Of a DNA stretch of 64,000 nt, positions 1 through 64,000 are shown piece by piece. How positions within the stretch are numbered: position 1 is the first letter of the stretch; the number at the start of each line of letters is the position of its first letter. Both the position numbers and the translations under genes were made by a program. Under the pieces are notes generated by a model that ran no database searches, was not told where the DNA came from, and saw only the letters and a program-made list of their open reading frames with translations. Origin of the DNA: Agrococcus jejuensis (GTDB taxonomy: Bacteria > Actinomycetota > Actinomycetes > Actinomycetales > Microbacteriaceae); NCBI RefSeq assembly GCF_007679035.1, contig NZ_VEFR01000001.1:434001-498000 (forward strand), given 5' to 3'.

Positions 1-19
1 AGCTCGCCGGAGCGCTCAT
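1..19 (-). CDS. Start of the next gene of the pentose phosphate operon (partial, probably zwf)
   Basis: Only the first six codons are visible on the minus strand (M-S-A-P-A-S). The ATG overlaps the pgi stop as ATGA, so translation is probably coupled to pgi. In actinobacteria the order tkt-tal-pgi is commonly followed by glucose-6-phosphate dehydrogenase (zwf), opcA and pgl. The assignment rests on this context alone, because six residues cannot identify a protein. Confidence 0.45.
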
Positions 20-1605
20 GCGGCGGCTGCGGCGGCCAGGCGGCGGTACCCGTCGTCGAGGTCGGTCAGCGTGAGCGTGAGCACGGGCCGGTCGTGGCCC
101 GCCAGCACGGCGGCGTCGCCGCCGGCCTGCGCCTGCAGCAGCTGGCCGAACGTGAACGGACGCTCGGGGATCTCGAGGTCCTCTGCGGGGGTGCCGAGGA
201 TCTGCAGGAACACGCCGACGGGCTTGCCGCCCTTGTGGTACTGGCCCGTGGAGTGCAGGAATCGGGGGCCCCAGCCGAACGTGACGGGACGCTGCGTGCG
301 CGCCGCGAGGAGGTCGCGGAGCGTCGCGAAGCGCTCCTCGCCGAGCCGGTCGAGGTACGTGTGCACCGCGAGGTAGCCGTCGGCGGGGATGGCGGCGAGC
401 AGCGCGTCGAGCGACGACTCGAGCGTGTCGCCCGAGACGGAGCCGCGCAGCTCGATCGAGCCGTCGACGACCGTCGCGGGGGCCGGGGGAGCGAGGTCCT
501 CGAGCAGGCCGCGCGCGGCGTCCTTCGCCGACTCCACGTCGGGCTGGTCGAACGGGTCGATGCCCAGCAGGCGTCCGGCGACGGCCGTCGCGAACTCCCA
601 CACGAGCAGCTGGGCCCCGAGGGTGCCTGCGACCTCGACCTCGCCGGCCGCGACGTCGCGTGCCTCGGCGCGCGAGCCGACGACCCGGATGACCTGCAGG
701 TCCGCGAGGTCCTCGTCGAGCTCGGCCGCGTCGACGTCGAGCACGACGGGCAGCACGCCCGTGCCCTGCTTGCCCGTCGACTCGGCGATGAGCTGCTCGG
801 CCCAGTCGGCGAAGCCGACGATGTGCGTGCCGTCGGCGACGATCCCGACGTAGTCCTTGCGCGGCTTCGTGCCGGCGAGCACCGCACCCAGCTGGAGGCC
901 CGGGTTCGACTCGTCGTCCTCGGAGACGAGCGGCAGCGCCGCCTCGGCCTCGTCGAGCAGCTCGGCGACGTCGACGCCGGCGAGCGCGGAGGGGACGATG
1001 CCGAACGCCGTGAGCGCCGAGTAGCGGCCGCCGACGTTCGGGTCGGCGTTGAAGACGCGGTAGCCGTCGGCGCGCGCGGCGCCGTCGAGCGGGCTGCCCG
1101 GGTCGGTCACGACGATGATGCGCTCGGTCGGGTCGATGCCCGCGTCGCGGTACCACTGCTCGAAGACGCGCTTCGCCGAGTCGGTCTCGAGCGTCGAGCC
1201 CGACTTCGAGGAGACGACGATCGCGGTGCGCTCGAGCTCGTCGCGCAGGGCCGTGAGCACCTGGCCGGGCTCGGTGGAGTCGAGCACCGTCAGGTGCACG
1301 CCGAACGTGCGGGTGATGACCTCGGGGGCCAGCGACGAGCCGCCCATGCCCGCGAGCGCGAAGCGGTCGACGCCCTTCGCGGCCAGGTCGGCCTTGAGCT
1401 CGAGCACGTCGTCGACGATGCCGCGCGTGTTCGACGCCGCGTCGATCCAGCCGAGGCGCTTGGCGGCCTCGGCCTCCGCGGCCTCGCCCCAGAGGGTCGA
1501 GTCCTTGGCGGCGATGCGGCCCGCGACGCCGTCGGCCACGAGCTGCGGCACGACGCGGTCGATGGCCTCCTGGGCGGCGCCGGTGGCGTGGAGCACGAAG
1601 CTCAT
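16..1605 (-). CDS. pgi: Glucose-6-phosphate isomerase
   Basis: This cytoplasmic enzyme interconverts glucose-6-phosphate and fructose-6-phosphate, linking glycolysis to the pentose phosphate pathway. The 529-residue protein begins MSFVLHATG. It carries the sugar-phosphate isomerase stretch [11 protein letters not shown] (SIS fold) and the signature [13 protein letters not shown]. Its length is near the usual 540-560. The ATG overlaps the tal stop as ATGA, so it is the third gene of a tkt-tal-pgi operon with probable translational coupling. A short downstream overlap leads into the next gene. Family and function are secure. Confidence 0.96.
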
Positions 1606-2717
1606 GCCGCACCTCCTGCCTGCGCGAGCTGTCCGCGGACGGTCTCGACGAGCTCGTCCCACGAGGCGATGAACTTGTCGACGCCCTCGCGCTCGAGCAG
1701 CTCGGTGACCTCGACGTACGAGATGCCCTGCGCCTCGACCGCGTCGAGCACGCCCTGGGCGGACTCGACGTTCGCCGTGATCTCGTCGCCCGTGACGACG
1801 CCGTGGTCGGCGAGCGCCTCGAGCGTCTTCTCGGGCATGGTGTTGACCGTCTCGGGCGCTGCGAGCTCCGTGACGTACAGCGTGTCGGGCAGCGACGGGT
1901 CCTTGACGCCCGTCGAGGCCCACAGCGCGCGCTGCGCGTTGGCGCCGGCGGCGAGCAGCGTCTGCGCGCGCTCCGACGAGAACGCCTCCTGCCACACGCC
2001 GTAGGCGAGGCGCGCGTTCGCGATGCCGGCCTTCGACTTGAGGGCCGTGGCCTCGTCGGTGCCGATCGCGTCGAGGCGCTTGTCGATCTCGGTGTCGACG
2101 CGGGACACGAAGAACGAGGCGACGGAGTGGATCGTCGAGAGGTCGTGGCCGGCCTCCTGCGCGCGCTCGAGGCCCGTGAGGTAGGCGTTGATGACGTCGC
2201 GGTAGCGGTCGAGCGAGAAGATCAGCGTGACGTTGACGCTGATGCCGGCGCCGATCGTCGCGGCGATGGCCTCGAGGCCGTCCTTCGTCGCGGGGATCTT
2301 GATGAGCACGTTCTCGCGGTCGACGCGCTCGTGGAGCGCCTTCGCCTCGTCGATCGTGCCCTGCGTGTCGAACGCGAGGCCGGGGGAGACCTCGATCGAC
2401 ACGCGGCCGTCGATGCCGCTCGTGGCGGCGTAGATCGGCTGGAAGATGTCGCATGCGGCGGCGACGTCCTCGGTCGTGAGGGTGCGGATGACCTCGTGGA
2501 CGTCCGCACCGTCGGCCTTGAGCTCGACGAGGCGAGCCTCGTAGCGCTCGCCGTTCGCGAGGGCGGCGGCGAAGATCGACGGGTTCGTCGTGACGCCGAC
2601 GACGTCGCGCGTCTCGATGAGCTCCTGCAGGTTGCCGGTCTCGATGCGCTCGCGCGACAGGTCGTCGAGCCAGATGCTGACGCCGACGTCGCTGAGGGCC
2701 TTCGTGGATTCGGTCAT
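1602..2717 (-). CDS. tal: Transaldolase
   Basis: Transaldolase moves a dihydroxyacetone unit from sedoheptulose-7-phosphate to glyceraldehyde-3-phosphate in the non-oxidative pentose phosphate pathway. The protein has the N-terminal signature [14 protein letters not shown], the TNPSIF motif and the Schiff-base lysine in [12 protein letters not shown]. At about 371 residues it fits the long actinobacterial class. Two ATGs are possible. The one at 2723 overlaps the tkt stop (ATGA) but lies one base from AGGAGG (2725-2730). The ATG at 2717 sits seven bases from it, the usual spacing, so I chose 2717; the other choice adds two residues. The stop overlaps pgi. Confidence 0.95.
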
Positions 2718-2719
2718 GG

Positions 2720-4840
2720 TCATGCCTCCTTCGTCGCGGCGATCGACTCGCGCGCAGCGGCCACGACGGCCTCGTGCGTGAGTCCGAACTCGCGGAACAG
2801 GGTCTGGTAGTCGGCGCTCGCGCCGAAGTGGTCGATGCCCACCGAGCGACCGGCGTCGCCGACGATGCCCGCCCAGGTGAGCACGGAGCCGGCCTCGACC
2901 GACACGCGCGCCTTGACGGCCTTCGGCAGCACCGACTCGCGGTACTCGGCCGACTGCTCGGCGAACCACTCGAGGCTCGGTGCGGCGACGACGCGCACGC
3001 CGATGCCCTCGGCCTCGAGCACCTCGCGGGCTGCGACCGCGATCTGCACCTCGGAGCCCGTGCCGATGAGGATGAGCTCGGGCGTCTCGGTCGACGCGTC
3101 GACGAGCGTGTACGCGCCCTTCGCCACGTTCGACGCCGCCGCGAACGTGTCGGCGGTCGCCGCACCCTCGCCGCGCTCGAACGTGGGGATCGGCTGGCGC
3201 GTGAGCGCGATGCCGACGGGCTTGTGCTTGCGCTCGAGGATCGTCTTCCACGCCCACGCCGTCTCGTTGGCGTCCGAGGGACGCACGACGTCGAAGCCGG
3301 GGATCGCGCGCAGCGTCGCGAGCTGCTCGATCGGCTGGTGCGTGGGGCCGTCCTCGCCGAGGGCGACGGAGTCGTGCGTCCACACGTGGATGGGGTGCAC
3401 GCCCATGAGGGCCGCGAGGCGCAGCGCGGGACGCTGGTAGTCGCTGAAGATCAGGAAGGTGCCGCCGAACGGACGCGTCGGGCCGTGCAGCACGATGCCG
3501 TTGAGGATCGCGGCCATCGCGTGCTCGCGGATGCCGAAGTGCAGCGTGCGACCGGCGAACGACGCCGTCGGGAACTCCTTGGTGCCGGAGCCCGCGGGCA
3601 GGAACGAGCCGCCGCCCTCGATGGTCGTGTTGTTCGACTCGGCGAGGTCTGCGGAGCCGCCCCACAGCTCGGGGATCACGCCGGCGAGGGCGTTGATGAC
3701 CTTGCCGCTCGCCGCGCGCGTCGCGAGGTCCTTGCCGGCCTCGAACACGGGCAGCGCCTCCTCGATGCCGTCGGGCAGCGCGCCGGACTCGAGGCGCTCG
3801 AGCAGCGCCTTGCCCTCCGGGTTCGCAGCGGCCCACGCGTCGAAGCGCGGCTGCCATGCGGCGCGTGCCGTCGTCGCGCGCTCGGCGGCGTTCGTGCGGG
3901 TGTGGTCGAGCACGCCCTCGGGCAGCGCGAAGTGCTCCTCGGGGTCGAAGCCCACGAGCTCCTTCGTCGCCGCGAGCTCCTCGGCGCCGAGCTTCGATCC
4001 GTGGATCTTGCCCGTGTTGCGCTTCGTGGGGGCCGGCCAGCCGATGATCGTGCGCAGCACGATGAGCGTCGGCTTCGTCGTCTCGGCCTTGCCGGCCTCG
4101 ATGGCGGCGTGGAGGGCCGGGAGGTCCTCGTGGTAGTCGGCGTCGTCGGCCGGGTCGCCAGAGCGCCAGTCGACCTCGAGCACCTGCCAGCCGTAGGCCT
4201 CGTAGCGGGCCTTGACGTCCTCGGTGAACGCGACGTCGGTGTCGTCCTCGATCGAGATCTGGTTGGAGTCGTAGATCGCGATGAGGCGACCGAGCTCCTG
4301 ACGGCCCGCGAGCGAGCCGGCCTCGCTCGTGACGCCCTCCTGCAGGTCGCCGTCGCCGGCGATCACGTAGGTGTAGTGATCGAAGGGGCTCTCGCCGTCG
4401 GCCGTGTCGGGGTCGAGCAGCGCGCGCTCGAAGCGCTGCGCGTACGCGAAGCCGACCGCGGACGCGAGGCCCTGGCCCAGCGGTCCGGTCGTGATCTCGA
4501 CGCCGTCGGTGTGGCCGAACTCGGGGTGGCCGGGGGTCTTCGAGCCCCACGTGCGCAGCGCCTGCAGGTCGGTCAGCTCGAGGCCGTCGCCTGCGAGGAA
4601 CAGCTGCACGTACTGCGTGATCGACGAGTGGCCGGCCGAGAGGACGAAGCGATCGCGACCGAGCCAGGCGTGGTCGGCGGGATCGCGCTCCATGACCTTC
4701 TGGAACAGCAGGTACGCAGCCGGTGCGAGGCTCATCGCCGTGCCGGGGTGGCCGTGACCGGCCTTCTCCACGGCGTCCGCGGCGAGGATGCGGGCCGTGT
4801 CCACGGCCTTCGCGTCGGTCTCAGTCCATTCGAGCGTCAA
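2720..4840 (-). CDS. tkt: Transketolase
   Basis: This thiamine-diphosphate enzyme transfers two-carbon units between sugar phosphates in the pentose phosphate pathway. Visible motifs are [14 protein letters not shown] near the N-terminus, GDGDLQEGV for diphosphate and metal binding, and FGIREHAM in the pyrimidine domain. About 706 residues is normal. Family members in this group start close to a short LxW element before DxxAVDTAR. A TTG at 4840 gives [11 protein letters not shown] and has GGAAGG seven bases upstream. The ATG at 4855 adds five residues and has a poorer ribosome site. I chose TTG, with some doubt. It is the first gene of the tkt-tal-pgi operon, divergent from ctaB. Confidence 0.93.
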
Positions 4841-4975
4841 TGCGGGCCCTTCCATGCGGGAGCGGCCCCACTCACGTGGCAGGGCCGATGCTTCTGGTGG
4901 TGCGACGTGTTCGAGCATAGTGACCGCGGCATGCTCACGAGCGGGCCTTGCGGCCCGGTAGACTCGGACCGTCAC

Positions 4976-5914
<939 letters not shown>

Positions 5915-5952
5915 GGCTCGCCGCCGCCGACGCGGCTGCTTGACTGGGTCGC

Positions 5953-6771
5953 ATGAGCGACTCCGACGTCTGGCTGGTGACGGGTGCCTCGCGCGGCCTC
6001 GGACGCGCGATCGTGCTCGCGGCGCTCGACGCGGGCCATCGCGTCGTCGCGACCGTCCGCGGCGCCCACGACCTCCCCGCGCACCCGCGGCTGCTCGTCA
6101 CGACCCTCGACGTGCGCGATCGCGACCGTGCGGTCGCCGTCGTCGCCGAGGCGACCGCTGCCTTCGGCGGCGTCGACGTGCTCGTGTCGAACGCCGGGTA
6201 CGGACTCATCGGTGCCGCCGAGGAGGTCTCGGAGGACGAGGCCCGTGCGATCGTGGACACGAACCTGCTCGGGGCGTTGTGGATCACGCAGGCGGTGCTG
6301 CCGGCCATGCGGGAGCGCGGCGCGGGCCACGTCGTGCACGTCTCGACCGTCGGCGCCGTCGGCACGATGCCGACCCTCGGGCTCTACAACGCGTCGAAGT
6401 GGGGCCTCGAGGGCTTCGCCGAGGCGCTCGCCGCGGAGGTCGCGGACCTCGGCGTGCGCGTCACGATCGCGGAGCTCGGCGCGCTCGACACCGAGTGGGG
6501 CACCGGCAGCATGCGCTTCGCGACGCCGCTGCGCGCGTACGACGCCCTTCGGGAGCGCCTGTTCGGCACGTCGGACGTGCCGTGGCCAGCGGAGGGCACC
6601 GGTGGTGGCACGTCGCCCGCCGACGCAGCGGCCGTGCTGCTCGCGCACGTCGCCACGCCCGACCACCGGCTGCGCGTGCTCGTGGGCGACGACGCGCCCG
6701 CCCAGGCGCACGCCGCGATGCGGATCCGCCTCGCCGACTACGCGCGAGACGCGCGCTGGCCGGCCGACTGA
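5953..6771 (+). CDS. SDR-family oxidoreductase
   Basis: This 272-residue protein is a classical short-chain dehydrogenase/reductase with a Rossmann fold. The nucleotide-binding motif TGASRGLG is at residues 10-17, NAGYG follows strand 4, and the catalytic YNASK lies near residue 140 with an upstream serine (HVSTVG). The substrate cannot be read from the sequence. Homologues of this shape are often annotated as uncharacterised NAD(P)-dependent reductases. It stands alone between ctaB and a convergent ppx gene whose stop lies one base away, so it probably has its own promoter. Confidence 0.9.
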   Translation: MSDSDVWLVTGASRGLGRAIVLAALDAGHRVVATVRGAHDLPAHPRLLVTTLDVRDRDRAVAVVAEATAAFGGVDVLVSNAGYGLIGAAEEVSEDEARAIVDTNLLGALWITQAVLPAMRERGAGHVVHVSTVGAVGTMPTLGLYNASKWGLEGFAEALAAEVADLGVRVTIAELGALDTEWGTGSMRFATPLRAYDALRERLFGTSDVPWPAEGTGGGTSPADAAAVLLAHVATPDHRLRVLVGDDAPAQAHAAMRIRLADYARDARWPAD

Positions 6772-6772
6772 C

Positions 6773-7699
6773 TCACAGCCGTTCGAGGTGCCGCAGCAGG
6801 CGGCCCTCGCGCAGCGCCCACGGCGACACGTCGAGCTCGCGCACGCCGAACGCGCGCATGGCCTCCGACAGCACGATGCCGCCCGCGACGATCTGGAACG
6901 TGCGGTCGGGCGTGATGCCCGGCAGCGCGTGCCGCGAGTCGGCATCCATGCGCGCGATGCGCGGCACCCAGTCGTCGAGGTCCTTGCGGCGCAGCACGAC
7001 GCGATCCTCGCCGCCGAGGCCGGGCACGACGCTGCCGGCGAGGCGGGCGAGCGAGCGGATGGTCTTCGACGACCCGACGACGTGGTCGGGACGGCCCGCG
7101 CCGCGCACCGTGCCGACGACGTCGTCGAGCACGGCCTTGGCGTAGGTGCGCAGCGCGCGCTGCTGCGCCGCGGTCGGCGGGTCGTCGGTGAGGAACGAGA
7201 CGGTCGAGCGGCCGGCGCCCAGCGGCACGGAGAGCGCGACCTGCGGCTCCTCGTCGGCGCCGACGGCGATCTCGAGCGAGCCGCCGCCGATGTCGAGCAG
7301 CAGGATGCGGCCGGCGGCCCATCCGAACCAGCGGCGCACGGCGAGGAACGTGAGTCGCGCCTCGTCCTCGCCCGAGAGGATGTCGAGCTCGACGCCCGTC
7401 TCGGCCTCGATGCGCGCGATGACGGCCTCGCCGTTCTCGGCCTCGCGCACCGCCGACGTCGCGACGACGAGCAGCTGCTCGAGCCCGACGGACTCCGCCA
7501 CCTCGACGCACTCGCGGATCGCGCCGATGAGCGCCTCCTGGCCCTCGTCGCTGATCGCGCCGTCGACGAGGTAGCGCATGAGGCGCATCGTCACCTTGTG
7601 CGACTGGTGGGGGATCGGGCGGCCACCTGGGCCTGCGTCGACGACGAGCAGGTGCACGGTGTTGGAGCCGACGTCGAGGACGCCCAGTCGCATGCTCAT
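6773..7699 (-). CDS. Ppx/GppA family phosphatase (exopolyphosphatase / pppGpp phosphatase)
   Basis: Members of this family hydrolyse polyphosphate from the end or convert pppGpp to ppGpp. The 308-residue protein has the ASKHA-fold phosphate-1 loop LDVGSNTVHLLVVD at the N-terminus and the second nucleotide loop LLLDIGGGSLEIAVG near residue 135. It matches the short actinobacterial Ppx1/2 type that lacks the C-terminal HD domain. The start MSMRLG has AGGA about nine bases upstream; a second ATG lies two codons in. It is convergent with the SDR gene. Whether polyphosphate or pppGpp is the true substrate cannot be decided here. Confidence 0.9.
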   Translation of the reverse strand: MSMRLGVLDVGSNTVHLLVVDAGPGGRPIPHQSHKVTMRLMRYLVDGAISDEGQEALIGAIRECVEVAESVGLEQLLVVATSAVREAENGEAVIARIEAETGVELDILSGEDEARLTFLAVRRWFGWAAGRILLLDIGGGSLEIAVGADEEPQVALSVPLGAGRSTVSFLTDDPPTAAQQRALRTYAKAVLDDVVGTVRGAGRPDHVVGSSKTIRSLARLAGSVVPGLGGEDRVVLRRKDLDDWVPRIARMDADSRHALPGITPDRTFQIVAGGIVLSEAMRAFGVRELDVSPWALREGRLLRHLERL

Positions 7700-7737
7700 G
7701 CGGTCGATCCTGCCCGATGCGGGCCTCGCACGTGCGC

Positions 7738-8634
7738 TCAGACGGCGACGGACTCGCGCACGTCGTCGACCTCGACGCCCGCGGCCGCGGGCACGCGCAG
7801 CGAGAGCGCCGCGAGGACGGTCGTGGCCACGATCATGACCGACAGCACCATGTGCGAGCCGACGAGCGCGATCGGCAGGCCGAGGTTCGACTGCACGATG
7901 CCGATGGTCGCCTGCGTGACGAGCAGGGCGAGCAGCGTGCCCGCCCAGATGCCGAACGGCCGCAGGCGCCAGCCGACGAGCACGAGCCCGATGGCGAGGG
8001 CGAGCAGCGCGTAGGCCGGGAACGCGTGCACGTGCTGCATGAGCGCCGGGTCGAGGCCGTTGCGCGCCGCACCGCCGTCGCCCGCGTGGGGTCCGGAGCC
8101 CGTCGTGAGGATGCCGACGTAGACGACGACGGGCACCATGACGGCCGTCGCGAGCATGAGGGCGCGCTGCGCGAGCGTGCCGCCCCAGCGCGCGCGTCGG
8201 CCGCGGAACACGCGCCACGCCATCCAGGCGGACACGCCCACGAGCACCGCGGAGAGGGAGAAGTGGATGCCGACCGTGTCGGGGCGCAGGTGCAGGAAGA
8301 CGACGACGGCGCCGATGAGCGCCTGCGCGATCGTGCCGACGACGACGGCGATCGCGAGCGGGAGCACGCCGGGATGGCGCCGACGGTGCACGATCGCGAG
8401 CACGAGCATGATCGCGGCGACGAGCAGCACGACGCCACCCATGACGCGGTTCGAGAACTCGATGACGCCGTGGATGCCCTGCTCGGGCACGGGCACGAAC
8501 GACTCGGGCGTGCAGTAGGGCCACGTCGTGCAGCCGAGCCCCGAGCCGGTGAGGCGCACCGCGCCACCGGTGCCGACGATGAGGATCTGCGTCACGAGGG
8601 TGGCGACGCTGGCGATGCGGATGCCGCGGGTCAC
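7738..8634 (-). CDS. ctaA: Haem A synthase (COX15/CtaA family)
   Basis: Haem A synthase oxidises the C8 methyl of haem O to a formyl group, giving haem A for aa3-type cytochrome c oxidase. The 298-residue membrane protein has eight predicted helices. It has the conserved GGAVRLTGSGLGCTTWP near the N-terminus and histidines in HGVIEFSNR, GIHFSLSA, HVHAF and GSHMVLS that fit the haem-binding set. A cysteine pair (C-TTWPY-C) lies in the first extracytoplasmic loop. The chosen start is GTG at 8634, giving MTRGIRIASV; no in-frame ATG is near. It is divergent from the suf operon. Confidence 0.93.
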   Translation of the reverse strand: MTRGIRIASVATLVTQILIVGTGGAVRLTGSGLGCTTWPYCTPESFVPVPEQGIHGVIEFSNRVMGGVVLLVAAIMLVLAIVHRRRHPGVLPLAIAVVVGTIAQALIGAVVVFLHLRPDTVGIHFSLSAVLVGVSAWMAWRVFRGRRARWGGTLAQRALMLATAVMVPVVVYVGILTTGSGPHAGDGGAARNGLDPALMQHVHAFPAYALLALAIGLVLVGWRLRPFGIWAGTLLALLVTQATIGIVQSNLGLPIALVGSHMVLSVMIVATTVLAALSLRVPAAAGVEVDDVRESVAV

Positions 8635-8700
8635 GGTGCTCTCTCTCAGCGCAATGGGTTCCCGTGCGCATGGGCGGGTCACGATAGGCTGGAGGCACGG

Positions 8701-8808
8701 ATGACGCCCAGAAGGGCTGCGCCCACAGCCCTCCCAGTCTGCCACCGTTCGCCGGTGCGCGCGGAATGGCGAGGTGGGCCCATCCGCTTGCAGACTTCGA
8801 AGAGGTGA
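8701..8808 (+). CDS. Possible 35-residue leader ORF upstream of sufB
   Basis: A short reading frame (MTPRRAAPTALPVCHRS and on) starts at an ATG with a perfect GGAGG five bases upstream and ends ten bases before the sufB ATG. It is arginine-rich with one cysteine. I know of no family. A TAGGCT hexamer at 8683-8688 could be a -10 box but would place transcription start almost on the Shine-Dalgarno site, so the two signals do not fit together well. It may be translated as a leader, or be chance. Confidence 0.25.
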   Translation: MTPRRAAPTALPVCHRSPVRAEWRGGPIRLQTSKR

Positions 8809-8817
8809 GGGGGAGCG

Positions 8818-10236
8818 ATGGCTGATGTGCTGATCGACCGACCGGAGCTGGAGGGGCTCGGCCAGTACGAGTTCGGCTGGCACGACTCGGATGCGGCGGG
8901 TGCGATCGCCAAGCGCGGCATCAACCCGCAGGTCGTCGAGGAGATCTCCGACCTGAAGAGCGAGCCGACGTGGATGCGCGAGCGCAGGCTCAAGGCGCTG
9001 CAGCTCTTCGAGCGCAAGCCCATGCCCACGTGGGGCGCCGACCTGTCGGGCATCGACTTCGACAACATCAAGTACTTCGTGCGCTCGAGCGAGAAGCAGG
9101 CGCAGACGTGGGAGGACCTCCCCGAGGACATCCGCAACACGTACGACCGCCTCGGCATCCCCGAGGCCGAGCGCGCCCGCCTCGTCGCCGGCGTCGCCGC
9201 GCAGTACGAGTCCGAGGTCGTCTACCACTCCATCCAGAAGGAGCTCGAGGACCAGGGCGTCATCTTCATGGACACCGACACGGCGCTCAAGGAGCACCCG
9301 GAGTTCTTCGAGGAGTACTTCGGCTCGGTCATCCCGTCGGGCGACAACAAGTTCGCGGCGCTGAACACGGCCGTGTGGTCGGGCGGCTCGTTCGTGTACG
9401 TGCCGAAGGGCGTGCACGTCGAGATCCCGCTGCAGGCCTACTTCCGCATCAACACCGAGAACATGGGCCAGTTCGAGCGCACGCTCATCATCGCCGACGA
9501 GGGCTCGTACGTGCACTACATCGAGGGCTGCACGGCGCCGATCTACTCGTCGGACTCGCTGCACTCGGCCGTCGTCGAGATCATCGTGAAGAAGGACGCG
9601 CGCGTCCGCTACACGACGATCCAGAACTGGTCGAACAACGTCTACAACCTCGTCACCAAGCGCGCGATCGCGCACGAGGGCGCGACGATGGAGTGGATCG
9701 ACGGCAACATCGGCTCCAAGGTCACGATGAAGTACCCGTCGATCTACCTCGCCGGCGAGCGCGCGAAGGGCGAGACGCTCTCGGTCGCGTTCGCGGGCCC
9801 CGGCCAGCACCAGGACGCCGGCGCGAAGATGATCCACATGGCGCCGCACACGACGTCGTCGATCGTCTCGAAGTCGATCGCTCGTGGTGGCGGTCGCGCG
9901 GGCTACCGCGGCGAGGTGCGGGTGGATGCCAACGCGCACCACTCGGCGAACACCGTCCGCTGCGACGCGCTGCTCGTCGACACGATCTCGCGCTCCGACA
10001 CGTACCCGGCGATCGACATCCGCGTCGACGACGTCGTGCTCGGCCACGAGGCCACCGTGTCGAAGGTCTCCGAGGAGCAGCTGTTCTACCTCATGAGCCG
10101 CGGCATGCCCGAGGACGAGGCCATGGCGATGATCGTCCGCGGCTTCATCGAGCCCATCGCTCGCGAGCTGCCCATGGAGTACGCGCTCGAGCTCAACAAG
10201 CTCATCGAGATGAGCATGGAAGGATCCGTCGGCTGA
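8818..10236 (+). CDS. sufB: Fe-S cluster scaffold subunit SufB
   Basis: SufB is the scaffold on which the SufBC(D) complex builds iron-sulfur clusters in the cytoplasm. The 472-residue protein has typical SufB features: [38 protein letters not shown], the beta-helix core and the conserved cysteine in VRCDALLVD (about residue 382). A strong purine-rich ribosome site (GAGGGGGAG) precedes the ATG. It is the first gene of a five-gene operon, and its stop overlaps sufD as TGATG. No SufR-type repressor gene lies upstream; the neighbour there is divergent ctaA. Confidence 0.97.
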
Positions 10237-11483
10237 TGACCACGGCTGAGACCAGCACCGTAGACACCACCGAGCGCGCAGCAGGCGCAGCGTCGACCGG
10301 CCCCGCGCCGCGCGAGCGCAGCACCGTGCCCGTCCAGACGCGCAGCGAGCGACCCACGTCGTTCGAGCCCGCGGACTTCGGCACGCCCACGGGACGCGAG
10401 GTCAACTGGAAGCTCTCCGACGTGCGGCGCCTCGCGCCGCTCTTCGTGGACGAGGCGACCGAGGAGGGCGACGAGTCCGCCGTCTCCTACGACGTCGCGG
10501 GCCTCGAGTCGTACCTCGTCGAGTCGACGGGTCACGACGTGGCCCCGCGCGGCGAGATCTTCGAGCCCGAGGACGTCGTCGCCGCCATCGCGTGGAAGCG
10601 CTGCGCGAACGCGCTGCACGTGCGCATCCCCGAGGGCGAGACCGTCGCCGAGCCGCTCGTCGCCCGCATCGCGGGACAGGGCGAGGGCCGCCACGCGAAC
10701 GCGCACATCGTGCTCGAGGCCCTGCCGGGCAGCGACGCCACGATCGTGCTCGAGCACTCCGGCTCGGCCGCGTACGCGCAGAACGTCGAGATCCTCGTGC
10801 GCGACGGCGCCCGCCTCACCGTCGTGTCGGTGCAGGAGTGGGACGACACCGCCGTGCACGCCGCCGCCCATCAGGCGGTCGTCGGCACCGGCGCGTACCT
10901 CAAGCACGTCGTCGTCACGTTCGGCGGCGGCGTCGTGCGCGTCAACCCGTCGATGCGCCTCGCGGGCGAGGGCTCGGAGGGCGACATGCTCGGCCTCGCG
11001 TTCGCCGACGCCGGCCAGCACCTCGAGTCGCAGGTGTACATGCACCACGAGGGCGTCTCGACGAAGGGCGACGTGCTCTACAAGGGCGCGCTGCAGGGCG
11101 AGGGCGCACGCACGGTCTGGATCGGCGACGTGCTCATCGGCCAGGACGCCACGGGCACCGACTCGTACGAGAAGAACCAGAACCTCGTCCTCACGGACGG
11201 CACGCGCGCCGACTCGATCCCGAACCTCGAGATCGAGACCGGCGACATCGCCGGTGCCGGTCACGCCTCGGCGACCGGTCGCTTCGACGACGAGCAGCTG
11301 TTCTACCTGCAGGCTCGCGGCATCCCCGAGGAGCAGGCGCGACGCCTCGTCGTCGTCGGCTTCCTCATGGAGATCGTGCAGCGCATCGGCATCCCCGACC
11401 TCGAGGAGCGGCTCGCCGCCGACATCGAGGCCGAGATCGCACGCGGTGCCGGCCTCGCGCCCGCGTCGCGGGCGGGGGCATGA
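10236..11483 (+). CDS. sufD: Fe-S cluster assembly protein SufD
   Basis: SufD pairs with SufB and SufC in the cluster assembly complex and is linked to iron acquisition. The 415-residue protein starts with about 45 residues of low-complexity Ser/Thr/Ala/Glu sequence. Next comes WKLSDVRRLAPLF, a beta-helix core, and the C-terminal motif EEQLFYLQARGIPEEQARRL shared with SufB. The start overlaps the sufB stop by one base, and the stop overlaps the Rieske gene as ATGA. Assignment as SufD rather than SufB follows from its divergent core and its position after sufB. Confidence 0.95.
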   Translation: MTTAETSTVDTTERAAGAASTGPAPRERSTVPVQTRSERPTSFEPADFGTPTGREVNWKLSDVRRLAPLFVDEATEEGDESAVSYDVAGLESYLVESTGHDVAPRGEIFEPEDVVAAIAWKRCANALHVRIPEGETVAEPLVARIAGQGEGRHANAHIVLEALPGSDATIVLEHSGSAAYAQNVEILVRDGARLTVVSVQEWDDTAVHAAAHQAVVGTGAYLKHVVVTFGGGVVRVNPSMRLAGEGSEGDMLGLAFADAGQHLESQVYMHHEGVSTKGDVLYKGALQGEGARTVWIGDVLIGQDATGTDSYEKNQNLVLTDGTRADSIPNLEIETGDIAGAGHASATGRFDDEQLFYLQARGIPEEQARRLVVVGFLMEIVQRIGIPDLEERLAADIEAEIARGAGLAPASRAGA

Positions 11484-11839
11484 CCGCGACGCGCGCCTGC
11501 TCGGCGAGCGAGATCTCCACGTCCGAGCCGCGCAAGGTCGAGATCGACGGTATCGCCGTGTCGATCGTGCGCGACTCGGCGGGGACGATCCACGCGCTGG
11601 GCGATCGCTGCACCCACGGCGACATCTCGCTCTCCGAGGGGTTCGTCGAGGACGACACCCTCGAGTGCTGGGCCCACGGCTCGCAGTTCTCGCTGCACAC
11701 GGGCCGACCCCTGAACCTCCCGGCGTACGAGCCGGTGCCGGTGTATCCGGTGATCATCGACGGCGACGACGTGCTCGTCGACGTGACGAACCCCATCGAC
11801 GTGTCCGGCCTCATGGCCGACGGTAAGGAGCTGACGTGA
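11480..11839 (+). CDS. Rieske [2Fe-2S] ferredoxin-like protein of the suf operon
   Basis: This 119-residue protein has a Rieske cluster site: Cys44-Thr-His46 and Cys63-Trp-Ala-His66, giving CxH-x16-CxxH. Such small proteins are often called non-haem iron oxygenase ferredoxin subunits. In actinobacterial suf operons they sit between sufD and sufC, where a role in electron supply or cluster transfer is inferred, not proven. The gene overlaps both neighbours (ATGA with sufD, GTGA with sufC), so it is co-translated with the assembly complex. Confidence 0.92.
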   Translation: MTATRACSASEISTSEPRKVEIDGIAVSIVRDSAGTIHALGDRCTHGDISLSEGFVEDDTLECWAHGSQFSLHTGRPLNLPAYEPVPVYPVIIDGDDVLVDVTNPIDVSGLMADGKELT

Positions 11840-12594
11840 GCACCCTGGAGATCAAGGACCTGCAGGTCTCGATCGAGACGCAGGAGGGCTCGAAGCCCAT
11901 CCTCAAGGGCGTCGACCTGACGATCCGGTCGGGCGAGATCCACGCGGTCATGGGCCCGAACGGCTCGGGCAAGTCGACCCTCGCGTACACGATCGCCGGC
12001 CACCCGCGGTATCAGGTCGACGGCGGCTCGATCACGTTCGACGGTCAGGACGTGCTCGCGATGAGCGTCGACGAGCGTGCACGCGCCGGCGTCTTCCTCG
12101 CCATGCAGTACCCGGTCGAGATCCCCGGCGTCACGGTGTCGAACTTCCTCCGCACCGCGAAGACGGCGATCGACGGCGAGGCGCCCCAGCTGCGCCCGTG
12201 GATCACGTCGGTGCGCGAGGCCATGGGTGACCTGCGCATGGACTCGTCGTTCTCGGAGCGCAACGTCAACGAGGGCTTCTCGGGCGGCGAGAAGAAGCGC
12301 CACGAGATCCTCCAGCTCGAGCTGCTGCAGCCGAAGCTCGCCGTGCTCGACGAGACCGACTCGGGCCTCGACGTCGATGCGCTGCGCATCGTCAGCGAGG
12401 GCGTGAACCGCGTCAAGGGCAAGACCGACATGGGCGTGCTGCTCATCACGCACTACACGCGCATCCTCCGCTACATCCAGCCCGACTTCGTGCACGTCTT
12501 CGTCGACGGCAAGGTCGCCGAGCAGGGCGGCAAGGAGCTCGCGGAGCGCCTGGAGGACGAGGGCTACGATCGGTACCTGAAGGCAGGAGTCTGA
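11836..12594 (+). CDS. sufC: Fe-S cluster assembly ATPase SufC
   Basis: SufC is the ABC-type ATPase that drives conformational change in the SufBCD complex. The 252-residue protein has Walker A GPNGSGKST, the SufC-type signature FSGGEKKRHEI, Walker B LAVLDETDSGLD and the switch histidine in LLITHYTRIL. Translation starts at GTG (11836), which overlaps the Rieske stop as GTGA, with AAGGAG eight bases upstream inside the previous gene. The stop overlaps the next gene as TGATG. Function is secure. Confidence 0.97.
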   Translation: MSTLEIKDLQVSIETQEGSKPILKGVDLTIRSGEIHAVMGPNGSGKSTLAYTIAGHPRYQVDGGSITFDGQDVLAMSVDERARAGVFLAMQYPVEIPGVTVSNFLRTAKTAIDGEAPQLRPWITSVREAMGDLRMDSSFSERNVNEGFSGGEKKRHEILQLELLQPKLAVLDETDSGLDVDALRIVSEGVNRVKGKTDMGVLLITHYTRILRYIQPDFVHVFVDGKVAEQGGKELAERLEDEGYDRYLKAGV

Positions 12595-12926
12595 TGGCAG
12601 TCACCGAGCTCGCACCAGAGCTGTTCGACGAGGCGAGCGAGGCCCTCAAGGGCGTCGTCGACCCCGAGCTCGACGTCAACATCGTCGACCTGGGCCTCAT
12701 CTACGACCTGGCATGGGACGACGAGCAGGACGCGCTCGTGATCTCGATGACGCTGACGAGCGCGGGATGCCCGCTCACCGACGTCATCGAGCAGGAGATC
12801 GCCGACAAGCTCGACGGCATCGTCGCCCGATTCCGCATCAACTGGGTGTGGATGCCGCCGTGGGGTCCCGAGCGGATCACGGAGGACGGTCGCGAGATGA
12901 TGCGCGCGTTGGGCTTCACGATCTGA
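12594..12926 (+). CDS. sufT: SufT-like metal-sulfur cluster assembly factor (DUF59/MIP18)
   Basis: This 110-residue DUF59-family protein helps mature or deliver iron-sulfur clusters to target enzymes. It has the family element GVVDPELDVNIVDLGLIYDL and the conserved cysteine in TSAGCPLTDVIE. The gene is the last of the operon, overlapping the sufC stop by one base, and is followed 20 bases later by a strong hairpin. Usual partners SufS (cysteine desulfurase) and SufU are not between sufC and this gene, where many actinobacteria keep them. Confidence 0.9.
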   Translation: MAVTELAPELFDEASEALKGVVDPELDVNIVDLGLIYDLAWDDEQDALVISMTLTSAGCPLTDVIEQEIADKLDGIVARFRINWVWMPPWGPERITEDGREMMRALGFTI

Positions 12927-12945
12927 GCACCGCTCCGACGTCACG

Positions 12946-12977
12946 AACGGCGCAGCACCTCCGGGTGCTGCGCCGTT
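12946..12977 (+). terminator. Terminator hairpin of the suf operon
   Basis: A perfect 14-base-pair stem (12946-12959 with 12964-12977, arm AACGGCGCAGCACC) closes a four-base loop, 20 bases after the sufT stop. There is only a short TT tail, so it is a GC-rich actinobacterial hairpin rather than a classic T-tract terminator. Confidence 0.8.
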
Positions 12978-13014
12978 CCGCGTGCTCGGGCCTCGCTGCC
13001 GGTCGGCAGCGCCG

Positions 13015-13371
13015 TCAGCGTCCGACGCGACGGATCCTGGGCGCCCAGACGCGCACGGACTCCGCCTCCGACAGCATCGTCCACACCGTGGTGGCGAGCG
13101 GCGGGTAGTCGGCGGCGATGCGACGCAGCACGACGTCGCTCACGTCCTCGTCGGGGCGCACGGCGCCGGGCGGCAGGATGCGCTCCGAGCGCAGCAGGAG
13201 CACGACGAGCTCGTCGACCGTCGGCAGGTCGGCCATGAAGTCCCACGGGTCCTCGCCGGCGCGGAGCCGCTCGTCGACGAGCACCGAGCGCTCGTCGGCG
13301 GCCTCTGCGCGCAGCACCTCGAGGCTCGCGCGTCGCTGCGGCGACGGGTGCGGGGCGGGCTGCTGGGTCAC
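13015..13371 (-). CDS. Conserved-looking hypothetical protein (118 aa)
   Basis: I do not recognise this 118-residue soluble protein. It is rich in Arg, Glu, Asp and Leu and has no membrane segment, cysteines or obvious fold signature. The sequence ends VWAPRIRRVGR. It starts at GTG with TAGGCT exactly six bases upstream, a leaderless promoter arrangement seen at other genes in this window, which supports it as a real gene. It lies alone between the suf operon and the divergent ROK regulator, so context gives no function. Confidence 0.7.
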   Translation of the reverse strand: MTQQPAPHPSPQRRASLEVLRAEAADERSVLVDERLRAGEDPWDFMADLPTVDELVVLLLRSERILPPGAVRPDEDVSDVVLRRIAADYPPLATTVWTMLSEAESVRVWAPRIRRVGR

Positions 13372-13377
13372 CGATCC

Positions 13378-13383
13378 AGCCTA
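13378..13383 (-). promoter_or_regulatory. -10 box of a leaderless promoter (TAGGCT)
   Basis: TAGGCT lies six bases before the GTG of the 118-residue hypothetical gene, placing transcription start at or next to the start codon. Confidence 0.55.
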
Positions 13384-13463
13384 CGACGCGCGCCGAGCGG
13401 TGCCCGGCGTGTCCGCGGTGCGCGAATCCGTCGGCGCGTCGACCGGGTGCCAGGATGGCCGAT

Positions 13464-14606
13464 GTGAGCTCCGAGGCGACGACCCACCGCAACCGGGCGG
13501 CGGTGCTGCAGGCGGTGCGCGACGCGCACGGCGCCTCCCGCGCCGAGCTCGCCGAGCGGACGGGCCTGAGCGTCGCGACCGTCTCGCGGGCAGCCGCAGC
13601 GCTCATCGATGCGGGCCTGCTGCTCGAGGAGAGCGCCGTCGGCCCCAGCGGCGGCCGTCCGCTCGGCCGCCTGCAGGTCGACGAGCGGGCCGCGACGGTG
13701 CTGGCGGTCGACGTCGCAGACCGGCACACGACGATCGCGCTCGTCGACCTCGGCGGCACGGTGCGCAGCAGCGAGCGCATCCCGGCGAGCAGCACGGATC
13801 CCGACGAGCGGCTCGCCCACACGCTCGAGGCCGTCGAGGCGGCGTGGCGCGCCGCGGTGCCGACGCCCGTCGCCATCGGCGTCGCGATCCCCGGTCCGGT
13901 GCAGCCCGACGGCGAGATCGACTTCGCGCCCGCGCTGCGCTGGCGCGGCATCCGCATCGCCGACCTGCTGCGGGCGCGCATCGGCGCGCCGGTCGCGGTC
14001 GCCAACGACGCGAACCTCATCGCGCTCGCCGAGTCCCGCTGGGGCGTGCACCGGGATGCGTCGACGCTCGTCGCCCTCGCGGTGTTCGAGGGCGTCGGCT
14101 CGGGGATCGTGGAGGCGGGCCGCGTCGTCGAGGGCTCGCGAGGGTTCGCCGGCCAGATCGGCCGCATGCTCCTCGACGTGCGTCCCATCGAGCGACGCGA
14201 CGACGACTTCGGCGACCTCGAGACGCAGCTGGGATCGATCGGTCTCGAGCGCCGGGCGCGGGACGGCGGCATCGCGCTCGTCGGCGACGAGCCGTTCGCA
14301 GCGCTGTTCGCGCGACTCGACGACGGCGATGCCGCCGCACGGCTCGCCCATCGCGTGCTGGACGAGTTCGCGGTCGCGATCGCGAACCTCTGCGCGATCC
14401 TCGATCCAGAGGTCGTCGTGCTCGCCGGCCGCTTCGCACCGCTCGTCGACACGATCGTGCCGCAGCTCGAGGAGCGCCTCGCGGGGCGCATCCTGCATCT
14501 GCCGCGGCTCGTGCCGCCGTCGACGCCGGCGGACGGCGCGCTGCTGGGGGCCGCCGCCGTCGCGATCGACGCCTTCGGGCCGCTCGAGCGCCTGCTCGCG
14601 CCCTGA
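13464..14606 (+). CDS. ROK-family transcriptional regulator
   Basis: This protein has an N-terminal MarR-like winged helix (ASRAELAERTGLSVATVSRAA) and a C-terminal sugar-kinase-like ROK domain with NDANLIALAES. It probably represses the sugar ABC operon that starts 127 bases downstream and releases DNA on binding a sugar. The zinc-binding CxCGxxGCxE motif of most ROK proteins is absent: after GFAGQIGRMLLDV comes RPIERRDDDFGDLETQ. The phosphate loop is also altered (AVDVADRHTTIALVD). It is therefore unlikely to be a kinase. GTG at 13464 gives about 380 residues, with AGGA eight bases upstream; an ATG three codons earlier (13455) is possible. Confidence 0.88.
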   Translation: MSSEATTHRNRAAVLQAVRDAHGASRAELAERTGLSVATVSRAAAALIDAGLLLEESAVGPSGGRPLGRLQVDERAATVLAVDVADRHTTIALVDLGGTVRSSERIPASSTDPDERLAHTLEAVEAAWRAAVPTPVAIGVAIPGPVQPDGEIDFAPALRWRGIRIADLLRARIGAPVAVANDANLIALAESRWGVHRDASTLVALAVFEGVGSGIVEAGRVVEGSRGFAGQIGRMLLDVRPIERRDDDFGDLETQLGSIGLERRARDGGIALVGDEPFAALFARLDDGDAAARLAHRVLDEFAVAIANLCAILDPEVVVLAGRFAPLVDTIVPQLEERLAGRILHLPRLVPPSTPADGALLGAAAVAIDAFGPLERLLAP

Positions 14607-14649
14607 CGCGAGCGCATCCGGGTCACGATCTCGTCACGCCTCTGGCCAG

Positions 14650-14664
14650 ACGAGGACTCCTCGT
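14650..14664. promoter_or_regulatory. Perfect 15-bp palindrome before the sugar ABC operon
   Basis: ACGAGGA and TCCTCGT flank one central base, a perfect inverted repeat between the ROK gene and the lipoprotein gene. It may be an operator for the ROK protein or another regulator; it is too short to be a convincing terminator of the ROK gene. Confidence 0.4.
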
Positions 14665-14682
14665 GCCACACTGACCGCACAG

Positions 14683-14703
14683 TTTCTCGCAGTCTGCGCG
14701 AAA
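14683..14703. promoter_or_regulatory. Candidate ROK operator
   Basis: Half-sites TTTCTCGCA and TGCGCGAAA are separated by three bases and match as an inverted repeat with one mismatch. The site ends 29 bases before the lipoprotein ATG. The TTTC...GAAA ends in GC-rich DNA and the position between regulator and target operon are typical of a ROK or LacI-type operator. Binding is inferred. Confidence 0.5.
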
Positions 14704-14732
14704 GTGCGGCTGCTGATGCAAGGAGGCATCGA

Positions 14733-15803
14733 ATGCGTACGCGTCTTCTCTCGGTCGCAGCGCTGGCGGCGACGGCTCTCGTCGCCACCGGCTGCTCCAC
14801 CGTCTCCAACGAACCGGCTGCGTCCGGCGACGGCGACGGTGCTGGACCCTTCACCATCGGCATCTCGAACGGCTTCGTCGGCTCCGAGTACCGCACCCAG
14901 ATGATCTCGGACATCGAGGATGCCGCGTCCTCGTACCAGGACGAGGGCCTGCTCGAGGACCTCGTGCTCGAGAACGCCGACACTGACGTCAACGGGCAGA
15001 TCCAGCAGGTCCGCAATCTCATCAACGCCGGCGTCGACGCCATCATCGCCGACCCGAACTCCGGCTCCGCGCTCGACCAGGTGTTCCAGGAGGCCACCGA
15101 CCAGGGCATCCTCGTCTTCGCCATCGACCAGGCCGTCACGGCCGATTCGGTCATCAACGTCGGCATCGACCAGGCGGAGTGGGCTGCGACGAGCGCCGAG
15201 TGGCTCGCCGAGCAGGTCGGCGAGGGTGGCCAGATCGTCGCCGTCAACGGCATCTCCGGCCACCCGGCCAACGAGGCTCGCTACGGTGCCGCGCAGGAGG
15301 TCTTCGACGAGGCCGGCGTCGAGGTGCTCACGACCGCCGACGGCGGCTGGGACCAGGCGACGGGGCAGCAGCAGATGGGCAACCTGCTCGCGACCTACCC
15401 CGAGATCGACGGCGTGTGGACGCAGGACGGCATGGCGCTCGGCGTGCTGCAGGCCGTCGTCGCGGCGGGCCGCGAGGACGAGATCGTCGTGACGGGCGAG
15501 GCCCGCAACGGCTTCCTGCAGCTCTGGAACGAGCAGTCGGACGACTTCGAGTCCATCGGCGTCACGAACCCTCCCGGCACGGGAGCCACGGCGCTGCACC
15601 TCGCGATGGCGATGCTGCAGGGTGCCGAGATCGACGAGTCGCAGCTCGTCGACGGCAACACGCTCGTGCTCGCCCTCGAGGAGCCCGTCACGAACGAGAA
15701 CCTCGACGCGGTGTGGGCCGAGACCGAGGGCGAGGGCGAGTCGTACGTGCTCGACTCGATCCTCTCGGCCGACGACGTCCAGCAGTTCCTCGTCCAGGAC
15801 TGA
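14733..15803 (+). CDS. Sugar ABC transporter substrate-binding lipoprotein
   Basis: This extracytoplasmic receptor captures the sugar and delivers it to the membrane permeases. The 356-residue protein has a lipoprotein signal peptide with lipobox VATGC (Cys about residue 21). It then shows a periplasmic-binding-protein type 1 fold (Peripla_BP_4, ribose/galactose-like): FTIGISNGFVGSEYR, LINAGVDAIIADPNS and VFAIDQAVT. An AAGGAGG ribosome site precedes the ATG. It leads a five-gene operon with a double ATPase, two permeases and a Gfo/Idh dehydrogenase. Substrate is unknown; a pentose, hexose or polyol is plausible. Confidence 0.93.
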   Translation: MRTRLLSVAALAATALVATGCSTVSNEPAASGDGDGAGPFTIGISNGFVGSEYRTQMISDIEDAASSYQDEGLLEDLVLENADTDVNGQIQQVRNLINAGVDAIIADPNSGSALDQVFQEATDQGILVFAIDQAVTADSVINVGIDQAEWAATSAEWLAEQVGEGGQIVAVNGISGHPANEARYGAAQEVFDEAGVEVLTTADGGWDQATGQQQMGNLLATYPEIDGVWTQDGMALGVLQAVVAAGREDEIVVTGEARNGFLQLWNEQSDDFESIGVTNPPGTGATALHLAMAMLQGAEIDESQLVDGNTLVLALEEPVTNENLDAVWAETEGEGESYVLDSILSADDVQQFLVQD

Positions 15804-15806
15804 TCG

Positions 15807-17342
15807 ATGACCGTGACCTCGCCGCTCGTGCGGCTCTCGGGCGTGCACAAGCGCTACGGCGGCGTGCAGGCGCTCCGCGACGCGAGCCTCACGGCAGCGG
15901 GCGGCGAGGTCCACGGACTCCTGGGGCCCAACGGCTCCGGCAAGTCCACCCTCGGCAAGGTGCTGGCCGGATCCGTCCGCCCGGATGCCGCCGAGATCGT
16001 GCTCGCGGGGGAGTCGGTCCGCATCGGCTCCCCGCGGGCCGCCGCACGCCTCGGCGTCGCGGCCGTCTACCAGCAGCTGAGCCTCGTCCCCGACCTCTCC
16101 GTCGGCCAGAACCTCGTGCTCGGCAGCGAGCCGGGCAGGCTCGGCTTCCTCTCCGACCGCGCCGCGGCGCGCCGCGTCGCGCCCGTGCTCGAGCGGCTCA
16201 CGCCCGCCCTCGGCGACGTGCGCTTCGACGACGCCGTGCGCGACCTCGCCCCCGGCCAGCAGCAGCTCGTCGAGATCGGCAAGGCGCTGCTGCGCGAGCC
16301 CCGCGTGCTCATCCTCGACGAGGCCACCGCGTCGCTGCACCGCGACCAGGTCGCGCTCGTCTTCGACATCGTGCGCGAGCTGCGCGAGGGCGGCGCCGCC
16401 ATCCTCTTCGTCTCCCACCGTCTCGACGAGATCACCGAGCTGTGCGATCGCGCGACGATCCTGCGCTCCGGCGTCACGGTCGCCGAGACGTCGGTGCCCG
16501 ACACGACGCCCGACGAGATCGTGCGCCTCATGGTGGGCGACGTGCAGCAGGTCGAGCGCGAGCATCGCGACGCTGCCGGCGGCCCCGTGCGACTGCGCGT
16601 GCGCGGCCTCGCAGGGGGAGCGCTGCACGGCGTGGACCTCGACGCGCGCGGTGGCGAGATCGTGGGCCTCGGCGGCCTGCAGGGCCAGGGCCAGTCGGAG
16701 CTGCTGCTCGCGCTCTTCGGTGCCATCGCGGCGGCCGGCGACGTGGAGGTCGACGGCGAGCCCGTGCGGCTCGCGTCGCCCCGCTCGGCCGCCCGCCGCG
16801 GCATCGCGCTCGTACCCGGCGACCGCGGCACGCAGGGCACGCTGCCCGCGCGTCCGATCCAGGAGAACCTCGCCATCGCGAGCATCGCCGGCCGCGCGCG
16901 CGTCGGCGTGCTGTCGACGCGGCGCGAGCGCGAGGCGGCGCAGTCGATGGTCGATGCGCTCGCCATCAAGATCGGCTCGCTCGCGGACCCCATCTCGAGC
17001 CTCTCGGGCGGCAACGCCCAGAAGGTCGTGTTCGGCAAGTGGCTGCTCACCGAGCCGAGCGTCGTGCTGCTCGACGATCCGACGAAGGGCGTCGACGTCG
17101 GCGCCAAGGCCGAGATCTACCGCATCGTGCGCGGGCTCGCCGAGCAGGGCGCCACCGTCGTCATCAACTCGAGCGAGGATCGCGAGCTCGTCACCGTGTG
17201 CGATCGCGTGCTCGTGCTGTTCGAGGGCGCGGTGCGTGCGACGCTCGTCGGCGACGAGATCACCGAGGAGCGCCTCGTGCAGGCCGCCCTGCGCATCGGC
17301 GAGGGCACGCAGGGCGCTGCCACCGGAGAGGACGCGGCATGA
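15807..17342 (+). CDS. Sugar ABC transporter ATPase with two nucleotide-binding domains
   Basis: This 511-residue protein resembles RbsA/MglA/XylG ATPases, with two fused ABC domains that power sugar uptake. Domain 1 has Walker A GPNGSGKST, the signature LAPGQQQLVEI and Walker B VLILDEATASL. Domain 2 (from about residue 250) has the degenerate P-loop GLQGQGQSE typical of this family, the signature LSGGNAQKV and Walker B VVLLDDPTKGVDVG. It starts three bases after the lipoprotein stop and overlaps the first permease as ATGA. Confidence 0.95.
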   Translation: MTVTSPLVRLSGVHKRYGGVQALRDASLTAAGGEVHGLLGPNGSGKSTLGKVLAGSVRPDAAEIVLAGESVRIGSPRAAARLGVAAVYQQLSLVPDLSVGQNLVLGSEPGRLGFLSDRAAARRVAPVLERLTPALGDVRFDDAVRDLAPGQQQLVEIGKALLREPRVLILDEATASLHRDQVALVFDIVRELREGGAAILFVSHRLDEITELCDRATILRSGVTVAETSVPDTTPDEIVRLMVGDVQQVEREHRDAAGGPVRLRVRGLAGGALHGVDLDARGGEIVGLGGLQGQGQSELLLALFGAIAAAGDVEVDGEPVRLASPRSAARRGIALVPGDRGTQGTLPARPIQENLAIASIAGRARVGVLSTRREREAAQSMVDALAIKIGSLADPISSLSGGNAQKVVFGKWLLTEPSVVLLDDPTKGVDVGAKAEIYRIVRGLAEQGATVVINSSEDRELVTVCDRVLVLFEGAVRATLVGDEITEERLVQAALRIGEGTQGAATGEDAA

Positions 17343-18319
17343 CCGCCGCGACGCAGGCACCCCCTGCGCCCACGGTCGTCGACCGCGTGCGCAGCGTGCG
17401 CGTCGCCTCGTGGGCGACCGCAGCGCTGCTCGTCGTCGCCGTCGTCGCGGCCATCGCGCTGCAGCCGAACCTGCTGACGCCCTACGGCGTCGCGTCGACG
17501 TTCGCGACCTTCCTGCCCCTCGTCCTCGTCGCCGTCGCGCAGGCCATCGTCGTGATCGGCGGCGGGCTCGACCTGTCGGCGGGCGCGATCGTCGCGCTCT
17601 CGAGCGTCGTCGCCGTGCAGGTCATGCGCGGCGAGGACGGCCTCGCCGCCGTCGGCCTCGCCGCCGCCGTCGGCACCGGCGTCGCCTGCGGCATGCTCAA
17701 CGGCCTCGTGGTGTCGCGGCTGCGACTCCAGCCGCTCATCGCGACCTTCGCATCGGCGTCGATCTTCTCGGGGCTCGCGCTGCTCGTGCTGCCGACGCCG
17801 GGCGGCACGGTGCCCGCGATCCTCACCGGCACGTTCCGCCAGGCGATCGCCACCGTGCCGATGTCGGTGCTGCTCGTCGTCGCCGTCGCCCTCGGATGGC
17901 TCGTGCTGCGCCGCACCCGCGTGCTGCGCCACATCCGCGCCACGGGCGGCGACCCGGCCGCCGCCTACGCCTCGCTCGTGCCCGTGCAGACGAGCCAGTT
18001 CGCCTCGTACGTCCTCAGCGGCGCGATCAGCGGGCTCGCGGGCCTCGCGGTGCTCGGCAACGCCGGCTCGGGCGACCCGTTCATCGGTGGCGACCTCGCG
18101 CTCGGCAGCGTCGCGGCCGTCGTCGTCGGCGGCATCGCGCTGCGCGGCGGCATCGGCTCTCCGATCGGCGCGATCGCCGGCGCGATCATCCTCGCCCTCT
18201 CGTCGACGATCCTCTTCTCGATCGGGCTGCCCACCTCGTGGCGCGCCCTCGCAGCCGGCGTCGTCGTCATCCTCGCGCTCGCGCTGAGCGCGCTCGGAGC
18301 ACCCAGGAGGCGCCGATGA
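17339..18319 (+). CDS. Sugar ABC transporter permease 1
   Basis: This 326-residue integral membrane protein belongs to the BPD_transp_2 (RbsC-like) family. It has about eight to ten hydrophobic helices and the conserved GGGLDLSAGAIVALSS near helix 3. It should form a heterodimer with the next permease. ATGA overlap with the ATPase gene and ATGA overlap with the second permease show a tightly coupled operon. Confidence 0.93.
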   Translation: MTAATQAPPAPTVVDRVRSVRVASWATAALLVVAVVAAIALQPNLLTPYGVASTFATFLPLVLVAVAQAIVVIGGGLDLSAGAIVALSSVVAVQVMRGEDGLAAVGLAAAVGTGVACGMLNGLVVSRLRLQPLIATFASASIFSGLALLVLPTPGGTVPAILTGTFRQAIATVPMSVLLVVAVALGWLVLRRTRVLRHIRATGGDPAAAYASLVPVQTSQFASYVLSGAISGLAGLAVLGNAGSGDPFIGGDLALGSVAAVVVGGIALRGGIGSPIGAIAGAIILALSSTILFSIGLPTSWRALAAGVVVILALALSALGAPRRRR

Positions 18320-19272
18320 GCCGCGTCGTGCCGATCCTCAAGGATCCCGTCGTCGTCGCGGCGCTCATCGCGGTGCTGCTCATCGCGATCGGCGGCATCC
18401 TGCGGCCCGGCTTCGCGTCGCCCGACCAGATCGTCGACATGCTGCGCGTCGCCTCGTTCCTCGGCATCATCGCCATCGGGCAGACGATCGTCGTGCTCTC
18501 GGGCGGCGAGGGCATCGACCTCTCGGTCGGCACCGTCGCGACGCTCGGCGCGATCCTCGCCAGTCGCACGATGGCGGGCGACGACGCGATGATCGTGCCC
18601 GGCGTGCTGCTGGCGCTCGGCGTCGCGGCCCTCATCGGACTCGCGAACGGGCTCGGCATCGTGGCGCTGAAGATCCCGCCGTTCGTCATGACGCTCGGGA
18701 TGCTCGGCGTGGTCGGCGGCCTCATCCTCGTCGTCACCGGGGGCCGCGCCGACGGCCGCGCCGCGCCGGCGCTCGTGTCGCTCGTGAACGGTCGCGACGT
18801 GCTCGGGCTGCCCGGCATCCTCATCGTCTGGCTCGTGCTCGGCGGCGCGGTGACGCTCGTGCTGCGCCGCACGGTCTTCGGCGCGCGGCTCTACGCGATC
18901 GGCACGAGCCGCGAGGCCGCACGCCTGTCGGGCGTGCCCGTGCGGCGCGTGACCGTGTCTGCCTACGTGCTGTCGTCGCTCTTCGCCGCCCTCGGAGGCA
19001 TCGCGATGGTGGGGTACTCGCAGCAGGTGTTCCTCAACCTCGCCGACGACCTCACGCTGCCGTCGATCGCCGCCGTCGTCATCGGCGGCACGCTCGTGGC
19101 CGGCGGCGTCGGCGGCTACCTCGGCAGCGCCGTCGGCGCCATCGTGCTCACCGTGCTCACGAGCCTGCTCACGACCCTCGCGATGCCCGAGTGGGCTCGC
19201 ATCGTCGTGCAGGGCGTCGTGCTCATCGCGCTGCTCGCCGTGTACGGCAGGCAGCGCAGGCTCCGCGCCTGA
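18316..19272 (+). CDS. Sugar ABC transporter permease 2
   Basis: A second RbsC-like permease of 318 residues, with the family element GGEGIDLSVGTVATLGA and a C-terminal EAARLSGVPVRRV cytoplasmic loop. AGGAGG precedes the ATG, which overlaps the stop of permease 1. Two different permeases with one double ATPase is the layout of several actinobacterial sugar importers (heterodimeric channel). The stop is followed by 17 bases and a new ribosome site for the dehydrogenase gene. Confidence 0.93.
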   Translation: MSRVVPILKDPVVVAALIAVLLIAIGGILRPGFASPDQIVDMLRVASFLGIIAIGQTIVVLSGGEGIDLSVGTVATLGAILASRTMAGDDAMIVPGVLLALGVAALIGLANGLGIVALKIPPFVMTLGMLGVVGGLILVVTGGRADGRAAPALVSLVNGRDVLGLPGILIVWLVLGGAVTLVLRRTVFGARLYAIGTSREAARLSGVPVRRVTVSAYVLSSLFAALGGIAMVGYSQQVFLNLADDLTLPSIAAVVIGGTLVAGGVGGYLGSAVGAIVLTVLTSLLTTLAMPEWARIVVQGVVLIALLAVYGRQRRLRA

Positions 19273-19289
19273 ACCCCTAGGGAGGACCC

Positions 19290-20540
19290 ATGGCAGATCG
19301 CAGCGTGCTCGGCGTCGGCATCGTCGGCGCCGGCTTCATCGGCGAGTTCCACGTGCGCTCGTGGACGGGCGTGCGCGACGCCGACGTCGTCGCCGTCGCC
19401 TCGCGCACGCGCGAGAGCGCCGCGCGCGTCGCAGCCCTCGCCGAGGAGCTCGCCGTCGGCGTCGACGTCGCCGTGCACGACGACGTGCGCGCGCTCGTGC
19501 GCGACCCGCGCGTCGACGCGGTCTGGGTGCTCACGCCCAACGACACCCGCGTCGACGTCATCGAGGCCATCTGCGAGGAGGTGCGCGCCGGCGCGACGCT
19601 CACGGGCATCGCGATCGAGAAGCCGCTCGGCCGCACGGTCGCGGAGGCGCAGCGCATCCTCGGGCTCGTCGAGGAGGCCGGCCTGCTGCACGCCTACCTC
19701 GAGAACCAGGTCTACGCCCCCGCCATCACGCGTGCGCACGAGCTCGTGTGGCGCCGCGGCGCGTCCGAGGCGGGCTCGCCGTACCTCGCCCGCTGCGCCG
19801 AGGAGCACTCCGGACCGCACAAGGCGTGGTTCTGGGACGGGATCCGACAGGGCGGGGGCGTGCTGTCGGACATGATGTGCCACTCGGTCGAGGCGGGCAG
19901 GTACCTGCTGACCCCGCCGGGCGTCGACCCCGCCGACTGGCTGCGCCCCGTGTCGGTGACCGCCAGCATCCAGTCGCTCAAGTGGGGCAGGCCCGCGTAC
20001 GCGGAACGCCTGCTGGAGCTCTACCCGGGTGCGCCCGACTATCGCGAGCGTCCGAGCGAGGACTACGCACGAGCGGCGTGGGAGTTCGTGAACGGCGACG
20101 GCGAGATCGTGATCGCCGAGGGCACGACGTCGTGGAGCCACGTCGGCGCAGGCCTGCGGCTCTCGTTCGAGCTGCTCGGCCCCGAGTACTCGATGCAGTC
20201 GGACACGCTGCAGACGGAGTCGCGCGTCTTCCTGTCCCGTGCCCTCGGTCAGGGACAGGGCGAGGACATGCTCGAGAAGCAGAACGCCGAGCAGGGCCTC
20301 ATGCCCGTCGTCGCCGACGAGGCCGCGACCTACGGCTACACGGGGGAGAACCGGCACGTCGCCGCGTGCTTCCTGCGCGGCGAGCAGCCCGCCGAGTCGC
20401 TGCGCAACGGCGTCGCGGTCGCCGAGCTGCTCATGGCCGCGTACCTGTCGGCGCAGACGGGCGAGACGGTGCGCTGGCCCGTCGACCTCGCGGACTTCGT
20501 GCCCGACGTCGCCCAGGGCACCTGGAACCCGCGCCGCTGA
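19290..20540 (+). CDS. Gfo/Idh/MocA-family oxidoreductase
   Basis: This 416-residue NAD(P)-dependent dehydrogenase has the Rossmann motif GIVGAGFIGEFH at the N-terminus, the catalytic-loop lysine in AIEKPLGRT, and a C-terminal alpha/beta substrate domain. Members oxidise sugars, inositols or sugar derivatives. Being the last gene of the ABC operon (GGGAGG ribosome site, 17-base gap), it probably performs the first step on the imported sugar. No kinase, isomerase or aldolase follows, so the rest of the pathway must be elsewhere. Substrate unknown. Confidence 0.92.
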   Translation: MADRSVLGVGIVGAGFIGEFHVRSWTGVRDADVVAVASRTRESAARVAALAEELAVGVDVAVHDDVRALVRDPRVDAVWVLTPNDTRVDVIEAICEEVRAGATLTGIAIEKPLGRTVAEAQRILGLVEEAGLLHAYLENQVYAPAITRAHELVWRRGASEAGSPYLARCAEEHSGPHKAWFWDGIRQGGGVLSDMMCHSVEAGRYLLTPPGVDPADWLRPVSVTASIQSLKWGRPAYAERLLELYPGAPDYRERPSEDYARAAWEFVNGDGEIVIAEGTTSWSHVGAGLRLSFELLGPEYSMQSDTLQTESRVFLSRALGQGQGEDMLEKQNAEQGLMPVVADEAATYGYTGENRHVAACFLRGEQPAESLRNGVAVAELLMAAYLSAQTGETVRWPVDLADFVPDVAQGTWNPRR

Positions 20541-20558
20541 CGCGACGCGGGTCCGGCG

Positions 20559-22388
20559 TCAGTCGCGGTGGCGCGGCTTGCGTCCGCCGTCGCGGTCGTC
20601 GCGACGCGGACGGTCGTCGCCGCGCCGGTCGTCACGACGCGGGCGGTCGGAGCCGCCGCGGTCGTCGCGGTCGCGACGCGGTCCACCGCGCTCCGGACGA
20701 CCACCCGTGTCGGGGCGGATGTCGATCGGCTTGCCGAGGATGCGCGTCTCGGCGAGGCGACCGAGCTGCTCGCCCGAGAGCTCGGGGAGCTCCACGAGCG
20801 TGAAGTCGAAGCGGATCTGGATGCGACCGAAGTCGTCGCGACCCAGGCCGCCCTCGTTCGCGAGCGCGCCGACGATCTGCCGCGGCTCGACGCGATTGCG
20901 CGAGCCGACCGCGAGCCGGTACGTCGTCGCGCCCTCGGGCGTGCGACGCTCGCGACGCGGACCGCGGTCCTCGCCGCCTCGCTCGTCGTCGCGGTCGCGC
21001 GGCCCGCGCTTCGGCGCACGCAGCGCCAGGTCGTCCTGCTCGTCGAGCAGCATCGGCGTCGGCCCCTGCGCGACCACTGCCAGGGCGGCGGCGACGTCGT
21101 TGTAGGGCACGTCGTGGTGCTCGACGTAGTGGGCGACGATGTCGCGGAAGCGCTCGACGCGGGCCGACTCGGCGTCGAGCGCCGTCGTGATCGCGTCGTC
21201 GAACTTCGACAGTCGCGACGCGTTGACCTCGCCGGCCGACGGCATCGGGATCTCCTCGACCGTGCCGCCCGTCGTGCGCTCGATCGCGCCGAGCATGCGG
21301 CGCTCTCGCGGCGTGACGAAGCTGATGGCATCGCCCGTGCGGCCCGCTCGACCCGTGCGGCCGATGCGGTGCACGTACGACTCGGTGTCGATCGGCAGGT
21401 CGTAGTTCACGACGTGGCTGATGCGCTCGACGTCGAGGCCGCGCGCGGCGACGTCGGTCGCGACGAGCACGTCGAGCGCGCCCGAGCGCAGCTGCTCGAT
21501 GGTCTTCTCGCGCTGCGGCTGCGCGACGTCGCCGGAGATGGCCGCGGCGGTGTAGCCGCGGGCGCGCAGACGCTCGGCGACCGTCTCCGTCTCGGACCGC
21601 GTGCGCACGAACACGATGGCGCCGTCGAAGGGCTCGACCTCCAGCACGCGCGTGAGCGCCTCGAGCTTCTGCTGGTACGACACGAGGATCGCGCGCTGAC
21701 GGATGCTCGCCGACGTCTTCGCGCCGCCCTGCACCGAGATCTCCTGCGGGTCGCGCAGGTGCTTCTTCGAGATCGCGAGGATCTGGCGCGGCATCGTCGC
21801 CGAGAACAGCGCGACCTGCTTGTCCTCCGGCGTCGAGGCGAGGATCTGGTCGACGTCCTCGGCGAAGCCCATGCGCAGCATCTCGTCGGCCTCGTCGAGC
21901 ACGACGTGCGTGAGGCCCGAGAGGTCGAGCGTGCCCTTGTCGAGGTGGTCCATGATGCGGCCGGGCGTGCCGACGACGACGTGGACGCCGCGGCGCAGCG
22001 CCGACAGCTGCACGCCGTAGCCCTGGCCGCCGTAGATCGGCAGCACCGTGACGCCGCCGAGGTGGGCCGCGTAGCGCTCGAACGCCTCGCACACCTGCAC
22101 GGCGAGCTCGCGCGTCGGCGTGAGCACGAGCGCCTGCGGCTCCCGACGCTCGACCTCGACGGCAGCGAGCACGGGCAGCGCGAACGCGGCGGTCTTGCCC
22201 GTGCCGGTCTGCGCGAGGCCGATGATGTCGCGACCCTGCATGAGGGTGGGGATCGTGGCGGCCTGGATGCTCGAGGGGGTCTCGTAGCCGACGTCGGCGA
22301 GCGCCTGGAGGAGGGCGGGCGGCAGGCCCAGGTCTGCGAACGTCGTGCGCTCGGCGTCAGCAGCCTCGGTGGGCTCGGAGTCGGTCAT
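20559..22388 (-). CDS. deaD: DEAD-box ATP-dependent RNA helicase (DeaD/CsdA-like)
   Basis: This 609-residue helicase unwinds RNA in ribosome assembly, mRNA turnover or cold adaptation. Q-motif and Walker A (AQTGTGKT, residues 59-66), PTREL, TPGR, DEAD (165-168), SAT, and the C-terminal helicase motifs ARGLDV and HRIGRTGRAGR are all present. After about residue 440 there is a DbpA-type RNA-binding domain (TYRLAVGSRNRVEPRQIVGAL). The tail is very basic with repeated RRDD/RGG-like units. The ATG at 22388 has TACCGT seven bases upstream, suggesting a leaderless transcript. Confidence 0.95.
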   Translation of the reverse strand: MTDSEPTEAADAERTTFADLGLPPALLQALADVGYETPSSIQAATIPTLMQGRDIIGLAQTGTGKTAAFALPVLAAVEVERREPQALVLTPTRELAVQVCEAFERYAAHLGGVTVLPIYGGQGYGVQLSALRRGVHVVVGTPGRIMDHLDKGTLDLSGLTHVVLDEADEMLRMGFAEDVDQILASTPEDKQVALFSATMPRQILAISKKHLRDPQEISVQGGAKTSASIRQRAILVSYQQKLEALTRVLEVEPFDGAIVFVRTRSETETVAERLRARGYTAAAISGDVAQPQREKTIEQLRSGALDVLVATDVAARGLDVERISHVVNYDLPIDTESYVHRIGRTGRAGRTGDAISFVTPRERRMLGAIERTTGGTVEEIPMPSAGEVNASRLSKFDDAITTALDAESARVERFRDIVAHYVEHHDVPYNDVAAALAVVAQGPTPMLLDEQDDLALRAPKRGPRDRDDERGGEDRGPRRERRTPEGATTYRLAVGSRNRVEPRQIVGALANEGGLGRDDFGRIQIRFDFTLVELPELSGEQLGRLAETRILGKPIDIRPDTGGRPERGGPRRDRDDRGGSDRPRRDDRRGDDRPRRDDRDGGRKPRHRD

Positions 22389-22395
22389 GGCATCA

Positions 22396-22401
22396 ACGGT
22401 A
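22396..22401 (-). promoter_or_regulatory. -10 box of a leaderless promoter (TACCGT) for deaD
   Basis: TACCGT lies seven bases before the helicase ATG, with no ribosome site between them. Confidence 0.5.
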
Positions 22402-22435
22402 CGCGGCCCCGGGGTCCGCGCGCGCCACATGCCCG

Positions 22436-23359
22436 TCAGGCGCGGGCAGGATCCACGAGCGTGGCGGCCAGGAAGGCGAGGATCGCGTCGCGCACGTCGG
22501 GCTCCTCGAGCAGGCCGATCGAGTGGCGCTGCGACGGCACGACGGCGAGCTGCACGGGCGTGCCGGCGTCCTCGAGGGCCGCGACGAAGCCCTCGGCCTG
22601 CTCGAGCGGGATCATCTCGTCGTCGCCGTGGACGACGAGGAACGGCGGATCCGTCTCGTCGGCGAACGTCGCGGGGCTCGCGAGCGCTGCCGCGTCGCAG
22701 TCGACGAAGTCGTCGCAGCCGAGGTAGGCCAGCTGCCGCTCGACGAAGTCGTCGCGCACGTCCGCGCCCGTGAGGTCGAGCGGCGCCGACATCGTGACGA
22801 CGGCGGCGACGCGAGCGCCGGCATCCCAGTCTCCCGTGCCCGCCGTCGCCAGCAGCGAGGCGAGGTTGCCGCCCGCCGAGCCGCCGAAGGCGCCGATGCG
22901 CTCGGGATCGATCGCGTACGTCGCGAGCGTCTCGGGGGAGCGGAGCCACGCGAGGGCAGCGGTGACGTCCTCGACGCCCGCGGGGAACGGATGCGCGGGT
23001 GCGAGGCGGTAGTCGACGTTCGCGACGACGTAGCCCGCCTGCGCGAGCCACACGCACGTGTCGCGCCAGAGCGGATCCGTGCGGCTGCCGCGCGCCCACG
23101 AGCCGCCGTGCACGAGCAGGATCGCCGCGCGGGCGGCGGTCGTCTCGCCGTGCGGCATGCAGACGTCGATGCGCTGGGCCGGGTCGGCGCCGTAGGGGAT
23201 GGCGTCGACGACCGTCACGCCCGACGCGTCACGGGGCGGCACGGCAGGGCGCTGCTCGCGCATCGTCGGCAGCAGCACGGCGCCCGTGACGACCAGGGCC
23301 GCGACCACGCCGGCGGCCACGCTCGCGAGTGCGAGCGCGCGACGGCGCACCGAGGGCAC
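22436..23359 (-). CDS. Alpha/beta hydrolase, probable exported esterase/lipase
   Basis: This 307-residue protein belongs to the hormone-sensitive-lipase/BD-FAE group. The oxyanion-hole motif LLVHGGSWARG, nucleophile elbow GGSAGGN, and a likely Asp/His pair in VVHGDDEMIP and SQRHSIG are visible. Residues 8-31 form a hydrophobic N-terminal segment that could be a signal peptide or anchor. A cysteine pair (LGCDDFVDC) fits an extracytoplasmic location. It begins 19 bases after the bioY stop on the same strand and may be co-transcribed with it. The natural ester is unknown. Confidence 0.88.
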   Translation of the reverse strand: MPSVRRRALALASVAAGVVAALVVTGAVLLPTMREQRPAVPPRDASGVTVVDAIPYGADPAQRIDVCMPHGETTAARAAILLVHGGSWARGSRTDPLWRDTCVWLAQAGYVVANVDYRLAPAHPFPAGVEDVTAALAWLRSPETLATYAIDPERIGAFGGSAGGNLASLLATAGTGDWDAGARVAAVVTMSAPLDLTGADVRDDFVERQLAYLGCDDFVDCDAAALASPATFADETDPPFLVVHGDDEMIPLEQAEGFVAALEDAGTPVQLAVVPSQRHSIGLLEEPDVRDAILAFLAATLVDPARA

Positions 23360-23378
23360 CTGCGTCCGGGCCGGAGCG

Positions 23379-23975
23379 CTACTCGCCGCGGCGTGCGTCG
23401 AGGGTGCGCACGCCCTTCCACGCGAGCGGCAGGATCGCCGCGGCGATGACGGCCTTCACGATGCCGCCCGGGATGAAGGGCACGAGGCCCCACGCCAGGA
23501 CCTGCTCGAACGAGCCGCCCGTCGTGACGGCGAGCCACGGCAGGCCGATCGCGAACGTCACGAGCGTGCCCGCGGTCATGGCGACGGCGGCGCCGAGGAA
23601 GCGTCGGTCCCAGCGGCGCTCGGCGAGCCAGCCCGTGAGGGCGGCGGCGAGCACGAAGCCGACGATATAGCCGCCCGTGGGCCCGGCGAGGATCGCGAGG
23701 CCCGACGTCTGCTCCGAGAAGATCGGCAGGCCCGCGGCGCCGAGGATCGCGTAGACCGCCAGCGAGGCAGCACCGCGGACGGCGCCGAGCGAGGCGCCGA
23801 CGACGAGCACCGCGAGCGTCTGGCCGGTGACCGGCACGGGCCAGAGGGGGATCGCCACCTGCGCCAGCAGCGCCGTGAGTGCCACGCCGGCGGCCACGAG
23901 CGCGACGTCGGTGACGACGGAGCGCTGGGCGACGAGACGGTCGGCGAGCACGGTGGGGGCGGCGATCGAGGACAT
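23379..23975 (-). CDS. bioY: Biotin transporter BioY
   Basis: BioY is the S component of an ECF-type vitamin transporter that binds and imports biotin. The 198-residue protein has six hydrophobic segments and the family elements VPVTGQTLAVLVVGASLG and AGPTGGYIVGF. The ATG at 23975 has GGAG five bases upstream; a GTG 15 codons earlier (24020) is less likely. TATGCT at 24009-24014 could be its -10 box. No bioM/bioN energising genes are adjacent, so it probably uses shared modules or works alone. Confidence 0.93.
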   Translation of the reverse strand: MSSIAAPTVLADRLVAQRSVVTDVALVAAGVALTALLAQVAIPLWPVPVTGQTLAVLVVGASLGAVRGAASLAVYAILGAAGLPIFSEQTSGLAILAGPTGGYIVGFVLAAALTGWLAERRWDRRFLGAAVAMTAGTLVTFAIGLPWLAVTTGGSFEQVLAWGLVPFIPGGIVKAVIAAAILPLAWKGVRTLDARRGE

Positions 23976-24091
23976 GCGAGCTCCAGTCGTCGGGGCGGTC
24001 TGGACCGAGCATAGGGTCACCGAGGATCGCGTGTCCGCACATGACGCGCGGATGGCCCGTGACGCGCCGCCACCGTGCCACGCTGGACCTC

Positions 24092-24796
24092 GTGGACCCC
24101 CTCGCCTGGCTCATCGACGCCTACACCGCGCAGATCCCGCTGCCCGGCGGTCAGTCGCTGCTGCTGCGCGAGGTCGTCGGCAACGTCTTCGGCCTCGCGA
24201 GCGCGCTCGGGGGCATGGCCCGCCGCATCTGGGCCTGGCCCGTGGGCATCGTGGGCAACCTGCTGCTGCTCAGCGTCTTCGTCGCCTCGCTCGTCGACCC
24301 GGCGCACTCGCTGCCCGCCCTGCTCGGCCAGGCGGGTCGGCAGGTGATGTTCATCGCCGTCGCGATCTACGGCTGGATCCGCTGGCGGCAGGCGCGCGAC
24401 GGCGGCGGTCAGATCCGCCCGCGCTGGGCGACGGGGCGCGAGCGGCTCGGGATCGTGCTCGTGCTGCTCGTCGGCACGATCGCGCTCACGCCGCTCTTCA
24501 CGGCACTCGGCTCGTACGACCCGGTCTGGGCCGACGCGTGGACGTTCATGGGCTCGCTCGTCGCGACGTACGGGATGGCGAAGGGCTGGACGGAGTTCTG
24601 GCTCGTCTGGATCGCCGTCGACGTCGTGGGCGTGCCCCTGCTCGTCTCCGCCGGCTACTACGCGACCGCTGCGATGTACGTGTTCTACGGCGTCTTCACC
24701 GCGATCGGCTTCGTCGTCTGGTGGCGCGCGCAGGGCCGCAAGCCCGCGGTCGAGACGCTGCTGCCCGACCCGCGCCTGCAGGGCGACGGGCGCTGA
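24092..24796 (+). CDS. pnuC: Nicotinamide riboside/mononucleotide transporter PnuC
   Basis: PnuC imports nicotinamide riboside, a precursor for NAD. The 234-residue membrane protein has about seven helices. It shows the family stretch REVVGNVFGLASALGGMARR with AWPVGIVGN, and the conserved tryptophan/asparagine-rich substrate region YGMAKGWTEFW. I chose GTG at 24092, which gives MDPLAWLIDAYTAQ like family N-termini, with CACGCT seven bases upstream. The earlier ATG (24041) would add 17 arginine-rich residues. It is divergent from bioY, making a small vitamin-uptake pair. Confidence 0.9.
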   Translation: MDPLAWLIDAYTAQIPLPGGQSLLLREVVGNVFGLASALGGMARRIWAWPVGIVGNLLLLSVFVASLVDPAHSLPALLGQAGRQVMFIAVAIYGWIRWRQARDGGGQIRPRWATGRERLGIVLVLLVGTIALTPLFTALGSYDPVWADAWTFMGSLVATYGMAKGWTEFWLVWIAVDVVGVPLLVSAGYYATAAMYVFYGVFTAIGFVVWWRAQGRKPAVETLLPDPRLQGDGR

Positions 24797-24847
24797 GCGC
24801 CCGCGGGACGCCGCCGCGGCGCTGCGCGCCGATCGGGTCGGCCCTCG

Positions 24848-25705
24848 TCACGATCGGCGGATCCACCGGAAGGTCAGTCGCACGGCGATGAGCCCGACGA
24901 CGAGCCAGACGCCCAACGCGATGCCGACGCCCGCGAGGTTCCACGACTCGCCGACCTCGAGCATCGCGTACGACTCCGGCAGCAGCGCAGCGCGCATGCC
25001 GAGCGCCATCCACGCGACCGGCAGCGCCTGCGCCGCCTGCTGCATCCACTCGGGCAGCAGCGAGAACTGGATGAAGATGCCCGACGCGAACTGCACGACG
25101 AGCACGATCGGGATGATGACCGCCGTCGCGCTGCGCCCCGAGCGCGGCACCCGCGACAGCGCGACGCCCAGCAGGGCGCTCGTGACGGTGCCGAGCGCGA
25201 AGACCCAGCCGAACGTCGCCCACGAGCCTGCCGACGTCGGCAGGGCGACGCCGAAGACGAGGACCCCGACCGCCAGCAGCACGATGGCCTGCGCGAGCCC
25301 GGTCACGACCGCCTGGCCGATCTTGCCGATCAGGAACGCGACGGGCGGCATCGGCGTGCCCGCGAGGCGCTTGAGCGTGCCGTTCGTGCGGGCGACGGCG
25401 ACGTCGACGCCGAGGTTCTGCACGCCCGAGAGCAGGATGCCCGACGCCAGCATCGCCGGCAGATAGTACTCGGCGGCGGCGATCTCCGTCGTGCCACCGC
25501 GTCCGTCGGGGAACGTCATGGTCTCGAAGACCGAGGCGAAGATGCCGAGCATGAGCACGGGGAACAGGAACGTGAAGAGGACCTGGTCGAGCTGGCGGAA
25601 GTACGTGCGCACCTCGTAGGCGACGCGACCGACGCCGATGCGCGCCGTGCGGGCGATGCCGGCAGGGGAGAGCGGATGGGGCAGGCCTCCGCCGAGCCCC
25701 GTCAT
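24848..25705 (-). CDS. ABC-2 type exporter permease
   Basis: This 285-residue membrane protein has six hydrophobic segments typical of ABC-2 permeases (DrrB/NodJ-like). A first cytoplasmic helix (YEVRTYFRQLDQVLF) precedes the core. It forms an exporter with the ATPase encoded immediately upstream; the two genes overlap as ATGA. Such pairs often export drugs, lipids or antibiotics. No resistance or biosynthesis gene adjoins, so the substrate is unknown. Confidence 0.92.
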   Translation of the reverse strand: MTGLGGGLPHPLSPAGIARTARIGVGRVAYEVRTYFRQLDQVLFTFLFPVLMLGIFASVFETMTFPDGRGGTTEIAAAEYYLPAMLASGILLSGVQNLGVDVAVARTNGTLKRLAGTPMPPVAFLIGKIGQAVVTGLAQAIVLLAVGVLVFGVALPTSAGSWATFGWVFALGTVTSALLGVALSRVPRSGRSATAVIIPIVLVVQFASGIFIQFSLLPEWMQQAAQALPVAWMALGMRAALLPESYAMLEVGESWNLAGVGIALGVWLVVGLIAVRLTFRWIRRS

Positions 25706-26559
25706 GCGCGCGCCTCCTCGCGGTCGGCGCGGACGATGTCGAGGTAGACGTCCTCGAGGCTCGGGCGCACGACCTCGAGCGCCTCGGGCTCGCCGAGCCG
25801 TGCGACGAGCGATGCGACGAGCGCCCCGGGATCCTGGGTGCGCTGCTCGCGCACGACGTCGCCCTCGCGCCAGCGCACGATCGGCGTGCGCGCCTCGGCG
25901 CCGCCGATCGCATCCGGCGCGCCCTCGGCGGCGACCCGTCGATCGGCGATCACGACGATGCGGTCGGCGAGCTGCGCCGCCTCCTCGAGGTAGTGCGTCG
26001 TGAGGAGGATGGTCGTGCCGTCGGCCTGCAGCGAGCGGATGAGGCTCCAGAACTCGCGGCGCGCCTCGGCGTCGAACCCCGTGGTGGGCTCGTCGAGGAA
26101 CAGCAGCCGCGGTCGGCCGACGATCCCCATCGCGACGTCGGCGCGACGCTGCAGCCCGCCCGAGAGCGACGCGATGCGCCGTCCGGCATGCTGCTCGAGC
26201 CCCACGGCGGCGAGCACCTCGTCGACGTCGCGCGAGTCGGGGAACAGGGCGGCGAGCCCGCGCAGCTCCTCGCGCACCGTCGCGACCGAGGCCTCGCCGC
26301 TCGACTGCAGCACGATGCCGAGTCCCGCGCGCCATGCGACGCCCGCGTGCTGCGGATCCTCGCCGAGCACGCGCACGTCGCCACCGGAGCGCACGCGGTA
26401 GCCCTCGAGGATCTCGATCGTCGTGGACTTGCCCGCGCCGTTCGGGCCGAGCAGCGCGAGGGTCTCGCCCTCGTCGATGTGCAGGCTCACGTCGTCGAGC
26501 GCGACGTGCTCCCCGTAGGACTTCCGGAGGTGCTGGACCTCGACCAGTCGGTTCGCCAT
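25702..26559 (-). CDS. ABC exporter ATP-binding protein (DrrA-like)
   Basis: This 285-residue ATPase has Walker A GPNGAGKST, the Q-loop VLQSSGEASVATV, the signature SLSGGLQRR, Walker B LLFLDEPTTGFD and switch histidine LLTTHYLEEAA. A C-terminal regulatory extension ends with LEVVRPSLEDVYLDIV, typical of the DrrA group. It precedes the permease gene with a 4-base overlap. Its ATG lies 52 bases after the hairpin that ends the upstream MFS gene, so it probably has its own promoter. Confidence 0.93.
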   Translation of the reverse strand: MANRLVEVQHLRKSYGEHVALDDVSLHIDEGETLALLGPNGAGKSTTIEILEGYRVRSGGDVRVLGEDPQHAGVAWRAGLGIVLQSSGEASVATVREELRGLAALFPDSRDVDEVLAAVGLEQHAGRRIASLSGGLQRRADVAMGIVGRPRLLFLDEPTTGFDAEARREFWSLIRSLQADGTTILLTTHYLEEAAQLADRIVVIADRRVAAEGAPDAIGGAEARTPIVRWREGDVVREQRTQDPGALVASLVARLGEPEALEVVRPSLEDVYLDIVRADREEARA

Positions 26560-26610
26560 GCCCCCAGCCTGCTCCAGCGACGGCGGATGCGGGAGGGGCG
26601 TGCGGGGGAG

Positions 26611-26640
26611 CCCGGCGTCCACCGATCGGTGGACGCCGGG
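26611..26640. terminator. Perfect 30-bp palindrome, terminator of the DHA2 transporter gene
   Basis: Arms of 13 bases (CCCGGCGTCCACC and its exact complement) surround GATC. The palindrome begins eight bases after the stop of the minus-strand MFS gene and precedes the next minus-strand gene, so it most likely ends that transcript. There is no T-tract. Confidence 0.7.
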
Positions 26641-26647
26641 TCTCGCC

Positions 26648-28180
26648 TCACTCCGCCGTCGCGACGGCGGCCGCTGCCGCGTCGTCGGCGGCGAGCGTCG
26701 GCGGCTGCTGGCCCTGCGCCTTCGGCTTGGCGAAGCACAGGGCGGCGACGACGCCGAGCGCCGTGACCGCGGCCGGCAGCAGCAGCGACTGGCCGAGCGC
26801 CTCCGAGAACGGCCCGGCGATCTGCTCGGGCAGCGTGCCGCCGAACGACGTGCCCGAGACCTGGTCGCTCGATCCGGCACCGAGCTCGGCGTCGATGCGC
26901 CACGACATCGCCGCGGCGATCGCGGCGGAGCCGATGACCGCGCCCATCTGGCGCACGGTGTTGTAGACGCCCGAGCCGGCGCCGGCGAGGCGCGGGTCGA
27001 GGTTGCGGGTGGCGACGATGCCGAGCGGACCCCACACGAACGCGCTCGAGACGCCCATGAGCGCACCGGGCAGCAGGAAGAGCCACACGTCGGTCTCCGA
27101 CTGCACCCACATGCCGTACCAGGCGACCGACGCCCCCATGCCGAGGATGCCGGCGGCCGTGAAGAGCCGCGGGTCGCGCGCCTGCAGGAACCGGCTCGTG
27201 AAGGGCGAGAGGAACCCGGCACCGAGCGCCATCGGCACCATGAGCAGCGCCGACTCCGTCGGGGTCAGCCCGCGCACGCCCTGCGCGTAGAGGAAGATCG
27301 GCACCGCCATCGCGGTCACGAGGAAGCCGATCGTCGCGATCGCGATGCTCGCGAGCGTGAAGTTGCGGTCGCGGAAGATGCCGAGCGGCACGAGCGGCTC
27401 GCGCCGGTTGACGGCCTGCCACACGACGAAGGCCACCATGAGCACGACGCCTGCGACGATCATCCCGATGAGCGGCACGTCGACGCCGAGGATCGGCATC
27501 GCGCCCCAGTCGTACGTCTCGCCCTCCTGGATGCCGAACACGAGCAGGAACATGCCCGCCGCGCTCAGCACGACGCCGAGCCAGTCGAAGGAGTGCGCGT
27601 GGAGCGGCAGGCGCGGCACGAGGCGCATGACGAGCACGAAGCCGACGATGCCGACGGGCACGTTGATGAAGAAGATCCACTCCCAGCCGAGGCTGTCGAC
27701 GAGCGCGCCGCCGAGCAGCGGGCCGACGAGCATCGCGAGGCCGGCGACGCCGCCCCACAGGCCCATGGCCGCACCGCGCGCGTTCGGCGCGAAGGTGCGC
27801 ATGATGACGGCCATCGTCTGCGGCGTCATGAGCGCGGCGCCGAGGCCCTGGATGACGCGGGCGACGATGAGCATCGCGATGGAGTCGGCGAGCCCGCACC
27901 ACAGCGAGGCGAGCGTGAAGACGGCCAGGCCCGTGAGGTAGACGGGCTTCGGGCCGAACCGGTCGCCGAGGCGGCCGGTGATGAGCAGGGGCACGGCGTA
28001 CGCGAGCAGGTAGGCGCTCGTGACCCAGATGACCTCGTTGATGCCGGCGTCGAGGCCGGACATGATGTGCGGGATCGCCACCGACACGATGGTCGAGTCG
28101 ACGAGGATCATGAAGAACCCGATGACGAGCGCCCAGAGGGCGGGCCAGGGGGATCGGGGAGCTGCGGCAGCGTCGGACAT
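26648..28180 (-). CDS. DHA2-family multidrug MFS transporter
   Basis: This 510-residue proton-driven efflux pump has about 14 membrane segments, the EmrB/QacA class. Visible are motif A GRLGDRFGPKPVY, the motif C region GLAMLVGPLLGGALVD in helix 5, and VDSTIVSVAIPHI in helix 1. AAGGAA lies five bases before the ATG. A PadR-family regulator gene lies 40 bases upstream on the same strand, which fits an efflux pump controlled by a drug-sensing repressor. The exported compound is unknown. Confidence 0.94.
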   Translation of the reverse strand: MSDAAAAPRSPWPALWALVIGFFMILVDSTIVSVAIPHIMSGLDAGINEVIWVTSAYLLAYAVPLLITGRLGDRFGPKPVYLTGLAVFTLASLWCGLADSIAMLIVARVIQGLGAALMTPQTMAVIMRTFAPNARGAAMGLWGGVAGLAMLVGPLLGGALVDSLGWEWIFFINVPVGIVGFVLVMRLVPRLPLHAHSFDWLGVVLSAAGMFLLVFGIQEGETYDWGAMPILGVDVPLIGMIVAGVVLMVAFVVWQAVNRREPLVPLGIFRDRNFTLASIAIATIGFLVTAMAVPIFLYAQGVRGLTPTESALLMVPMALGAGFLSPFTSRFLQARDPRLFTAAGILGMGASVAWYGMWVQSETDVWLFLLPGALMGVSSAFVWGPLGIVATRNLDPRLAGAGSGVYNTVRQMGAVIGSAAIAAAMSWRIDAELGAGSSDQVSGTSFGGTLPEQIAGPFSEALGQSLLLPAAVTALGVVAALCFAKPKAQGQQPPTLAADDAAAAAVATAE

Positions 28181-28220
28181 GACGGTTCCTTCGAGATGGA
28201 TGGCTCGGGTCGAGCGGGGC

Positions 28221-28823
28221 TCAGGCATCGAGCGCGGCCTGCTGGGCGGCGCGGCGCTCGGGGGAGAAGACGAGGTCCCAGGGGATGTCGCCGGAGTCGA
28301 TGCGGGCGGTGGTCTCGCGCGTCCAGTCGGCCTCGGCGCGGGTGAGGTGCAGCTCGAGCGCGAGCTCGAGCCAGACGGCCTCCGGCAGGTCCGTGCGGCC
28401 GAGGTCGTCGGCGGCGTCGGCCATGTCGGATGCGGCGGCTTCCAGGGCAGCGACGCGGTCGCCGAGGGCCGCCACGACGGCGTCGCGCGGCAGGTTGTGC
28501 GCCTCGGAGATCGCGAGGCGGAACGGCGGATGCTCCTGCTCGGGCTCGGCGAGCATCGTGCGCAGCTGCGCCTCGAGCGCCGAGCGACCGTCGTCGGTGA
28601 TGCGGTAGGTGGTGCGCTCGGGTCGATTGCCCTCGCGGTCGGTCCCCACCTCGGCGACGAGGCCCTCGGCCTCGAGGCGCGCGATGGCGTGGTAGAGCGT
28701 GCCGGTCCTGATGCGCACGACGCGGTCGGCGCGACGGTGCATGAGCAGGCGGTAGCAGTCGTAGGGATGCCTGGGCTCCTCGGCGAGCACGCCGAGTGTG
28801 GCGACCTGCAGGGGCGTGAGCAT
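28221..28823 (-). CDS. PadR-family transcriptional regulator
   Basis: This 200-residue repressor has the PadR winged helix at residues 1-85 (LTPLQVATLGVLAEEPRHPYDCYRL; GTLYHAIARLEAEGLV) and a helical C-terminal dimerisation/ligand domain. PadR proteins control drug pumps and phenolic-acid genes. It is in one transcription unit with the DHA2 transporter. GGAGGG lies seven bases before the ATG. A near-perfect 20-bp palindrome 19 bases upstream of the start (28842-28861) is a good candidate for its own operator, giving autoregulation and control of the pump. Confidence 0.92.
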   Translation of the reverse strand: MLTPLQVATLGVLAEEPRHPYDCYRLLMHRRADRVVRIRTGTLYHAIARLEAEGLVAEVGTDREGNRPERTTYRITDDGRSALEAQLRTMLAEPEQEHPPFRLAISEAHNLPRDAVVAALGDRVAALEAAASDMADAADDLGRTDLPEAVWLELALELHLTRAEADWTRETTARIDSGDIPWDLVFSPERRAAQQAALDA

Positions 28824-28841
28824 GCGACTCCCTCCGTGTCG

Positions 28842-28861
28842 ACTATTCCGCGCGGAGTAGT
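28842..28861. promoter_or_regulatory. Candidate PadR operator (20-bp palindrome)
   Basis: The half-sites ACTATTCCGC and GCGGAGTAGT form an inverted repeat with one mismatched pair, immediately upstream of the padR ribosome site and overlapping the expected promoter. This is the usual place for PadR autorepression. Binding is inferred. Confidence 0.55.
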
Positions 28862-28980
28862 CTGCCACGCCCGTCGGACATGCACCACCGCTGGCGCGTC
28901 GATCGGCGCGGCGCACGGTAGGCTAGGCGGCTGGCCACCGTCGGCCGCAGCCACCCGCTCCCGACCCGCTGGGCACCGCC

Positions 28981-30591
28981 ATGATCTCCGTCACCGACCT
29001 CGACCTGTCCGTCGGCGCACGCACCCTCATGTCCGGCGTCTCCTTCCGCGTCGAGAAGGGCGACAAGATCGGCCTCGTCGGCCGCAACGGCGCAGGCAAG
29101 ACGACGATGACGAAGGTGCTCGCCGGCGTCACGGACGACCGCGACGGGCACGACTTCTCGGGCACCATCGAGCGCTCCGGCGAGATCGGCTACCTGCCGC
29201 AGGACCCGCGCTCGGGCGACCCGAAGCAGACGGCGCGCACGCGCATCCTCGACGCCCGCGGCATCGGATCCGTGCTCGAGGAGATGCGCACCGCGACCGA
29301 GCGCATGGCCCTCGGCGGCGCCGAGGGCGAGCGCGCCATGAAGGCGTACTCGCGCGCCGAGGACGCGTTCCTCGGTCTCGGTGGCTACGCGGCGGAGGCG
29401 GAGGGGGCGGCGATCGCGTCGAACCTCAAGCTGCCCGAGCGCATCCTCGACCAGCCGCTCGAGACGCTCTCGGGCGGTCAGCGTCGCCGCATCGAGCTGG
29501 CGCGCATCCTCTTCTCGGGTGCCGAGACGATGATCCTCGACGAGCCGACGAACCACCTCGACGCCGACTCCGTCGTGTGGCTGCGCGAGTTCCTCCAGGG
29601 CTACCCGGGCGGGCTCGTGGTCATCAGCCACGACGTCGTGCTGGTGGAGGAGACCGTCAACCGCGTCTTCTACCTCGACGCGAACCGCCAGGTCATCGAC
29701 ATCTACAACATGGGCTGGAAGCACTACCTGCGCCAGCGAGAGGCGGATGCGGAGCGCCGCAAGCGCGAGCGCACGAACGCCGAGCGCCAGGCCGGCGTGC
29801 TGAAGACGCAGGCGGCGAAGATGGGGGCGCGCGCCTCGGGCGCCGTCGCCGCCAAGCAGATGGCGAAGCGCGCCGACCGGCTCATGTCGGGCCTCGAGGC
29901 CGTGCGCGCCGACGACAAGGTCGCGAAGCTGCGCTTCCCGAAGCCCGCGCCGTGCGGCAGGACGCCGCTGCAGGCGCACGACCTGTCGAAGTCGTACGGC
30001 TCGCTCGAGATCTTCTCGGCCGTCGACCTCGCCGTCGACCGCGGCGCGAAGGTCGTCGCGCTCGGGCTCAACGGCGCCGGCAAGACGACGCTGCTGCGCA
30101 TCCTGGCAGGCGTCTCCGAGTCGGACACGGGCGAGATCGAGCGCGGCCACGGCCTGCGCATCGGCTACTACGCGCAGGAGCACGAGACGCTCGACGTCGA
30201 CCGCACCGTGCTCGAGAACATGGTCTCGTCGGCGCCCGACATCGGCGAGGTCGAGGCACGGCGAGTGCTGGGCTCCTTCCTCTTCTCCGGCGACGACGTG
30301 CACAAGCCCGCACGCGTGCTGTCGGGCGGCGAGAAGACGCGCCTGAGCCTCGCGACCCTCGTGGTGTCGGCGGCGAACGTGCTGCTGCTCGACGAGCCGA
30401 CGAACAACCTCGACCCTGCGAGCCGCGAGGAGATCCTCGGAGCCCTCGCCTCGTTCGAGGGCGCCGTGGTGCTCGTGAGCCACGACGCGGGCGCCGTCGA
30501 GGCGCTGCACCCCGACCGCGTGCTGATCATGCCCGACGGCACCGAGGACCACTGGAACCCCGAGTACCTCGAGCTCATCGAGCTCGCCTAG
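28981..30591 (+). CDS. ABC-F family ATPase (ribosome-associated)
   Basis: This 536-residue protein has two ABC domains and no membrane part, the ABC-F layout; such proteins act on the ribosome, for translation factors (EttA-like) or antibiotic protection. Domain 1: GRNGAGKTT, LSGGQRRRIEL, MILDEPTNHLD. Then comes a charged P-site tip linker (about residues 250-320, rich in Lys/Arg/Ala). Domain 2: GLNGAGKTT, LSGGEKTRLSL, LLLDEPTNNLD. A TAGGCT at 28919-28924 may be its -10 box. The neighbourhood with SURF1, DUF3099 and FabG is common in Microbacteriaceae, arguing for a housekeeping role over resistance. Confidence 0.92.
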   Translation: MISVTDLDLSVGARTLMSGVSFRVEKGDKIGLVGRNGAGKTTMTKVLAGVTDDRDGHDFSGTIERSGEIGYLPQDPRSGDPKQTARTRILDARGIGSVLEEMRTATERMALGGAEGERAMKAYSRAEDAFLGLGGYAAEAEGAAIASNLKLPERILDQPLETLSGGQRRRIELARILFSGAETMILDEPTNHLDADSVVWLREFLQGYPGGLVVISHDVVLVEETVNRVFYLDANRQVIDIYNMGWKHYLRQREADAERRKRERTNAERQAGVLKTQAAKMGARASGAVAAKQMAKRADRLMSGLEAVRADDKVAKLRFPKPAPCGRTPLQAHDLSKSYGSLEIFSAVDLAVDRGAKVVALGLNGAGKTTLLRILAGVSESDTGEIERGHGLRIGYYAQEHETLDVDRTVLENMVSSAPDIGEVEARRVLGSFLFSGDDVHKPARVLSGGEKTRLSLATLVVSAANVLLLDEPTNNLDPASREEILGALASFEGAVVLVSHDAGAVEALHPDRVLIMPDGTEDHWNPEYLELIELA

Positions 30592-30616
30592 CCCGCTCGG
30601 GCCTCCCGCGAGGACC

Positions 30617-30622
30617 TAGGGT
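30617..30622 (+). promoter_or_regulatory. -10 box of a leaderless promoter (TAGGGT)
   Basis: TAGGGT lies seven bases before the ATG of the TRIC-like gene, with no ribosome site between. Confidence 0.5.
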
Positions 30623-30629
30623 CGGACGC

Positions 30630-31292
30630 ATGATCGACGGCTGGCTCGGCGCCGTGCACGCCGCCCTCGTGGGCCTCGGCGTGCTCGCCTTCTCGATCTC
30701 CGGGGCGCAGCTCGCCGCCGAGAAGCGCATGGACGTCGTCGGCATGGCCTTCCTCGCCGTCGTCACGGCGACGGGCGGCGGCATGCTGCGCGACCTGCTC
30801 GTCGGCCGCACGCCCGTCGTGCTCGTCGACGTGTGGATGGTGGGCGTCGCGATCGCGGGTGCCGCGATCGTCTTCGCGCTGCACCGGTGGATCGCGCACC
30901 TCGCGCGCCCGGTGCTCGTCTTCGACGCCATCGGCCTCGGCATCTTCTGCGTCGAGGGCACGATCGTCGCCATGGATGCGGGCATCGGCCCCGTGGGGGC
31001 CGCCATCGTGGGCATGCTCACGGGCGTCGGCGGCGGCATCCTGCGCGACGTGCTCGGCAACGACATCCCCACCGTCATGCGGCGCGAGTCGCGGCTCTAC
31101 CTGCTGCCCGCCCTGGCCGGCTCGGGGCTCACGGCGCTGCTCGTCGAGCTCGGCGTCGCGACCACGTGGGTGCTCGTCGGCGTCGGCGCCGCGGTGATCG
31201 CGTTCCGACTGCTCGCGGAGCGCTTCCGGTGGCGCGTGCCCGCGCTGTCGACGACCGTGCTGCCGATCGTGCGCGGCGACGACGAGCGCTAG
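30630..31292 (+). CDS. TRIC-like cation channel / UPF0126 membrane protein
   Basis: This 220-residue protein has seven hydrophobic segments and two copies of the UPF0126 (YicG/TRIC) repeat: FSISGAQLAAEKRMD...TATGGGMLRDLLVGRTP and VEGTIVAMDAG...TGVGGGILRDVLGNDIP. Prokaryotic TRIC homologues conduct monovalent cations; some UPF0126 members have been linked to amino-acid uptake. No operon partner is evident. Confidence 0.88.
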   Translation: MIDGWLGAVHAALVGLGVLAFSISGAQLAAEKRMDVVGMAFLAVVTATGGGMLRDLLVGRTPVVLVDVWMVGVAIAGAAIVFALHRWIAHLARPVLVFDAIGLGIFCVEGTIVAMDAGIGPVGAAIVGMLTGVGGGILRDVLGNDIPTVMRRESRLYLLPALAGSGLTALLVELGVATTWVLVGVGAAVIAFRLLAERFRWRVPALSTTVLPIVRGDDER

Positions 31293-31317
31293 GCGCCGCG
31301 CTCGACGACCTGGGCGC

Positions 31318-32136
31318 TCAGCGCTCCGCGCCGTCGAGGATCGCGTCCTCGATGTCGGCATCCGAGCGACGCCTGGCGCGACGCGGCTCGCGCGGCTGCT
31401 CCTCGAGCTCCTCGTCGCCGCGGGCCTCGCGCCGCAGCGCCCACACGAACCCGACGAAGCCCATGATCGCGAAGACGAACCACTGCAGCGTGTACGACAG
31501 GTGCGGTCCCTCGTCGAGCACGGGACGCGTGAAGGGTGCGAGATCGTCGGCGACCTCGCCGTCCTCGGTCGCGAGCAGCCCGTACGCGCCCGTGTACACG
31601 GGCTCGTCGTGCGTCTGGGCGATCGCGTCGAGGTCGACCGACGCGATCTGCCCCTCGGGAGCGCCGCGACCGGCGATCTCGCCCTCGTCCTCCCGCAGCC
31701 GCACGACGATCGTCACGTCGCCGTCGGGCGGCGCGGGCACCGAGTCGGGCGCCTCCGACGTGGCGCCCGGCGGCACCCAGCCGCGGTCGACGAGCAGGAT
31801 GCTGCCCGCATCCGTGCGGAACGGCACGACGACGTCGAAGCCCACCGCGGTGTCGCGCACGCGACCGCGCAGCAGCAGCTGCTCGTCCGCGAGGTACTCG
31901 CCCGACACCTCGACGACCGACCACTGCTGGTCGATCTCGTAGTCGTCGGTCTCCGTCAGCACGTCGCCGAGCGGCACCGGTGCCTCGTCGTAGTTGGCGT
32001 CGAGGCGGGCGATGGCCGCGAGGGCCTCCTCACGGCGGTGCCACTGCCACGAGCCGAGCGCGACGCAGACGGTCGCGAACACGAGCACGAGGGCCAGGTA
32101 GCCGAGCCAGCGGCGAGTGCGGAGCAGCGCGAGCAT
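31318..32136 (-). CDS. SURF1-family cytochrome c oxidase assembly protein
   Basis: SURF1 helps insert haem A into cytochrome c oxidase. The 272-residue protein has an N-terminal helix (about 11-28), a large extracytoplasmic domain with DRGWVPPG and the family's GSWQWHRREEAL just after helix 1. A second helix lies near residue 215-235 (YTLQWFVFAIMGFVGFVWAL), and a charged Glu/Arg tail follows. It overlaps the preceding small gene as ATGA. It fits with ctaA and ctaB elsewhere in the window, all serving the aa3 oxidase. Confidence 0.92.
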   Translation of the reverse strand: MLALLRTRRWLGYLALVLVFATVCVALGSWQWHRREEALAAIARLDANYDEAPVPLGDVLTETDDYEIDQQWSVVEVSGEYLADEQLLLRGRVRDTAVGFDVVVPFRTDAGSILLVDRGWVPPGATSEAPDSVPAPPDGDVTIVVRLREDEGEIAGRGAPEGQIASVDLDAIAQTHDEPVYTGAYGLLATEDGEVADDLAPFTRPVLDEGPHLSYTLQWFVFAIMGFVGFVWALRREARGDEELEEQPREPRRARRRSDADIEDAILDGAER

Positions 32137-32372
32137 CAGCCGACCCGCTCGACGGTCGTGCCGAACGCGACGACCTCGACGGGGAAGTCGCGGCTCGCGA
32201 GCCAGTCGCGCAGGTGGTCGCGGTGCGCGTCGCACGCAGCCCACTCCTTCACACGCGACTCCGGATGGATGCGCGGGTTGCGCCACGCGATCGTCCATGC
32301 GGCAGCGTCGTGACAGCCCGCCGCCGAGCACTCGGGAGCATCGGCCATCCGGCCCAGGTCGAAGATGCTCAC
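32136..32372 (-). CDS. Small Cys/His protein between DUF3099 and SURF1 (78 aa)
   Basis: I do not recognise a named family for this 78-residue soluble protein. It has Cys-x4-Cys (CSAAGC), then ACDAHRDH, a Cys/His set that could bind zinc or another metal. It starts at GTG overlapping the DUF3099 stop (GTGA), and its stop overlaps SURF1 (ATGA), so it is co-translated with both. The overlap on both sides makes it certain to be expressed with SURF1; a link to oxidase assembly is only inferred. Confidence 0.82.
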   Translation of the reverse strand: MSIFDLGRMADAPECSAAGCHDAAAWTIAWRNPRIHPESRVKEWAACDAHRDHLRDWLASRDFPVEVVAFGTTVERVG

Positions 32373-32629
32373 GACTCGATCTGCCTACGGGTCACGCGGT
32401 CGGTCTTCGTGCCGAGCTGGCTCGACGCGTTCGCGGCGACGACGGCGATCCACGGGATCACGACGGCGACGATGGCCGGTGCGACCTTCCACCAGTCCGG
32501 CAGGACGATGAAGAGCACGATGCACACCATGCGGATGCCCATCATGATCAGGTACGTCCTCGTACGCCTGCGTCGATCCTCGGTCGGCGACACAGGGAGG
32601 TCGGTGATGGACTGCTCGTCGTGCTGCAT
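32369..32629 (-). CDS. DUF3099 membrane protein
   Basis: This 86-residue protein has two predicted membrane helices (YLIMMGIRMVCIVLFIVL and VAPAIVAVVIPWIAVVAAN) after a charged N-terminus. It matches the actinobacterial DUF3099 family, whose function is unknown. AGGAA lies five bases before the ATG, and TACGCT about 13 bases further upstream may be its -10 box. It is the first gene of a DUF3099-small protein-SURF1 operon and is divergent from fabG. Confidence 0.88.
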   Translation of the reverse strand: MQHDEQSITDLPVSPTEDRRRRTRTYLIMMGIRMVCIVLFIVLPDWWKVAPAIVAVVIPWIAVVAANASSQLGTKTDRVTRRQIES

Positions 32630-32716
32630 TGGGTTCCTGAGCACAAGCGTACGCCTGGCTAGGGTTGTCGAGGACGCCCTTGCACCCGGGCGTCGAACGC
32701 GCTTCGAGAGGTCTCC

Positions 32717-33421
32717 ATGTCCCGTACCGTGCTCGTCACCGGCGGCAACCGCGGCATCGGCCGCGCCATCGCCACCGCCTTCGTCGACGCCGGCTACCGC
32801 GTCGCCGTCACCGCCCGCTCGGGCGAGGGCCCCGAGGGCACGCTCACGGTGCGCGCCGACGTCACCGATGCAGCATCCATCGACGCCGCCTACTCGCAGA
32901 TCGAGGCCGAGCTCGGCCCCGTCGAGATCGTGGTGGCGAACGCGGGCATCACGCGCGACACCCTGCTCATGCGCATGAGCGAGCAGGACTTCTCCGACGT
33001 CGTCGACACGAACCTCACGGGCTCGTTCCGCGTCGTGCAGCGCGCGTCGAAGGGCATGCTGCGCGCCAAGTTCGGCCGCATCATCCTCGTCTCGAGCGTC
33101 ATCGGCCTGTTCGGCGGCGCCGGCCAGGCGAACTACGCGGCGTCGAAGGCGGGCCTCGTGGGTCTCGCCCGCTCGATCACGCGCGAGCTCGGCTCGCGCG
33201 GCATCACGGCCAACGTCGTCGCCCCGGGCTTCATCGAGACGGACATGACGGATGCGCTGCCCGCCGAGCAGCAGGCGCAGTACAAGTCGCAGATCCCTGC
33301 GGGCCGCTTCGCGAGCCCCGAGGAGGTCGCGAAGGTCATCACGTGGCTCGCGTCGGACGACGCCGCCTACGTGTCGGGCGCCGTCATCCCCGTGGATGGC
33401 GGCCTCGGGATGGGGCACTAG
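32717..33421 (+). CDS. fabG: 3-oxoacyl-[acyl-carrier-protein] reductase FabG
   Basis: FabG reduces 3-ketoacyl-ACP with NADPH in fatty acid elongation. The 234-residue SDR has TGGNRGIGRAIA, NAGITRD, the catalytic Ser (LVSSVIG) and YAASKAG, and the FabG-like ending VSGAVIPVDGGLGMGH. TAGGGT at 32661-32666 is a possible -10 with a leader of about 45 bases and GAGAGG near the ATG. Its position beside DUF3099 and SURF1 is conserved in relatives. Other SDR roles cannot be excluded but the match is close. Confidence 0.9.
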   Translation: MSRTVLVTGGNRGIGRAIATAFVDAGYRVAVTARSGEGPEGTLTVRADVTDAASIDAAYSQIEAELGPVEIVVANAGITRDTLLMRMSEQDFSDVVDTNLTGSFRVVQRASKGMLRAKFGRIILVSSVIGLFGGAGQANYAASKAGLVGLARSITRELGSRGITANVVAPGFIETDMTDALPAEQQAQYKSQIPAGRFASPEEVAKVITWLASDDAAYVSGAVIPVDGGLGMGH

Positions 33422-33499
33422 ACGGCCGCGGCGCCGGCGCGGCATGCCTCCGAGGGGCTGCCGCGCGGGCCTTGGACCACGCCCGTCGCCGCCGGCATC

Positions 33500-34633
33500 G
33501 TGTCGGGGCTCGTGGGCTTCACGTCGGCCTTCGTCGTCGTGCTGCAGGGGCTCGCAGCGGTCGGCGCGTCGCCCGACGAGGCGGCGTCGGGCCTGCTCGC
33601 CGTGACGATCGCGATGGGCGTCGCCTCCATCGTCATGGCGGTGGCGACGCGACTGCCCATCACGGTCGCGTGGTCGACGCCGGGCGCCGCGCTGCTGGTC
33701 GGCACAGGCGTCGTCGACGGCGGCTGGCCGGCGGCCGTCGGCGCGTTCCTCGTCACGGGCGTGCTCGTGGCGCTCACGGGACTCGTGCCGTGGCTCGGGC
33801 GCGCGATCGCGGCGATCCCCACGTCGATCGCGCAGGCGATGCTCGCCGGCGTGCTGCTGCAGCTGTGCCTCGGCGTCGTCACGGGGCTCGCGGCGAACCC
33901 GCTCGCCGTCGCACCGGTCGTGGTCGTGTGGATCGCCGCATCGCGGCTCGCGCCGCGCTTCGCAGCACCGCTCGCGTTCGCGACCGCGGCGATCGTGATC
34001 GCGATCCATCTCGGAGCCACCGGCGTCGCCCCCGCGGCGTCGGAGCTGACGCCCCACGTCGCGATCACGACGCCGACGTTCACGGTGGCCGGCATCGTCG
34101 GCATCGCGCTGCCGCTCTTCCTCGTGACGATGGCCTCGCAGAACGTGCCGGGCGTCGCCGTGATGCGGGGGCTCGGCTACACGGTGCCGTGGCGGCCGAC
34201 GATGGTCGTCACCGGTGCCGGCACGATGCTCGCCGCACCGCTCGGCGGACACGCGATCAACCTCGCCGCCATCTCGGCAGCGCTCGCCGCAGGACCGGAT
34301 GCGGGGGAGGACCGATCGCGTCGCTGGCTCGCCTCGGTGTCGTCGGGCACGTTGCTCGTCGTGCTCGGCATCGGCTCGAGCGCGCTGGCGACGCTCGTCG
34401 GCCTCGCGCCCGTCGGCGTCGTCGCGGCCGTCGCAGGGCTCGCGCTGCTCGGCACGCTCGCGTCGTCGCTGCACGCGGCCCTCGACGATGCCGCCGACCG
34501 CATCCCCGCGGTCGCAGCGTTCGCCGTCGCGGCGTCGGGCATCGCGATCGCCGGCGTCAGCGCCGCGTTCTGGGCACTCGTGGTGGGGATCCTGCTGCGC
34601 GCGGTGCTCCGCGGCTGGCGGCGCGCGGGCTGA
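33500..34633 (+). CDS. BenE-like benzoate/H+ symporter family transporter
   Basis: This membrane protein of 377 residues or more has about 11-12 helices and the BenE family stretches VGFTSAFVVVLQGLAAVGAS and TMASQNVPGVAVMRGLGY. BenE proteins import benzoate or related aromatic acids; no aromatic catabolic genes adjoin. The start is uncertain. The frame stays open from the fabG stop, and residues such as TTPVAAGIVSGLVGF upstream of GTG 33500 look like a family N-terminus. Yet there is no ATG, GTG or TTG between 33422 and 33500 and no ribosome site at 33500. The gene may start at a non-standard codon, or a base error may hide the start. Confidence 0.78.
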   Translation: MSGLVGFTSAFVVVLQGLAAVGASPDEAASGLLAVTIAMGVASIVMAVATRLPITVAWSTPGAALLVGTGVVDGGWPAAVGAFLVTGVLVALTGLVPWLGRAIAAIPTSIAQAMLAGVLLQLCLGVVTGLAANPLAVAPVVVVWIAASRLAPRFAAPLAFATAAIVIAIHLGATGVAPAASELTPHVAITTPTFTVAGIVGIALPLFLVTMASQNVPGVAVMRGLGYTVPWRPTMVVTGAGTMLAAPLGGHAINLAAISAALAAGPDAGEDRSRRWLASVSSGTLLVVLGIGSSALATLVGLAPVGVVAAVAGLALLGTLASSLHAALDDAADRIPAVAAFAVAASGIAIAGVSAAFWALVVGILLRAVLRGWRRAG

Positions 34634-34703
34634 TCCAAGCCTGGCGCAGCCGGCGCCGCACCCGTGCGCGTGGGAGCGCGTCGACGACGGACCGGCGTGC
34701 GCA

Positions 34704-36032
34704 TCAGAAGGGCAGGCTGGCGTCGGACGGGTCAGCGATGGCCTCGCCGACCTCCACGAACGTGGGGCCCGTGGGTGGTGGTCGGTCGACGTAGTCGTGG
34801 CCGAGGGGCGAGCGCCAGTGCAGGACGCCGGGTGTCGGTTGGCGCACGGTCCAGGCGGTGGCGTGCTTGAGGGTGTGGTGGCGACGGCAGAGGTGGGCGA
34901 GGTTGCCCAGCCTGGTCGTGCCGCCGTCCTCCCACGCGACGGTGTGGTCGACGTCGTCGTCGCGCGCCTTCGCGCTGCAGCCGGGAAAGCGGCAGTGCTG
35001 GTCGCGGGCGCGGAGCAGTCGGCGTTGGGCTTCGGTCGGCGAGTAGGTGTCGACCTCGACGACGGTCCCGCGGATCGGGTCGATCAGCAGGCGCTGCCAC
35101 GTGGCCGCGACGCCGGCGAGGATCCGCGCGGTCTCGGCGTCGACGGGCTGGGCGCCATCGAGCGAGCCCGGCTCCTCGCTCGCGCCGGTCAACGTCGTGA
35201 CCGGCACGGTCACCTGGACGATGGGCTTGATGGTCGACAGCCGTCCGGCGTGCTCGATCTCGGCTCCGCCGGGCGTGCGCTCGATGGACGGTGCTCCCGT
35301 GCCGGTCAGCAGGAGCTCGCAGAACGCGTCCGCCCGCCACTGCTCAATCGACCGGGGATCGTCCTTCGACTTCGCGCGAGCACCCGCGCGCAAGCGGTCG
35401 TCGATGCCGTGGGCGAGGACCGCGGGCACGAGCGCACCGATCCACGACATGCCATCGTCCACGTCCTCGACGGTGACCCGACGCTGCTCGCGGGCTGCCT
35501 GGTGGCGCTCGACGAGCGGCTCAGCGAGGTGCGTGTCCGCCTCCCGACGGGCGACCTTCGACACCCGCGCGGGCGTGGTCGTCTCAGCCAGGGCGACCAT
35601 CTGCTGCTCGAACGCAGCCCGCTGCTCGGGCGTCACGTCCGTGTTCGACAGCACGCCGCCAGCCTCGGTGATCGCACGCACATGCCCACGGCCGATCCGT
35701 CCCTCGGCGAATGCCTCCAGCAGCACCGGCCAGGTGTCGACGAGCATCATCGCGTCGCCGATCTGCCGCTCCACCGTGCGATCCGACACCCGTGCCTGCA
35801 GTCCGATCTCGGCGGCGACGGCACGCATCTCCATCGTCGAGCGCTCGCTGCTCGACCCGCCAGCGCGGTGGAGGGCGAGGTGACCGAGGGCGGCGAGGAC
35901 GCGGAGCCGGTGCGCCTCGAGGGCCTGCATGCCCGCGTCGATGGCGGCGAGCTGCGAGAGGGCATTGGCCTGGATGGCGTCGAGCGCGGCAGCGTCGGGA
36001 CCCTGTCCCGTGCCTGTGATCTCCTGCGCCAT
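34704..36032 (-). CDS. DUF222 and HNH endonuclease domain protein
   Basis: This 442-residue protein has a long helical DUF222 domain (about residues 20-330) and a C-terminal HNH nuclease domain with CRFPGCSAKARDDDVDHTV, WEDGGTT and LCRRHHTLKH. The cysteine and histidine pairs suggest a structural zinc. Actinobacterial genomes carry many such genes (13E12-repeat-like), often in variable regions; their role is not settled. It lies next to direct repeats in the most accessory-looking stretch of the window. Confidence 0.92.
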   Translation of the reverse strand: MAQEITGTGQGPDAAALDAIQANALSQLAAIDAGMQALEAHRLRVLAALGHLALHRAGGSSSERSTMEMRAVAAEIGLQARVSDRTVERQIGDAMMLVDTWPVLLEAFAEGRIGRGHVRAITEAGGVLSNTDVTPEQRAAFEQQMVALAETTTPARVSKVARREADTHLAEPLVERHQAAREQRRVTVEDVDDGMSWIGALVPAVLAHGIDDRLRAGARAKSKDDPRSIEQWRADAFCELLLTGTGAPSIERTPGGAEIEHAGRLSTIKPIVQVTVPVTTLTGASEEPGSLDGAQPVDAETARILAGVAATWQRLLIDPIRGTVVEVDTYSPTEAQRRLLRARDQHCRFPGCSAKARDDDVDHTVAWEDGGTTRLGNLAHLCRRHHTLKHATAWTVRQPTPGVLHWRSPLGHDYVDRPPPTGPTFVEVGEAIADPSDASLPF

Positions 36033-36077
36033 GACCTGACTCTGCCAGCAACCACCGACATCGAAACCGGCGGTCGC

Positions 36078-36209
36078 GGGCTGGGTCGGGAGGGTCGGGT
36101 GCCCCTTTCGAGGCTCGCTCCGCTCGCAGCTCGAGGAGCGGTCGATGAGGCACGGTCGAGCAGGGCTTCGGGCTAGGTCGGGAGAGTGCTGTGCCCGTTC
36201 GAGGCTCGC
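36078..36209. repeat. Two imperfect 40-base direct repeats, REP-like intergenic element
   Basis: Copies at 36078-36118 and 36170-36209 share GGGCT(g/a)GGTCGGGAG, then GTGCCC and TTCGAGGCTCGC. Between them is a palindromic stretch with TCGAG/CTCGA and gctcgc elements resembling the TTCGAG...GCTCGCT...CTCGA repeats scattered in Microbacteriaceae genomes. The region 36033-36233 holds no gene. Confidence 0.6.
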
Positions 36210-36233
36210 GGCGATGCTCGCTGGACCCGCACC

Positions 36234-36842
36234 TCACGGAGCGGGCGGGCAGGTGACCCGCTGCGCGAGGATGTGCGCGATCACGTCGGCCTTCGTCCGT
36301 CGATAGGCGTCGCGCGGAACGCCGGCGGCCACGAGCCGGAGCTTCTCGTCCTCGTAGCGCCTCCGGGTCGTGGGCGATCTGCGGAGCGCGTCGCGGAACG
36401 CCAGGAGGTCGCGCCATGCTGCGCCGTCGACCGCGACGAGATGCAGATGCGCGATGCGCACCGAGGGTTCCGCCTCGATCGCCAGCATCCGGTCCTCGCC
36501 GTCGTCGTCGACGCTGCCGCGGTCGATGCATCCCGCCTCGACCAGGGCGTCGACGACGACCGACTCGACCTCCGTGGCCGGCGCGAGCGCGAGCGCGACG
36601 TCGAGGATCGGCTTCGCCAGCATGTCGGCCACCGCGGTCGAGCCCACGTGCTGCACCGCGAGCACCGAGGAGGGGAGCCACGAGCCGAGCACCCCCACGA
36701 GGCCGCCGGCCAGCGTCGACCACCGCGGGTCGTGCTCGGCGAGGCGGACGCTGCCGACCTCGAGGCCGAGACCGAGGGCCGATGCCGCGCGCGCCCACGG
36801 GGCGACGCCATCGGGCGCACCAGCGACGTCGCGCAGGTCCAT
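36234..36842 (-). CDS. GrpB family protein
   Basis: This 202-residue protein belongs to the GrpB/UPF0157 group, which has a nucleotidyltransferase-like fold. Diagnostic stretches are VAVQHVGSTAVADMLAKPILDVAL and HLHLVAVDGAAWRDLLAFRDALR near the C-terminus. Biochemical function is unsettled; in some bacteria the domain is fused to dephospho-CoA kinase. It stands alone, with no good ribosome site before the ATG at 36842, so the start is moderately sure. Confidence 0.87.
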   Translation of the reverse strand: MDLRDVAGAPDGVAPWARAASALGLGLEVGSVRLAEHDPRWSTLAGGLVGVLGSWLPSSVLAVQHVGSTAVADMLAKPILDVALALAPATEVESVVVDALVEAGCIDRGSVDDDGEDRMLAIEAEPSVRIAHLHLVAVDGAAWRDLLAFRDALRRSPTTRRRYEDEKLRLVAAGVPRDAYRRTKADVIAHILAQRVTCPPAP

Positions 36843-36873
36843 CGGTCCGTCGTGTCGACCGCGACGAGCCGCG

Positions 36874-37527
36874 TCAGGCCGCAGGCTCTCGCGACTCCTC
36901 GAGCAGCGCCAGCACGAGCCGGAAGTCGGGCTCGTCGACGTGCACCGACGTGCGCGCGCGCACGAGCGGCTTGGCGCAGAACGCGACCCCGATGCCGGCG
37001 TCCTCGAGCATGAGCAGGTCGTTCGCACCGTCGCCGATCGCGACGGTCGCCGACAGCGGCACGCCGTGCTCGCCCGCCCAGCGGTGGAGCGCCTCGCGCT
37101 TCGCGACCGCATCGATGATCGGGCCCACCGTGCGCCCCGTGAGCACGCCGTCGGCGACCTCGAGGCGGTTCGCGAGCGTGCGGTCGAGCCCGAGGCGCTC
37201 GGCGAGGGGATCGAGCACCTCGTGGAAGCCGCCCGACACGGCGCCGACGATGCCGCCGGCCGCGTGCACGGCAGCCACGAGCTCGCTCACGCCGTCGGTC
37301 ACGGTCACCGACCGCACCACGTCGTCGAGCACCGACACCGGCACGCCCTCGAGCATGCGCACGCGCTCGACGAGCGACGCGGCGAAGTCGAGCTCGCCCT
37401 GCATCGCTCGCGTCGTCACGGCCTCGACGTGCGCTCGCGCATCGGGGCCGACGGCGTCGGCGATGAGCTCGATGACCTCGTCGCGGATGAGGGTGGAGTC
37501 GACGTCGGTGACGACGACTCGCCTCAC
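36874..37527 (-). CDS. serB: Phosphoserine phosphatase SerB
   Basis: SerB removes phosphate from phosphoserine in the last step of serine synthesis. The 217-residue HAD-superfamily enzyme has motif [11 protein letters not shown] (nucleophile first Asp), motif [11 protein letters not shown], and motifs III/IV with Lys and [10 protein letters not shown]. It begins with GTG at 37527, overlapping the glgC stop as GTGA. It lacks the N-terminal ACT domains of mycobacterial SerB2, so it is a short version. Confidence 0.92.
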
Positions 37528-38762
37528 GCCAGCACCTGCTGCCCCTTGGGCACCGTCACGATGCCCGTGTCCGACACCGAGAAGCCGCGCGCGCGGTCGT
37601 GGTCGTGGTCGACGCCGATCTTCACGCCCGGACCCACGACGACCTCCTTGTCGAGGATCGCGCGACGCACGACGGCACCGGCGCCCACGTGCACCTGGTC
37701 GAACAGCACCGCATCCGACACCGAGGCGCCCGAGTCGACGCGGTTCCACGGTGCGAGCACGCTGCGCACGACGGACGCGCCCTGGATGACCGAGCCCGAC
37801 GACACGATCGACTCGACGATCTCGGCGGGACGGCCGTGCTCGTCGCGCGTGAACTTGGCAGGCGGCTCGTTGTACTGCGCCGAGTAGATCGGCCAGCGAC
37901 GGTTGTAGAGGTTGAAGATCGGCAGCGCCGCGATGAGGTCCATGTGCGCGTCGAAGAACGACTCGATCGTGCCGACGTCGCGCCAGTAGTACTTGTCGCG
38001 GTCGGTCATGCCCGGCACGGTGTTCGACTGCAGGTCGTAGAAGAACGCCTCGCCGCGGTCGACGAAGTACGGCACGATGTCGCCGCCCATGTCGTGGTCG
38101 GAGTCGTCGAGGTCGCCGTCGCTCTTGACCGCCTCGACGAGCGCGTCGGCGTCGAACACGTAGTTGCCCATCGACGCGAGCACCTCGTCGGGGGAGTCGA
38201 GCAGCGGCTTCGGGTCGCTCGGCTTCTCGCGGAAGGCGTCGATCTTGCCCGACCCGTCGGACGACTCCTCGATGATGCCGAACTGGTCGGCCAGCGCGAT
38301 GGGCTGGCGGATGCCGGCGACCGTCATGCGCGCACCGGAGGCGATGTGGGCCTCGATCATGTCGCGGAAGTCCATGCGGTAGACGTGGTCCGCGCCGACC
38401 ACGACGACGATGTCCGGCTTCTCGTCCTTGATGAGGTTGAGCGACTGCAGGATGGCGTCGGCCGAGCCCTGGAACCAGCGCTTGCCGAGGCGCTGCTGCG
38501 CCGGCACGGACGCGACGTACGAGCCGAGCTGCGGGGCCATGCGCCACATCTGCGAGATGTGGCGGTCGAGCGAGTGCGACTTGTACTGCGTCAGCACGAC
38601 GATCTGCCGCATGCCCGAGTTCACGAGGTTCGACAGCGCGAAGTCGATGAGGCGGTAGGTGCCTCCGAACGGGACGGCGGGCTTGGCCCGGTCCTCGGTC
38701 AGGGGCATGAGCCGCTTCCCCTCGCCACCGGCGAGGACGATCCCGAAGACCTTCTTGTCCAT
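37524..38762 (-). CDS. glgC: Glucose-1-phosphate adenylyltransferase
   Basis: GlgC makes ADP-glucose, the first committed step of glycogen synthesis. The 412-residue protein has the pyrophosphorylase loop [20 protein letters not shown], the sugar-binding FREKP, and a C-terminal left-handed beta-helix. TAGGTT lies six bases before the ATG, suggesting a leaderless transcript. It is divergent from glgA across 77 bases, so both glycogen genes share one control region. It is followed by serB with a GTGA overlap. Confidence 0.96.
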
Positions 38763-38768
38763 GCGACG

Positions 38769-38774
38769 AACCTA
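38769..38774 (-). promoter_or_regulatory. -10 box of a leaderless promoter (TAGGTT) for glgC
   Basis: TAGGTT lies six bases before the glgC ATG in the 77-base glgC-glgA divergent region. Confidence 0.55.
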
Positions 38775-38827
38775 TCGGGCCGAGGCTGCGAGGCGCAGGG
38801 TCTTGCCACCTCTGCTACGCCGCCGCG

Positions 38828-38833
38828 TACGCT
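38828..38833 (+). promoter_or_regulatory. -10 box of a leaderless promoter (TACGCT) for glgA
   Basis: TACGCT lies six bases before the glgA ATG. A TTGCCA at 38803-38808 with a 19-base spacer could serve as the -35 box. Confidence 0.55.
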
Positions 38834-38839
38834 GACGAC

Positions 38840-40036
38840 ATGCGCGTCGACCTCGTGACCAAGGAGTACCCGCCGGCCATCTACGGAGGTGCGGGCGTGC
38901 ACGTGACGGAGCTCGTGAAGGCGCTCCGCCGCGATGCCGAGGTGCAGGTGCGCTGCTTCGGCGCGCCGCGCGACGAGGCCGACGTCACCGCCTACGACGT
39001 GCCCTCCGAGCTCGCCGACGCGAACGCGGCGCTGCAGACCCTCGGCGTCGACCTGCAGATCGCGGATGCGGTCGCGGGCGCCGACGTCGTGCACTCGCAC
39101 ACCTGGTACGCCAACGAGGCAGGCAGGCTCGCGCAGGAGCTGCACGGCATCCCGCACGTCGTCACCGCCCACTCCCTCGAGCCGCTGCGCCCGTGGAAGG
39201 CCGAGCAGCTCGCAGGCGGCTACCGCATCTCGAGCGACGTCGAGCGGCGCGCGTACGAGGCCGCCGACCGCGTCATCGCCGTGAGCGACGGCATGCGCGC
39301 CGACATCCTGCGCTCCTACCCGAGCCTCGACCCCGAGCGGGTCGTCACGATCACGAACGGCATCGACCTCGACGCCTGGCAGCGCGTCGAGGACCCCGAT
39401 CGGGCGCGAGAGCTGGGCCTCGACCCCGACCGCCCCTCGGTCGTCTTCGTGGGCCGCATCACGCGCCAGAAGGGCCTGCCCTACCTGCTGCGCGCCGCCC
39501 GCGCGCTGCCGGAGGAGGTGCAGCTCGTGCTCTGCGCCGGCGCGCCCGACACGCAGGAGATCCTCGCGGAGGTGCGCGGCCTCGTCGACGAGCTGCGCGA
39601 GACCCGCGACGGGGTCGTGTGGATCGACGAGCACCTGCCGCGCGCCGACATGCAGGTGCTGCTGAGCCACGCGACGACCTTCGTGTGCCCGAGCATCTAC
39701 GAGCCCCTCGGCATCGTGAACCTCGAGGCGATGGCGTGCGGTGCGGCCGTCGTCGGCTCGGCGACCGGCGGCATCCCCGAGGTGATCGACGACGGCGTGA
39801 CGGGCGTGCTCGTGCCGATCGACCAGGTGCAGGACGGCACCGGCACCCCCACGGATCCCGACCGCTACGTCGCCGACCTCGCCGACGCCCTCACGCGCGT
39901 CGTCGCCGACCCCGAGGCCGCCCGCCGCATGGGCGAGGCGGGCCGCGCCCGTGCCGCCACGCACTTCGACTGGGGTCGCATCGCCGACGAGACCCGCGCG
40001 CTCTACGCGACGGTCATCGCCGAGCGCGCCGGCTGA
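38840..40036 (+). CDS. glgA: Glycogen synthase, actinobacterial GT4 type
   Basis: This 398-residue GT-B glycosyltransferase (family GT4) matches the actinobacterial GlgA/GlgM type that uses ADP-glucose to make maltose-1-phosphate or extend alpha-glucan. It shows KEYPPAIYGGAGVHV at the N-terminus, HSHTWYANEAG, VFVGRITRQKGLPYLL and the donor-binding EPLGIVNLEAMACG. Its position, divergent from glgC, supports a role in glycogen metabolism. Whether it acts as GlgM or as a classical chain-extending synthase is not decided by the sequence. Confidence 0.92.
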   Translation: MRVDLVTKEYPPAIYGGAGVHVTELVKALRRDAEVQVRCFGAPRDEADVTAYDVPSELADANAALQTLGVDLQIADAVAGADVVHSHTWYANEAGRLAQELHGIPHVVTAHSLEPLRPWKAEQLAGGYRISSDVERRAYEAADRVIAVSDGMRADILRSYPSLDPERVVTITNGIDLDAWQRVEDPDRARELGLDPDRPSVVFVGRITRQKGLPYLLRAARALPEEVQLVLCAGAPDTQEILAEVRGLVDELRETRDGVVWIDEHLPRADMQVLLSHATTFVCPSIYEPLGIVNLEAMACGAAVVGSATGGIPEVIDDGVTGVLVPIDQVQDGTGTPTDPDRYVADLADALTRVVADPEAARRMGEAGRARAATHFDWGRIADETRALYATVIAERAG

Positions 40037-40080
40037 GGCGGCGCGCCCGCGCGGATGCCGTCGGCCAGCACCCGCGCGGA

Positions 40081-40086
40081 TAGGGT
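40081..40086 (+). promoter_or_regulatory. -10 box of a leaderless promoter (TAGGGT)
   Basis: TAGGGT lies seven bases before the ATG of the ABC ATPase gene at 40094. Confidence 0.5.
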
Positions 40087-40093
40087 CGAGGGC

Positions 40094-40876
40094 ATGACGC
40101 GTGTCCTCGACCTCGACGACGTCAGCGTCGTCCGGAACGGCAATCGCATCCTCGACTCGGTGCGCTGGAGCGTCGACTCGAGCGAGCGCTGGGTGATCCT
40201 CGGACCCAACGGCGCGGGCAAGTCGACGATCCTGGCGCTCGCGTCGGCGTCGATGCACCCGACGTCGGGCACGGTCGAGGTGCTGGGGGAGCGGCTGGGG
40301 CGCGTCGACGTGTTCGAGCTGCGCACGCGGATCGGCATCGCCGCGACGAGCCTCGGCCGTCGCATCCCGCCGCATGAGAGCGTCGGCAACGCCGTGCTCA
40401 CGGCCGCCTACGCCGTGACGGGCCGCTGGAACGAGCAGTACGACGCCGTCGACCTCGAGCGCGCCGCGCTCGTCATGGACGACTGGGAGCTCACGCGCCT
40501 GTCGAAGCGCTCCTACGGCACCCTGAGCGACGGCGAGCAGAAGCGCGTGCAGATCGCTCGCGCCGTCATGACCGACCCCGAGCTCATGCTGCTCGACGAG
40601 CCGGCGGGCAGCCTCGACCTCGGCGCGCGCGAGGGCCTCGTGCGCTCCCTCGCCGAGTACGCCGCGAGCCCGCTCGCGCCGGGACTCGTCATGGTCACGC
40701 ATCACGTCGAGGAGATCCCGCCGGGCTTCACGCACGTGCTGCTGCTCGCCGACGGCCGGGTCTCGGCGGCGGGGCCCATCGCCGAGGTGCTCACCGACGC
40801 GAACCTGACCACGACCTTCGGCACGCCGCTGCGCGTGACGAAGGATGGCGACCGCTTCACCGCCCGAGCGGCGTGA
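40094..40876 (+). CDS. ABC transporter ATP-binding protein (solitary)
   Basis: This 260-residue ATPase has Walker A GPNGAGKST, the signature TLSDGEQKRVQIARAV, Walker B LMLLDEPAGSLDLG and the switch histidine VTHHVEEIP. It resembles the YlmA/ModF-like group of stand-alone ABC ATPases. No permease gene is adjacent, so its partner and role are unknown. The ATG at 40094 (MTRVLDLDD) is preferred over an ATG 13 codons earlier because of the leaderless -10 box. Confidence 0.88.
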   Translation: MTRVLDLDDVSVVRNGNRILDSVRWSVDSSERWVILGPNGAGKSTILALASASMHPTSGTVEVLGERLGRVDVFELRTRIGIAATSLGRRIPPHESVGNAVLTAAYAVTGRWNEQYDAVDLERAALVMDDWELTRLSKRSYGTLSDGEQKRVQIARAVMTDPELMLLDEPAGSLDLGAREGLVRSLAEYAASPLAPGLVMVTHHVEEIPPGFTHVLLLADGRVSAAGPIAEVLTDANLTTTFGTPLRVTKDGDRFTARAA

Positions 40877-40935
40877 CCATCGGGTCGAACGGGACGCGCC
40901 GACCCCCGTCGGACGTGCCCGGCACGGCCTCCATC

Positions 40936-40944
40936 TGCTAGCAT
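40936..40944 (+). promoter_or_regulatory. Extended -10 promoter for rpmE2
   Basis: TGC-TAGCAT is a good extended -10 element, placing transcription start about 50 bases before the bL31 ATG. No clear -35 box is seen, and no AT-rich Zur-type palindrome lies nearby. Confidence 0.45.
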
Positions 40945-41001
40945 CGGTCGCTGGTGCGCATCGCGCTCCGACGACTTCCCATCCACTTCCCGAGGTTTCC
41001 C

Positions 41002-41250
41002 ATGAAGACTGGCATCCACCCCGAGTACCGCGACATCGTGTTCCGCGACCTCGCGTCGGGCGAGACGTTCCTGACGCGCTCGACGACGACCAGCGACAAG
41101 ACGATGGAGCTCGACGGCGTCGAGTACCCCGTCATCGACGTCGAGATCTCGAGCGCCTCGCACCCGTTCTACACGGGCAAGCAGCGCATCATGGACTCGG
41201 CCGGCCGCGTCGAGAAGTTCAACAAGCGTTTCAGGGGCTTCGGCAACTGA
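41002..41250 (+). CDS. rpmE2: 50S ribosomal protein bL31, type B
   Basis: This 82-residue ribosomal protein has the L31 core [17 protein letters not shown] and [26 protein letters not shown]. It lacks all cysteines of the zinc-binding type A form, so it is the zinc-independent type B paralogue, which often replaces type A under zinc limitation. GAGG lies six bases before the ATG, and a strong hairpin follows the stop, so it forms a single-gene unit. Confidence 0.97.
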
Positions 41251-41270
41251 CCGCCACCCCCTGACACCGC

Positions 41271-41301
41271 GAAGGCGGGCACCCATCGGGTGCCCGCCTT
41301 C
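41271..41301 (+). terminator. Terminator hairpin after rpmE2
   Basis: A perfect 14-bp stem (arm GAAGGCGGGCACCC) with a three-base loop starts 20 bases after the bL31 stop. No T-tract follows. It may also serve the convergent small gene that ends at 41328. Confidence 0.8.
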
Positions 41302-41327
41302 GTCGTCCGTGCTCCGGCCCGCCGAGC

Positions 41328-41510
41328 TCAGGCCGTGTCGACGAGCACCCGGCCCTCCGGCACGGGCTCGGGCGCAGCGAGTGCGCCCGCATGCCAGTCC
41401 CAGTGCTGGAAGGTGGATGCGCGCTGCTCGCGGAACGGCACGAGCACCTCGTGCACGAGGCGCTCGCAGTCGACGAGCCCGTCGAGGTCGAGCAGCCGCG
41501 GGTCGGTCAC
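41328..41510 (-). CDS. Small protein coupled to the exonuclease gene (60 aa)
   Basis: This 60-residue frame starts at GTG overlapping the exonuclease stop as GTGA and ends 27 bases before the rpmE2 hairpin. The sequence (VTDPRLLDLDGLVDCERL, then STFQHWDWHAGALAAPEP) is not low complexity and has a Trp/His cluster. I know no family. The overlap pattern, common for real genes here, supports translation. Confidence 0.55.
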   Translation of the reverse strand: MTDPRLLDLDGLVDCERLVHEVLVPFREQRASTFQHWDWHAGALAAPEPVPEGRVLVDTA

Positions 41511-42451
41511 GCCGTGCGCGACTGACGGATGGGCCAGCCGCGATCGGCCGTGAACGACGGGTCGCGCTGCTGCATGTAGCGGGCGAACGACTCCGCCTGC
41601 TGCGTCGCCCAGTCGACGGTCGACGCATGCAGCTCGTCGGCCGGCACCCGCAGCTGGGGGAACAGCTCGTGCATCGCCTGCGCGAGGCGGCCGGCTGCGA
41701 TGGCGTCGGCGGACGCCTCGTGCCAGCCCTCGAGCTCCACGCCGTAGTGGGCGCACGTGACGCCGAGCGTGCGCTTGCCCTTGCGGTAGCGATCCACGTG
41801 CTTGTCGAGCACGAGCGGGTCGATGACGGGCGAGGGCGCCTCGACGGGTGCGATGCCGTGGCGCAGCGCCTCGTGGTGCAGCACCGTGAAGTCGTAGGCG
41901 GCGTTGAACGCGACGACGGGCGTGCCCGCACGCAGCAGGTTCGCGACCTCGGCGACGATCGCCGCGACGACCTGCTGCGCGGCCGCGCCCTCGGCGCGAG
42001 CCCGCTCGGTCGTGATGCCGTGGATGGCGGCGGCGCCCTCGGGGATCTCGACGCCGGGGTCGGCGAGCCATGCATGCTGCTCGAGCAGCTCCCCGCGCTC
42101 GTCGAGCACGCCGAGGAACGCCGTGACGATGCGCGCCGTCGACGTGTCGACGCCCGTGGTCTCGAGGTCGAACACGGCCAGGCGCGATGCCCAGCCCTGC
42201 TGCTGCACCTCGTGCGCGACGGCGACGGCGGCGTCGACGGTGCGCATGGGGAGCGCCTCGAGGGGCTCCGCGGGCGTGGAGGTCGGGCGCTCGGCGCTGC
42301 CGGTGCGGGCATCGCTGGACTCGGCGACGATGGGCTCGGCGATGGTGGGCGCGACGACCTCCGGCCCGCCGGCATCCATCGCCAGCGCCTGGGTCACGAG
42401 GTCGTCGATCGCTCCCGAGTCGCCCGGCCGCGGGCTCTGGATCTCGATCAT
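41507..42451 (-). CDS. DEDDh-type 3'-5' exonuclease (DnaQ/PolC epsilon-like)
   Basis: This exonuclease-fold protein has motif I AVFDLETTGVDT, motif II VAFNAAYDFTVLHHEAL and motif III HEASADAIAAGRL, fitting a proofreading-type or repair nuclease. The start at 42451 gives 314 residues with an N-terminal Glu/Ala/Pro-rich 68-residue extension. A second ATG at 42247 (GAGG eight bases upstream) would give the usual 246-residue core. TAGCGT six bases before 42451 supports the long form as a leaderless transcript. Confidence 0.88.
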   Translation of the reverse strand: MIEIQSPRPGDSGAIDDLVTQALAMDAGGPEVVAPTIAEPIVAESSDARTGSAERPTSTPAEPLEALPMRTVDAAVAVAHEVQQQGWASRLAVFDLETTGVDTSTARIVTAFLGVLDERGELLEQHAWLADPGVEIPEGAAAIHGITTERARAEGAAAQQVVAAIVAEVANLLRAGTPVVAFNAAYDFTVLHHEALRHGIAPVEAPSPVIDPLVLDKHVDRYRKGKRTLGVTCAHYGVELEGWHEASADAIAAGRLAQAMHELFPQLRVPADELHASTVDWATQQAESFARYMQQRDPSFTADRGWPIRQSRTA

Positions 42452-42457
42452 GGCGCC

Positions 42458-42463
42458 ACGCTA
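42458..42463 (-). promoter_or_regulatory. -10 box of a leaderless promoter (TAGCGT)
   Basis: TAGCGT lies six bases before the longer exonuclease start at 42451 and argues for that start. Confidence 0.5.
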
Positions 42464-42500
42464 GCCGTGGCCCCCGACACGCGCAGGCAGGCGCGCCCCG

Positions 42501-42506
42501 TAGGCT
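42501..42506 (+). promoter_or_regulatory. -10 box of a leaderless promoter (TAGGCT)
   Basis: TAGGCT lies seven bases before the ATG of the alpha/beta hydrolase at 42514. Confidence 0.5.
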
Positions 42507-42513
42507 CGTGACC

Positions 42514-43395
42514 ATGGTCGACTCGCCGTTCCAGGAGCTGCTGGATGCGACGCCCGTCGCACGCGACGAGCGCGTCGTCGGCGGCATCCGCACCGTCTGG
42601 TTCGCGTACGGCGACCCCGCGGCCCCGCCCATCGTGCTCGTGCACGGCTACCGCGGCGACCACCACGGCCTCGAGACCATCGCAGCCCATCTCGCCGGGC
42701 ATCGCGTCATCGTGCCCGACCTCCCGGGCTTCGGGGAGTCGGCTGCGCCGGCGGACACGGGCATCGACGCCTACGCGTCGTGGCTCGTCGCCTTCGTCGC
42801 CGCCGAGGCGCCCGGCGCGCCCGTGCTGGGCCACTCGTTCGGCTCGATCGTCGTCGCCGCGGCGGCGGCCGCCGGCCTCGACGCCGACCGCATCGTGCTC
42901 GTGAACCCCATCGCGCAGCCCGCCCTCGAGGGCCCGCAGCGGCTGCTGTCGCGCTTCACGCTCGGCTGGTACCGCGCTGCCGCCGCCGCTCCCGAGGCCG
43001 TCGGCCACGCGATGCTCTCGAGCCCCGTCATCGTGCGCGGCATGAGCCTCGTCATGACGAAGTCGCGCGATCGGGCGATGCGGCGCTGGATCCACGACCA
43101 GCACGACCGCTACTTCTCGGCGTTCGCGTCGCGCGAGTCGGTCGTCGGCGGCTTCGAGACGTCGATCTCGACGAACGTCGGCCACTACGCCGGCGCCATC
43201 GCGCAGCCCGTGCTGCTCGTCGTCGCCGACCGAGACGACATCACGCCGCTCGCCGCCCAGCGCGACCTCGCCACGCGGTTCCCGGATGCGCGCATCGCGG
43301 TGCTGCACGGCACCGGCCACCTCGTGCACTACGAGCAGCCCGACCAGGTGGCGGCCCGCATCCGCCGGTTCCTCGCCGAGGCCCCCGCCGCATGA
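42514..43395 (+). CDS. Alpha/beta hydrolase
   Basis: This 293-residue protein has the alpha/beta-hydrolase fold: oxyanion motif IVLVHGYRGDHHG, nucleophile elbow LGHSFGSI, an acidic residue in VADRDDITPL, and the catalytic histidine in HGTGHLVHYEQP. It has no signal peptide. It overlaps the following glycosyltransferase gene as ATGA, so the two are co-translated and may act together, for example on a cell-envelope lipid or glycan. Substrate unknown. Confidence 0.9.
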   Translation: MVDSPFQELLDATPVARDERVVGGIRTVWFAYGDPAAPPIVLVHGYRGDHHGLETIAAHLAGHRVIVPDLPGFGESAAPADTGIDAYASWLVAFVAAEAPGAPVLGHSFGSIVVAAAAAAGLDADRIVLVNPIAQPALEGPQRLLSRFTLGWYRAAAAAPEAVGHAMLSSPVIVRGMSLVMTKSRDRAMRRWIHDQHDRYFSAFASRESVVGGFETSISTNVGHYAGAIAQPVLLVVADRDDITPLAAQRDLATRFPDARIAVLHGTGHLVHYEQPDQVAARIRRFLAEAPAA

Positions 43396-44459
43396 GGGTG
43401 CTCTTCGACTGCCGCTACGTGCGCACCGAGCGGCACGACGGCATCTCGCGCTTCTCCGCCGAGCTCGTCGCCCGCCTCGGGCAGCGCGCCGACGTCACGA
43501 TGCTCGTGCACGATCCCGCGCAGCTCGCGATGCTGCCCGACCTGCCTCACGTCGTCGGCCCGAGCCCCACGGGGCCGCTCGAGCCGCTCGCGACGTGGCG
43601 CATGCGGCACGTCGACGTCGACGTCGTCTACTCGCCCATGCAGACCATCGGCTCGATCGGTCGTCGCACGGCGCTCGTCACGACGGTGCACGACCTCATC
43701 TACTACCGCCACCCGATGCCGCCGCGCGACCTGCCGGCCGCCGTGCGCGCGCTCTGGCGGCTCTACCACCTCTCGTACGGCCCGCAGCGACTGCTGCTGC
43801 GCGGTGCCGACGCCACGGTGGTCGTCTCCGAGACGACCGCGGAGCTCGTGCGCGAGCACCACCTCACGACGAAGCCCATCCACGTCGTGCGCAATGCTGC
43901 CGACCCGCTCGGCGAGCCCGTGACGCACACGGCGCCGCCGACGAGGCGCCTCGTCTACATGGGCTCGTTCATGCCGTACAAGGGCGTCGACACGCTCGTG
44001 CGGATGGCGGCGCTGCTGCCCGACCACGAGCTGCATCTGCTCAGCCGCATGCCCGCCGGCGAGGAGGCGCGACTGCGCGCCCTCGCCCCCGAGGCCCGCA
44101 TCGTGGTCCACGACGGCGTCACCGACGCCGAGTACGGCGAGGCGCTGCGGTCGGCGACCGCGCTCGTGCACGCGAGCCACGACGAGGGCTTCGGCATCCC
44201 GCTGCTCGAGTCGATGGCGCTCGGCGTGCCCGTGGTGGTCTCCGACATCCCGATCTTCCGCGAGGTCGCGGGCGACGCCGGCGTCTACGCGCCCGTGGGC
44301 GACCCGCAGGGATTCGCGGACGCCGTGCGACGGCTCGAGGGGGAGTGGGCCGCCCGCTCGGCAGCCTCCCGCGCGCAGGCGGCGACGTTCTCGTGGGATG
44401 CGTCGGCCGACGCGCTGCACGCGGCGCTCGAGGCGACCGTGGCGGCGCGTCGGCGCTGA
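43392..44459 (+). CDS. Glycosyltransferase family 4
   Basis: This 355-residue GT-B enzyme has the donor-binding EX7E motif in HDEGFGIPLLESMALGVPVV, VYMGSFMPYKGVDTLVRMA at the start of the C-terminal domain, and DCRYVRTERHDGISRFS in the N-terminal domain, typical of mannosyl-transferase-like GT4 proteins. It has no membrane segments. It overlaps the hydrolase gene. Acceptor and donor are unknown; a cell-wall glycan or glycolipid is plausible. Confidence 0.91.
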   Translation: MRVLFDCRYVRTERHDGISRFSAELVARLGQRADVTMLVHDPAQLAMLPDLPHVVGPSPTGPLEPLATWRMRHVDVDVVYSPMQTIGSIGRRTALVTTVHDLIYYRHPMPPRDLPAAVRALWRLYHLSYGPQRLLLRGADATVVVSETTAELVREHHLTTKPIHVVRNAADPLGEPVTHTAPPTRRLVYMGSFMPYKGVDTLVRMAALLPDHELHLLSRMPAGEEARLRALAPEARIVVHDGVTDAEYGEALRSATALVHASHDEGFGIPLLESMALGVPVVVSDIPIFREVAGDAGVYAPVGDPQGFADAVRRLEGEWAARSAASRAQAATFSWDASADALHAALEATVAARRR

Positions 44460-44472
44460 TCCTCGCGGCGCG

Positions 44473-45294
44473 TCAGGACGCGTGCGGCAGCGGCGCGAGC
44501 GCGTCGGCGAACGCCGTGAGCGTCTCCGACGTGCCGGCGTCGATGCGGGCGCTCGCGCGCTTGTCCCACTTGGTCGGGCCGCGGTTCACGATGACGATCG
44601 GCACCTCGCGGCGTCGCGCGACCTCGAGCAGCCGCACGGCCGTGTTCACGACGAGCGACGAGCCGGCGACGAGCACGACGCTCGCGGCGCGCACGGCCAT
44701 GTCGGCCTCGTGGAACACGTGGCTCGGCACGAGCTCGCCGAAGAAGACGACGTCGGGCTTCAGCATGCCCTCGCAGACGAAGCAGACCGGCACGACGAAG
44801 TCCTGGTCGCCGTCGAGCGACACGTCGCCGTCGGGGTTCATGCGCACGGTGTCCGGCACCGTGATCCACGGGTTCTGCTCGGCGATGCGATCGGCGACGA
44901 CCTGGCGGGGGAAGCGCGACGCGCACTGCAGGCACGTCACGGTGGCGTTGGCGCCGTGCAGGTGCACGACGTCGCGGCTGCCCGCCTTCTCGTGCAGGTC
45001 GTCGACGTTCTGCGTGATGACGGCCGTGACGAGCCCGGCGGCGTCGAGGCGGGCGATCGCCCGGTGCCCGTCGTTCGGCTGCGTCGACGAGAACGACTTC
45101 CAGCCCAGGTGGCTGCCCGCCCAGTAGCGGCGTCGGGCGTGCTCGGACGCGAGGAAGCGATCGAGCTGCATGGGGTTGCGCGGCGGCGCGCCGGCCCCGC
45201 GATAGTCGGGGATGCCGGAGTCCGTCGAGATCCCCGCACCGGTGATGACGGCGATCGGTCCGAGTCCGAGTCTCGCGATGGCAGTGTCGAGCAC
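44473..45294 (-). CDS. Sir2-family NAD-dependent protein deacylase
   Basis: Sirtuins remove acyl groups from lysines using NAD. The 273-residue protein has TGAGISTDSGIPDYRG for NAD, QNVDDLHEKAG, the catalytic histidine in VVHLHG, and a zinc knuckle with CLQC and CFVC. This resembles class II/M sirtuins of actinobacteria. It starts at GTG with TAGGAT six bases upstream. It is divergent from the RNA methylase gene and convergent with the glycosyltransferase gene. Confidence 0.93.
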   Translation of the reverse strand: MLDTAIARLGLGPIAVITGAGISTDSGIPDYRGAGAPPRNPMQLDRFLASEHARRRYWAGSHLGWKSFSSTQPNDGHRAIARLDAAGLVTAVITQNVDDLHEKAGSRDVVHLHGANATVTCLQCASRFPRQVVADRIAEQNPWITVPDTVRMNPDGDVSLDGDQDFVVPVCFVCEGMLKPDVVFFGELVPSHVFHEADMAVRAASVVLVAGSSLVVNTAVRLLEVARRREVPIVIVNRGPTKWDKRASARIDAGTSETLTAFADALAPLPHAS

Positions 45295-45300
45295 GCTCCG

Positions 45301-45306
45301 ATCCTA
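45301..45306 (-). promoter_or_regulatory. -10 box of a leaderless promoter (TAGGAT)
   Basis: TAGGAT lies six bases before the GTG start of the sirtuin gene. Confidence 0.55.
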
Positions 45307-45345
45307 CGGACGCCCATACGCTGGATCGGCACGGAGGGAGTCCCA

Positions 45346-46149
45346 GTGGAGATCGTGCGCATCGAGTCGCTCGACGACCCGCGCCTGACCGACTACGTCG
45401 GCCTCACCGACGTGCAGCTGCGCACGCGCAAGGAGGTCGAGCGCGGCCTCTACATGGCGGAGTCGCAGACCGTGCTGGGGCGGGCGCTGCGCGCGGGGCA
45501 CGTGCCGCGGTCCGTGCTGGTGAGCGAGCGGTGGCTGCCCGACGTCGAGCGGCTCGTCGGCCACCTCGACGTGCCCGTGTTCCTCGGCGAGGAGTCGCAG
45601 CTCTCGACGCTGATCGGCTTCCATCTGCACCGCGGCGCCCTCGCCGCCATGCAGCGTCCCGTGCTGCCCGAGGTCGCCGACGTGCTGCGCGACGCCAAGG
45701 TCGTCGTCGTGCTCGACGGGCTCGTCGACCACACGAACGTCGGCGCGGCGTTCCGCTCGGTCGCGGGCCTCGGCGCCGACGCCGTGCTCGTGACGCCCAC
45801 CTGCTCCGACCCGCTGTACCGCCGCGCCGTGCGCGTGAGCATGGGCACGGTGCTGCAGGTGCCGTGGACGCGCATCCCCGAGTGGCGCGAGGCGGCGCCG
45901 ATGCTGCACGACGCGGGCTTCCAGATCGCCTCCCTCGCCCTCGCCGACGACGCCGTCGACCTCGCCGACTGGCGTCGCGACCGTCCGGAGCGCGTCGCGG
46001 TCGTCATGGGCAACGAGGGGCACGGCCTCGGTCGAGACGCCCTCGCCGCCTCCGACGTCGTCGTGCGCATCCCGATGCACAACGGCGTCGACTCCCTCAA
46101 CGTCGCGGCGACGAGCGCCGTCGTGCTCTGGGCGGCGCTGCACGCATGA
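45346..46149 (+). CDS. TrmH/SpoU-family RNA 2'-O-methyltransferase
   Basis: This 267-residue SPOUT methyltransferase methylates ribose in tRNA or rRNA. It shows motif 1 VVLDGLVDHTNVGAAFRSV, motif 2 VVMGNEGHGLGRDAL, and motif 3 IPMHNGVDSLNVAATSAV. An N-terminal substrate-binding region precedes these. GTG at 45346 follows GGAGGGAG with a five-base gap. TACGCT at 45317-45322 may be its -10. It overlaps the carboxypeptidase gene as ATGA. Exact RNA target unknown. Confidence 0.92.
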   Translation: MEIVRIESLDDPRLTDYVGLTDVQLRTRKEVERGLYMAESQTVLGRALRAGHVPRSVLVSERWLPDVERLVGHLDVPVFLGEESQLSTLIGFHLHRGALAAMQRPVLPEVADVLRDAKVVVVLDGLVDHTNVGAAFRSVAGLGADAVLVTPTCSDPLYRRAVRVSMGTVLQVPWTRIPEWREAAPMLHDAGFQIASLALADDAVDLADWRRDRPERVAVVMGNEGHGLGRDALAASDVVVRIPMHNGVDSLNVAATSAVVLWAALHA

Positions 46150-47393
46150 CCAGGTACGTCACCGCGAGCACGCAGGCGCGCACGCCCGCATGGGTGCACG
46201 TGGTGCGCACGCTCGTCGTGCTCGTGCTCGTCGCGCTCGTCGGCGGCGCGACGTACCTCGTGTTCGCGCCGCTGCCGGCGATCGCGAGCGAGGATGCGCC
46301 CATCGAGTCGCCCGCCGTCGGCGACGCGCAGGTGTCGTGGCCCGCGGCGGGCGCCGCGGCGTTCGCGATCGAGGGCGTCGAGGGCGCGTCGGGCACGACG
46401 GGCGACGCAGCCGTGCCGATGGCGAGCATCACGAAGCTCGTGACGATGCTCGTCGTGCTCGAGGAGCATCCGATCGACGGCGGCGAGGGTGCCGACATCG
46501 CCATCGGCGCCGAGGACGTCGCCTTCATGCAGACGGCCTTCGACGAGGCCGCGCCGTACTACCCGGTGCGCACGGGCCAGACCGTGACGCAGGCCGACCT
46601 CGTGGAGGCCTCCGTGGTCGCGTCGTCGGCGAACGCGTCGATGACGCTCGCGCGCTGGGGCTTCGGCTCGATCGACGCCTTCCTCGACGCCGCGAACGAC
46701 TGGGCGCAGCGCAACGGCCTCACGACCATGGTCGTCGCCGACGCCGCCGGGCTGTCGCTCGACTCCGTCGCCTCGCCCGCCGACATGGTGCGGCTCGGCG
46801 AGCTCGCCGTCGCCGATCCGATCGTCGGCGCTGCGATGGGGCAGCGCTCCGTGTCGGTCACGGGCCTCGGCGTGCAGGCCAACACGAACCCGCTGCTCGG
46901 CGTCTCGGGCATCGATGCGGGCAAGACGGGTGCGCTGTTCGTCTCGGGACGCAACCTGCTCGTCTCCGCCACCGCGACCGTCGACGGCCAGACCCTGCGC
47001 GCCGTCGCCGTCGTCGCCGGCCAGATCTCGGAGGACGACCGCGACGCCGCGACGATCGCGCTCGTCGACAGCCTGTGGCAGAACGTGCAGACGCGCGAGG
47101 TGCTGCCCGCCGGCAGCGTCGTCGCCACGAGCCGCGCCGCGTGGGGTCCCGCGTCGGAGGCGACCACGGATGCGGCGCTCTCGTCGCTCGCGTGGGTGGC
47201 GCAGCCGCTCGAGGTCGTCGTCGAGGTCGAGCCCGTGCGCACGGGCGTCGGGTCGATGGAGGTCGGCACCGTGACGGTGGCGGGCACGGAGCTCGCGACG
47301 ACGGTCACGGCGCGGCGCATCGCCGAGCCCGACCTGCTGTGGCGCCTGTCGAACCCCTTCCTGCTGCTGGGACTCGCCGACGCCCGAGGCTAG
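46146..47393 (+). CDS. D-alanyl-D-alanine carboxypeptidase (S11, low-molecular-weight PBP)
   Basis: This 415-residue penicillin-binding protein trims peptidoglycan stem peptides outside the membrane. A hydrophobic segment at about 20-42 is a signal anchor. Active-site motifs are SxxK (Ser94-Ile-Thr-Lys97), SxN (Ser160-Ala-Asn162) and KTG (259-261). A C-terminal beta-rich region follows. It overlaps the methylase gene as ATGA and ends tail to tail with an SGNH hydrolase, the two stops sharing CTAG. Its assignment to S11 is good; endopeptidase activity is possible. Confidence 0.9.
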   Translation: MTRYVTASTQARTPAWVHVVRTLVVLVLVALVGGATYLVFAPLPAIASEDAPIESPAVGDAQVSWPAAGAAAFAIEGVEGASGTTGDAAVPMASITKLVTMLVVLEEHPIDGGEGADIAIGAEDVAFMQTAFDEAAPYYPVRTGQTVTQADLVEASVVASSANASMTLARWGFGSIDAFLDAANDWAQRNGLTTMVVADAAGLSLDSVASPADMVRLGELAVADPIVGAAMGQRSVSVTGLGVQANTNPLLGVSGIDAGKTGALFVSGRNLLVSATATVDGQTLRAVAVVAGQISEDDRDAATIALVDSLWQNVQTREVLPAGSVVATSRAAWGPASEATTDAALSSLAWVAQPLEVVVEVEPVRTGVGSMEVGTVTVAGTELATTVTARRIAEPDLLWRLSNPFLLLGLADARG

Positions 47394-48184
47394 GCGTCGT
47401 CGCGCTGCCGTAGCACCGGCTCGGCCAGGGGCCGCTTCGGATGGATCGTGTCACCCGACGACCGGCCCGTGAGCCTGCGCACGACCCAGGGCCCGAAGTA
47501 CTCGCGCGCCCATAGGATGTCGTCGCTCGCCGCCTGCCGCCACGTGCGCTGCGGCATGGGCTCGGGATGCTGCGGATGCAGGTCGTGCTCCACGCCGAGC
47601 GCATCGAGCACGAGCATCGCGATGCGGTGGTGGCCGAGCGGCGAGAAGTGCAGGCGGTCGGGCGCCCACATCCGCGCATCCTGCAGCTCGGTCGCCGCCC
47701 ACATGTCGGCGACGACGGCGTCGTGCCTGCGGGCGAGCGCCGCGAGGTTGCAGTTGTAGATCGCGACCCGGCCGCGGATCGAGCGCAGCACGGGCGTCAT
47801 GCCGATGTCGGGGCCGTTGAAGAGCACGACCGTCGCGCCGTCGACCGACAGCCGCTCGATCGCGCGCTCGAGGCGGCCGGCGACGCGGTCGGGATCGGCG
47901 CCGGGGCGCAGCAGGTCGTTGCCGCCCGCCGAGATCGAGATGAGGTCGGGCTGCAGCGCGAGCGCCGCATCGATCTGCTCGGATGCGATCTGGTCGAGCA
48001 GGCGACCGCGGATGGCGAGGTTCGCGTACGCCATGTCGTGGTTGGTGCGCGCGAGCTCCTCGGCGACGCGATCCGCCCAGCCGCGGACGCCGTTCGGCAG
48101 GCTCGGCTCGTCGTCGCCGACGCCCTCGGTGAACGAGTCCCCGATGGCGACGTACCGGGTCCAGGGGTGCTGCATGCCTCTCAT
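47390..48184 (-). CDS. SGNH/GDSL hydrolase
   Basis: This 264-residue esterase-like enzyme has block I AIGDSFTEGVGDD (nucleophile Ser), glycine in block II (NLAIRGRLL), asparagine in block III SAGGNDLL, and Asp/His in DRLHFSPLGHHRIA, a full catalytic set. There is no signal peptide, so it is probably cytoplasmic. The ATG at 48184 gives MRGMQHP; a second ATG three codons in is possible. The stop overlaps the convergent carboxypeptidase stop. Natural substrate unknown. Confidence 0.92.
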   Translation of the reverse strand: MRGMQHPWTRYVAIGDSFTEGVGDDEPSLPNGVRGWADRVAEELARTNHDMAYANLAIRGRLLDQIASEQIDAALALQPDLISISAGGNDLLRPGADPDRVAGRLERAIERLSVDGATVVLFNGPDIGMTPVLRSIRGRVAIYNCNLAALARRHDAVVADMWAATELQDARMWAPDRLHFSPLGHHRIAMLVLDALGVEHDLHPQHPEPMPQRTWRQAASDDILWAREYFGPWVVRRLTGRSSGDTIHPKRPLAEPVLRQRDDA

Positions 48185-48309
48185 GCTGGCACGACGCCGA
48201 CAGCGTCACATCCACCTCGAGTCGGACATCCCCGGGGACGACGGCGGAGGCGACCGGACGCCTGGCGAGGCGTGCGCGGAGTGTCGGCGGCTGCTGCGAC
48301 GATGGGCAC

Positions 48310-49542
48310 GTGAGCAAGCAGGACGGCTCGAACCGCATGGTGTCGAGCCCCGACGTCGACGACGCGTCGGCGACGATCCTGCACGTCGACCTCGATGCGT
48401 TCTTCGCCACGGCGTCGCTCATCGCCCGCCCCGACCTGCGCGGCCTGCCCGTCGTCATCGGGCACGACTCGTCGCGGTCGGTCGTCACGGCGGCGACGTA
48501 CGAGGCCCGGCGCTTCGGCGTCCACTCGGCGATGCCGATGGGGCGCGCGCTGCAGCTGTGCCCGAACGCCGTGATCCTCGAGCCCGACTTCGCGCTGTAC
48601 CAGCGGCTGTCGCAGCAGACGATGGCGATCCTCGACGACTTCTCGCCGTCGGTCGAGCGGCTCGGCATCGACGAGGCGTTCGTCGACGTCACGGGCGCAC
48701 GACGCCTGCTGGGCGGCGCCGTCGCGATCGGCACGCGCATCCGCGAGCGTGTGCAGGCCGAGACGGGGCTCGTCGCGTCGGTGGGCGCATCGTCCACGAA
48801 GTTCATCGCGAAGCTCGCGTCGGGTCGTGCGAAGCCCGACGGCCTGCTCGTCGTGCCCGCCGACGACGTGCTGACCTTCCTGCATCCGCAGCCCGTCAGC
48901 GCCCTGTGGGGCGTGGGGGAGCGCACGCAGGAGAAGCTCGAGCGCTACGGCCTGCGCACGGTGGCCGACGTCGCCCACACGTCGGAGGCGACGCTCGTGG
49001 GCTGGTTCGGCGCGGCGTCGGGCAGGCATCTGCATGCGCTCGCGTGGGCGCGCGACGTGCGCGCCGTGCACGAGCGACCGCGCGAGCGGTCGATGGGCCA
49101 CAACCACACGTTCGGGCACGACGTCACCGACCGCGACGACCTGCGCAGCGAGATCCTGCGCCTCGGCACGGGCGTCGGGCGCCGCCTGCGTGCGGCGGGC
49201 GCCGTCGGCCGCACCGTGACGCTGCGCGTGCGCTTCCACGACTTCCGCACCATCACGCGCTCGCGCACGCTCTCCGATCCGACCGACGTGACGCGCGTCG
49301 TCGTCGAGACGGCGTGGCAGCTGCTCGACGAGCTCGACGACCCGACTCCCGTGCGGCTGCTCGGCGTGCAGATGTCGCAGCTCTCGGATCCGTCGGATGC
49401 GGGGCTCCTGTGGGATGACAGCGAGGACTGGGGCAGCGCCGAGCGGGCGGTCGACGCGGTGCACGACCGCTTCGGGCAGCTGGCCGTGACGCCCGCGTCC
49501 ATGCTGCGGCGCGAGCGCAAGCGCGAGGACACCGGCGGCTGA
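48310..49542 (+). CDS. dinB: DNA polymerase IV
   Basis: This Y-family polymerase copies damaged DNA without proofreading. The 410-residue protein has HVDLDAFFATASL (first metal Asp), TAATYEARRFGVHSAMPMGRA, and LGIDEAFVDVTG, in which Gly replaces the more usual Ser of SIDEAF. It also has a helix-hairpin-helix region and a little-finger domain. The C-terminus (MLRRERKREDTGG) has no obvious beta-clamp-binding peptide. It starts at GTG. It stands alone, and no LexA-type SOS box was seen before it. Confidence 0.93.
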   Translation: MSKQDGSNRMVSSPDVDDASATILHVDLDAFFATASLIARPDLRGLPVVIGHDSSRSVVTAATYEARRFGVHSAMPMGRALQLCPNAVILEPDFALYQRLSQQTMAILDDFSPSVERLGIDEAFVDVTGARRLLGGAVAIGTRIRERVQAETGLVASVGASSTKFIAKLASGRAKPDGLLVVPADDVLTFLHPQPVSALWGVGERTQEKLERYGLRTVADVAHTSEATLVGWFGAASGRHLHALAWARDVRAVHERPRERSMGHNHTFGHDVTDRDDLRSEILRLGTGVGRRLRAAGAVGRTVTLRVRFHDFRTITRSRTLSDPTDVTRVVVETAWQLLDELDDPTPVRLLGVQMSQLSDPSDAGLLWDDSEDWGSAERAVDAVHDRFGQLAVTPASMLRRERKREDTGG

Positions 49543-49563
49543 CCCGCGCCGAGTGCGCCGCCG

Positions 49564-50034
49564 TCAGCCCGGGTTCGCTGCGAACCAGTCGCGCATCGGC
49601 ACGAGGTTCTGCAGCGGCGTCCAGGCGCCCGTCGTGCCGTGATCGAGCGCGACGCCCACGATGCCGGCGGCCTGGAACGACGCCGCCCACTCGATCGCGG
49701 CGGGCAGCGGCGTCGCGATGAGACGCGAGGCATCCTCCCGCGAGAGCCCTGCGGCCATGCCGCCGACCTGCGCGCGCTCGGCCGTCGAGAACACCAGCAG
49801 CAGCGGCCCCGGCGGGAAGGTGGCAGCGAACGGCCGCGGCTCCTCCGAGGAGCCGCGCGCGATGAGGATCCAGCGCTCGAGGCCGAGCGCCGCTCGCCAG
49901 AGCGCGGCCATCGTCGCCTGGTCCTGCGGAGCCTCGCGCGCAGCGGCCGAGAGCGCGTCGAGGCGCGCGACGACCTCGGGTGCGGGGTCCAGGCTCGGCA
50001 TGCGGTCGCCGGGCTGCGGCGTGGCGTCGGTCAC
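49564..50034 (-). CDS. Hypothetical protein, possibly SseB-like (156 aa)
   Basis: I do not firmly recognise this 156-residue soluble protein. The central part (RFILxRG-like WILIARGS, then LLLVFSTAERAQ and GIVGVALDHGTTGAWTPLQ) has the layout of SseB N-terminal domains found in type VII secretion or ribosomal contexts, but this is a weak, visual match. It starts at GTG (50034) with GAGGAT six bases upstream; an ATG at 50001 is possible. It is convergent with dinB. Confidence 0.7.
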   Translation of the reverse strand: MTDATPQPGDRMPSLDPAPEVVARLDALSAAAREAPQDQATMAALWRAALGLERWILIARGSSEEPRPFAATFPPGPLLLVFSTAERAQVGGMAAGLSREDASRLIATPLPAAIEWAASFQAAGIVGVALDHGTTGAWTPLQNLVPMRDWFAANPG

Positions 50035-50085
50035 GCGACCATCCTCGCGGCGATCCCTGGACGCGACGCCCAGGCGGCGGCTCGC

Positions 50086-50127
50086 CGGACGGGCTCAGGC
50101 GAACGGGCTCAGGCGGACGGGCTCAGG
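50086..50127. repeat. Tandem repeat of 14 bases, three copies
   Basis: The unit CGGACGGGCTCAGG occurs three times in a row (one copy with A for G at its third position), plus a partial fourth. The third copy contains the stop codon of the isochorismatase-like gene, so the array was probably made by replication slippage at the end of the gene. It holds no gene itself. Confidence 0.8.
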
Positions 50128-50677
50128 CGGACGCGGCCCCGACGAGCGCGTCGATCGTCGTCACGGTCGCGAACCGCTCCTGCAGCGCCGACGCGGTCGC
50201 GCGCTGGATGTCGGCCGCCGAGATCGTCCCGCCGTCCCACGCCTCGTGGGGATGCGTCGCCGTCGCGTCGATCACGAAGGTCACGGCGAAGCCGAGGTCG
50301 CTCGCGACGCGTGCCGTGGTCTCGCAGCACTGCTCGGTGCGGATGCCTGTCACGACGACCTCGTCGACGCCCAGCTGGCGCAGACGATCCTCGAGGTCCG
50401 TGCCCGTGAAGGCGTTGTGCACGCGCTTCGCGACATGGACGTCGTCGTCGCGTGCGTCGAGGCCGGGCTGCAGGCGGACCTGCCCGAGTGCCGGGTCGAA
50501 GGGACCGTCGGAGCCGGGCTCCTCGTGCAGCACCCAGACGATCGCGTCGCCGGCGTCGCGCCCGTGCTCGACGACGCGCGAGACGCGGTCCACGATGTCG
50601 GGCGCCGAGATCGTCGCCCACCCGGCCTCGCTGGATCGGAAGGACTCCTGGACGTCGATGACGAGGATGGCGCGCAT
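50123..50677 (-). CDS. Isochorismatase-like cysteine hydrolase
   Basis: This 184-residue protein has the family fold and catalytic triad: Asp in LVIDVQESF, Lys in VAKRVHNAF, and Cys in EQCCETTARVA, with the cis-peptide region VVTGIRTEQ. Family members include nicotinamidases and other amidohydrolases; the specific substrate is not evident. TGGGAT lies six bases before the ATG. Its stop lies in the tandem repeat at 50086-50127. Confidence 0.9.
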   Translation of the reverse strand: MRAILVIDVQESFRSSEAGWATISAPDIVDRVSRVVEHGRDAGDAIVWVLHEEPGSDGPFDPALGQVRLQPGLDARDDDVHVAKRVHNAFTGTDLEDRLRQLGVDEVVVTGIRTEQCCETTARVASDLGFAVTFVIDATATHPHEAWDGGTISAADIQRATASALQERFATVTTIDALVGAASA

Positions 50678-50765
50678 GCGCCCATCCCACCGCATGCGAC
50701 GACGATCGACCAGCGGATGCCGGTCGACCGTCGTCGAGATGCCGCCAGATGCGGCAGGGGCCGCC

Positions 50766-51005
50766 TCAGCGGCGGCCGAGCCAGCGCGCGAGGGGGATCG
50801 AGCCGTCCTGCCACGGCGTGAGCGCCCAGGCGATCGCGTAGGCGACCCAGCCGAGCACGGGCAGCAGGAACGACAGCAGCACGACGAGGCGCACGATCCA
50901 CACGTTCCAGCCGATGCTCGTGGCGATGCCGCCAGCGAGACCACCGAGGATGCGCTGGGGACCGCGGCGGAAGCCGCTCTTGCGGATGGAGTCGAAGATG
51001 CTCAT
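50766..51005 (-). CDS. PspC domain small membrane protein
   Basis: This 79-residue protein has the PspC domain core RRGPQRILGGLAGGIA, followed by one or two hydrophobic helices (WIVRLVVLLSFLLPVLGWVAYAIAWAL). PspC-type proteins take part in envelope stress response or anchor other domains. The ATG at 51005 (MSIFDSIRK) has TACCGT seven bases upstream, so I prefer it over the ATG two codons earlier (51011). Confidence 0.87.
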   Translation of the reverse strand: MSIFDSIRKSGFRRGPQRILGGLAGGIATSIGWNVWIVRLVVLLSFLLPVLGWVAYAIAWALTPWQDGSIPLARWLGRR

Positions 51006-51012
51006 GTCCATG

Positions 51013-51018
51013 ACGGTA
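51013..51018 (-). promoter_or_regulatory. -10 box of a leaderless promoter (TACCGT)
   Basis: TACCGT lies seven bases before the PspC ATG at 51005. Confidence 0.45.
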
Positions 51019-51119
51019 GGCGGCGCGCCTGTGCCGACGCCCTGCCGCGGGTGCACCACGGCTGCGTCGCGTCCGCCGAGCGCGAACGACCGCAGTCGCG
51101 ACGGTGCGGGAACGAAGAA

Positions 51120-51144
51120 GGCCCGGAGCCATGGGCTCCGGGCC
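51120..51144 (-). terminator. Intrinsic terminator of the tRNA-Leu gene
   Basis: An 11-bp perfect stem (arm GGCCCGGAGCC) with a three-base loop is followed on the minus strand by the T-rich TTCTTCGTT, six bases after the tRNA 3' end. This is the most classical Rho-independent terminator in the window. Confidence 0.85.
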
Positions 51145-51149
51145 GTTCG

Positions 51150-51235
51150 TGCGCGAGGGGGGACTTGAACCCCCACGCCCTAATACGGGCACTAGCACCT
51201 CAAGCTAGCGCGTCTGCCAATTCCGCCACCCGCGC
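51150..51235 (-). tRNA. tRNA-Leu (anticodon GAG)
   Basis: The 86-nt minus-strand sequence folds as a class II tRNA. The acceptor stem pairs GCGCGGG with CTCGCGC, the anticodon arm is CTAGC-TTGAGGT-GCTAG with anticodon GAG, and the variable arm contains CCCG/GGGC. The T-arm is GGGGG-TTCAAGT-CCCCC, with discriminator A. The 3' CCA is not encoded (CGA follows). Confidence 0.95.
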
Positions 51236-51356
51236 AAGGTGTCGGATCCTCTGCAGGACCGAGGAAGACACTAGCACGCACCGAAGGGCATCGATGACCA
51301 CCGAGGGGCGTGGTGCGTCGTGCTCGCGCATGACGCTCGACGTCGTCGGTCGCGAC

Positions 51357-51362
51357 TAGCCT
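51357..51362 (+). promoter_or_regulatory. -10 box of a leaderless promoter (TAGCCT)
   Basis: TAGCCT lies six bases before the GTG of the M20 peptidase gene, with no ribosome site between. Confidence 0.5.
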
Positions 51363-51368
51363 TGGACG

Positions 51369-52676
51369 GTGACCGACCAGCTCTCGCCGACCGCTGCCAT
51401 CGCTCGCGACCTCATCCGGTTCGACACGCAGAACTACGGCGAGGGACGCTCGAACGGGGAGGCCGACGCGGCCGCCTACGTCACGCGCTTCCTCGCCGAC
51501 CTCGGCATCGAGAGCCGCACGTTCGAGGCGGCGCCCGGTCGCCACAGCGTCGTCGCCGAGCTCGAGGGCGCCGACCCGAGCCTGCCGGCGCTCGTGCTGC
51601 ACGGGCACCTCGACGTCGTGCCCGCAGATGCGGCGCAGTGGAGCGTCGATCCGTTCGAGGGCGTCGTCCAGGACGGCATGCTGTGGGGCCGCGGGGCCGT
51701 CGACATGAAGGACATGGTCGCGATGATGCTGCAGGCCGTGCGGCAGCTCGTCGAGTCGGGCGCCAAGCCCCGCCGTCGGCTCATCCTCGGCTTCTTCGCC
51801 GACGAGGAGGACGGTGGCGCCTACGGCGCGCACTGGCTCGTCGAGCACCATCCCGAGCTCTTCGCAGGCGCGTCGATGGCGATCAGCGAGGTCGGCGGAT
51901 TCTCGGTGACGCTCGAGGGTCGTCGCGCGTACCTGCTGCAGACTGCCGAGAAGTCGCTGCTGTGGATCCGCCTGCGCGCCACGGGCACGGCGGCGCACGG
52001 CTCGCAGGTCATGCGCGACAACGCCGTGACGAAGCTCGCGCGCGCCGTCGCGGCGCTCGGCGAGCACGACTTCCCGATCGAGCTCACCGACACCACCCGG
52101 CAGCTCGTCGACGAGGTCGCGGGCCTGCTCGGCGTCGACGTCGAGGACCTCGGCCCCGACGAGATCGCGCTGCGCACCGGCGGCATGTCGCGCTTCCTGC
52201 GCGCGAGCCTGCGCACGACCGCCAACCCGACGATGCTCGACGCCGGCTACAAGCACAACGTGATCCCCGGCACGGCCGAGGCGCGCATCGACATGCGCAC
52301 GCTGCCCGGCCGCGAGGACGAGGCGCTCGAGATCGCTCGCCGCATCGTCGCCGAGGCCGCCGACGACGTCGAGCTCGACATCGTGCGCCAGGACGTGGGG
52401 CTCGAGGTGCCGTTCGCCGGCGAGGCCGTCGACGCGATGGTCGCGGCGCTCCAGCGGCACGACCCCGACGCACCCGTGCTGCCGTACATGCTCTCGGGCG
52501 GCACCGACAACAAGGCGCTCTCGCTGCTCGGCATCGCCGGCTACGGGTTCGCGCCGCTGCGCCTCACGCCCGACCTGGACTTCGCGGCGATGTTCCACGG
52601 CGTCGACGAGCGCGTGCCGCTCGATGCGCTCGACTTCGGCACCGCCGTGCTCGCCGACCTGCTGCAGGAGCTCTAG
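51369..52676 (+). CDS. M20-family metallopeptidase
   Basis: This 435-residue zinc hydrolase has the metal ligands HGHLDVVP (His/Asp), WGRGAVDMKDM, the catalytic Glu in FFADEEDGG, and His in the C-terminal GGTDNKALS region. The family includes carboxypeptidases, aminoacylases and dipeptidases. It has no signal peptide. It starts at GTG with TAGCCT six bases upstream, leads an operon with uppP (stop and ATG adjacent) and mshC, and precedes DUF2256. This M20-uppP-mshC order is common in actinobacteria. Confidence 0.92.
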   Translation: MTDQLSPTAAIARDLIRFDTQNYGEGRSNGEADAAAYVTRFLADLGIESRTFEAAPGRHSVVAELEGADPSLPALVLHGHLDVVPADAAQWSVDPFEGVVQDGMLWGRGAVDMKDMVAMMLQAVRQLVESGAKPRRRLILGFFADEEDGGAYGAHWLVEHHPELFAGASMAISEVGGFSVTLEGRRAYLLQTAEKSLLWIRLRATGTAAHGSQVMRDNAVTKLARAVAALGEHDFPIELTDTTRQLVDEVAGLLGVDVEDLGPDEIALRTGGMSRFLRASLRTTANPTMLDAGYKHNVIPGTAEARIDMRTLPGREDEALEIARRIVAEAADDVELDIVRQDVGLEVPFAGEAVDAMVAALQRHDPDAPVLPYMLSGGTDNKALSLLGIAGYGFAPLRLTPDLDFAAMFHGVDERVPLDALDFGTAVLADLLQEL

Positions 52677-53507
52677 ATGCAGTGGATCGAGGCGGTCCTC
52701 CTCGGCATCCTGCAGGGCGCGACGGAGTTCCTGCCGATCTCGTCGAGCGCGCACCTGCGCATCGCCGGCCTGTTCCTGCCGGGCGCCGAGGATCCGGGCG
52801 CCACCTTCACGGCCATCACCCAGATCGGCACCGAGCTCGCGGTCGTGCTGTTCTTCTGGCGCGACATCGTGCGCATCCTGCAGCGCTGGTTCGGCGCGCT
52901 GCGCGGCACCGTGCCGAAGGACGACCCCGACGTGCGGATGGGGTGGCTCGTGATCATCGGCACCGTGCCGATCGTCGTGGCCGGAGTGCTGTTCCAGAGC
53001 CTCATCCGCGACCAGCTGCGCTCGCTGTGGATCACCGCGACCGTGCTCATCGTCTTCGGCCTCATCCTCGGCGCCGCCGACCTGCTCGGCCGCCGCGACA
53101 AGGGGCTCAAGGAGATCACCTACCGCGACGGCATCCTCGTGGGCCTCGCCCAGGTGCTGTCGCTCATCCCCGGAGTCTCGCGCTCGGGCGCGACGACGAC
53201 GATGGGCCGCGCGCTCGGCTACGAGCGCCCGGCTGCCGCGAAGTACGCGTTCCTGCTCGCGATCCCCGCCGTCTTCGGCGCCGGCCTCTACGAGACCTAC
53301 CAGGCGCTCACCGAGCCCTCGTCGTCGGGCTACGGCTGGGGTCCGACGATCCTCGCGACCGTCGTCGCGTTCGGCGTGGGCCTCGCCGTGATCCGCTTCC
53401 TCATGGCCTACATCTCGAAGCACTCCTTCCTGCCGTTCGTCGTCTACCGCGTCGCGCTCGGCACGGCGCTGCTCGTCGCCCTCGGCGCTGGCTGGATCGC
53501 TGCATGA
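52677..53507 (+). CDS. uppP: Undecaprenyl-diphosphatase UppP
   Basis: UppP recycles the lipid carrier of cell-wall synthesis by removing a phosphate from undecaprenyl diphosphate; extra copies give bacitracin resistance. The 276-residue membrane protein has the motif GATEFLPISSSAHL near the N-terminus and IPGVSRSGATTTMG in the middle, with about eight helices. The ATG follows the M20 stop with no gap, and its stop overlaps mshC as ATGA. Confidence 0.96.
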   Translation: MQWIEAVLLGILQGATEFLPISSSAHLRIAGLFLPGAEDPGATFTAITQIGTELAVVLFFWRDIVRILQRWFGALRGTVPKDDPDVRMGWLVIIGTVPIVVAGVLFQSLIRDQLRSLWITATVLIVFGLILGAADLLGRRDKGLKEITYRDGILVGLAQVLSLIPGVSRSGATTTMGRALGYERPAAAKYAFLLAIPAVFGAGLYETYQALTEPSSSGYGWGPTILATVVAFGVGLAVIRFLMAYISKHSFLPFVVYRVALGTALLVALGAGWIAA

Positions 53508-54718
53508 GGACGTGGGAGCGCGCAGCCACGCCTCGGCTGCCCGGCACCGGTCCGCATCCGGCGCTGCACGACGCGAAGACCGACGCGCCGCTCGTCGTGC
53601 CGACCGACGGGCCCGCGTCGCTCTACACGTGCGGCATCACGCCGTACGACGCGACGCACATCGGCCACGCGGCGACCTATCTCGCGAGCGACACGCTCAC
53701 GCGCGTCTGGCTCGACGCGGGGCTCGACGTGCGCACGGCGATGAACTCGACCGACGTCGACGACCCGCTGCTCGAGCGTGCGACGCGCGACGGGGTCGAC
53801 TGGCGTGCGCTCGCCGAGCGCGAGCAGGAGGTCTTCCGCGCCGACATGGCCGCGCTGCGCATCCTGCCGCCCGACTCGTGGATCGCCGTGACCGAGCGCA
53901 TCGACGAGATCGCCGCCGCCGTCGCGGCGCTGCTCGACTCGGGCGACGCGTACCTCGTCGACGCCGACGTCTACTTCGACACGACGCGCGAGCGCGCCTA
54001 CCCCCTCGGTCTCGGCAGCCGCACCGATCGCGAGGCGATGCTGCACCTCGCGCGCGAGCACGGCGGCGACCCCGATCGCGCGGGCAAGCGCGATCCGCTC
54101 GACCCGCTGCTGTGGCGTGCCGAGCGACCCGGCGAGCCCGCGTGGGACTCGCCCGTCGGTCGCGGCCGCCCGGGCTGGCACATCGAGTGCACGGTCATCG
54201 CGATGGCCGAGCTCGGCGCGCCGTTCACGGTCGCGGCCGGTGGCATCGACCTGCGCTTCCCGCACCAGGAGATGCAGGCGCACCACGCGCTCGGCCTCGG
54301 TGCATCGCTCTTCAGCGTCGCGCGCGCGAACGCGGGTCTCGTGGCGTACCAGGGCGAGAAGATGTCGAAGTCGCTCGGCAACCTCGTGAAGGTCCGCGCC
54401 CTGCTCGACGCGGGCGTGCGGCCCGCGGCGATCCGTCTCGCGCTGCTGGCCCATCACTGGCGCGGCGACTGGGAGTGGACCGACGCCGACCTCGCGATGG
54501 CGAACGAGCGCCTCGACCGGTGGACGGCGTGGGCGCAGGTGCTGCCCGACGACCCCTCGCACGACGACTCGGTGCTCGAGTGGCTGCGGTATACGCTGCA
54601 CCACGACCTCGACACCCCGGCGGCGCTGCAGGCCGTCGACGCGTTCGTCGACCGCGCGCCGGCCGACGACGTGTCGATCGATGCGATCGACGCGCTGCTG
54701 GGCGTGCGGCTGCGCTGA
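53504..54718 (+). CDS. mshC: Mycothiol ligase MshC
   Basis: MshC joins cysteine to glucosaminyl-inositol in mycothiol synthesis, the main thiol of actinobacteria. The 404-residue protein is a class I tRNA-synthetase relative with HIGH (THIGHAATYL), a zinc-ligand Cys in LYTCGITPYD, and KMSKS in QGEKMSKSLGN. It is distinguished from cysteinyl-tRNA synthetase by its short length and the lack of an anticodon-binding tail. ATGA overlap with uppP links it to that operon. Confidence 0.95.
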   Translation: MRTWERAATPRLPGTGPHPALHDAKTDAPLVVPTDGPASLYTCGITPYDATHIGHAATYLASDTLTRVWLDAGLDVRTAMNSTDVDDPLLERATRDGVDWRALAEREQEVFRADMAALRILPPDSWIAVTERIDEIAAAVAALLDSGDAYLVDADVYFDTTRERAYPLGLGSRTDREAMLHLAREHGGDPDRAGKRDPLDPLLWRAERPGEPAWDSPVGRGRPGWHIECTVIAMAELGAPFTVAAGGIDLRFPHQEMQAHHALGLGASLFSVARANAGLVAYQGEKMSKSLGNLVKVRALLDAGVRPAAIRLALLAHHWRGDWEWTDADLAMANERLDRWTAWAQVLPDDPSHDDSVLEWLRYTLHHDLDTPAALQAVDAFVDRAPADDVSIDAIDALLGVRLR

Positions 54719-54726
54719 GGGCTCCC

Positions 54727-54906
54727 GTGGCTGCCGCTCCCGTTCGTCGTCGCAAGCCGTGCGAGCGCTGCGGTCGCGACTTCGAGGACCGCAAGCGCTG
54801 GTCGGGCCGCGACCAGTGGGAGGCCGTGCGCTACTGCTCGCGCCGATGCCGCAGCGAGGCGGCGGCGGCACGCCGCCGCGAACGCCCGCCGTCGTCGGGG
54901 TCCTGA
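54727..54906 (+). CDS. DUF2256-like zinc-finger small protein
   Basis: This 59-residue protein matches DUF2256: KPCERCGRDFEDRKRW then VRYCSRRCRSEA, with two CxxC-type pairs that should bind zinc. GAGGG lies six bases before the GTG start, eight bases after the mshC stop. DUF2256 function is unknown. It is probably the last gene of the M20-uppP-mshC operon. Confidence 0.85.
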   Translation: MAAAPVRRRKPCERCGRDFEDRKRWSGRDQWEAVRYCSRRCRSEAAAARRRERPPSSGS

Positions 54907-54916
54907 GCCGGCGGCG

Positions 54917-55921
54917 TCAGCCGACGAGGCGCGTGAACCGTCCCGTGTCGAGCCACGCCGACAGGCGCGCCACCGCGGTGTCGAGGTAGGCGCGGGCGTC
55001 GGCGCGCAGCGATGCCGTCGTCGACGACAGGAGGTCGTTGGCGAGCAGCAGCTGGCGCCCAGCGGCGAGCGCGTGCAGGTCGGCCTGGGAGGCGTCGGGC
55101 AGGGGAGCGACCGAGGCGTAGCCCTCGGCGAGCGCGACGTGGACCTCGGGGTCGTCGGCGTAGAAGCGCGCGATGGCGAGGTCGAGCGCGGGCACGCCGA
55201 GGCCGGCGTCGTCGAAGTCGAGCAGCTGCAGGCCGCCGGCGGACCGCAGCAGGTTGCCGGAGTGCAGGTCGGCGTGCAACGGCCGTACGCCGCCGAGCAC
55301 GTGCAGCCGCGTGAGCACGGCCTGCGACCGGGTCCGCGCCTCGTCGAGCACGGTCCGCGACGGCGCGTCGAGGTCGTCGACCTCGGCGAGCGCGTCGTGG
55401 TCGCCGAAGAGCACGTCGTCGAGCACCGGCAGCGAGGCACCGGTCGGCGCCGACCAGCCGGCCGCGTGCACGTGCATGCGCGCCATGGCCGCGCCGAGCA
55501 TCCGCGCCGTCGACACGTCGAGCGCGTCGTCGATCGCCACGCCGTCGAGCCATCCCGCGACCGTCACGATCGCGGTGCGGCCGAACCCCTCGCTCGCGAT
55601 GCCCGTCCACCACGCACCGTCGATCGTCGGCAGCGGCACGGGCACGACGACGCCGGCCTCGGAGGCGAGCGCGAGCTGCCACGCCTGCTGGGCGTCGATG
55701 TGCTCGGGCGTCGCCTTCGACCCGACGAGGATGCGCAGCGCCCACGATGCGCCGTCACGGTCGACGCGGAACGTCGAGTTGTAGGCGTGGAGGACCGAGG
55801 TCACGACGCTGCCCTCGAGCCCGAAGCCAGGGAGCGCCTCGACGGCGATGGCGCGCAGCAGCGCGACCTGCTCGGCCTCCGACAGGTCCGCGAACGGCGT
55901 CGCGGCCTCTGCAGCCGTCAC
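54917..55921 (-). CDS. Phosphotransferase (APH/ChoK-like kinase fold)
   Basis: This 334-residue protein has the aminoglycoside-phosphotransferase fold: catalytic loop LHADLHSGNLL and metal-binding DFDDAGLG, with an N-terminal nucleotide lobe. It resembles the SrkA/YihE and homoserine-kinase-type group of small-molecule or protein kinases, not classical drug resistance. It starts at GTG (55921), four bases after the PAC2 stop on the same strand, so it is probably co-transcribed with PAC2. Substrate unknown. Confidence 0.87.
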   Translation of the reverse strand: MTAAEAATPFADLSEAEQVALLRAIAVEALPGFGLEGSVVTSVLHAYNSTFRVDRDGASWALRILVGSKATPEHIDAQQAWQLALASEAGVVVPVPLPTIDGAWWTGIASEGFGRTAIVTVAGWLDGVAIDDALDVSTARMLGAAMARMHVHAAGWSAPTGASLPVLDDVLFGDHDALAEVDDLDAPSRTVLDEARTRSQAVLTRLHVLGGVRPLHADLHSGNLLRSAGGLQLLDFDDAGLGVPALDLAIARFYADDPEVHVALAEGYASVAPLPDASQADLHALAAGRQLLLANDLLSSTTASLRADARAYLDTAVARLSAWLDTGRFTRLVG

Positions 55922-55925
55922 AGGC

Positions 55926-56864
55926 TCAGACGGGCGGCGGGGGAGCGGGGTGGTCGTCGCCCTCGGCGTCCGCGTCGGGCTCGTCGTCGGGATGCTGGGT
56001 CTCGAGGAAGCGCTGGAACTCCTTCGCGAGCGCCTCGCCCGAGGCCTCCGGGCTCTCGACCGTGTCCCGCTGCTGCTCGAGGTGGCCGATGTACGCGCGC
56101 ATGTCGTCGTCGCGCTCCGCGAGCTCGTCGACGCCCGACTCCCACTCGCCAGCCAGACGCGGCAGCTCGCCGAGCGGCACCGTGACGTCGAGCAGCTCCG
56201 TGAGCCGGTCGAGCAGCGCGATCGTCGCCTTGGGCACGTGCGTCGCGTGCACGTAGTGCGGCACCGACGCCCACACGCTCGCGGTCTGGATGCCCACCTG
56301 CTCTGCCGCCATCGCGATGACCGACATGATGCCGGTCGGGCCCTCGTACTCGCTCTGCTGCACGCCGAGGCGGTGCCGCAGCGACGCCGACTCGCTCGTG
56401 ACGCTCGTCGGCGTGGGTCGCGTGTGCGGCACGTCGGCGAGCATCGCGCCGACGAAGACCATCGCATCGACCTCGCACTGCCGAGCGATCTCGACCGCCT
56501 GGTCGGCGAAGTCCAGCCAGTTGCGGCTCGGCTCGGCGCCCAGCAGCGCGAAGAGCTCGCCGTCGGCACCGGTCGACACCGACAGTCCCGCATCCTCGAC
56601 GATCGCCTCGCGCTCGCTCGACCGCGTCGGCGCGTACGCGATGGTCGCGGGCCATGACAGCGCACGCGACCCGTCCTCGAGCCTGCGCAGCATCGGTCGC
56701 GCGAACGTGAAGTCGAGGAAGTCGTCGGGCTCGATCTCGTCGAACGGCTCGAGCTCGCACGCGTCGATGACGCGTCGCACGGCCGTCGAGGCCGCCTCGC
56801 CCGCGTCGTTCCAGCCCTCGAACGCGACGAGCATGATGCGTCCGATGATCGGTCCCGTGCTCAC
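55926..56864 (-). CDS. PAC2-family protein (proteasome assembly chaperone-like)
   Basis: This 312-residue protein matches the PAC2 (DUF75) family with VAFEGWNDAGEAAS near the N-terminus and a mid-protein GIMSVIAMAAEQVGI region. In actinobacteria PAC2 genes usually lie near mshC and the proteasome locus; their function is unclear. GAGGAG lies nine bases before the chosen GTG (56864). The C-terminus is an acidic and proline-rich tail (QHPDDEPDADAEGDD, then APPPPV). The proteasome genes themselves are not in this window. Confidence 0.9.
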   Translation of the reverse strand: MSTGPIIGRIMLVAFEGWNDAGEAASTAVRRVIDACELEPFDEIEPDDFLDFTFARPMLRRLEDGSRALSWPATIAYAPTRSSEREAIVEDAGLSVSTGADGELFALLGAEPSRNWLDFADQAVEIARQCEVDAMVFVGAMLADVPHTRPTPTSVTSESASLRHRLGVQQSEYEGPTGIMSVIAMAAEQVGIQTASVWASVPHYVHATHVPKATIALLDRLTELLDVTVPLGELPRLAGEWESGVDELAERDDDMRAYIGHLEQQRDTVESPEASGEALAKEFQRFLETQHPDDEPDADAEGDDHPAPPPPV

Positions 56865-56943
56865 CTGCGTCGTCTCCTCATCAGGCGTCCACCCTACGCC
56901 CGCGTGCCTGGGCCGACGGGCGATCGCACCCTGCCACGGAACG

Positions 56944-56949
56944 TAGGAT
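56944..56949 (+). promoter_or_regulatory. -10 box of a leaderless promoter (TAGGAT)
   Basis: TAGGAT lies six bases before the GTG of the HAD gene, which leads the HAD-trmI-FKBP-pafBC run. Confidence 0.55.
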
Positions 56950-56955
56950 GGTGCG

Positions 56956-57624
56956 GTGAGCGATCTGGATGCCGTGCTGTGGGATCTCGACGGCACCCTC
57001 ATCGACAGCGAGTCCTACTGGCGCGTCGCGGAGCGGCGCCTCGTGGCCGAGTTCGACGTGGCGTGGACCCTCGACGACGAAGCCGCCCTCGTGGGCGTCG
57101 ACCTATGGGACGGCGCTCGCTACATGGTGGGGCGCGGCGTCGCGATGGAGCCCGACGACATCGTCGCGCGCCTCGACCGCGAGGTGATGGCGCAGCTGCG
57201 CGAGCACGTGCCGTTCCGGCCGGGGGCCGCCGAGCTGCTGACGTCGCTCAGGGCGGCCGAGGTGCCCCTCGCGCTCGTGACGATGTCGACGCGTGCGCTC
57301 GTCGAGCTCGTGCTCGCGTCGAGCGAGGCGCAGCTGGGCGTGCAGCCGTTCACGGTGTCCGTGACGGGCGACGAGGTGCCGCGCGGCAAGCCGTTCCCCG
57401 ACCCGTACCTGCAGGCGCTCGAGGCGCTCGGCGCCCGTGCCGCGTCGTCGGTGGCGTTCGAGGACTCGATCCCCGGATCGACGTCGGCGCGCGACGCGGG
57501 GCTCGTGACCGTCGGCGTCCCGCACGAGGCCGACCTCGGCGACGTCGCCGGCATCACGCTGTGGCCGACGCTCGTCGATCGCACCGTCGACGACGTGCGC
57601 GACCTCGTGGGGGTGCGCGCATGA
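56956..57624 (+). CDS. HAD-superfamily hydrolase
   Basis: This 222-residue phosphatase-like protein has motif I LWDLDGTLIDSE (nucleophile Asp), a helical cap, motif II VTMSTRA, and motif III/IV with GKPFPDPY and FEDSIPG. It resembles beta-phosphoglucomutase/phosphatase-like HAD IA enzymes; the substrate is unknown. It overlaps trmI as ATGA. HAD-trmI pairs at this position are common next to the actinobacterial proteasome locus. Confidence 0.91.
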   Translation: MSDLDAVLWDLDGTLIDSESYWRVAERRLVAEFDVAWTLDDEAALVGVDLWDGARYMVGRGVAMEPDDIVARLDREVMAQLREHVPFRPGAAELLTSLRAAEVPLALVTMSTRALVELVLASSEAQLGVQPFTVSVTGDEVPRGKPFPDPYLQALEALGARAASSVAFEDSIPGSTSARDAGLVTVGVPHEADLGDVAGITLWPTLVDRTVDDVRDLVGVRA

Positions 57625-58625
57625 CGCCGCGCACCGGCCCGCTCCGCCTCGGCGACCCCGTGCAGCTCACGGGTCCCAAGCAGCGCCTCCACACCATCGT
57701 GCTCACCGAGGGCTCGACGTTCCACACGCAGCACGGCGCCCTGCCGCACGAGGAGATCGTCGGCCATCCCGACGGCTCGATCGTGCACGTCGGCGAGCAC
57801 GCGTACCTCGCGGTGCGCCCGCTGCTGCACGACTACGTCATGTCGATGCCGCGCGGCGCCGCGATCGTCTACCCCAAGGACGCCGGCCACATCCTCACGT
57901 ACGCCGACATCCAGCCCGGCCTCACGGTCGTCGAGGCGGGCGTCGGCTCGGGCGCGCTGTCGCTGTGGCTGCTGCGCGCCCTCGCCGGCCAGGGCGAGCT
58001 CGTCTCGTTCGAGCGTCGCCAGGAGTTCCTCGACATCGCCGAGGCGAACGTGGCCGGATGGTTCGGCGAGCGGCCCGCCAACTGGCGCACCGCCGTCGGC
58101 GACCTCGCCGAGACCCTCGGCGACCACGTGCCCGACCAGACGGCCGACCGCGTCGTGCTCGACATGCTCGCACCGTGGGAGTGCGTGGATGCGGCCGCGA
58201 CGGCGCTGCAGCCCGGCGGCATCCTGCTCGCCTACGTCGCGACCGTGACGCAGCTCTCGCGCACCGTCGAGGCCGTGCGCGACGACGGCCGCTTCGCCGA
58301 GCCGCAGTCGCAGGAGACGCTCATCCGCTCATGGCACGTCGACGGCCTCGCCGTGCGCCCCGACCACCGCATGGTCGCCCATACCGGCTTCCTCATGACG
58401 GCCCGTCGCGTCGCCGACGACCTCGAGATCCCGTCGTTCAAGCGCCGCTCGAACAAGGCCTCGTACACCGACGCCGACGTCGAGGCGTGGACGCCCGGCG
58501 CCGTGGGCGATCGCGAGAAGAGCGACAAGCGCCTGCGGCGTGCCGTGCGCGACGCGCAGCGGCAGGCCGACCGCCTCGCCGCCGGTACGATCGACTCCGA
58601 CTCCCGACCTGAGGATGACGCGTGA
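57621..58625 (+). CDS. trmI: tRNA (adenine-58-N1)-methyltransferase TrmI
   Basis: TrmI methylates adenine 58 in the T-loop of tRNAs. The 334-residue protein has an N-terminal beta domain, the SAM-binding motif VEAGVGSGALSLWLLRAL, and VVLDMLAPWE. A Lys/Arg-rich C-terminal tail carries an extra 60 residues. It overlaps HAD (ATGA) and the FKBP lipoprotein gene (GTGA). In relatives the next genes are mpa, dop, pup and prcBA. Confidence 0.94.
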   Translation: MTPRTGPLRLGDPVQLTGPKQRLHTIVLTEGSTFHTQHGALPHEEIVGHPDGSIVHVGEHAYLAVRPLLHDYVMSMPRGAAIVYPKDAGHILTYADIQPGLTVVEAGVGSGALSLWLLRALAGQGELVSFERRQEFLDIAEANVAGWFGERPANWRTAVGDLAETLGDHVPDQTADRVVLDMLAPWECVDAAATALQPGGILLAYVATVTQLSRTVEAVRDDGRFAEPQSQETLIRSWHVDGLAVRPDHRMVAHTGFLMTARRVADDLEIPSFKRRSNKASYTDADVEAWTPGAVGDREKSDKRLRRAVRDAQRQADRLAAGTIDSDSRPEDDA

Positions 58626-59599
58626 CCAAGCACCTCCGCCGCCCCATCACGGCGGCTGCAGCACTCCTGATCGTCGGCACCGCGCTCACGGCGTGCCACG
58701 TCGTGCCGGCGGAGCAGTCCGTCGCAGGCTGCACCCCGTCGATCCAGCCCGGCGGCGCCTCGAACGCCGTGCACGCCACGACGGGCATCGACGCGCTGCC
58801 GACCGACGTGCCGTTCCAGACGCCGCTGGCGATCGACGGCCCTGAGGCGAGCATCCGCGGCGCGGGGGAGGACCCCGCCGAGCCCGGCGACGTCGTGATC
58901 GCCGACTACACGCTGTACGACGGCACCACGGGCGAGGTGCTCGAGTCGACCGACTCGACGCTGCTGCGCGCGCTCGCCGCGGACTCGGGCGAGGAGATCC
59001 AGCCCGCCTCGCAGCAGCTCACGCTGCGCACGGGCGGCGAGACCGTGCTCTCGCAGGGTCTCGAGTGCGCCACGGCCGGCTCGACCGTCGCGCTCGTCGC
59101 GCCCTACCTCGACCTCTTCGGCGACTCCGTCGCGCAGGCGGGCGTCGACCCCGAGTCGACGGCCGTGCTGCTGCTCGAGGTGCAGGACGCGTTCCCCGGC
59201 CGCGCCGAGGGCTTCCCGCAGCCTGCCGTCGGTGGCATCCCCGCGATCGCGCTCGCGACCGACGGCACGCCCGGCGTGACCTTCTCGGGTGCCGACGCGC
59301 CGACCGAGCTCACGGTCGGCACCACCATCGGTGGCGACGGAGCCGTCGTCGGCGAGACCGACACCATCGTCGTGCAGTACACGCTCCTCGAGTGGGATGC
59401 GACGACCGTGACCGAGACGACGTGGGGCTCTGCGCCCGCGACCTTCGAGCTCTCCGGGCTCATCCCCGGCTTCCAGCAGGCCGTCATCGGCCAGCGGGTC
59501 GGCAGCCAGGTCGTCGCGGTCGTGCCGCCGGAGCTCGGCTACGACGACGGTCGCACGCTCGTCTTCGTCATCGACATCCTGGACGCCGAGGCGCCGTGA
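58622..59599 (+). CDS. FKBP-type peptidyl-prolyl isomerase lipoprotein
   Basis: This 325-residue protein is exported as a lipoprotein (signal peptide with lipobox LTAC, Cys about residue 25). Its C-terminal FKBP domain contains IVVQYTLLEWD, GLIPGFQQAVIGQRVGS and PPELGYDD. A weaker related domain is in the N-terminal half (PGDVVIADYTLYDGTTGEVL). FKBPs speed proline isomerisation during folding outside the membrane. The GTG start overlaps the trmI stop, and the stop overlaps pafB as GTGA, so it is in one translation-coupled run. Confidence 0.91.
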   Translation: MTKHLRRPITAAAALLIVGTALTACHVVPAEQSVAGCTPSIQPGGASNAVHATTGIDALPTDVPFQTPLAIDGPEASIRGAGEDPAEPGDVVIADYTLYDGTTGEVLESTDSTLLRALAADSGEEIQPASQQLTLRTGGETVLSQGLECATAGSTVALVAPYLDLFGDSVAQAGVDPESTAVLLLEVQDAFPGRAEGFPQPAVGGIPAIALATDGTPGVTFSGADAPTELTVGTTIGGDGAVVGETDTIVVQYTLLEWDATTVTETTWGSAPATFELSGLIPGFQQAVIGQRVGSQVVAVVPPELGYDDGRTLVFVIDILDAEAP

Positions 59600-60579
59600 G
59601 CGACGTCAGCGTGTCGGAGCGCCAGTTCTCGCTGACGCTCGCGCTCCTGCACGCTGCGCACGGAGCCACGAAGCGCGAGCTCTTCGAGCGCGTCGCCGGC
59701 TACCAGGGGCGCCCGATCGACGCCGCCCTCGAGCGGCAGTTCGAGCGCGACAAGGACGACCTGCGCGAGCAGGGCTTCGTCATCGACGTCTTCACGCCGC
59801 CCGCCGAGCACGACAACAACCAGGAGTCGCGCTACCGACTGCTCGACGCCGTCGTGGGCACGCCCGAGGACCTCGCGTTCTCGGAGTCCGAGCGCACGCT
59901 CATCGACCTCGCGCTGCGCGTGTGGCGCGACGGCGGGCTCACGGAGGAGTCGCAGCTCGCGACGACGAAGCTGCGCGCGCATCCGCAGTACCGGGCCGGT
60001 CTCGCGCATGCGGTGTCGCCGACGCAGTCGGCCGTGGATCGCGCCTTCCAGTCGCTCAAGCGCGCGACCGAGCGCGGCGCCGTCGTGCAGTTCGCGTACC
60101 TGAAGCCGGGCGAGCGTGAGGCGACGAGGCGCACGGTGCAGCCGTGGTGCGTGCTGCTGTTCCGCAGCCGCTGGATGCTGCACGGCTTCGACGTCGACCG
60201 CGGCGAGACGCGCACGTTCCTCATGCGTCGCATCGTGAGCGACGTGCAGGCGACGAAGCCGCGCGAGCCGTTCACGGTGCCCGAGGGCGCCGCCGACGCC
60301 GCGCTCGAGGATCTCGAGCGCATCTGGGCATCGGCGACGGCGCGCGTGCGCGTGCTGCCGGGCTCCGACGCCGAGGTGCGTCTCGCCCGCCGCCGCGACA
60401 CGACGGTCGAGGGCGACGAGCTCACGCTGCACCACGCGGACACGAACCTGCTCGCCGACGAGCTCGCCGGCTACGGCGCCGAGGTCGTCGTGCTGCACCC
60501 GCCGCTGCTCGCGGCGCTCGTGCGCGAGCGGCTCGAGCGCATCCGCGACGCGCATGCGGACGACCAGGGAGCGGTCTGA
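59596..60579 (+). CDS. pafB: WYL-domain transcriptional regulator PafB
   Basis: PafB pairs with PafC as the PafBC regulator, which in mycobacteria activates DNA-damage genes independently of Pup. The 327-residue protein has an N-terminal helix-turn-helix (TKRELFERVAGYQG) and a WYL domain (VVQFAYLKPGEREATRRTVQPW, RWMLHGFDV, RTFLMRRI). GTG overlaps the FKBP stop. It overlaps pafC as TGATG, fitting a heterodimer. The pafA ligase gene that names the operon is not upstream. Confidence 0.93.
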   Translation: MSDVSVSERQFSLTLALLHAAHGATKRELFERVAGYQGRPIDAALERQFERDKDDLREQGFVIDVFTPPAEHDNNQESRYRLLDAVVGTPEDLAFSESERTLIDLALRVWRDGGLTEESQLATTKLRAHPQYRAGLAHAVSPTQSAVDRAFQSLKRATERGAVVQFAYLKPGEREATRRTVQPWCVLLFRSRWMLHGFDVDRGETRTFLMRRIVSDVQATKPREPFTVPEGAADAALEDLERIWASATARVRVLPGSDAEVRLARRRDTTVEGDELTLHHADTNLLADELAGYGAEVVVLHPPLLAALVRERLERIRDAHADDQGAV

Positions 60580-61526
60580 TGGCGGGCAAGGGTCAGCGGC
60601 AGTCGATCGCGCTGCTCGTCGCGCTCATCCCGTACCTCTCGGCTGAGGGCAGCGTCACGGTCGCGCAGGCCGCAGCGCACTTCGACGTGACGGAGGCGCG
60701 CATCCGCGACGCGGTGCGCCTCATCTTCATGTCGGGCGTGCCCGACGGGTTCGGCGACTTCGACCGCTTCGACCTCAACGTCGACGCCTTCGAGGACCAC
60801 GACGTCATCGAGCTCGGCTACCGGCCGACGCTCGACGGCGACGCCATCCGCCTCGCACCGCGCGAGATGGGCGCGATCCTCGCGGGCCTCCGGCTCATCG
60901 CGGGCGTGCAGGGCGTCGACGACGACGCCGTCGCAGCGCTCGCCGCGCGACTGCGCCGTGCCGCGGTGCCCGCCGCCGCGACGCTCGGCGTCGACGCCCC
61001 CGTGGCCGACTCGTCGGCGCGCGCCGTGCGCGACGCCATCGAGCACCGCGTCGTCGTGCACCTCGACTACCGCAAGCCGGGCGCCGCCACCGAGCGGCGG
61101 ACGATCGCGCCGACGGCCCTCGAGCTGCGCGACGGGCAGGCGTACGTCGTCGGCTACGACCTCGACCGCGCCGCAGAGCGCCGCTTCCGTCTCGACCGCA
61201 CCGAGTCGGTCGCGCACGCCGACGTCGCCTATCCCGATGCCGCGCTCGCCGCGACGCGGGAGCGCATCGACGCCGACGAGACGATCGTCGTGCGGGCGAC
61301 GCCCGCGGCGGCGGCGCTGCTCGCCGACTACGCAGACGGACCCTCGCGCGTCGACGGCGAGCACGAGATCGTCGACATCCGGGTGTGGAACGCGGACGCC
61401 GTGCTGCGGCAGGTCGCGTCGCTCGGCGGCGACGCCGTCGTGCTGCGTCCGGCGTCGGCACGGGCGGCACTGCGCCGATTCGCGGAGGCCGCCCTCCTGG
61501 CCGGAGATCGCCCGAGCGCGCCGTGA
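60579..61526 (+). CDS. pafC: WYL-domain transcriptional regulator PafC
   Basis: The partner of PafB, 315 residues. An N-terminal winged helix (VTVAQAAAHFDVTEARIRDAV) precedes a central connector and a WYL domain (VVHLDYRKPGAATERRTIAP, QAYVVGYDLDRAAERRFRLDRTE). It starts one base into the pafB stop. A 10-base direct repeat (GTGACGTCGC twice) sits at its stop codon, 61523-61542. It is followed by 96 bases before tatA. Confidence 0.93.
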   Translation: MAGKGQRQSIALLVALIPYLSAEGSVTVAQAAAHFDVTEARIRDAVRLIFMSGVPDGFGDFDRFDLNVDAFEDHDVIELGYRPTLDGDAIRLAPREMGAILAGLRLIAGVQGVDDDAVAALAARLRRAAVPAAATLGVDAPVADSSARAVRDAIEHRVVVHLDYRKPGAATERRTIAPTALELRDGQAYVVGYDLDRAAERRFRLDRTESVAHADVAYPDAALAATRERIDADETIVVRATPAAAALLADYADGPSRVDGEHEIVDIRVWNADAVLRQVASLGGDAVVLRPASARAALRRFAEAALLAGDRPSAP

Positions 61527-61622
61527 CGTCGCGTGACGTCGCACATCCGCTCGGCGCGCCGTAGCGAACCCCATGGAGGCGTACGCGCGGTACCCTGGAC
61601 ACGACATCGAGAGGAATCGATC

Positions 61623-61829
61623 ATGGGCGGATTCGCCGGGAACCTGGCCTCCCACTGGTGGGTCATCCTCATCATCGTGCTGCTGATCTTCGGCGCCACG
61701 CGACTGCCGCAGCTCGCGAAGGGCATCGGCGAGTCGATCAACGTCTTCAAGCGCGAGGTGAAGAAGGACGCACCCGCCGACGAGGCGGACACGACGACGC
61801 CGTCGAACGACGCACGCGACTCCAAGTAG
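61623..61829 (+). CDS. tatA: Sec-independent protein translocase TatA
   Basis: TatA forms the pore part of the twin-arginine translocase that exports folded proteins. The 68-residue protein has a short N-terminus, one membrane helix (WWVILIIVLLIFGATRLPQLA) with the conserved FG hinge, an amphipathic helix (AKGIGESINVFKREVKK) and an acidic Thr/Asp tail. GAGAGGA lies about seven bases before the ATG. It is followed three bases later by tatC. Confidence 0.96.
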   Translation: MGGFAGNLASHWWVILIIVLLIFGATRLPQLAKGIGESINVFKREVKKDAPADEADTTTPSNDARDSK

Positions 61830-61832
61830 CGC

Positions 61833-62639
61833 ATGGCCGTCACGGCCGGAGCCTCGAAGCGCACCCGACGTCCCCGCGACGCCGAGGGCCGCATGCGGCT
61901 CATCGAGCATCTGCGCGAGCTGCGGCGGCGCTTCGTCATCTCGTTCGCCGCGATCGCGGTGCTCGGCATCGGCGGCTTCTTCCTGTCGGACTTCGTGCTC
62001 ATGCTCCTCGCGGCGCCGCTCGTGCCGCTGCAGGAGGAGCGCATCGTCGAGCTGAACTTCACGTTCATCACGCAGTCGTTCGACATCAAGATGCGCATCG
62101 GCCTGCTCGTGGGCGTCATCGCCTCGAGCCCCGTCTGGCTCTACAACATCCTCGCGTTCCTGCTGCCCGGCCTGCACAAGGGCGAGCGCCGCTACGTCTG
62201 GGGCTTCCTCGCCTCGGCGGTGCCGCTGTTCCTCGGCGGCTGCACCATGGGCTGGCTGCTGCTGCCGCGCATCGTGCAGCTCTTCGTGGGCTTCGCACCG
62301 GCCGGCACGACGTCGGTGCTGTCCGCGCAGGAGTACTTCGACTTCTCCTTCAAGCTCGTCGTGGCGATCGGCCTCGGCTTCGTCGTGCCCGTCGTGATCG
62401 TCTTCCTCAACCTCGCCGGCGCCATCACGGGAGCCGCGATCCTCAAGGGATGGCGATGGTCGGTGCTCGGCATCGCGCTGTTCGCGGCGTGCGTCACGCC
62501 GGCCGGTGAGCTGCTGTCGATGTTCCTCATCGCCGGGCCGATCATCGTGCTCTACTTCGCCGCCGGCGGCTTCGCCGTGCTCAACGACCGCCGCCGCGCC
62601 AAGCGGCTCGCCGCCGACTCCTCGGTCGGGACCGCGTGA
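61833..62639 (+). CDS. tatC: Sec-independent protein translocase TatC
   Basis: TatC recognises twin-arginine signal peptides and is the core of the Tat complex. The 268-residue protein has six helices with conserved EGRMRLIEHLRELRRRF and IASSPVWLYNILAFLLPGL, and ends in a short basic tail. No tatB gene lies between tatA and tatC. It overlaps the helicase gene as GTGA. Confidence 0.96.
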   Translation: MAVTAGASKRTRRPRDAEGRMRLIEHLRELRRRFVISFAAIAVLGIGGFFLSDFVLMLLAAPLVPLQEERIVELNFTFITQSFDIKMRIGLLVGVIASSPVWLYNILAFLLPGLHKGERRYVWGFLASAVPLFLGGCTMGWLLLPRIVQLFVGFAPAGTTSVLSAQEYFDFSFKLVVAIGLGFVVPVVIVFLNLAGAITGAAILKGWRWSVLGIALFAACVTPAGELLSMFLIAGPIIVLYFAAGGFAVLNDRRRAKRLAADSSVGTA

Positions 62640-64000
62640 CGCATCCCGCCACCGAGGCCTTCGGCGCAGCGCTCCCGTTCGGCCTCGATCCCTTCCAGCG
62701 CCAGGCGTGCGAGCTCGTCGAGGACGGCCGCAGCGTGCTGGTCGCGGCCCCGACGGGTGCGGGCAAGACGATCGTGGCCGAGTTCGCGATCCATCTCACG
62801 CTCGCCGCCCCCACGGGACGCGTCTTCTACACGACGCCGATGAAGGCGCTGTCGAACCAGAAGTTCCGCGAGCTGCAGGCCGTCTACGGCGACGACGCGG
62901 GACTGCTCACCGGCGACTCGTCGATCCGCGGCGACGCCCGCGTCGTCGTCATGACGACCGAGGTGCTGCGCAACATGCTCTACGAGGGCCGCGACCTGTC
63001 GGACCTCGAGCACGTCGTGATGGACGAGGTGCACTACCTCGCCGACCGCTTCCGCGGCGCCGTCTGGGAGGAGGTCATCATCCACCTCCCGCGCCACGTG
63101 CGCATGGTGTCGCTCTCGGCGACCGTCTCGAACGCCGAGGAGTTCGGCGACTGGCTGCAGGCCGTGCGCGGCGAGACGAGCCTCGTCGTGAGCGAGCACC
63201 GACCGGTGCCGCTCGAGGGCCACGTGCTCGTGCGCGGCTCGCTCGTCGACCTCTTCGACTCCCGCGGCGACGCCGAGCAGCATCGTCCGAGCCGCGAGCT
63301 CGTGGAGCGCACGCGCGGCAGCGACGGCTCGGCGGCGCACGGGCATCGCGACCGCGGCGGCCACAACCGGCACGTCGGTCGCGGGCAGCAGGGGCGCAAG
63401 GGACAGCGCCGCGGTGCCGTCGCGCGCGACTCGTTCTCGTGGCGCGGCGACCGACGCCCGGCGCGCGTCGATCGCAGCGCGCTCATCGAGCTGCTCGACG
63501 ACGCGTCGATGCTGCCGGCCATCTGCTTCATCTTCTCCCGCAAGGGATGCGACGCCGCCGTCGAGCAGGTGCTGCGCGGCGGCGTCTCGCTGACGACTGC
63601 GGAGGAGCGCGGCGAGATCCGCGCGCTCGTCGAGGAGCGCACGCGCCGGCTCGACGAGTCCGACCTCGCGGTGCTGGGCTTCTGGGAGTGGGTCGACGGG
63701 CTCGAGCGCGGCGTCGCCGCCCACCACGCCGGCCTCCTGCCGGTGTTCAAGGAGATCGTCGAGGAGCTCTTCCAGCGGCGGCTGCTGCGCGTCGTGTTCG
63801 CGACCGAGACGCTCGCGCTCGGCATCAACATGCCGGCCCGCACGGTCGTGCTCGAGCAGCTCGAGAAGTTCAACGGCGAGGCGCGCGTGCGCATCACGCC
63901 GGGCGAGTACACGCAGCTCACGGGCCGGGCAGGACGGCGCGGCATCGACACCGAGGGGCACTCGGTCATCGCCTGGACGGGCGAGCAGACGCCGCAGGAG
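62636..64000 (+). CDS. Ski2/HelY-type DEAD/DEAH RNA helicase (partial)
   Basis: The visible 455 residues are the N-terminal part of a Ski2-like helicase (HelY in mycobacteria), cut by the window end. Walker A APTGAGKT is at residues 38-45, DEVH at 130-133 and SLSATVS follows. A basic Arg/Gly/His-rich insert lies around residues 220-275, and then motifs AHHAGLLP, FATETLALGINMPA and QLTGRAGRRG. GTG overlaps the tatC stop. The tatA-tatC-helicase order is common in actinobacteria. Its target RNA is unknown. Confidence 0.93.
   Translation, partial: MTHPATEAFGAALPFGLDPFQRQACELVEDGRSVLVAAPTGAGKTIVAEFAIHLTLAAPTGRVFYTTPMKALSNQKFRELQAVYGDDAGLLTGDSSIRGDARVVVMTTEVLRNMLYEGRDLSDLEHVVMDEVHYLADRFRGAVWEEVIIHLPRHVRMVSLSATVSNAEEFGDWLQAVRGETSLVVSEHRPVPLEGHVLVRGSLVDLFDSRGDAEQHRPSRELVERTRGSDGSAAHGHRDRGGHNRHVGRGQQGRKGQRRGAVARDSFSWRGDRRPARVDRSALIELLDDASMLPAICFIFSRKGCDAAVEQVLRGGVSLTTAEERGEIRALVEERTRRLDESDLAVLGFWEWVDGLERGVAAHHAGLLPVFKEIVEELFQRRLLRVVFATETLALGINMPARTVVLEQLEKFNGEARVRITPGEYTQLTGRAGRRGIDTEGHSVIAWTGEQTPQE

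Follow-up and report, generated by a model that had tools for sequence, protein, structure and literature searches.

Probable loss of the Pup-proteasome block beside a retained PafBC with altered ssDNA-binding positions in the Microbacteriaceae

In Mycobacterium smegmatis, PafB grips single-stranded DNA (ssDNA) by six residues of its WYL domain—R181, Y196, R204, R208, R211, and R214, five basic residues and one aromatic—and the WYL arginines of PafC are dispensable for ssDNA binding. The M. smegmatis PafBC (PDB 7p5x and 9fnd) and the fused PafBC of Arthrobacter aurescens (6sj9) are built from two HTH-WYL-WCX paralogues, as is the PafBC described here, which is encoded by two adjacent genes. 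The actinobacterial Pup-proteasome locus (mpa, dop, pup, prcBA, and pafA) shares its flanking genes—trmI, FKBP, pafBC, PAC2, and HAD—with the present locus, in which the whole degradation block is missing. According to passages of a review (PMC8223512), RecA in mycobacteria returns to its pre-stress level after damage only when the Pup-proteasome system (PPS) is intact.

We analyzed a stretch of 64,000 nucleotides from Agrococcus jejuensis (the window), together with its source genome and related genomes. Very probably, the PPS block was lost on the stem of the Microbacteriaceae, the adjoining PafBC survived as a functional DNA-damage activator at its ancestral promoters, and the ssDNA pocket was rewritten in both subunits. 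A single segment some 5 to 13 kb long, mpa-dop-pup-(prcBA)-pafA, would have disappeared from the trmI-FKBP interval; the retained PafBC would still drive recA, uvrA, and other genes from their ancestral promoter, with no Pup-proteasome branch left to remove its products; and the rewriting of the pocket would have taken place in the same lineage.

Gene order and the missing degradation block

The HAD-family hydrolase gene (56956-57624), the first of a collinear run on the plus strand, overlaps trmI by four bases (ATGA). The trmI gene (57621-58625, plus strand; tRNA methyltransferase-like, PF14801 TrmI-like_N and PF08704 GCD14) forms the left flank of the missing block, and an FKBP-type gene (58622-59599, plus strand; PF00254 FKBP_C, 40.5 bits), the product of which reads as a lipoprotein from its N-terminus, forms the right flank. 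Their GTGA overlap (58622-58625, plus strand) marks the point where the block stands in the other families of the order, and a second GTGA overlap (59596-59599, plus strand), established by the reading frames, joins FKBP to pafB. The gene for the DNA-damage activator subunit, pafB (59596-60579, plus strand; WYL and WCX), in turn overlaps that for its partner, pafC (60579-61526, plus strand; HTH_PafC, 80.6 bits, with WYL and WCX), by one base. To the right lie tatA (61623-61829, plus strand; TIGR01411, 53.0 bits, slightly below the cut-off of 53.9) and tatC (61833-62639, plus strand; TIGR00945, 155 bits, above cut-off). The head-to-tail trmI-FKBP-pafB-pafC run holds no PPS genes. The original prediction, which had pointed to the two GTGA overlaps, to the absence of the block between trmI and pafB, and to the retention of PafBC and a nearby PAC2 gene, is borne out on these points by the reading frames, the gene order, and the domain matches; the PAC2-family gene (55926-56861, minus strand; PF09754, 161 bits) is kept despite the absence of a proteasome.

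The locus is the same among the relatives, as a comparison proposed with the original prediction revealed. In 20/20 Microbacteriaceae loci, trmI and FKBP are adjacent and are followed by pafB-pafC, the HAD gene holds the same position, and a PAC2 match adjoins the HAD gene or lies near it. Among 80 named loci of the family with 6-kb flanks, 78 contain trmI, FKBP, and pafB together, and none has a pafA or dop match. In the other families of the order, the arrangement is trmI-[PafA/Dop genes]-FKBP, with an FKBP match 3′ of pafA in 15 of 20 PafA/Dop-bearing stretches; the block of locus L100 comprises mpa, dop, pup, prcB, prcA, and pafA, all above their cut-offs. The GTGA overlaps had been taken as the sign of a settled arrangement, a claim that does not hold. 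They are a local feature, and since the trmI-FKBP spacing ranges between a slight overlap and some 130 bases in the 18 of 20 relatives with listable start codons, overlaps alone do not mark such an arrangement; it is the constant gene order that does.

The source genome, a draft in 64 contigs that is 99.8% complete, contains no profile match to PafA/Dop and no 20S proteasome subunit (PrcA/PrcB). Searches confined to this genome found no Pup and nothing above cut-off for Mpa/ARC, for which the best match reached 153 bits against 504.75 and came from an ORF that reads as FtsH-like. The genome-wide check that the original prediction had called for therefore came back empty. Moreover, across 249 Microbacteriaceae genomes from 85 genera, single-contig genomes included, neither PafA/Dop (PF03136; 0/249, and 0/225 of high quality) nor the proteasome (PF00227; 0/249) was found, and of 396 genomes from the order, 353 gave a PF03136 match above cut-off. 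A PF03136 match below cut-off in one family member (G615, E 7e-4) was taken for noise. The control genome, Corynebacterium glutamicum, was positive for Pup and PafA/Dop and not for the proteasome. The idea that pupylation was lost while PafBC was kept is thus supported, not as the peculiarity of a single lineage but as a trait of the whole sampled family. Among the papers listed by literature searches, the titles and abstract openings contain no statement of a family-wide loss. The family member Leifsonia xyli is not known to have the system, so that absence in single members is probably already known.

Because the absence is common to the whole sampled family, we infer that the block was lost on the family stem. 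The alternative that the Microbacteriaceae never had the system and that other families gained it late is highly improbable: we found no support for it, and the other families have the same gene order and carry the block at an identical position, where many independent gains are unlikely. As for relocation, or concealment in an assembly gap, the 64 contigs of the draft would leave room for either, but the family-wide absence, in single-contig genomes as well, makes their probability negligible; at the family level relocation is excluded for PafA/Dop and the 20S subunits, and Pup and Mpa were not found in the source genome.

Retention of PafBC and of its promoter motif

The closest solved protein to the PafB of the window is M. 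smegmatis PafB (9fnd_X, E 2.7e-28), and the closest to its PafC are the PafC half of 6sj9 and the PafC 7p5x_AX. Both proteins carry WYL and WCX and PafC carries HTH_PafC, while the N-terminal part of PafB, although unmatched in Pfam, aligns with the corresponding region of the M. smegmatis protein. A WYL-domain tree, built by a quick method from few columns, parts PafB-type from PafC-type sequences with one change. The best PDB matches and this tree establish the orthology of the subunits, and exclude swapped pafB/pafC labels or exchanged WYL domains. PafB was matched in 245 of the 249 family genomes and unmatched in four (G015, G081, G088, and G144); six of the matches are weak (E 1e-4 to 2.5e-17; G005, G038, G133, G151, G202, and G247) and may represent other WYL proteins.

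The promoter motif is retained as well. Among 30 Microbacteriaceae genomes, it precedes recA in 21 by a strict pattern and in 27 by a relaxed one, always with a spacer of 8, and it precedes uvrA strictly in 13 (N8) plus 7 (N7) and relaxedly in 15 plus 8 (23/30). Dinucleotide shuffles gave means of 0.00-0.02. The motif is missing from 3/30 recA and 7/30 uvrA upstreams; seven of these ten upstreams belong to genomes of 2.0 Mb or less, and three do not. The source genome has 10 matches, recA and uvrA among them, versus 0 for the reversed pattern, although the pattern was shaped on the family's own recA and uvrA sites after they had been seen; the mycobacterial consensus, when one mismatch was allowed, yielded 10 matches versus 4 for the control, a weak excess, too small to use alone.

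The motif also follows the presence of PafB. In other families, it precedes recA in 22 of 25 genomes with PafB versus 0 of 5 without it (Fisher P 4e-4); PafB without a recA motif occurs in G306 (f10) and in G307 and G259 (f12). Within the window, a PafBC-type (RecA-NDp-like) motif, GTGTCGGGGGCCACGGCTAGCGT (42458-42480, minus strand), lies upstream of an RNase_T-type exonuclease gene (41507-42451, minus strand; PF00929, 50 bits), the ATG of which begins 29 nt past the first base of the motif, and we predict this gene to be a PafBC target. At the motif level, then, RecA-NDp-type sites stand at repair genes as expected of PafBC. These observations suggest that PafBC probably still works in the Microbacteriaceae and would activate the motif-bearing promoters after DNA damage.

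The ssDNA-binding positions of PafB and PafC

The six-residue set of M. smegmatis PafB is present in full in the PafB of 57 of 62 PafA/Dop-bearing genomes and 0 of 38 Microbacteriaceae, and in the PafC of 0 of 31 PafA/Dop-bearing comparators and 36 of 36 Microbacteriaceae. The PafB of the window keeps four of the six, with Met194 (60175-60177, plus strand; column 191 of the trimmed alignment, the numbering of which is three lower) at the Tyr196 place and Leu209 (60220-60222, plus strand; column 206) at the Arg211 place. The R204 place is altered in 36 of the 38 family sequences. Conversely, PafC Arg197 (61167-61169, plus strand), the homologue of PafB Arg204 by alignment, occupies a place that is basic in 36/36 and 80/80 Microbacteriaceae versus 0/31 comparators. 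The set is regarded here as characteristic of the mycobacterial protein rather than as a defining feature of PafBC, membership being decided by descent and architecture.

This reciprocal change between PafB and PafC is new here, as far as it can be read from the sequences. The basic residue gained in PafC sits at precisely the position homologous to one that PafB has lost, so that the full set appears in one subunit where it is missing from the other. We tentatively propose, at a little below an even chance, that damage sensing moved from PafB to PafC with the loss of the PPS while the promoter stayed unchanged. If so, PafC would be the sensing subunit in the Microbacteriaceae, and an altered threshold or off-rate of PafC would perhaps compensate for a response that proteolysis no longer shuts off.

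A possibility that likewise falls short of even, and ranks just after, is that the pocket changed through ordinary divergence of the lineage and nothing passed between the subunits, PafB remaining the main ssDNA sensor through the R181, R208, and R214 places and other basic residues. All Microbacteriaceae sequences compared (38/38 and 80/80) keep the R181 and R214 places unchanged, PafB is altered at many positions with basic residues gained elsewhere, its summed WYL charge is only about one unit lower in the family, and that of PafC is slightly lower rather than higher (0.86 versus 1.52). Moreover, the pocket positions are enriched among the switched PafB columns only at P 0.056. The stem/crown ratio of PafB is long (1.37), similar to that of TatC (1.26); those of trmI (0.66), FKBP (0.63), PafC (0.31, support 57), and HAD (0.21) are shorter. 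These ratios rest on 5 to 17 comparator rows, with pafC rows L089 and L103 and pafB row L089 excluded as mis-hits, and gave no value for PAC2 (the family is not one clade) or helY (too few rows); an acceleration special to PafB is unsupported. Against mere divergence stand the R211 place, which shows the second-largest group difference among 302 columns, the position of the PafC gain, and the finding, given in excerpts of the M. smegmatis study PMC11804915, that Y196A alone abolished ssDNA binding.

It is unlikely that PafBC answers here to another ligand, such as another nucleic acid or a nucleotide: the Tyr196, Arg204, and Arg211 places of PafB are lost in most members, and so is Trp250 of PafC (W in 29/31 others, 0/36 Microbacteriaceae), but PafC holds the full basic and aromatic set and the motif still precedes DNA repair genes. 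A relic drifting after the loss, as the long PafB stem and its many changed columns might suggest, is very improbable in view of the near-universal PafB with its invariant residues and the fixed spacing of the motif in most sampled genomes.

The proposal that this lineage offers a natural test of PafBC alone is weakened, since a difference from mycobacteria could stem from the changed PafB and PafC or from the missing PPS.

Comparison with described systems

Passages of the review PMC8223512 describe actinobacteria that lost prcBA only and kept pupylation, and the search results for the C. glutamicum control fit this description. These represent a secondary reduction of the same locus, in which pupylation stays, whereas it is gone in the Microbacteriaceae, a large family whose sampled genomes all lack both PafA/Dop and a proteasome. 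In the opposite direction, four genomes of the order have PafA/Dop and lack both PafB (at E 1e-15) and the recA motif. Judged from gene content, regulator and degradation machinery therefore appear separable in both directions, in contrast to the mycobacterial work that ties them together. A family of soil and plant bacteria would thus have dropped a degradation machine and kept the DNA-damage switch beside it, and the reciprocal residue change provides a sharp and cheap test of ssDNA recognition by WYL regulators and of the identity of the sensing half of PafBC.

The mycobacterial PafBC shares with that of the Microbacteriaceae the same promoter motif before recA and uvrA. Unlike the M. smegmatis and A. 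aurescens systems, however, the source genome has no PPS; PafB of the family lacks Y196 and R211 and, in nearly all sequences, R204; and its PafC, without W250, is basic at the position homologous to R204.

The trmI–pafB locus and the missing Pup-proteasome block

In the window, the region 55926-62639 is tightly packed: the PAC2 gene (55926-56861, reverse strand) is outermost, followed up to 62639 on the forward strand by HAD, trmI, an FKBP gene, pafB, pafC, tatA and tatC, in that order. Our reading of the FKBP gene after trmI is that it encodes a lipoprotein. The reading frames and domain matches bear out the original prediction that trmI, FKBP and pafB are consecutive, with no Pup-proteasome block (mpa, dop, pup, prcBA, pafA) between them. 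The two GTGA overlaps that it described (58622-58625 and 59596-59599, forward strand) are also present in the reading frames, but they are not general, since the trmI–FKBP spacing varies among relatives from a slight overlap to about 130 bases (18 of 20 relative loci, those with listable starts). The gene order PAC2, HAD, trmI, FKBP, pafB, pafC, tatC, helY is found in all 20 Microbacteriaceae loci, two of which gave no tatA match.

Has the block been lost, or merely relocated? A genome-wide search of the source genome (draft, 3.35 Mb, 99.8% complete) for PafA, Pup, Dop, Mpa and PrcA/B revealed no Pup, no PafA/Dop, no proteasome subunit and, for Mpa, nothing above the model cut-off. This rules out relocation and upholds the predicted loss. 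Neither PF03136 (PafA/Dop; 85 genera) nor PF00227 (proteasome) was found in any of the 249 Microbacteriaceae genomes. Across the order, PF03136 has a match in 354 of 396 genomes, 353 of them above the cut-off; the sole match below it, in G615 (E 7e-4), is itself in a Microbacteriaceae genome. All 20 of the listed genomes without a match are Microbacteriaceae; two genomes of another family (f4), G251 and G299, must be among the 22 others, because neither appears in the listed matches. The PAC2 gene is retained in 20/20 Microbacteriaceae loci, and its role there cannot be proteasome assembly, as the family has no proteasome.

Next, we compared 20 stretches around PafA/Dop matches in other families. 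PafA/Dop genes come after trmI in all 17 stretches in which trmI was matched, an FKBP match follows pafA in 15 of the 20 (the remainder end early or gave none), and pafB was matched in seven. In these stretches, 5 to 13 kb separate the stop codon of trmI from the start of FKBP. In L100, the one stretch whose proteasome genes were examined, the block consists of mpa, dop, pup, prcB, prcA and pafA, each above the NCBIfam cut-off. Since this block lies between trmI and FKBP, it is what the Microbacteriaceae locus is missing. In L100, HAD and trmI are also separated by a gene for an M50 peptidase (4518-5831), with a CBS match just below the cut-off; there is no such gene at that place in the window, where HAD (57624) and trmI (57621) overlap.

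Retention of PafBC and its promoter motif

PafB has a match in 245 of the 249 Microbacteriaceae genomes; six of these are low-scoring and possibly represent other WYL proteins, and the others have E values of 1e-26 or better. Three of the four genomes without a match are 0.9-1.1 Mb and the fourth is 1.5 Mb.

The mycobacterial PafBC promoter motif is given as tTGTCRgtg-8-TannnT in the available part of PMC5656591. For recA (matched in 59 Microbacteriaceae genomes) and uvrA (matched in 60), we took the 30 best-scoring loci each and searched the 350 bases preceding the gene for this motif. The strict form (TGTCRGWG-N8-TANNNT) precedes recA in 21/30 and uvrA in 13/30, plus seven with N7, and the relaxed form (TGTCRG-N10-TANNNT) precedes recA in 27/30 and uvrA in 15 plus eight; with other spacers from 0 to 20, recA gave none and uvrA one. 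Dinucleotide shuffles averaged 0.00 to 0.02, and the antisense strand gave 0. The eight motifs with a 7-base rather than an 8-base spacer before uvrA (L137, L138, L143, L144, L147, L151, L159 and L161, all Microbacteriaceae) lie at -59 to -62 relative to the start of the UvrA model match.

In other families of the order, 22 of 25 PafB-bearing genomes (all except G306, G307 and G259) have the relaxed motif before recA, versus none of five without PafB (Fisher P 4e-4). PafA/Dop is present in four of these five—G268, G313 and G393 (f4) and G443 (f3)—which lack PafB at E 1e-15 and have no RecA-NDp motif before recA. PafBC and its promoter therefore appear separable from the Pup-proteasome system in both directions: Microbacteriaceae have PafBC only, and these four genomes are the opposite. 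On the sequence evidence, the simplest account is that the system was lost on the Microbacteriaceae stem, while PafBC was kept working.

In the window's own genome, the mycobacterial consensus with one mismatch has 10 matches versus four in the control, and RTGTCRGNG-N8-TANNNT, a pattern modelled on the family's own sites, has 10 versus 0 for the reversed control. Gene position identifies recA and uvrA as predicted targets, and domain matches add a UvrD-family helicase, PhoH-PIN, an RNase_T-type exonuclease (41507-42451, reverse strand; motif 42458-42480, ATG 29 nt after the motif start) and an M4 (thermolysin-family) metallopeptidase (L335, the locus at C11:544054; motif 29 nt before the start). 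For a regulator that responds to DNA damage, the metallopeptidase would be a surprising target. An alpha/beta hydrolase and nrdH were assigned by reading alone, as was a LexA-like box that also lies upstream of recA, and two of the ten sites have no identified target gene. At five of the ten sites, 29-30 bases separate the motif's first base from the start codon, a spacing suggestive of leaderless transcripts.

Reciprocal changes in the ssDNA pocket

According to the available part of PMC11804915, ssDNA binding by M. smegmatis PafB is abolished by R181A, Y196A, R181A/R204A/R208A and R211A/R214A, R211 being assayed there only jointly with R214. R181, Y196, R204, R208, R211 and R214 correspond to R179, M194, R202, R206, L209 and R212 of the window PafB, and the homologous places in the window PafC are R174, Y189, R197, R201, R204 and R207. 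The PafB and PafC samples compared below are mostly best-scoring sequences, and reduced genomes with divergent PafB lie outside them. In the PafB of PafA/Dop-bearing genomes (n=62), the R211 place is R57 K4 N1, the Y196 place Y61 V1 and the R204 place R58. In that of Microbacteriaceae (n=38), the R211 place is L38 and the Y196 place H21 M9 L6 Y2, and arginine occupies the R204 place in only two, the window among them. Neither group varies at the R181 and R214 places, and the R208 place is R or K. The 80 named loci, which share 18 of the 38 family sequences and include Clavibacter, Cryobacterium, Frigoribacterium, Leifsonia, Herbiconiux, Salinibacterium and Microbacterium, have L80 at the R211 place, no tyrosine at the Y196 place and R80 at the R181 and R214 places.

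In PafC, the six homologous positions are in gapless register and complete in Microbacteriaceae. The R204 homologue is basic in 36/36 and 80/80 Microbacteriaceae and A, S or V in 31/31 comparators; the other five places are conserved in both groups, apart from one exception at each of two places among the comparators and three Microbacteriaceae sequences with Phe instead of Tyr. Thus, all six are basic or aromatic in PafB of 57/62 comparators and 0/38 Microbacteriaceae, and in PafC of 0/31 comparators, 36/36 Microbacteriaceae and 80/80 named loci. A single change suffices to separate the WYL domains into a PafB type and a PafC type, so no domain was exchanged between the two subunits. In a quickly built tree, some of whose branches are long, the Microbacteriaceae PafB form one clade (support 100), and the R211 change is one step.

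This reciprocal pocket change hints at a transfer of ssDNA sensing from PafB to PafC without proving it. Several observations speak against such a transfer: PafB is altered at many columns, pocket positions are only weakly enriched among the switched ones (P 0.056), the PafC WYL domain has gained no net charge, PafB is not alone in having a long stem, and the binding assay that covers R211 combined it with R214. The pocket change and the loss of the Pup-proteasome system fall on the same stem, which would fit either order and does not imply a causal tie.

The closest solved structures are those of M. smegmatis PafB and PafC and the fused PafBC of A. aurescens. In the available part of PMC11804915, M. 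smegmatis PafC R201A/R204A binds as the wild type does, and a triple mutant including W250 binds more weakly; the W250 place is tryptophan in 29/31 comparators and 0/36 Microbacteriaceae.
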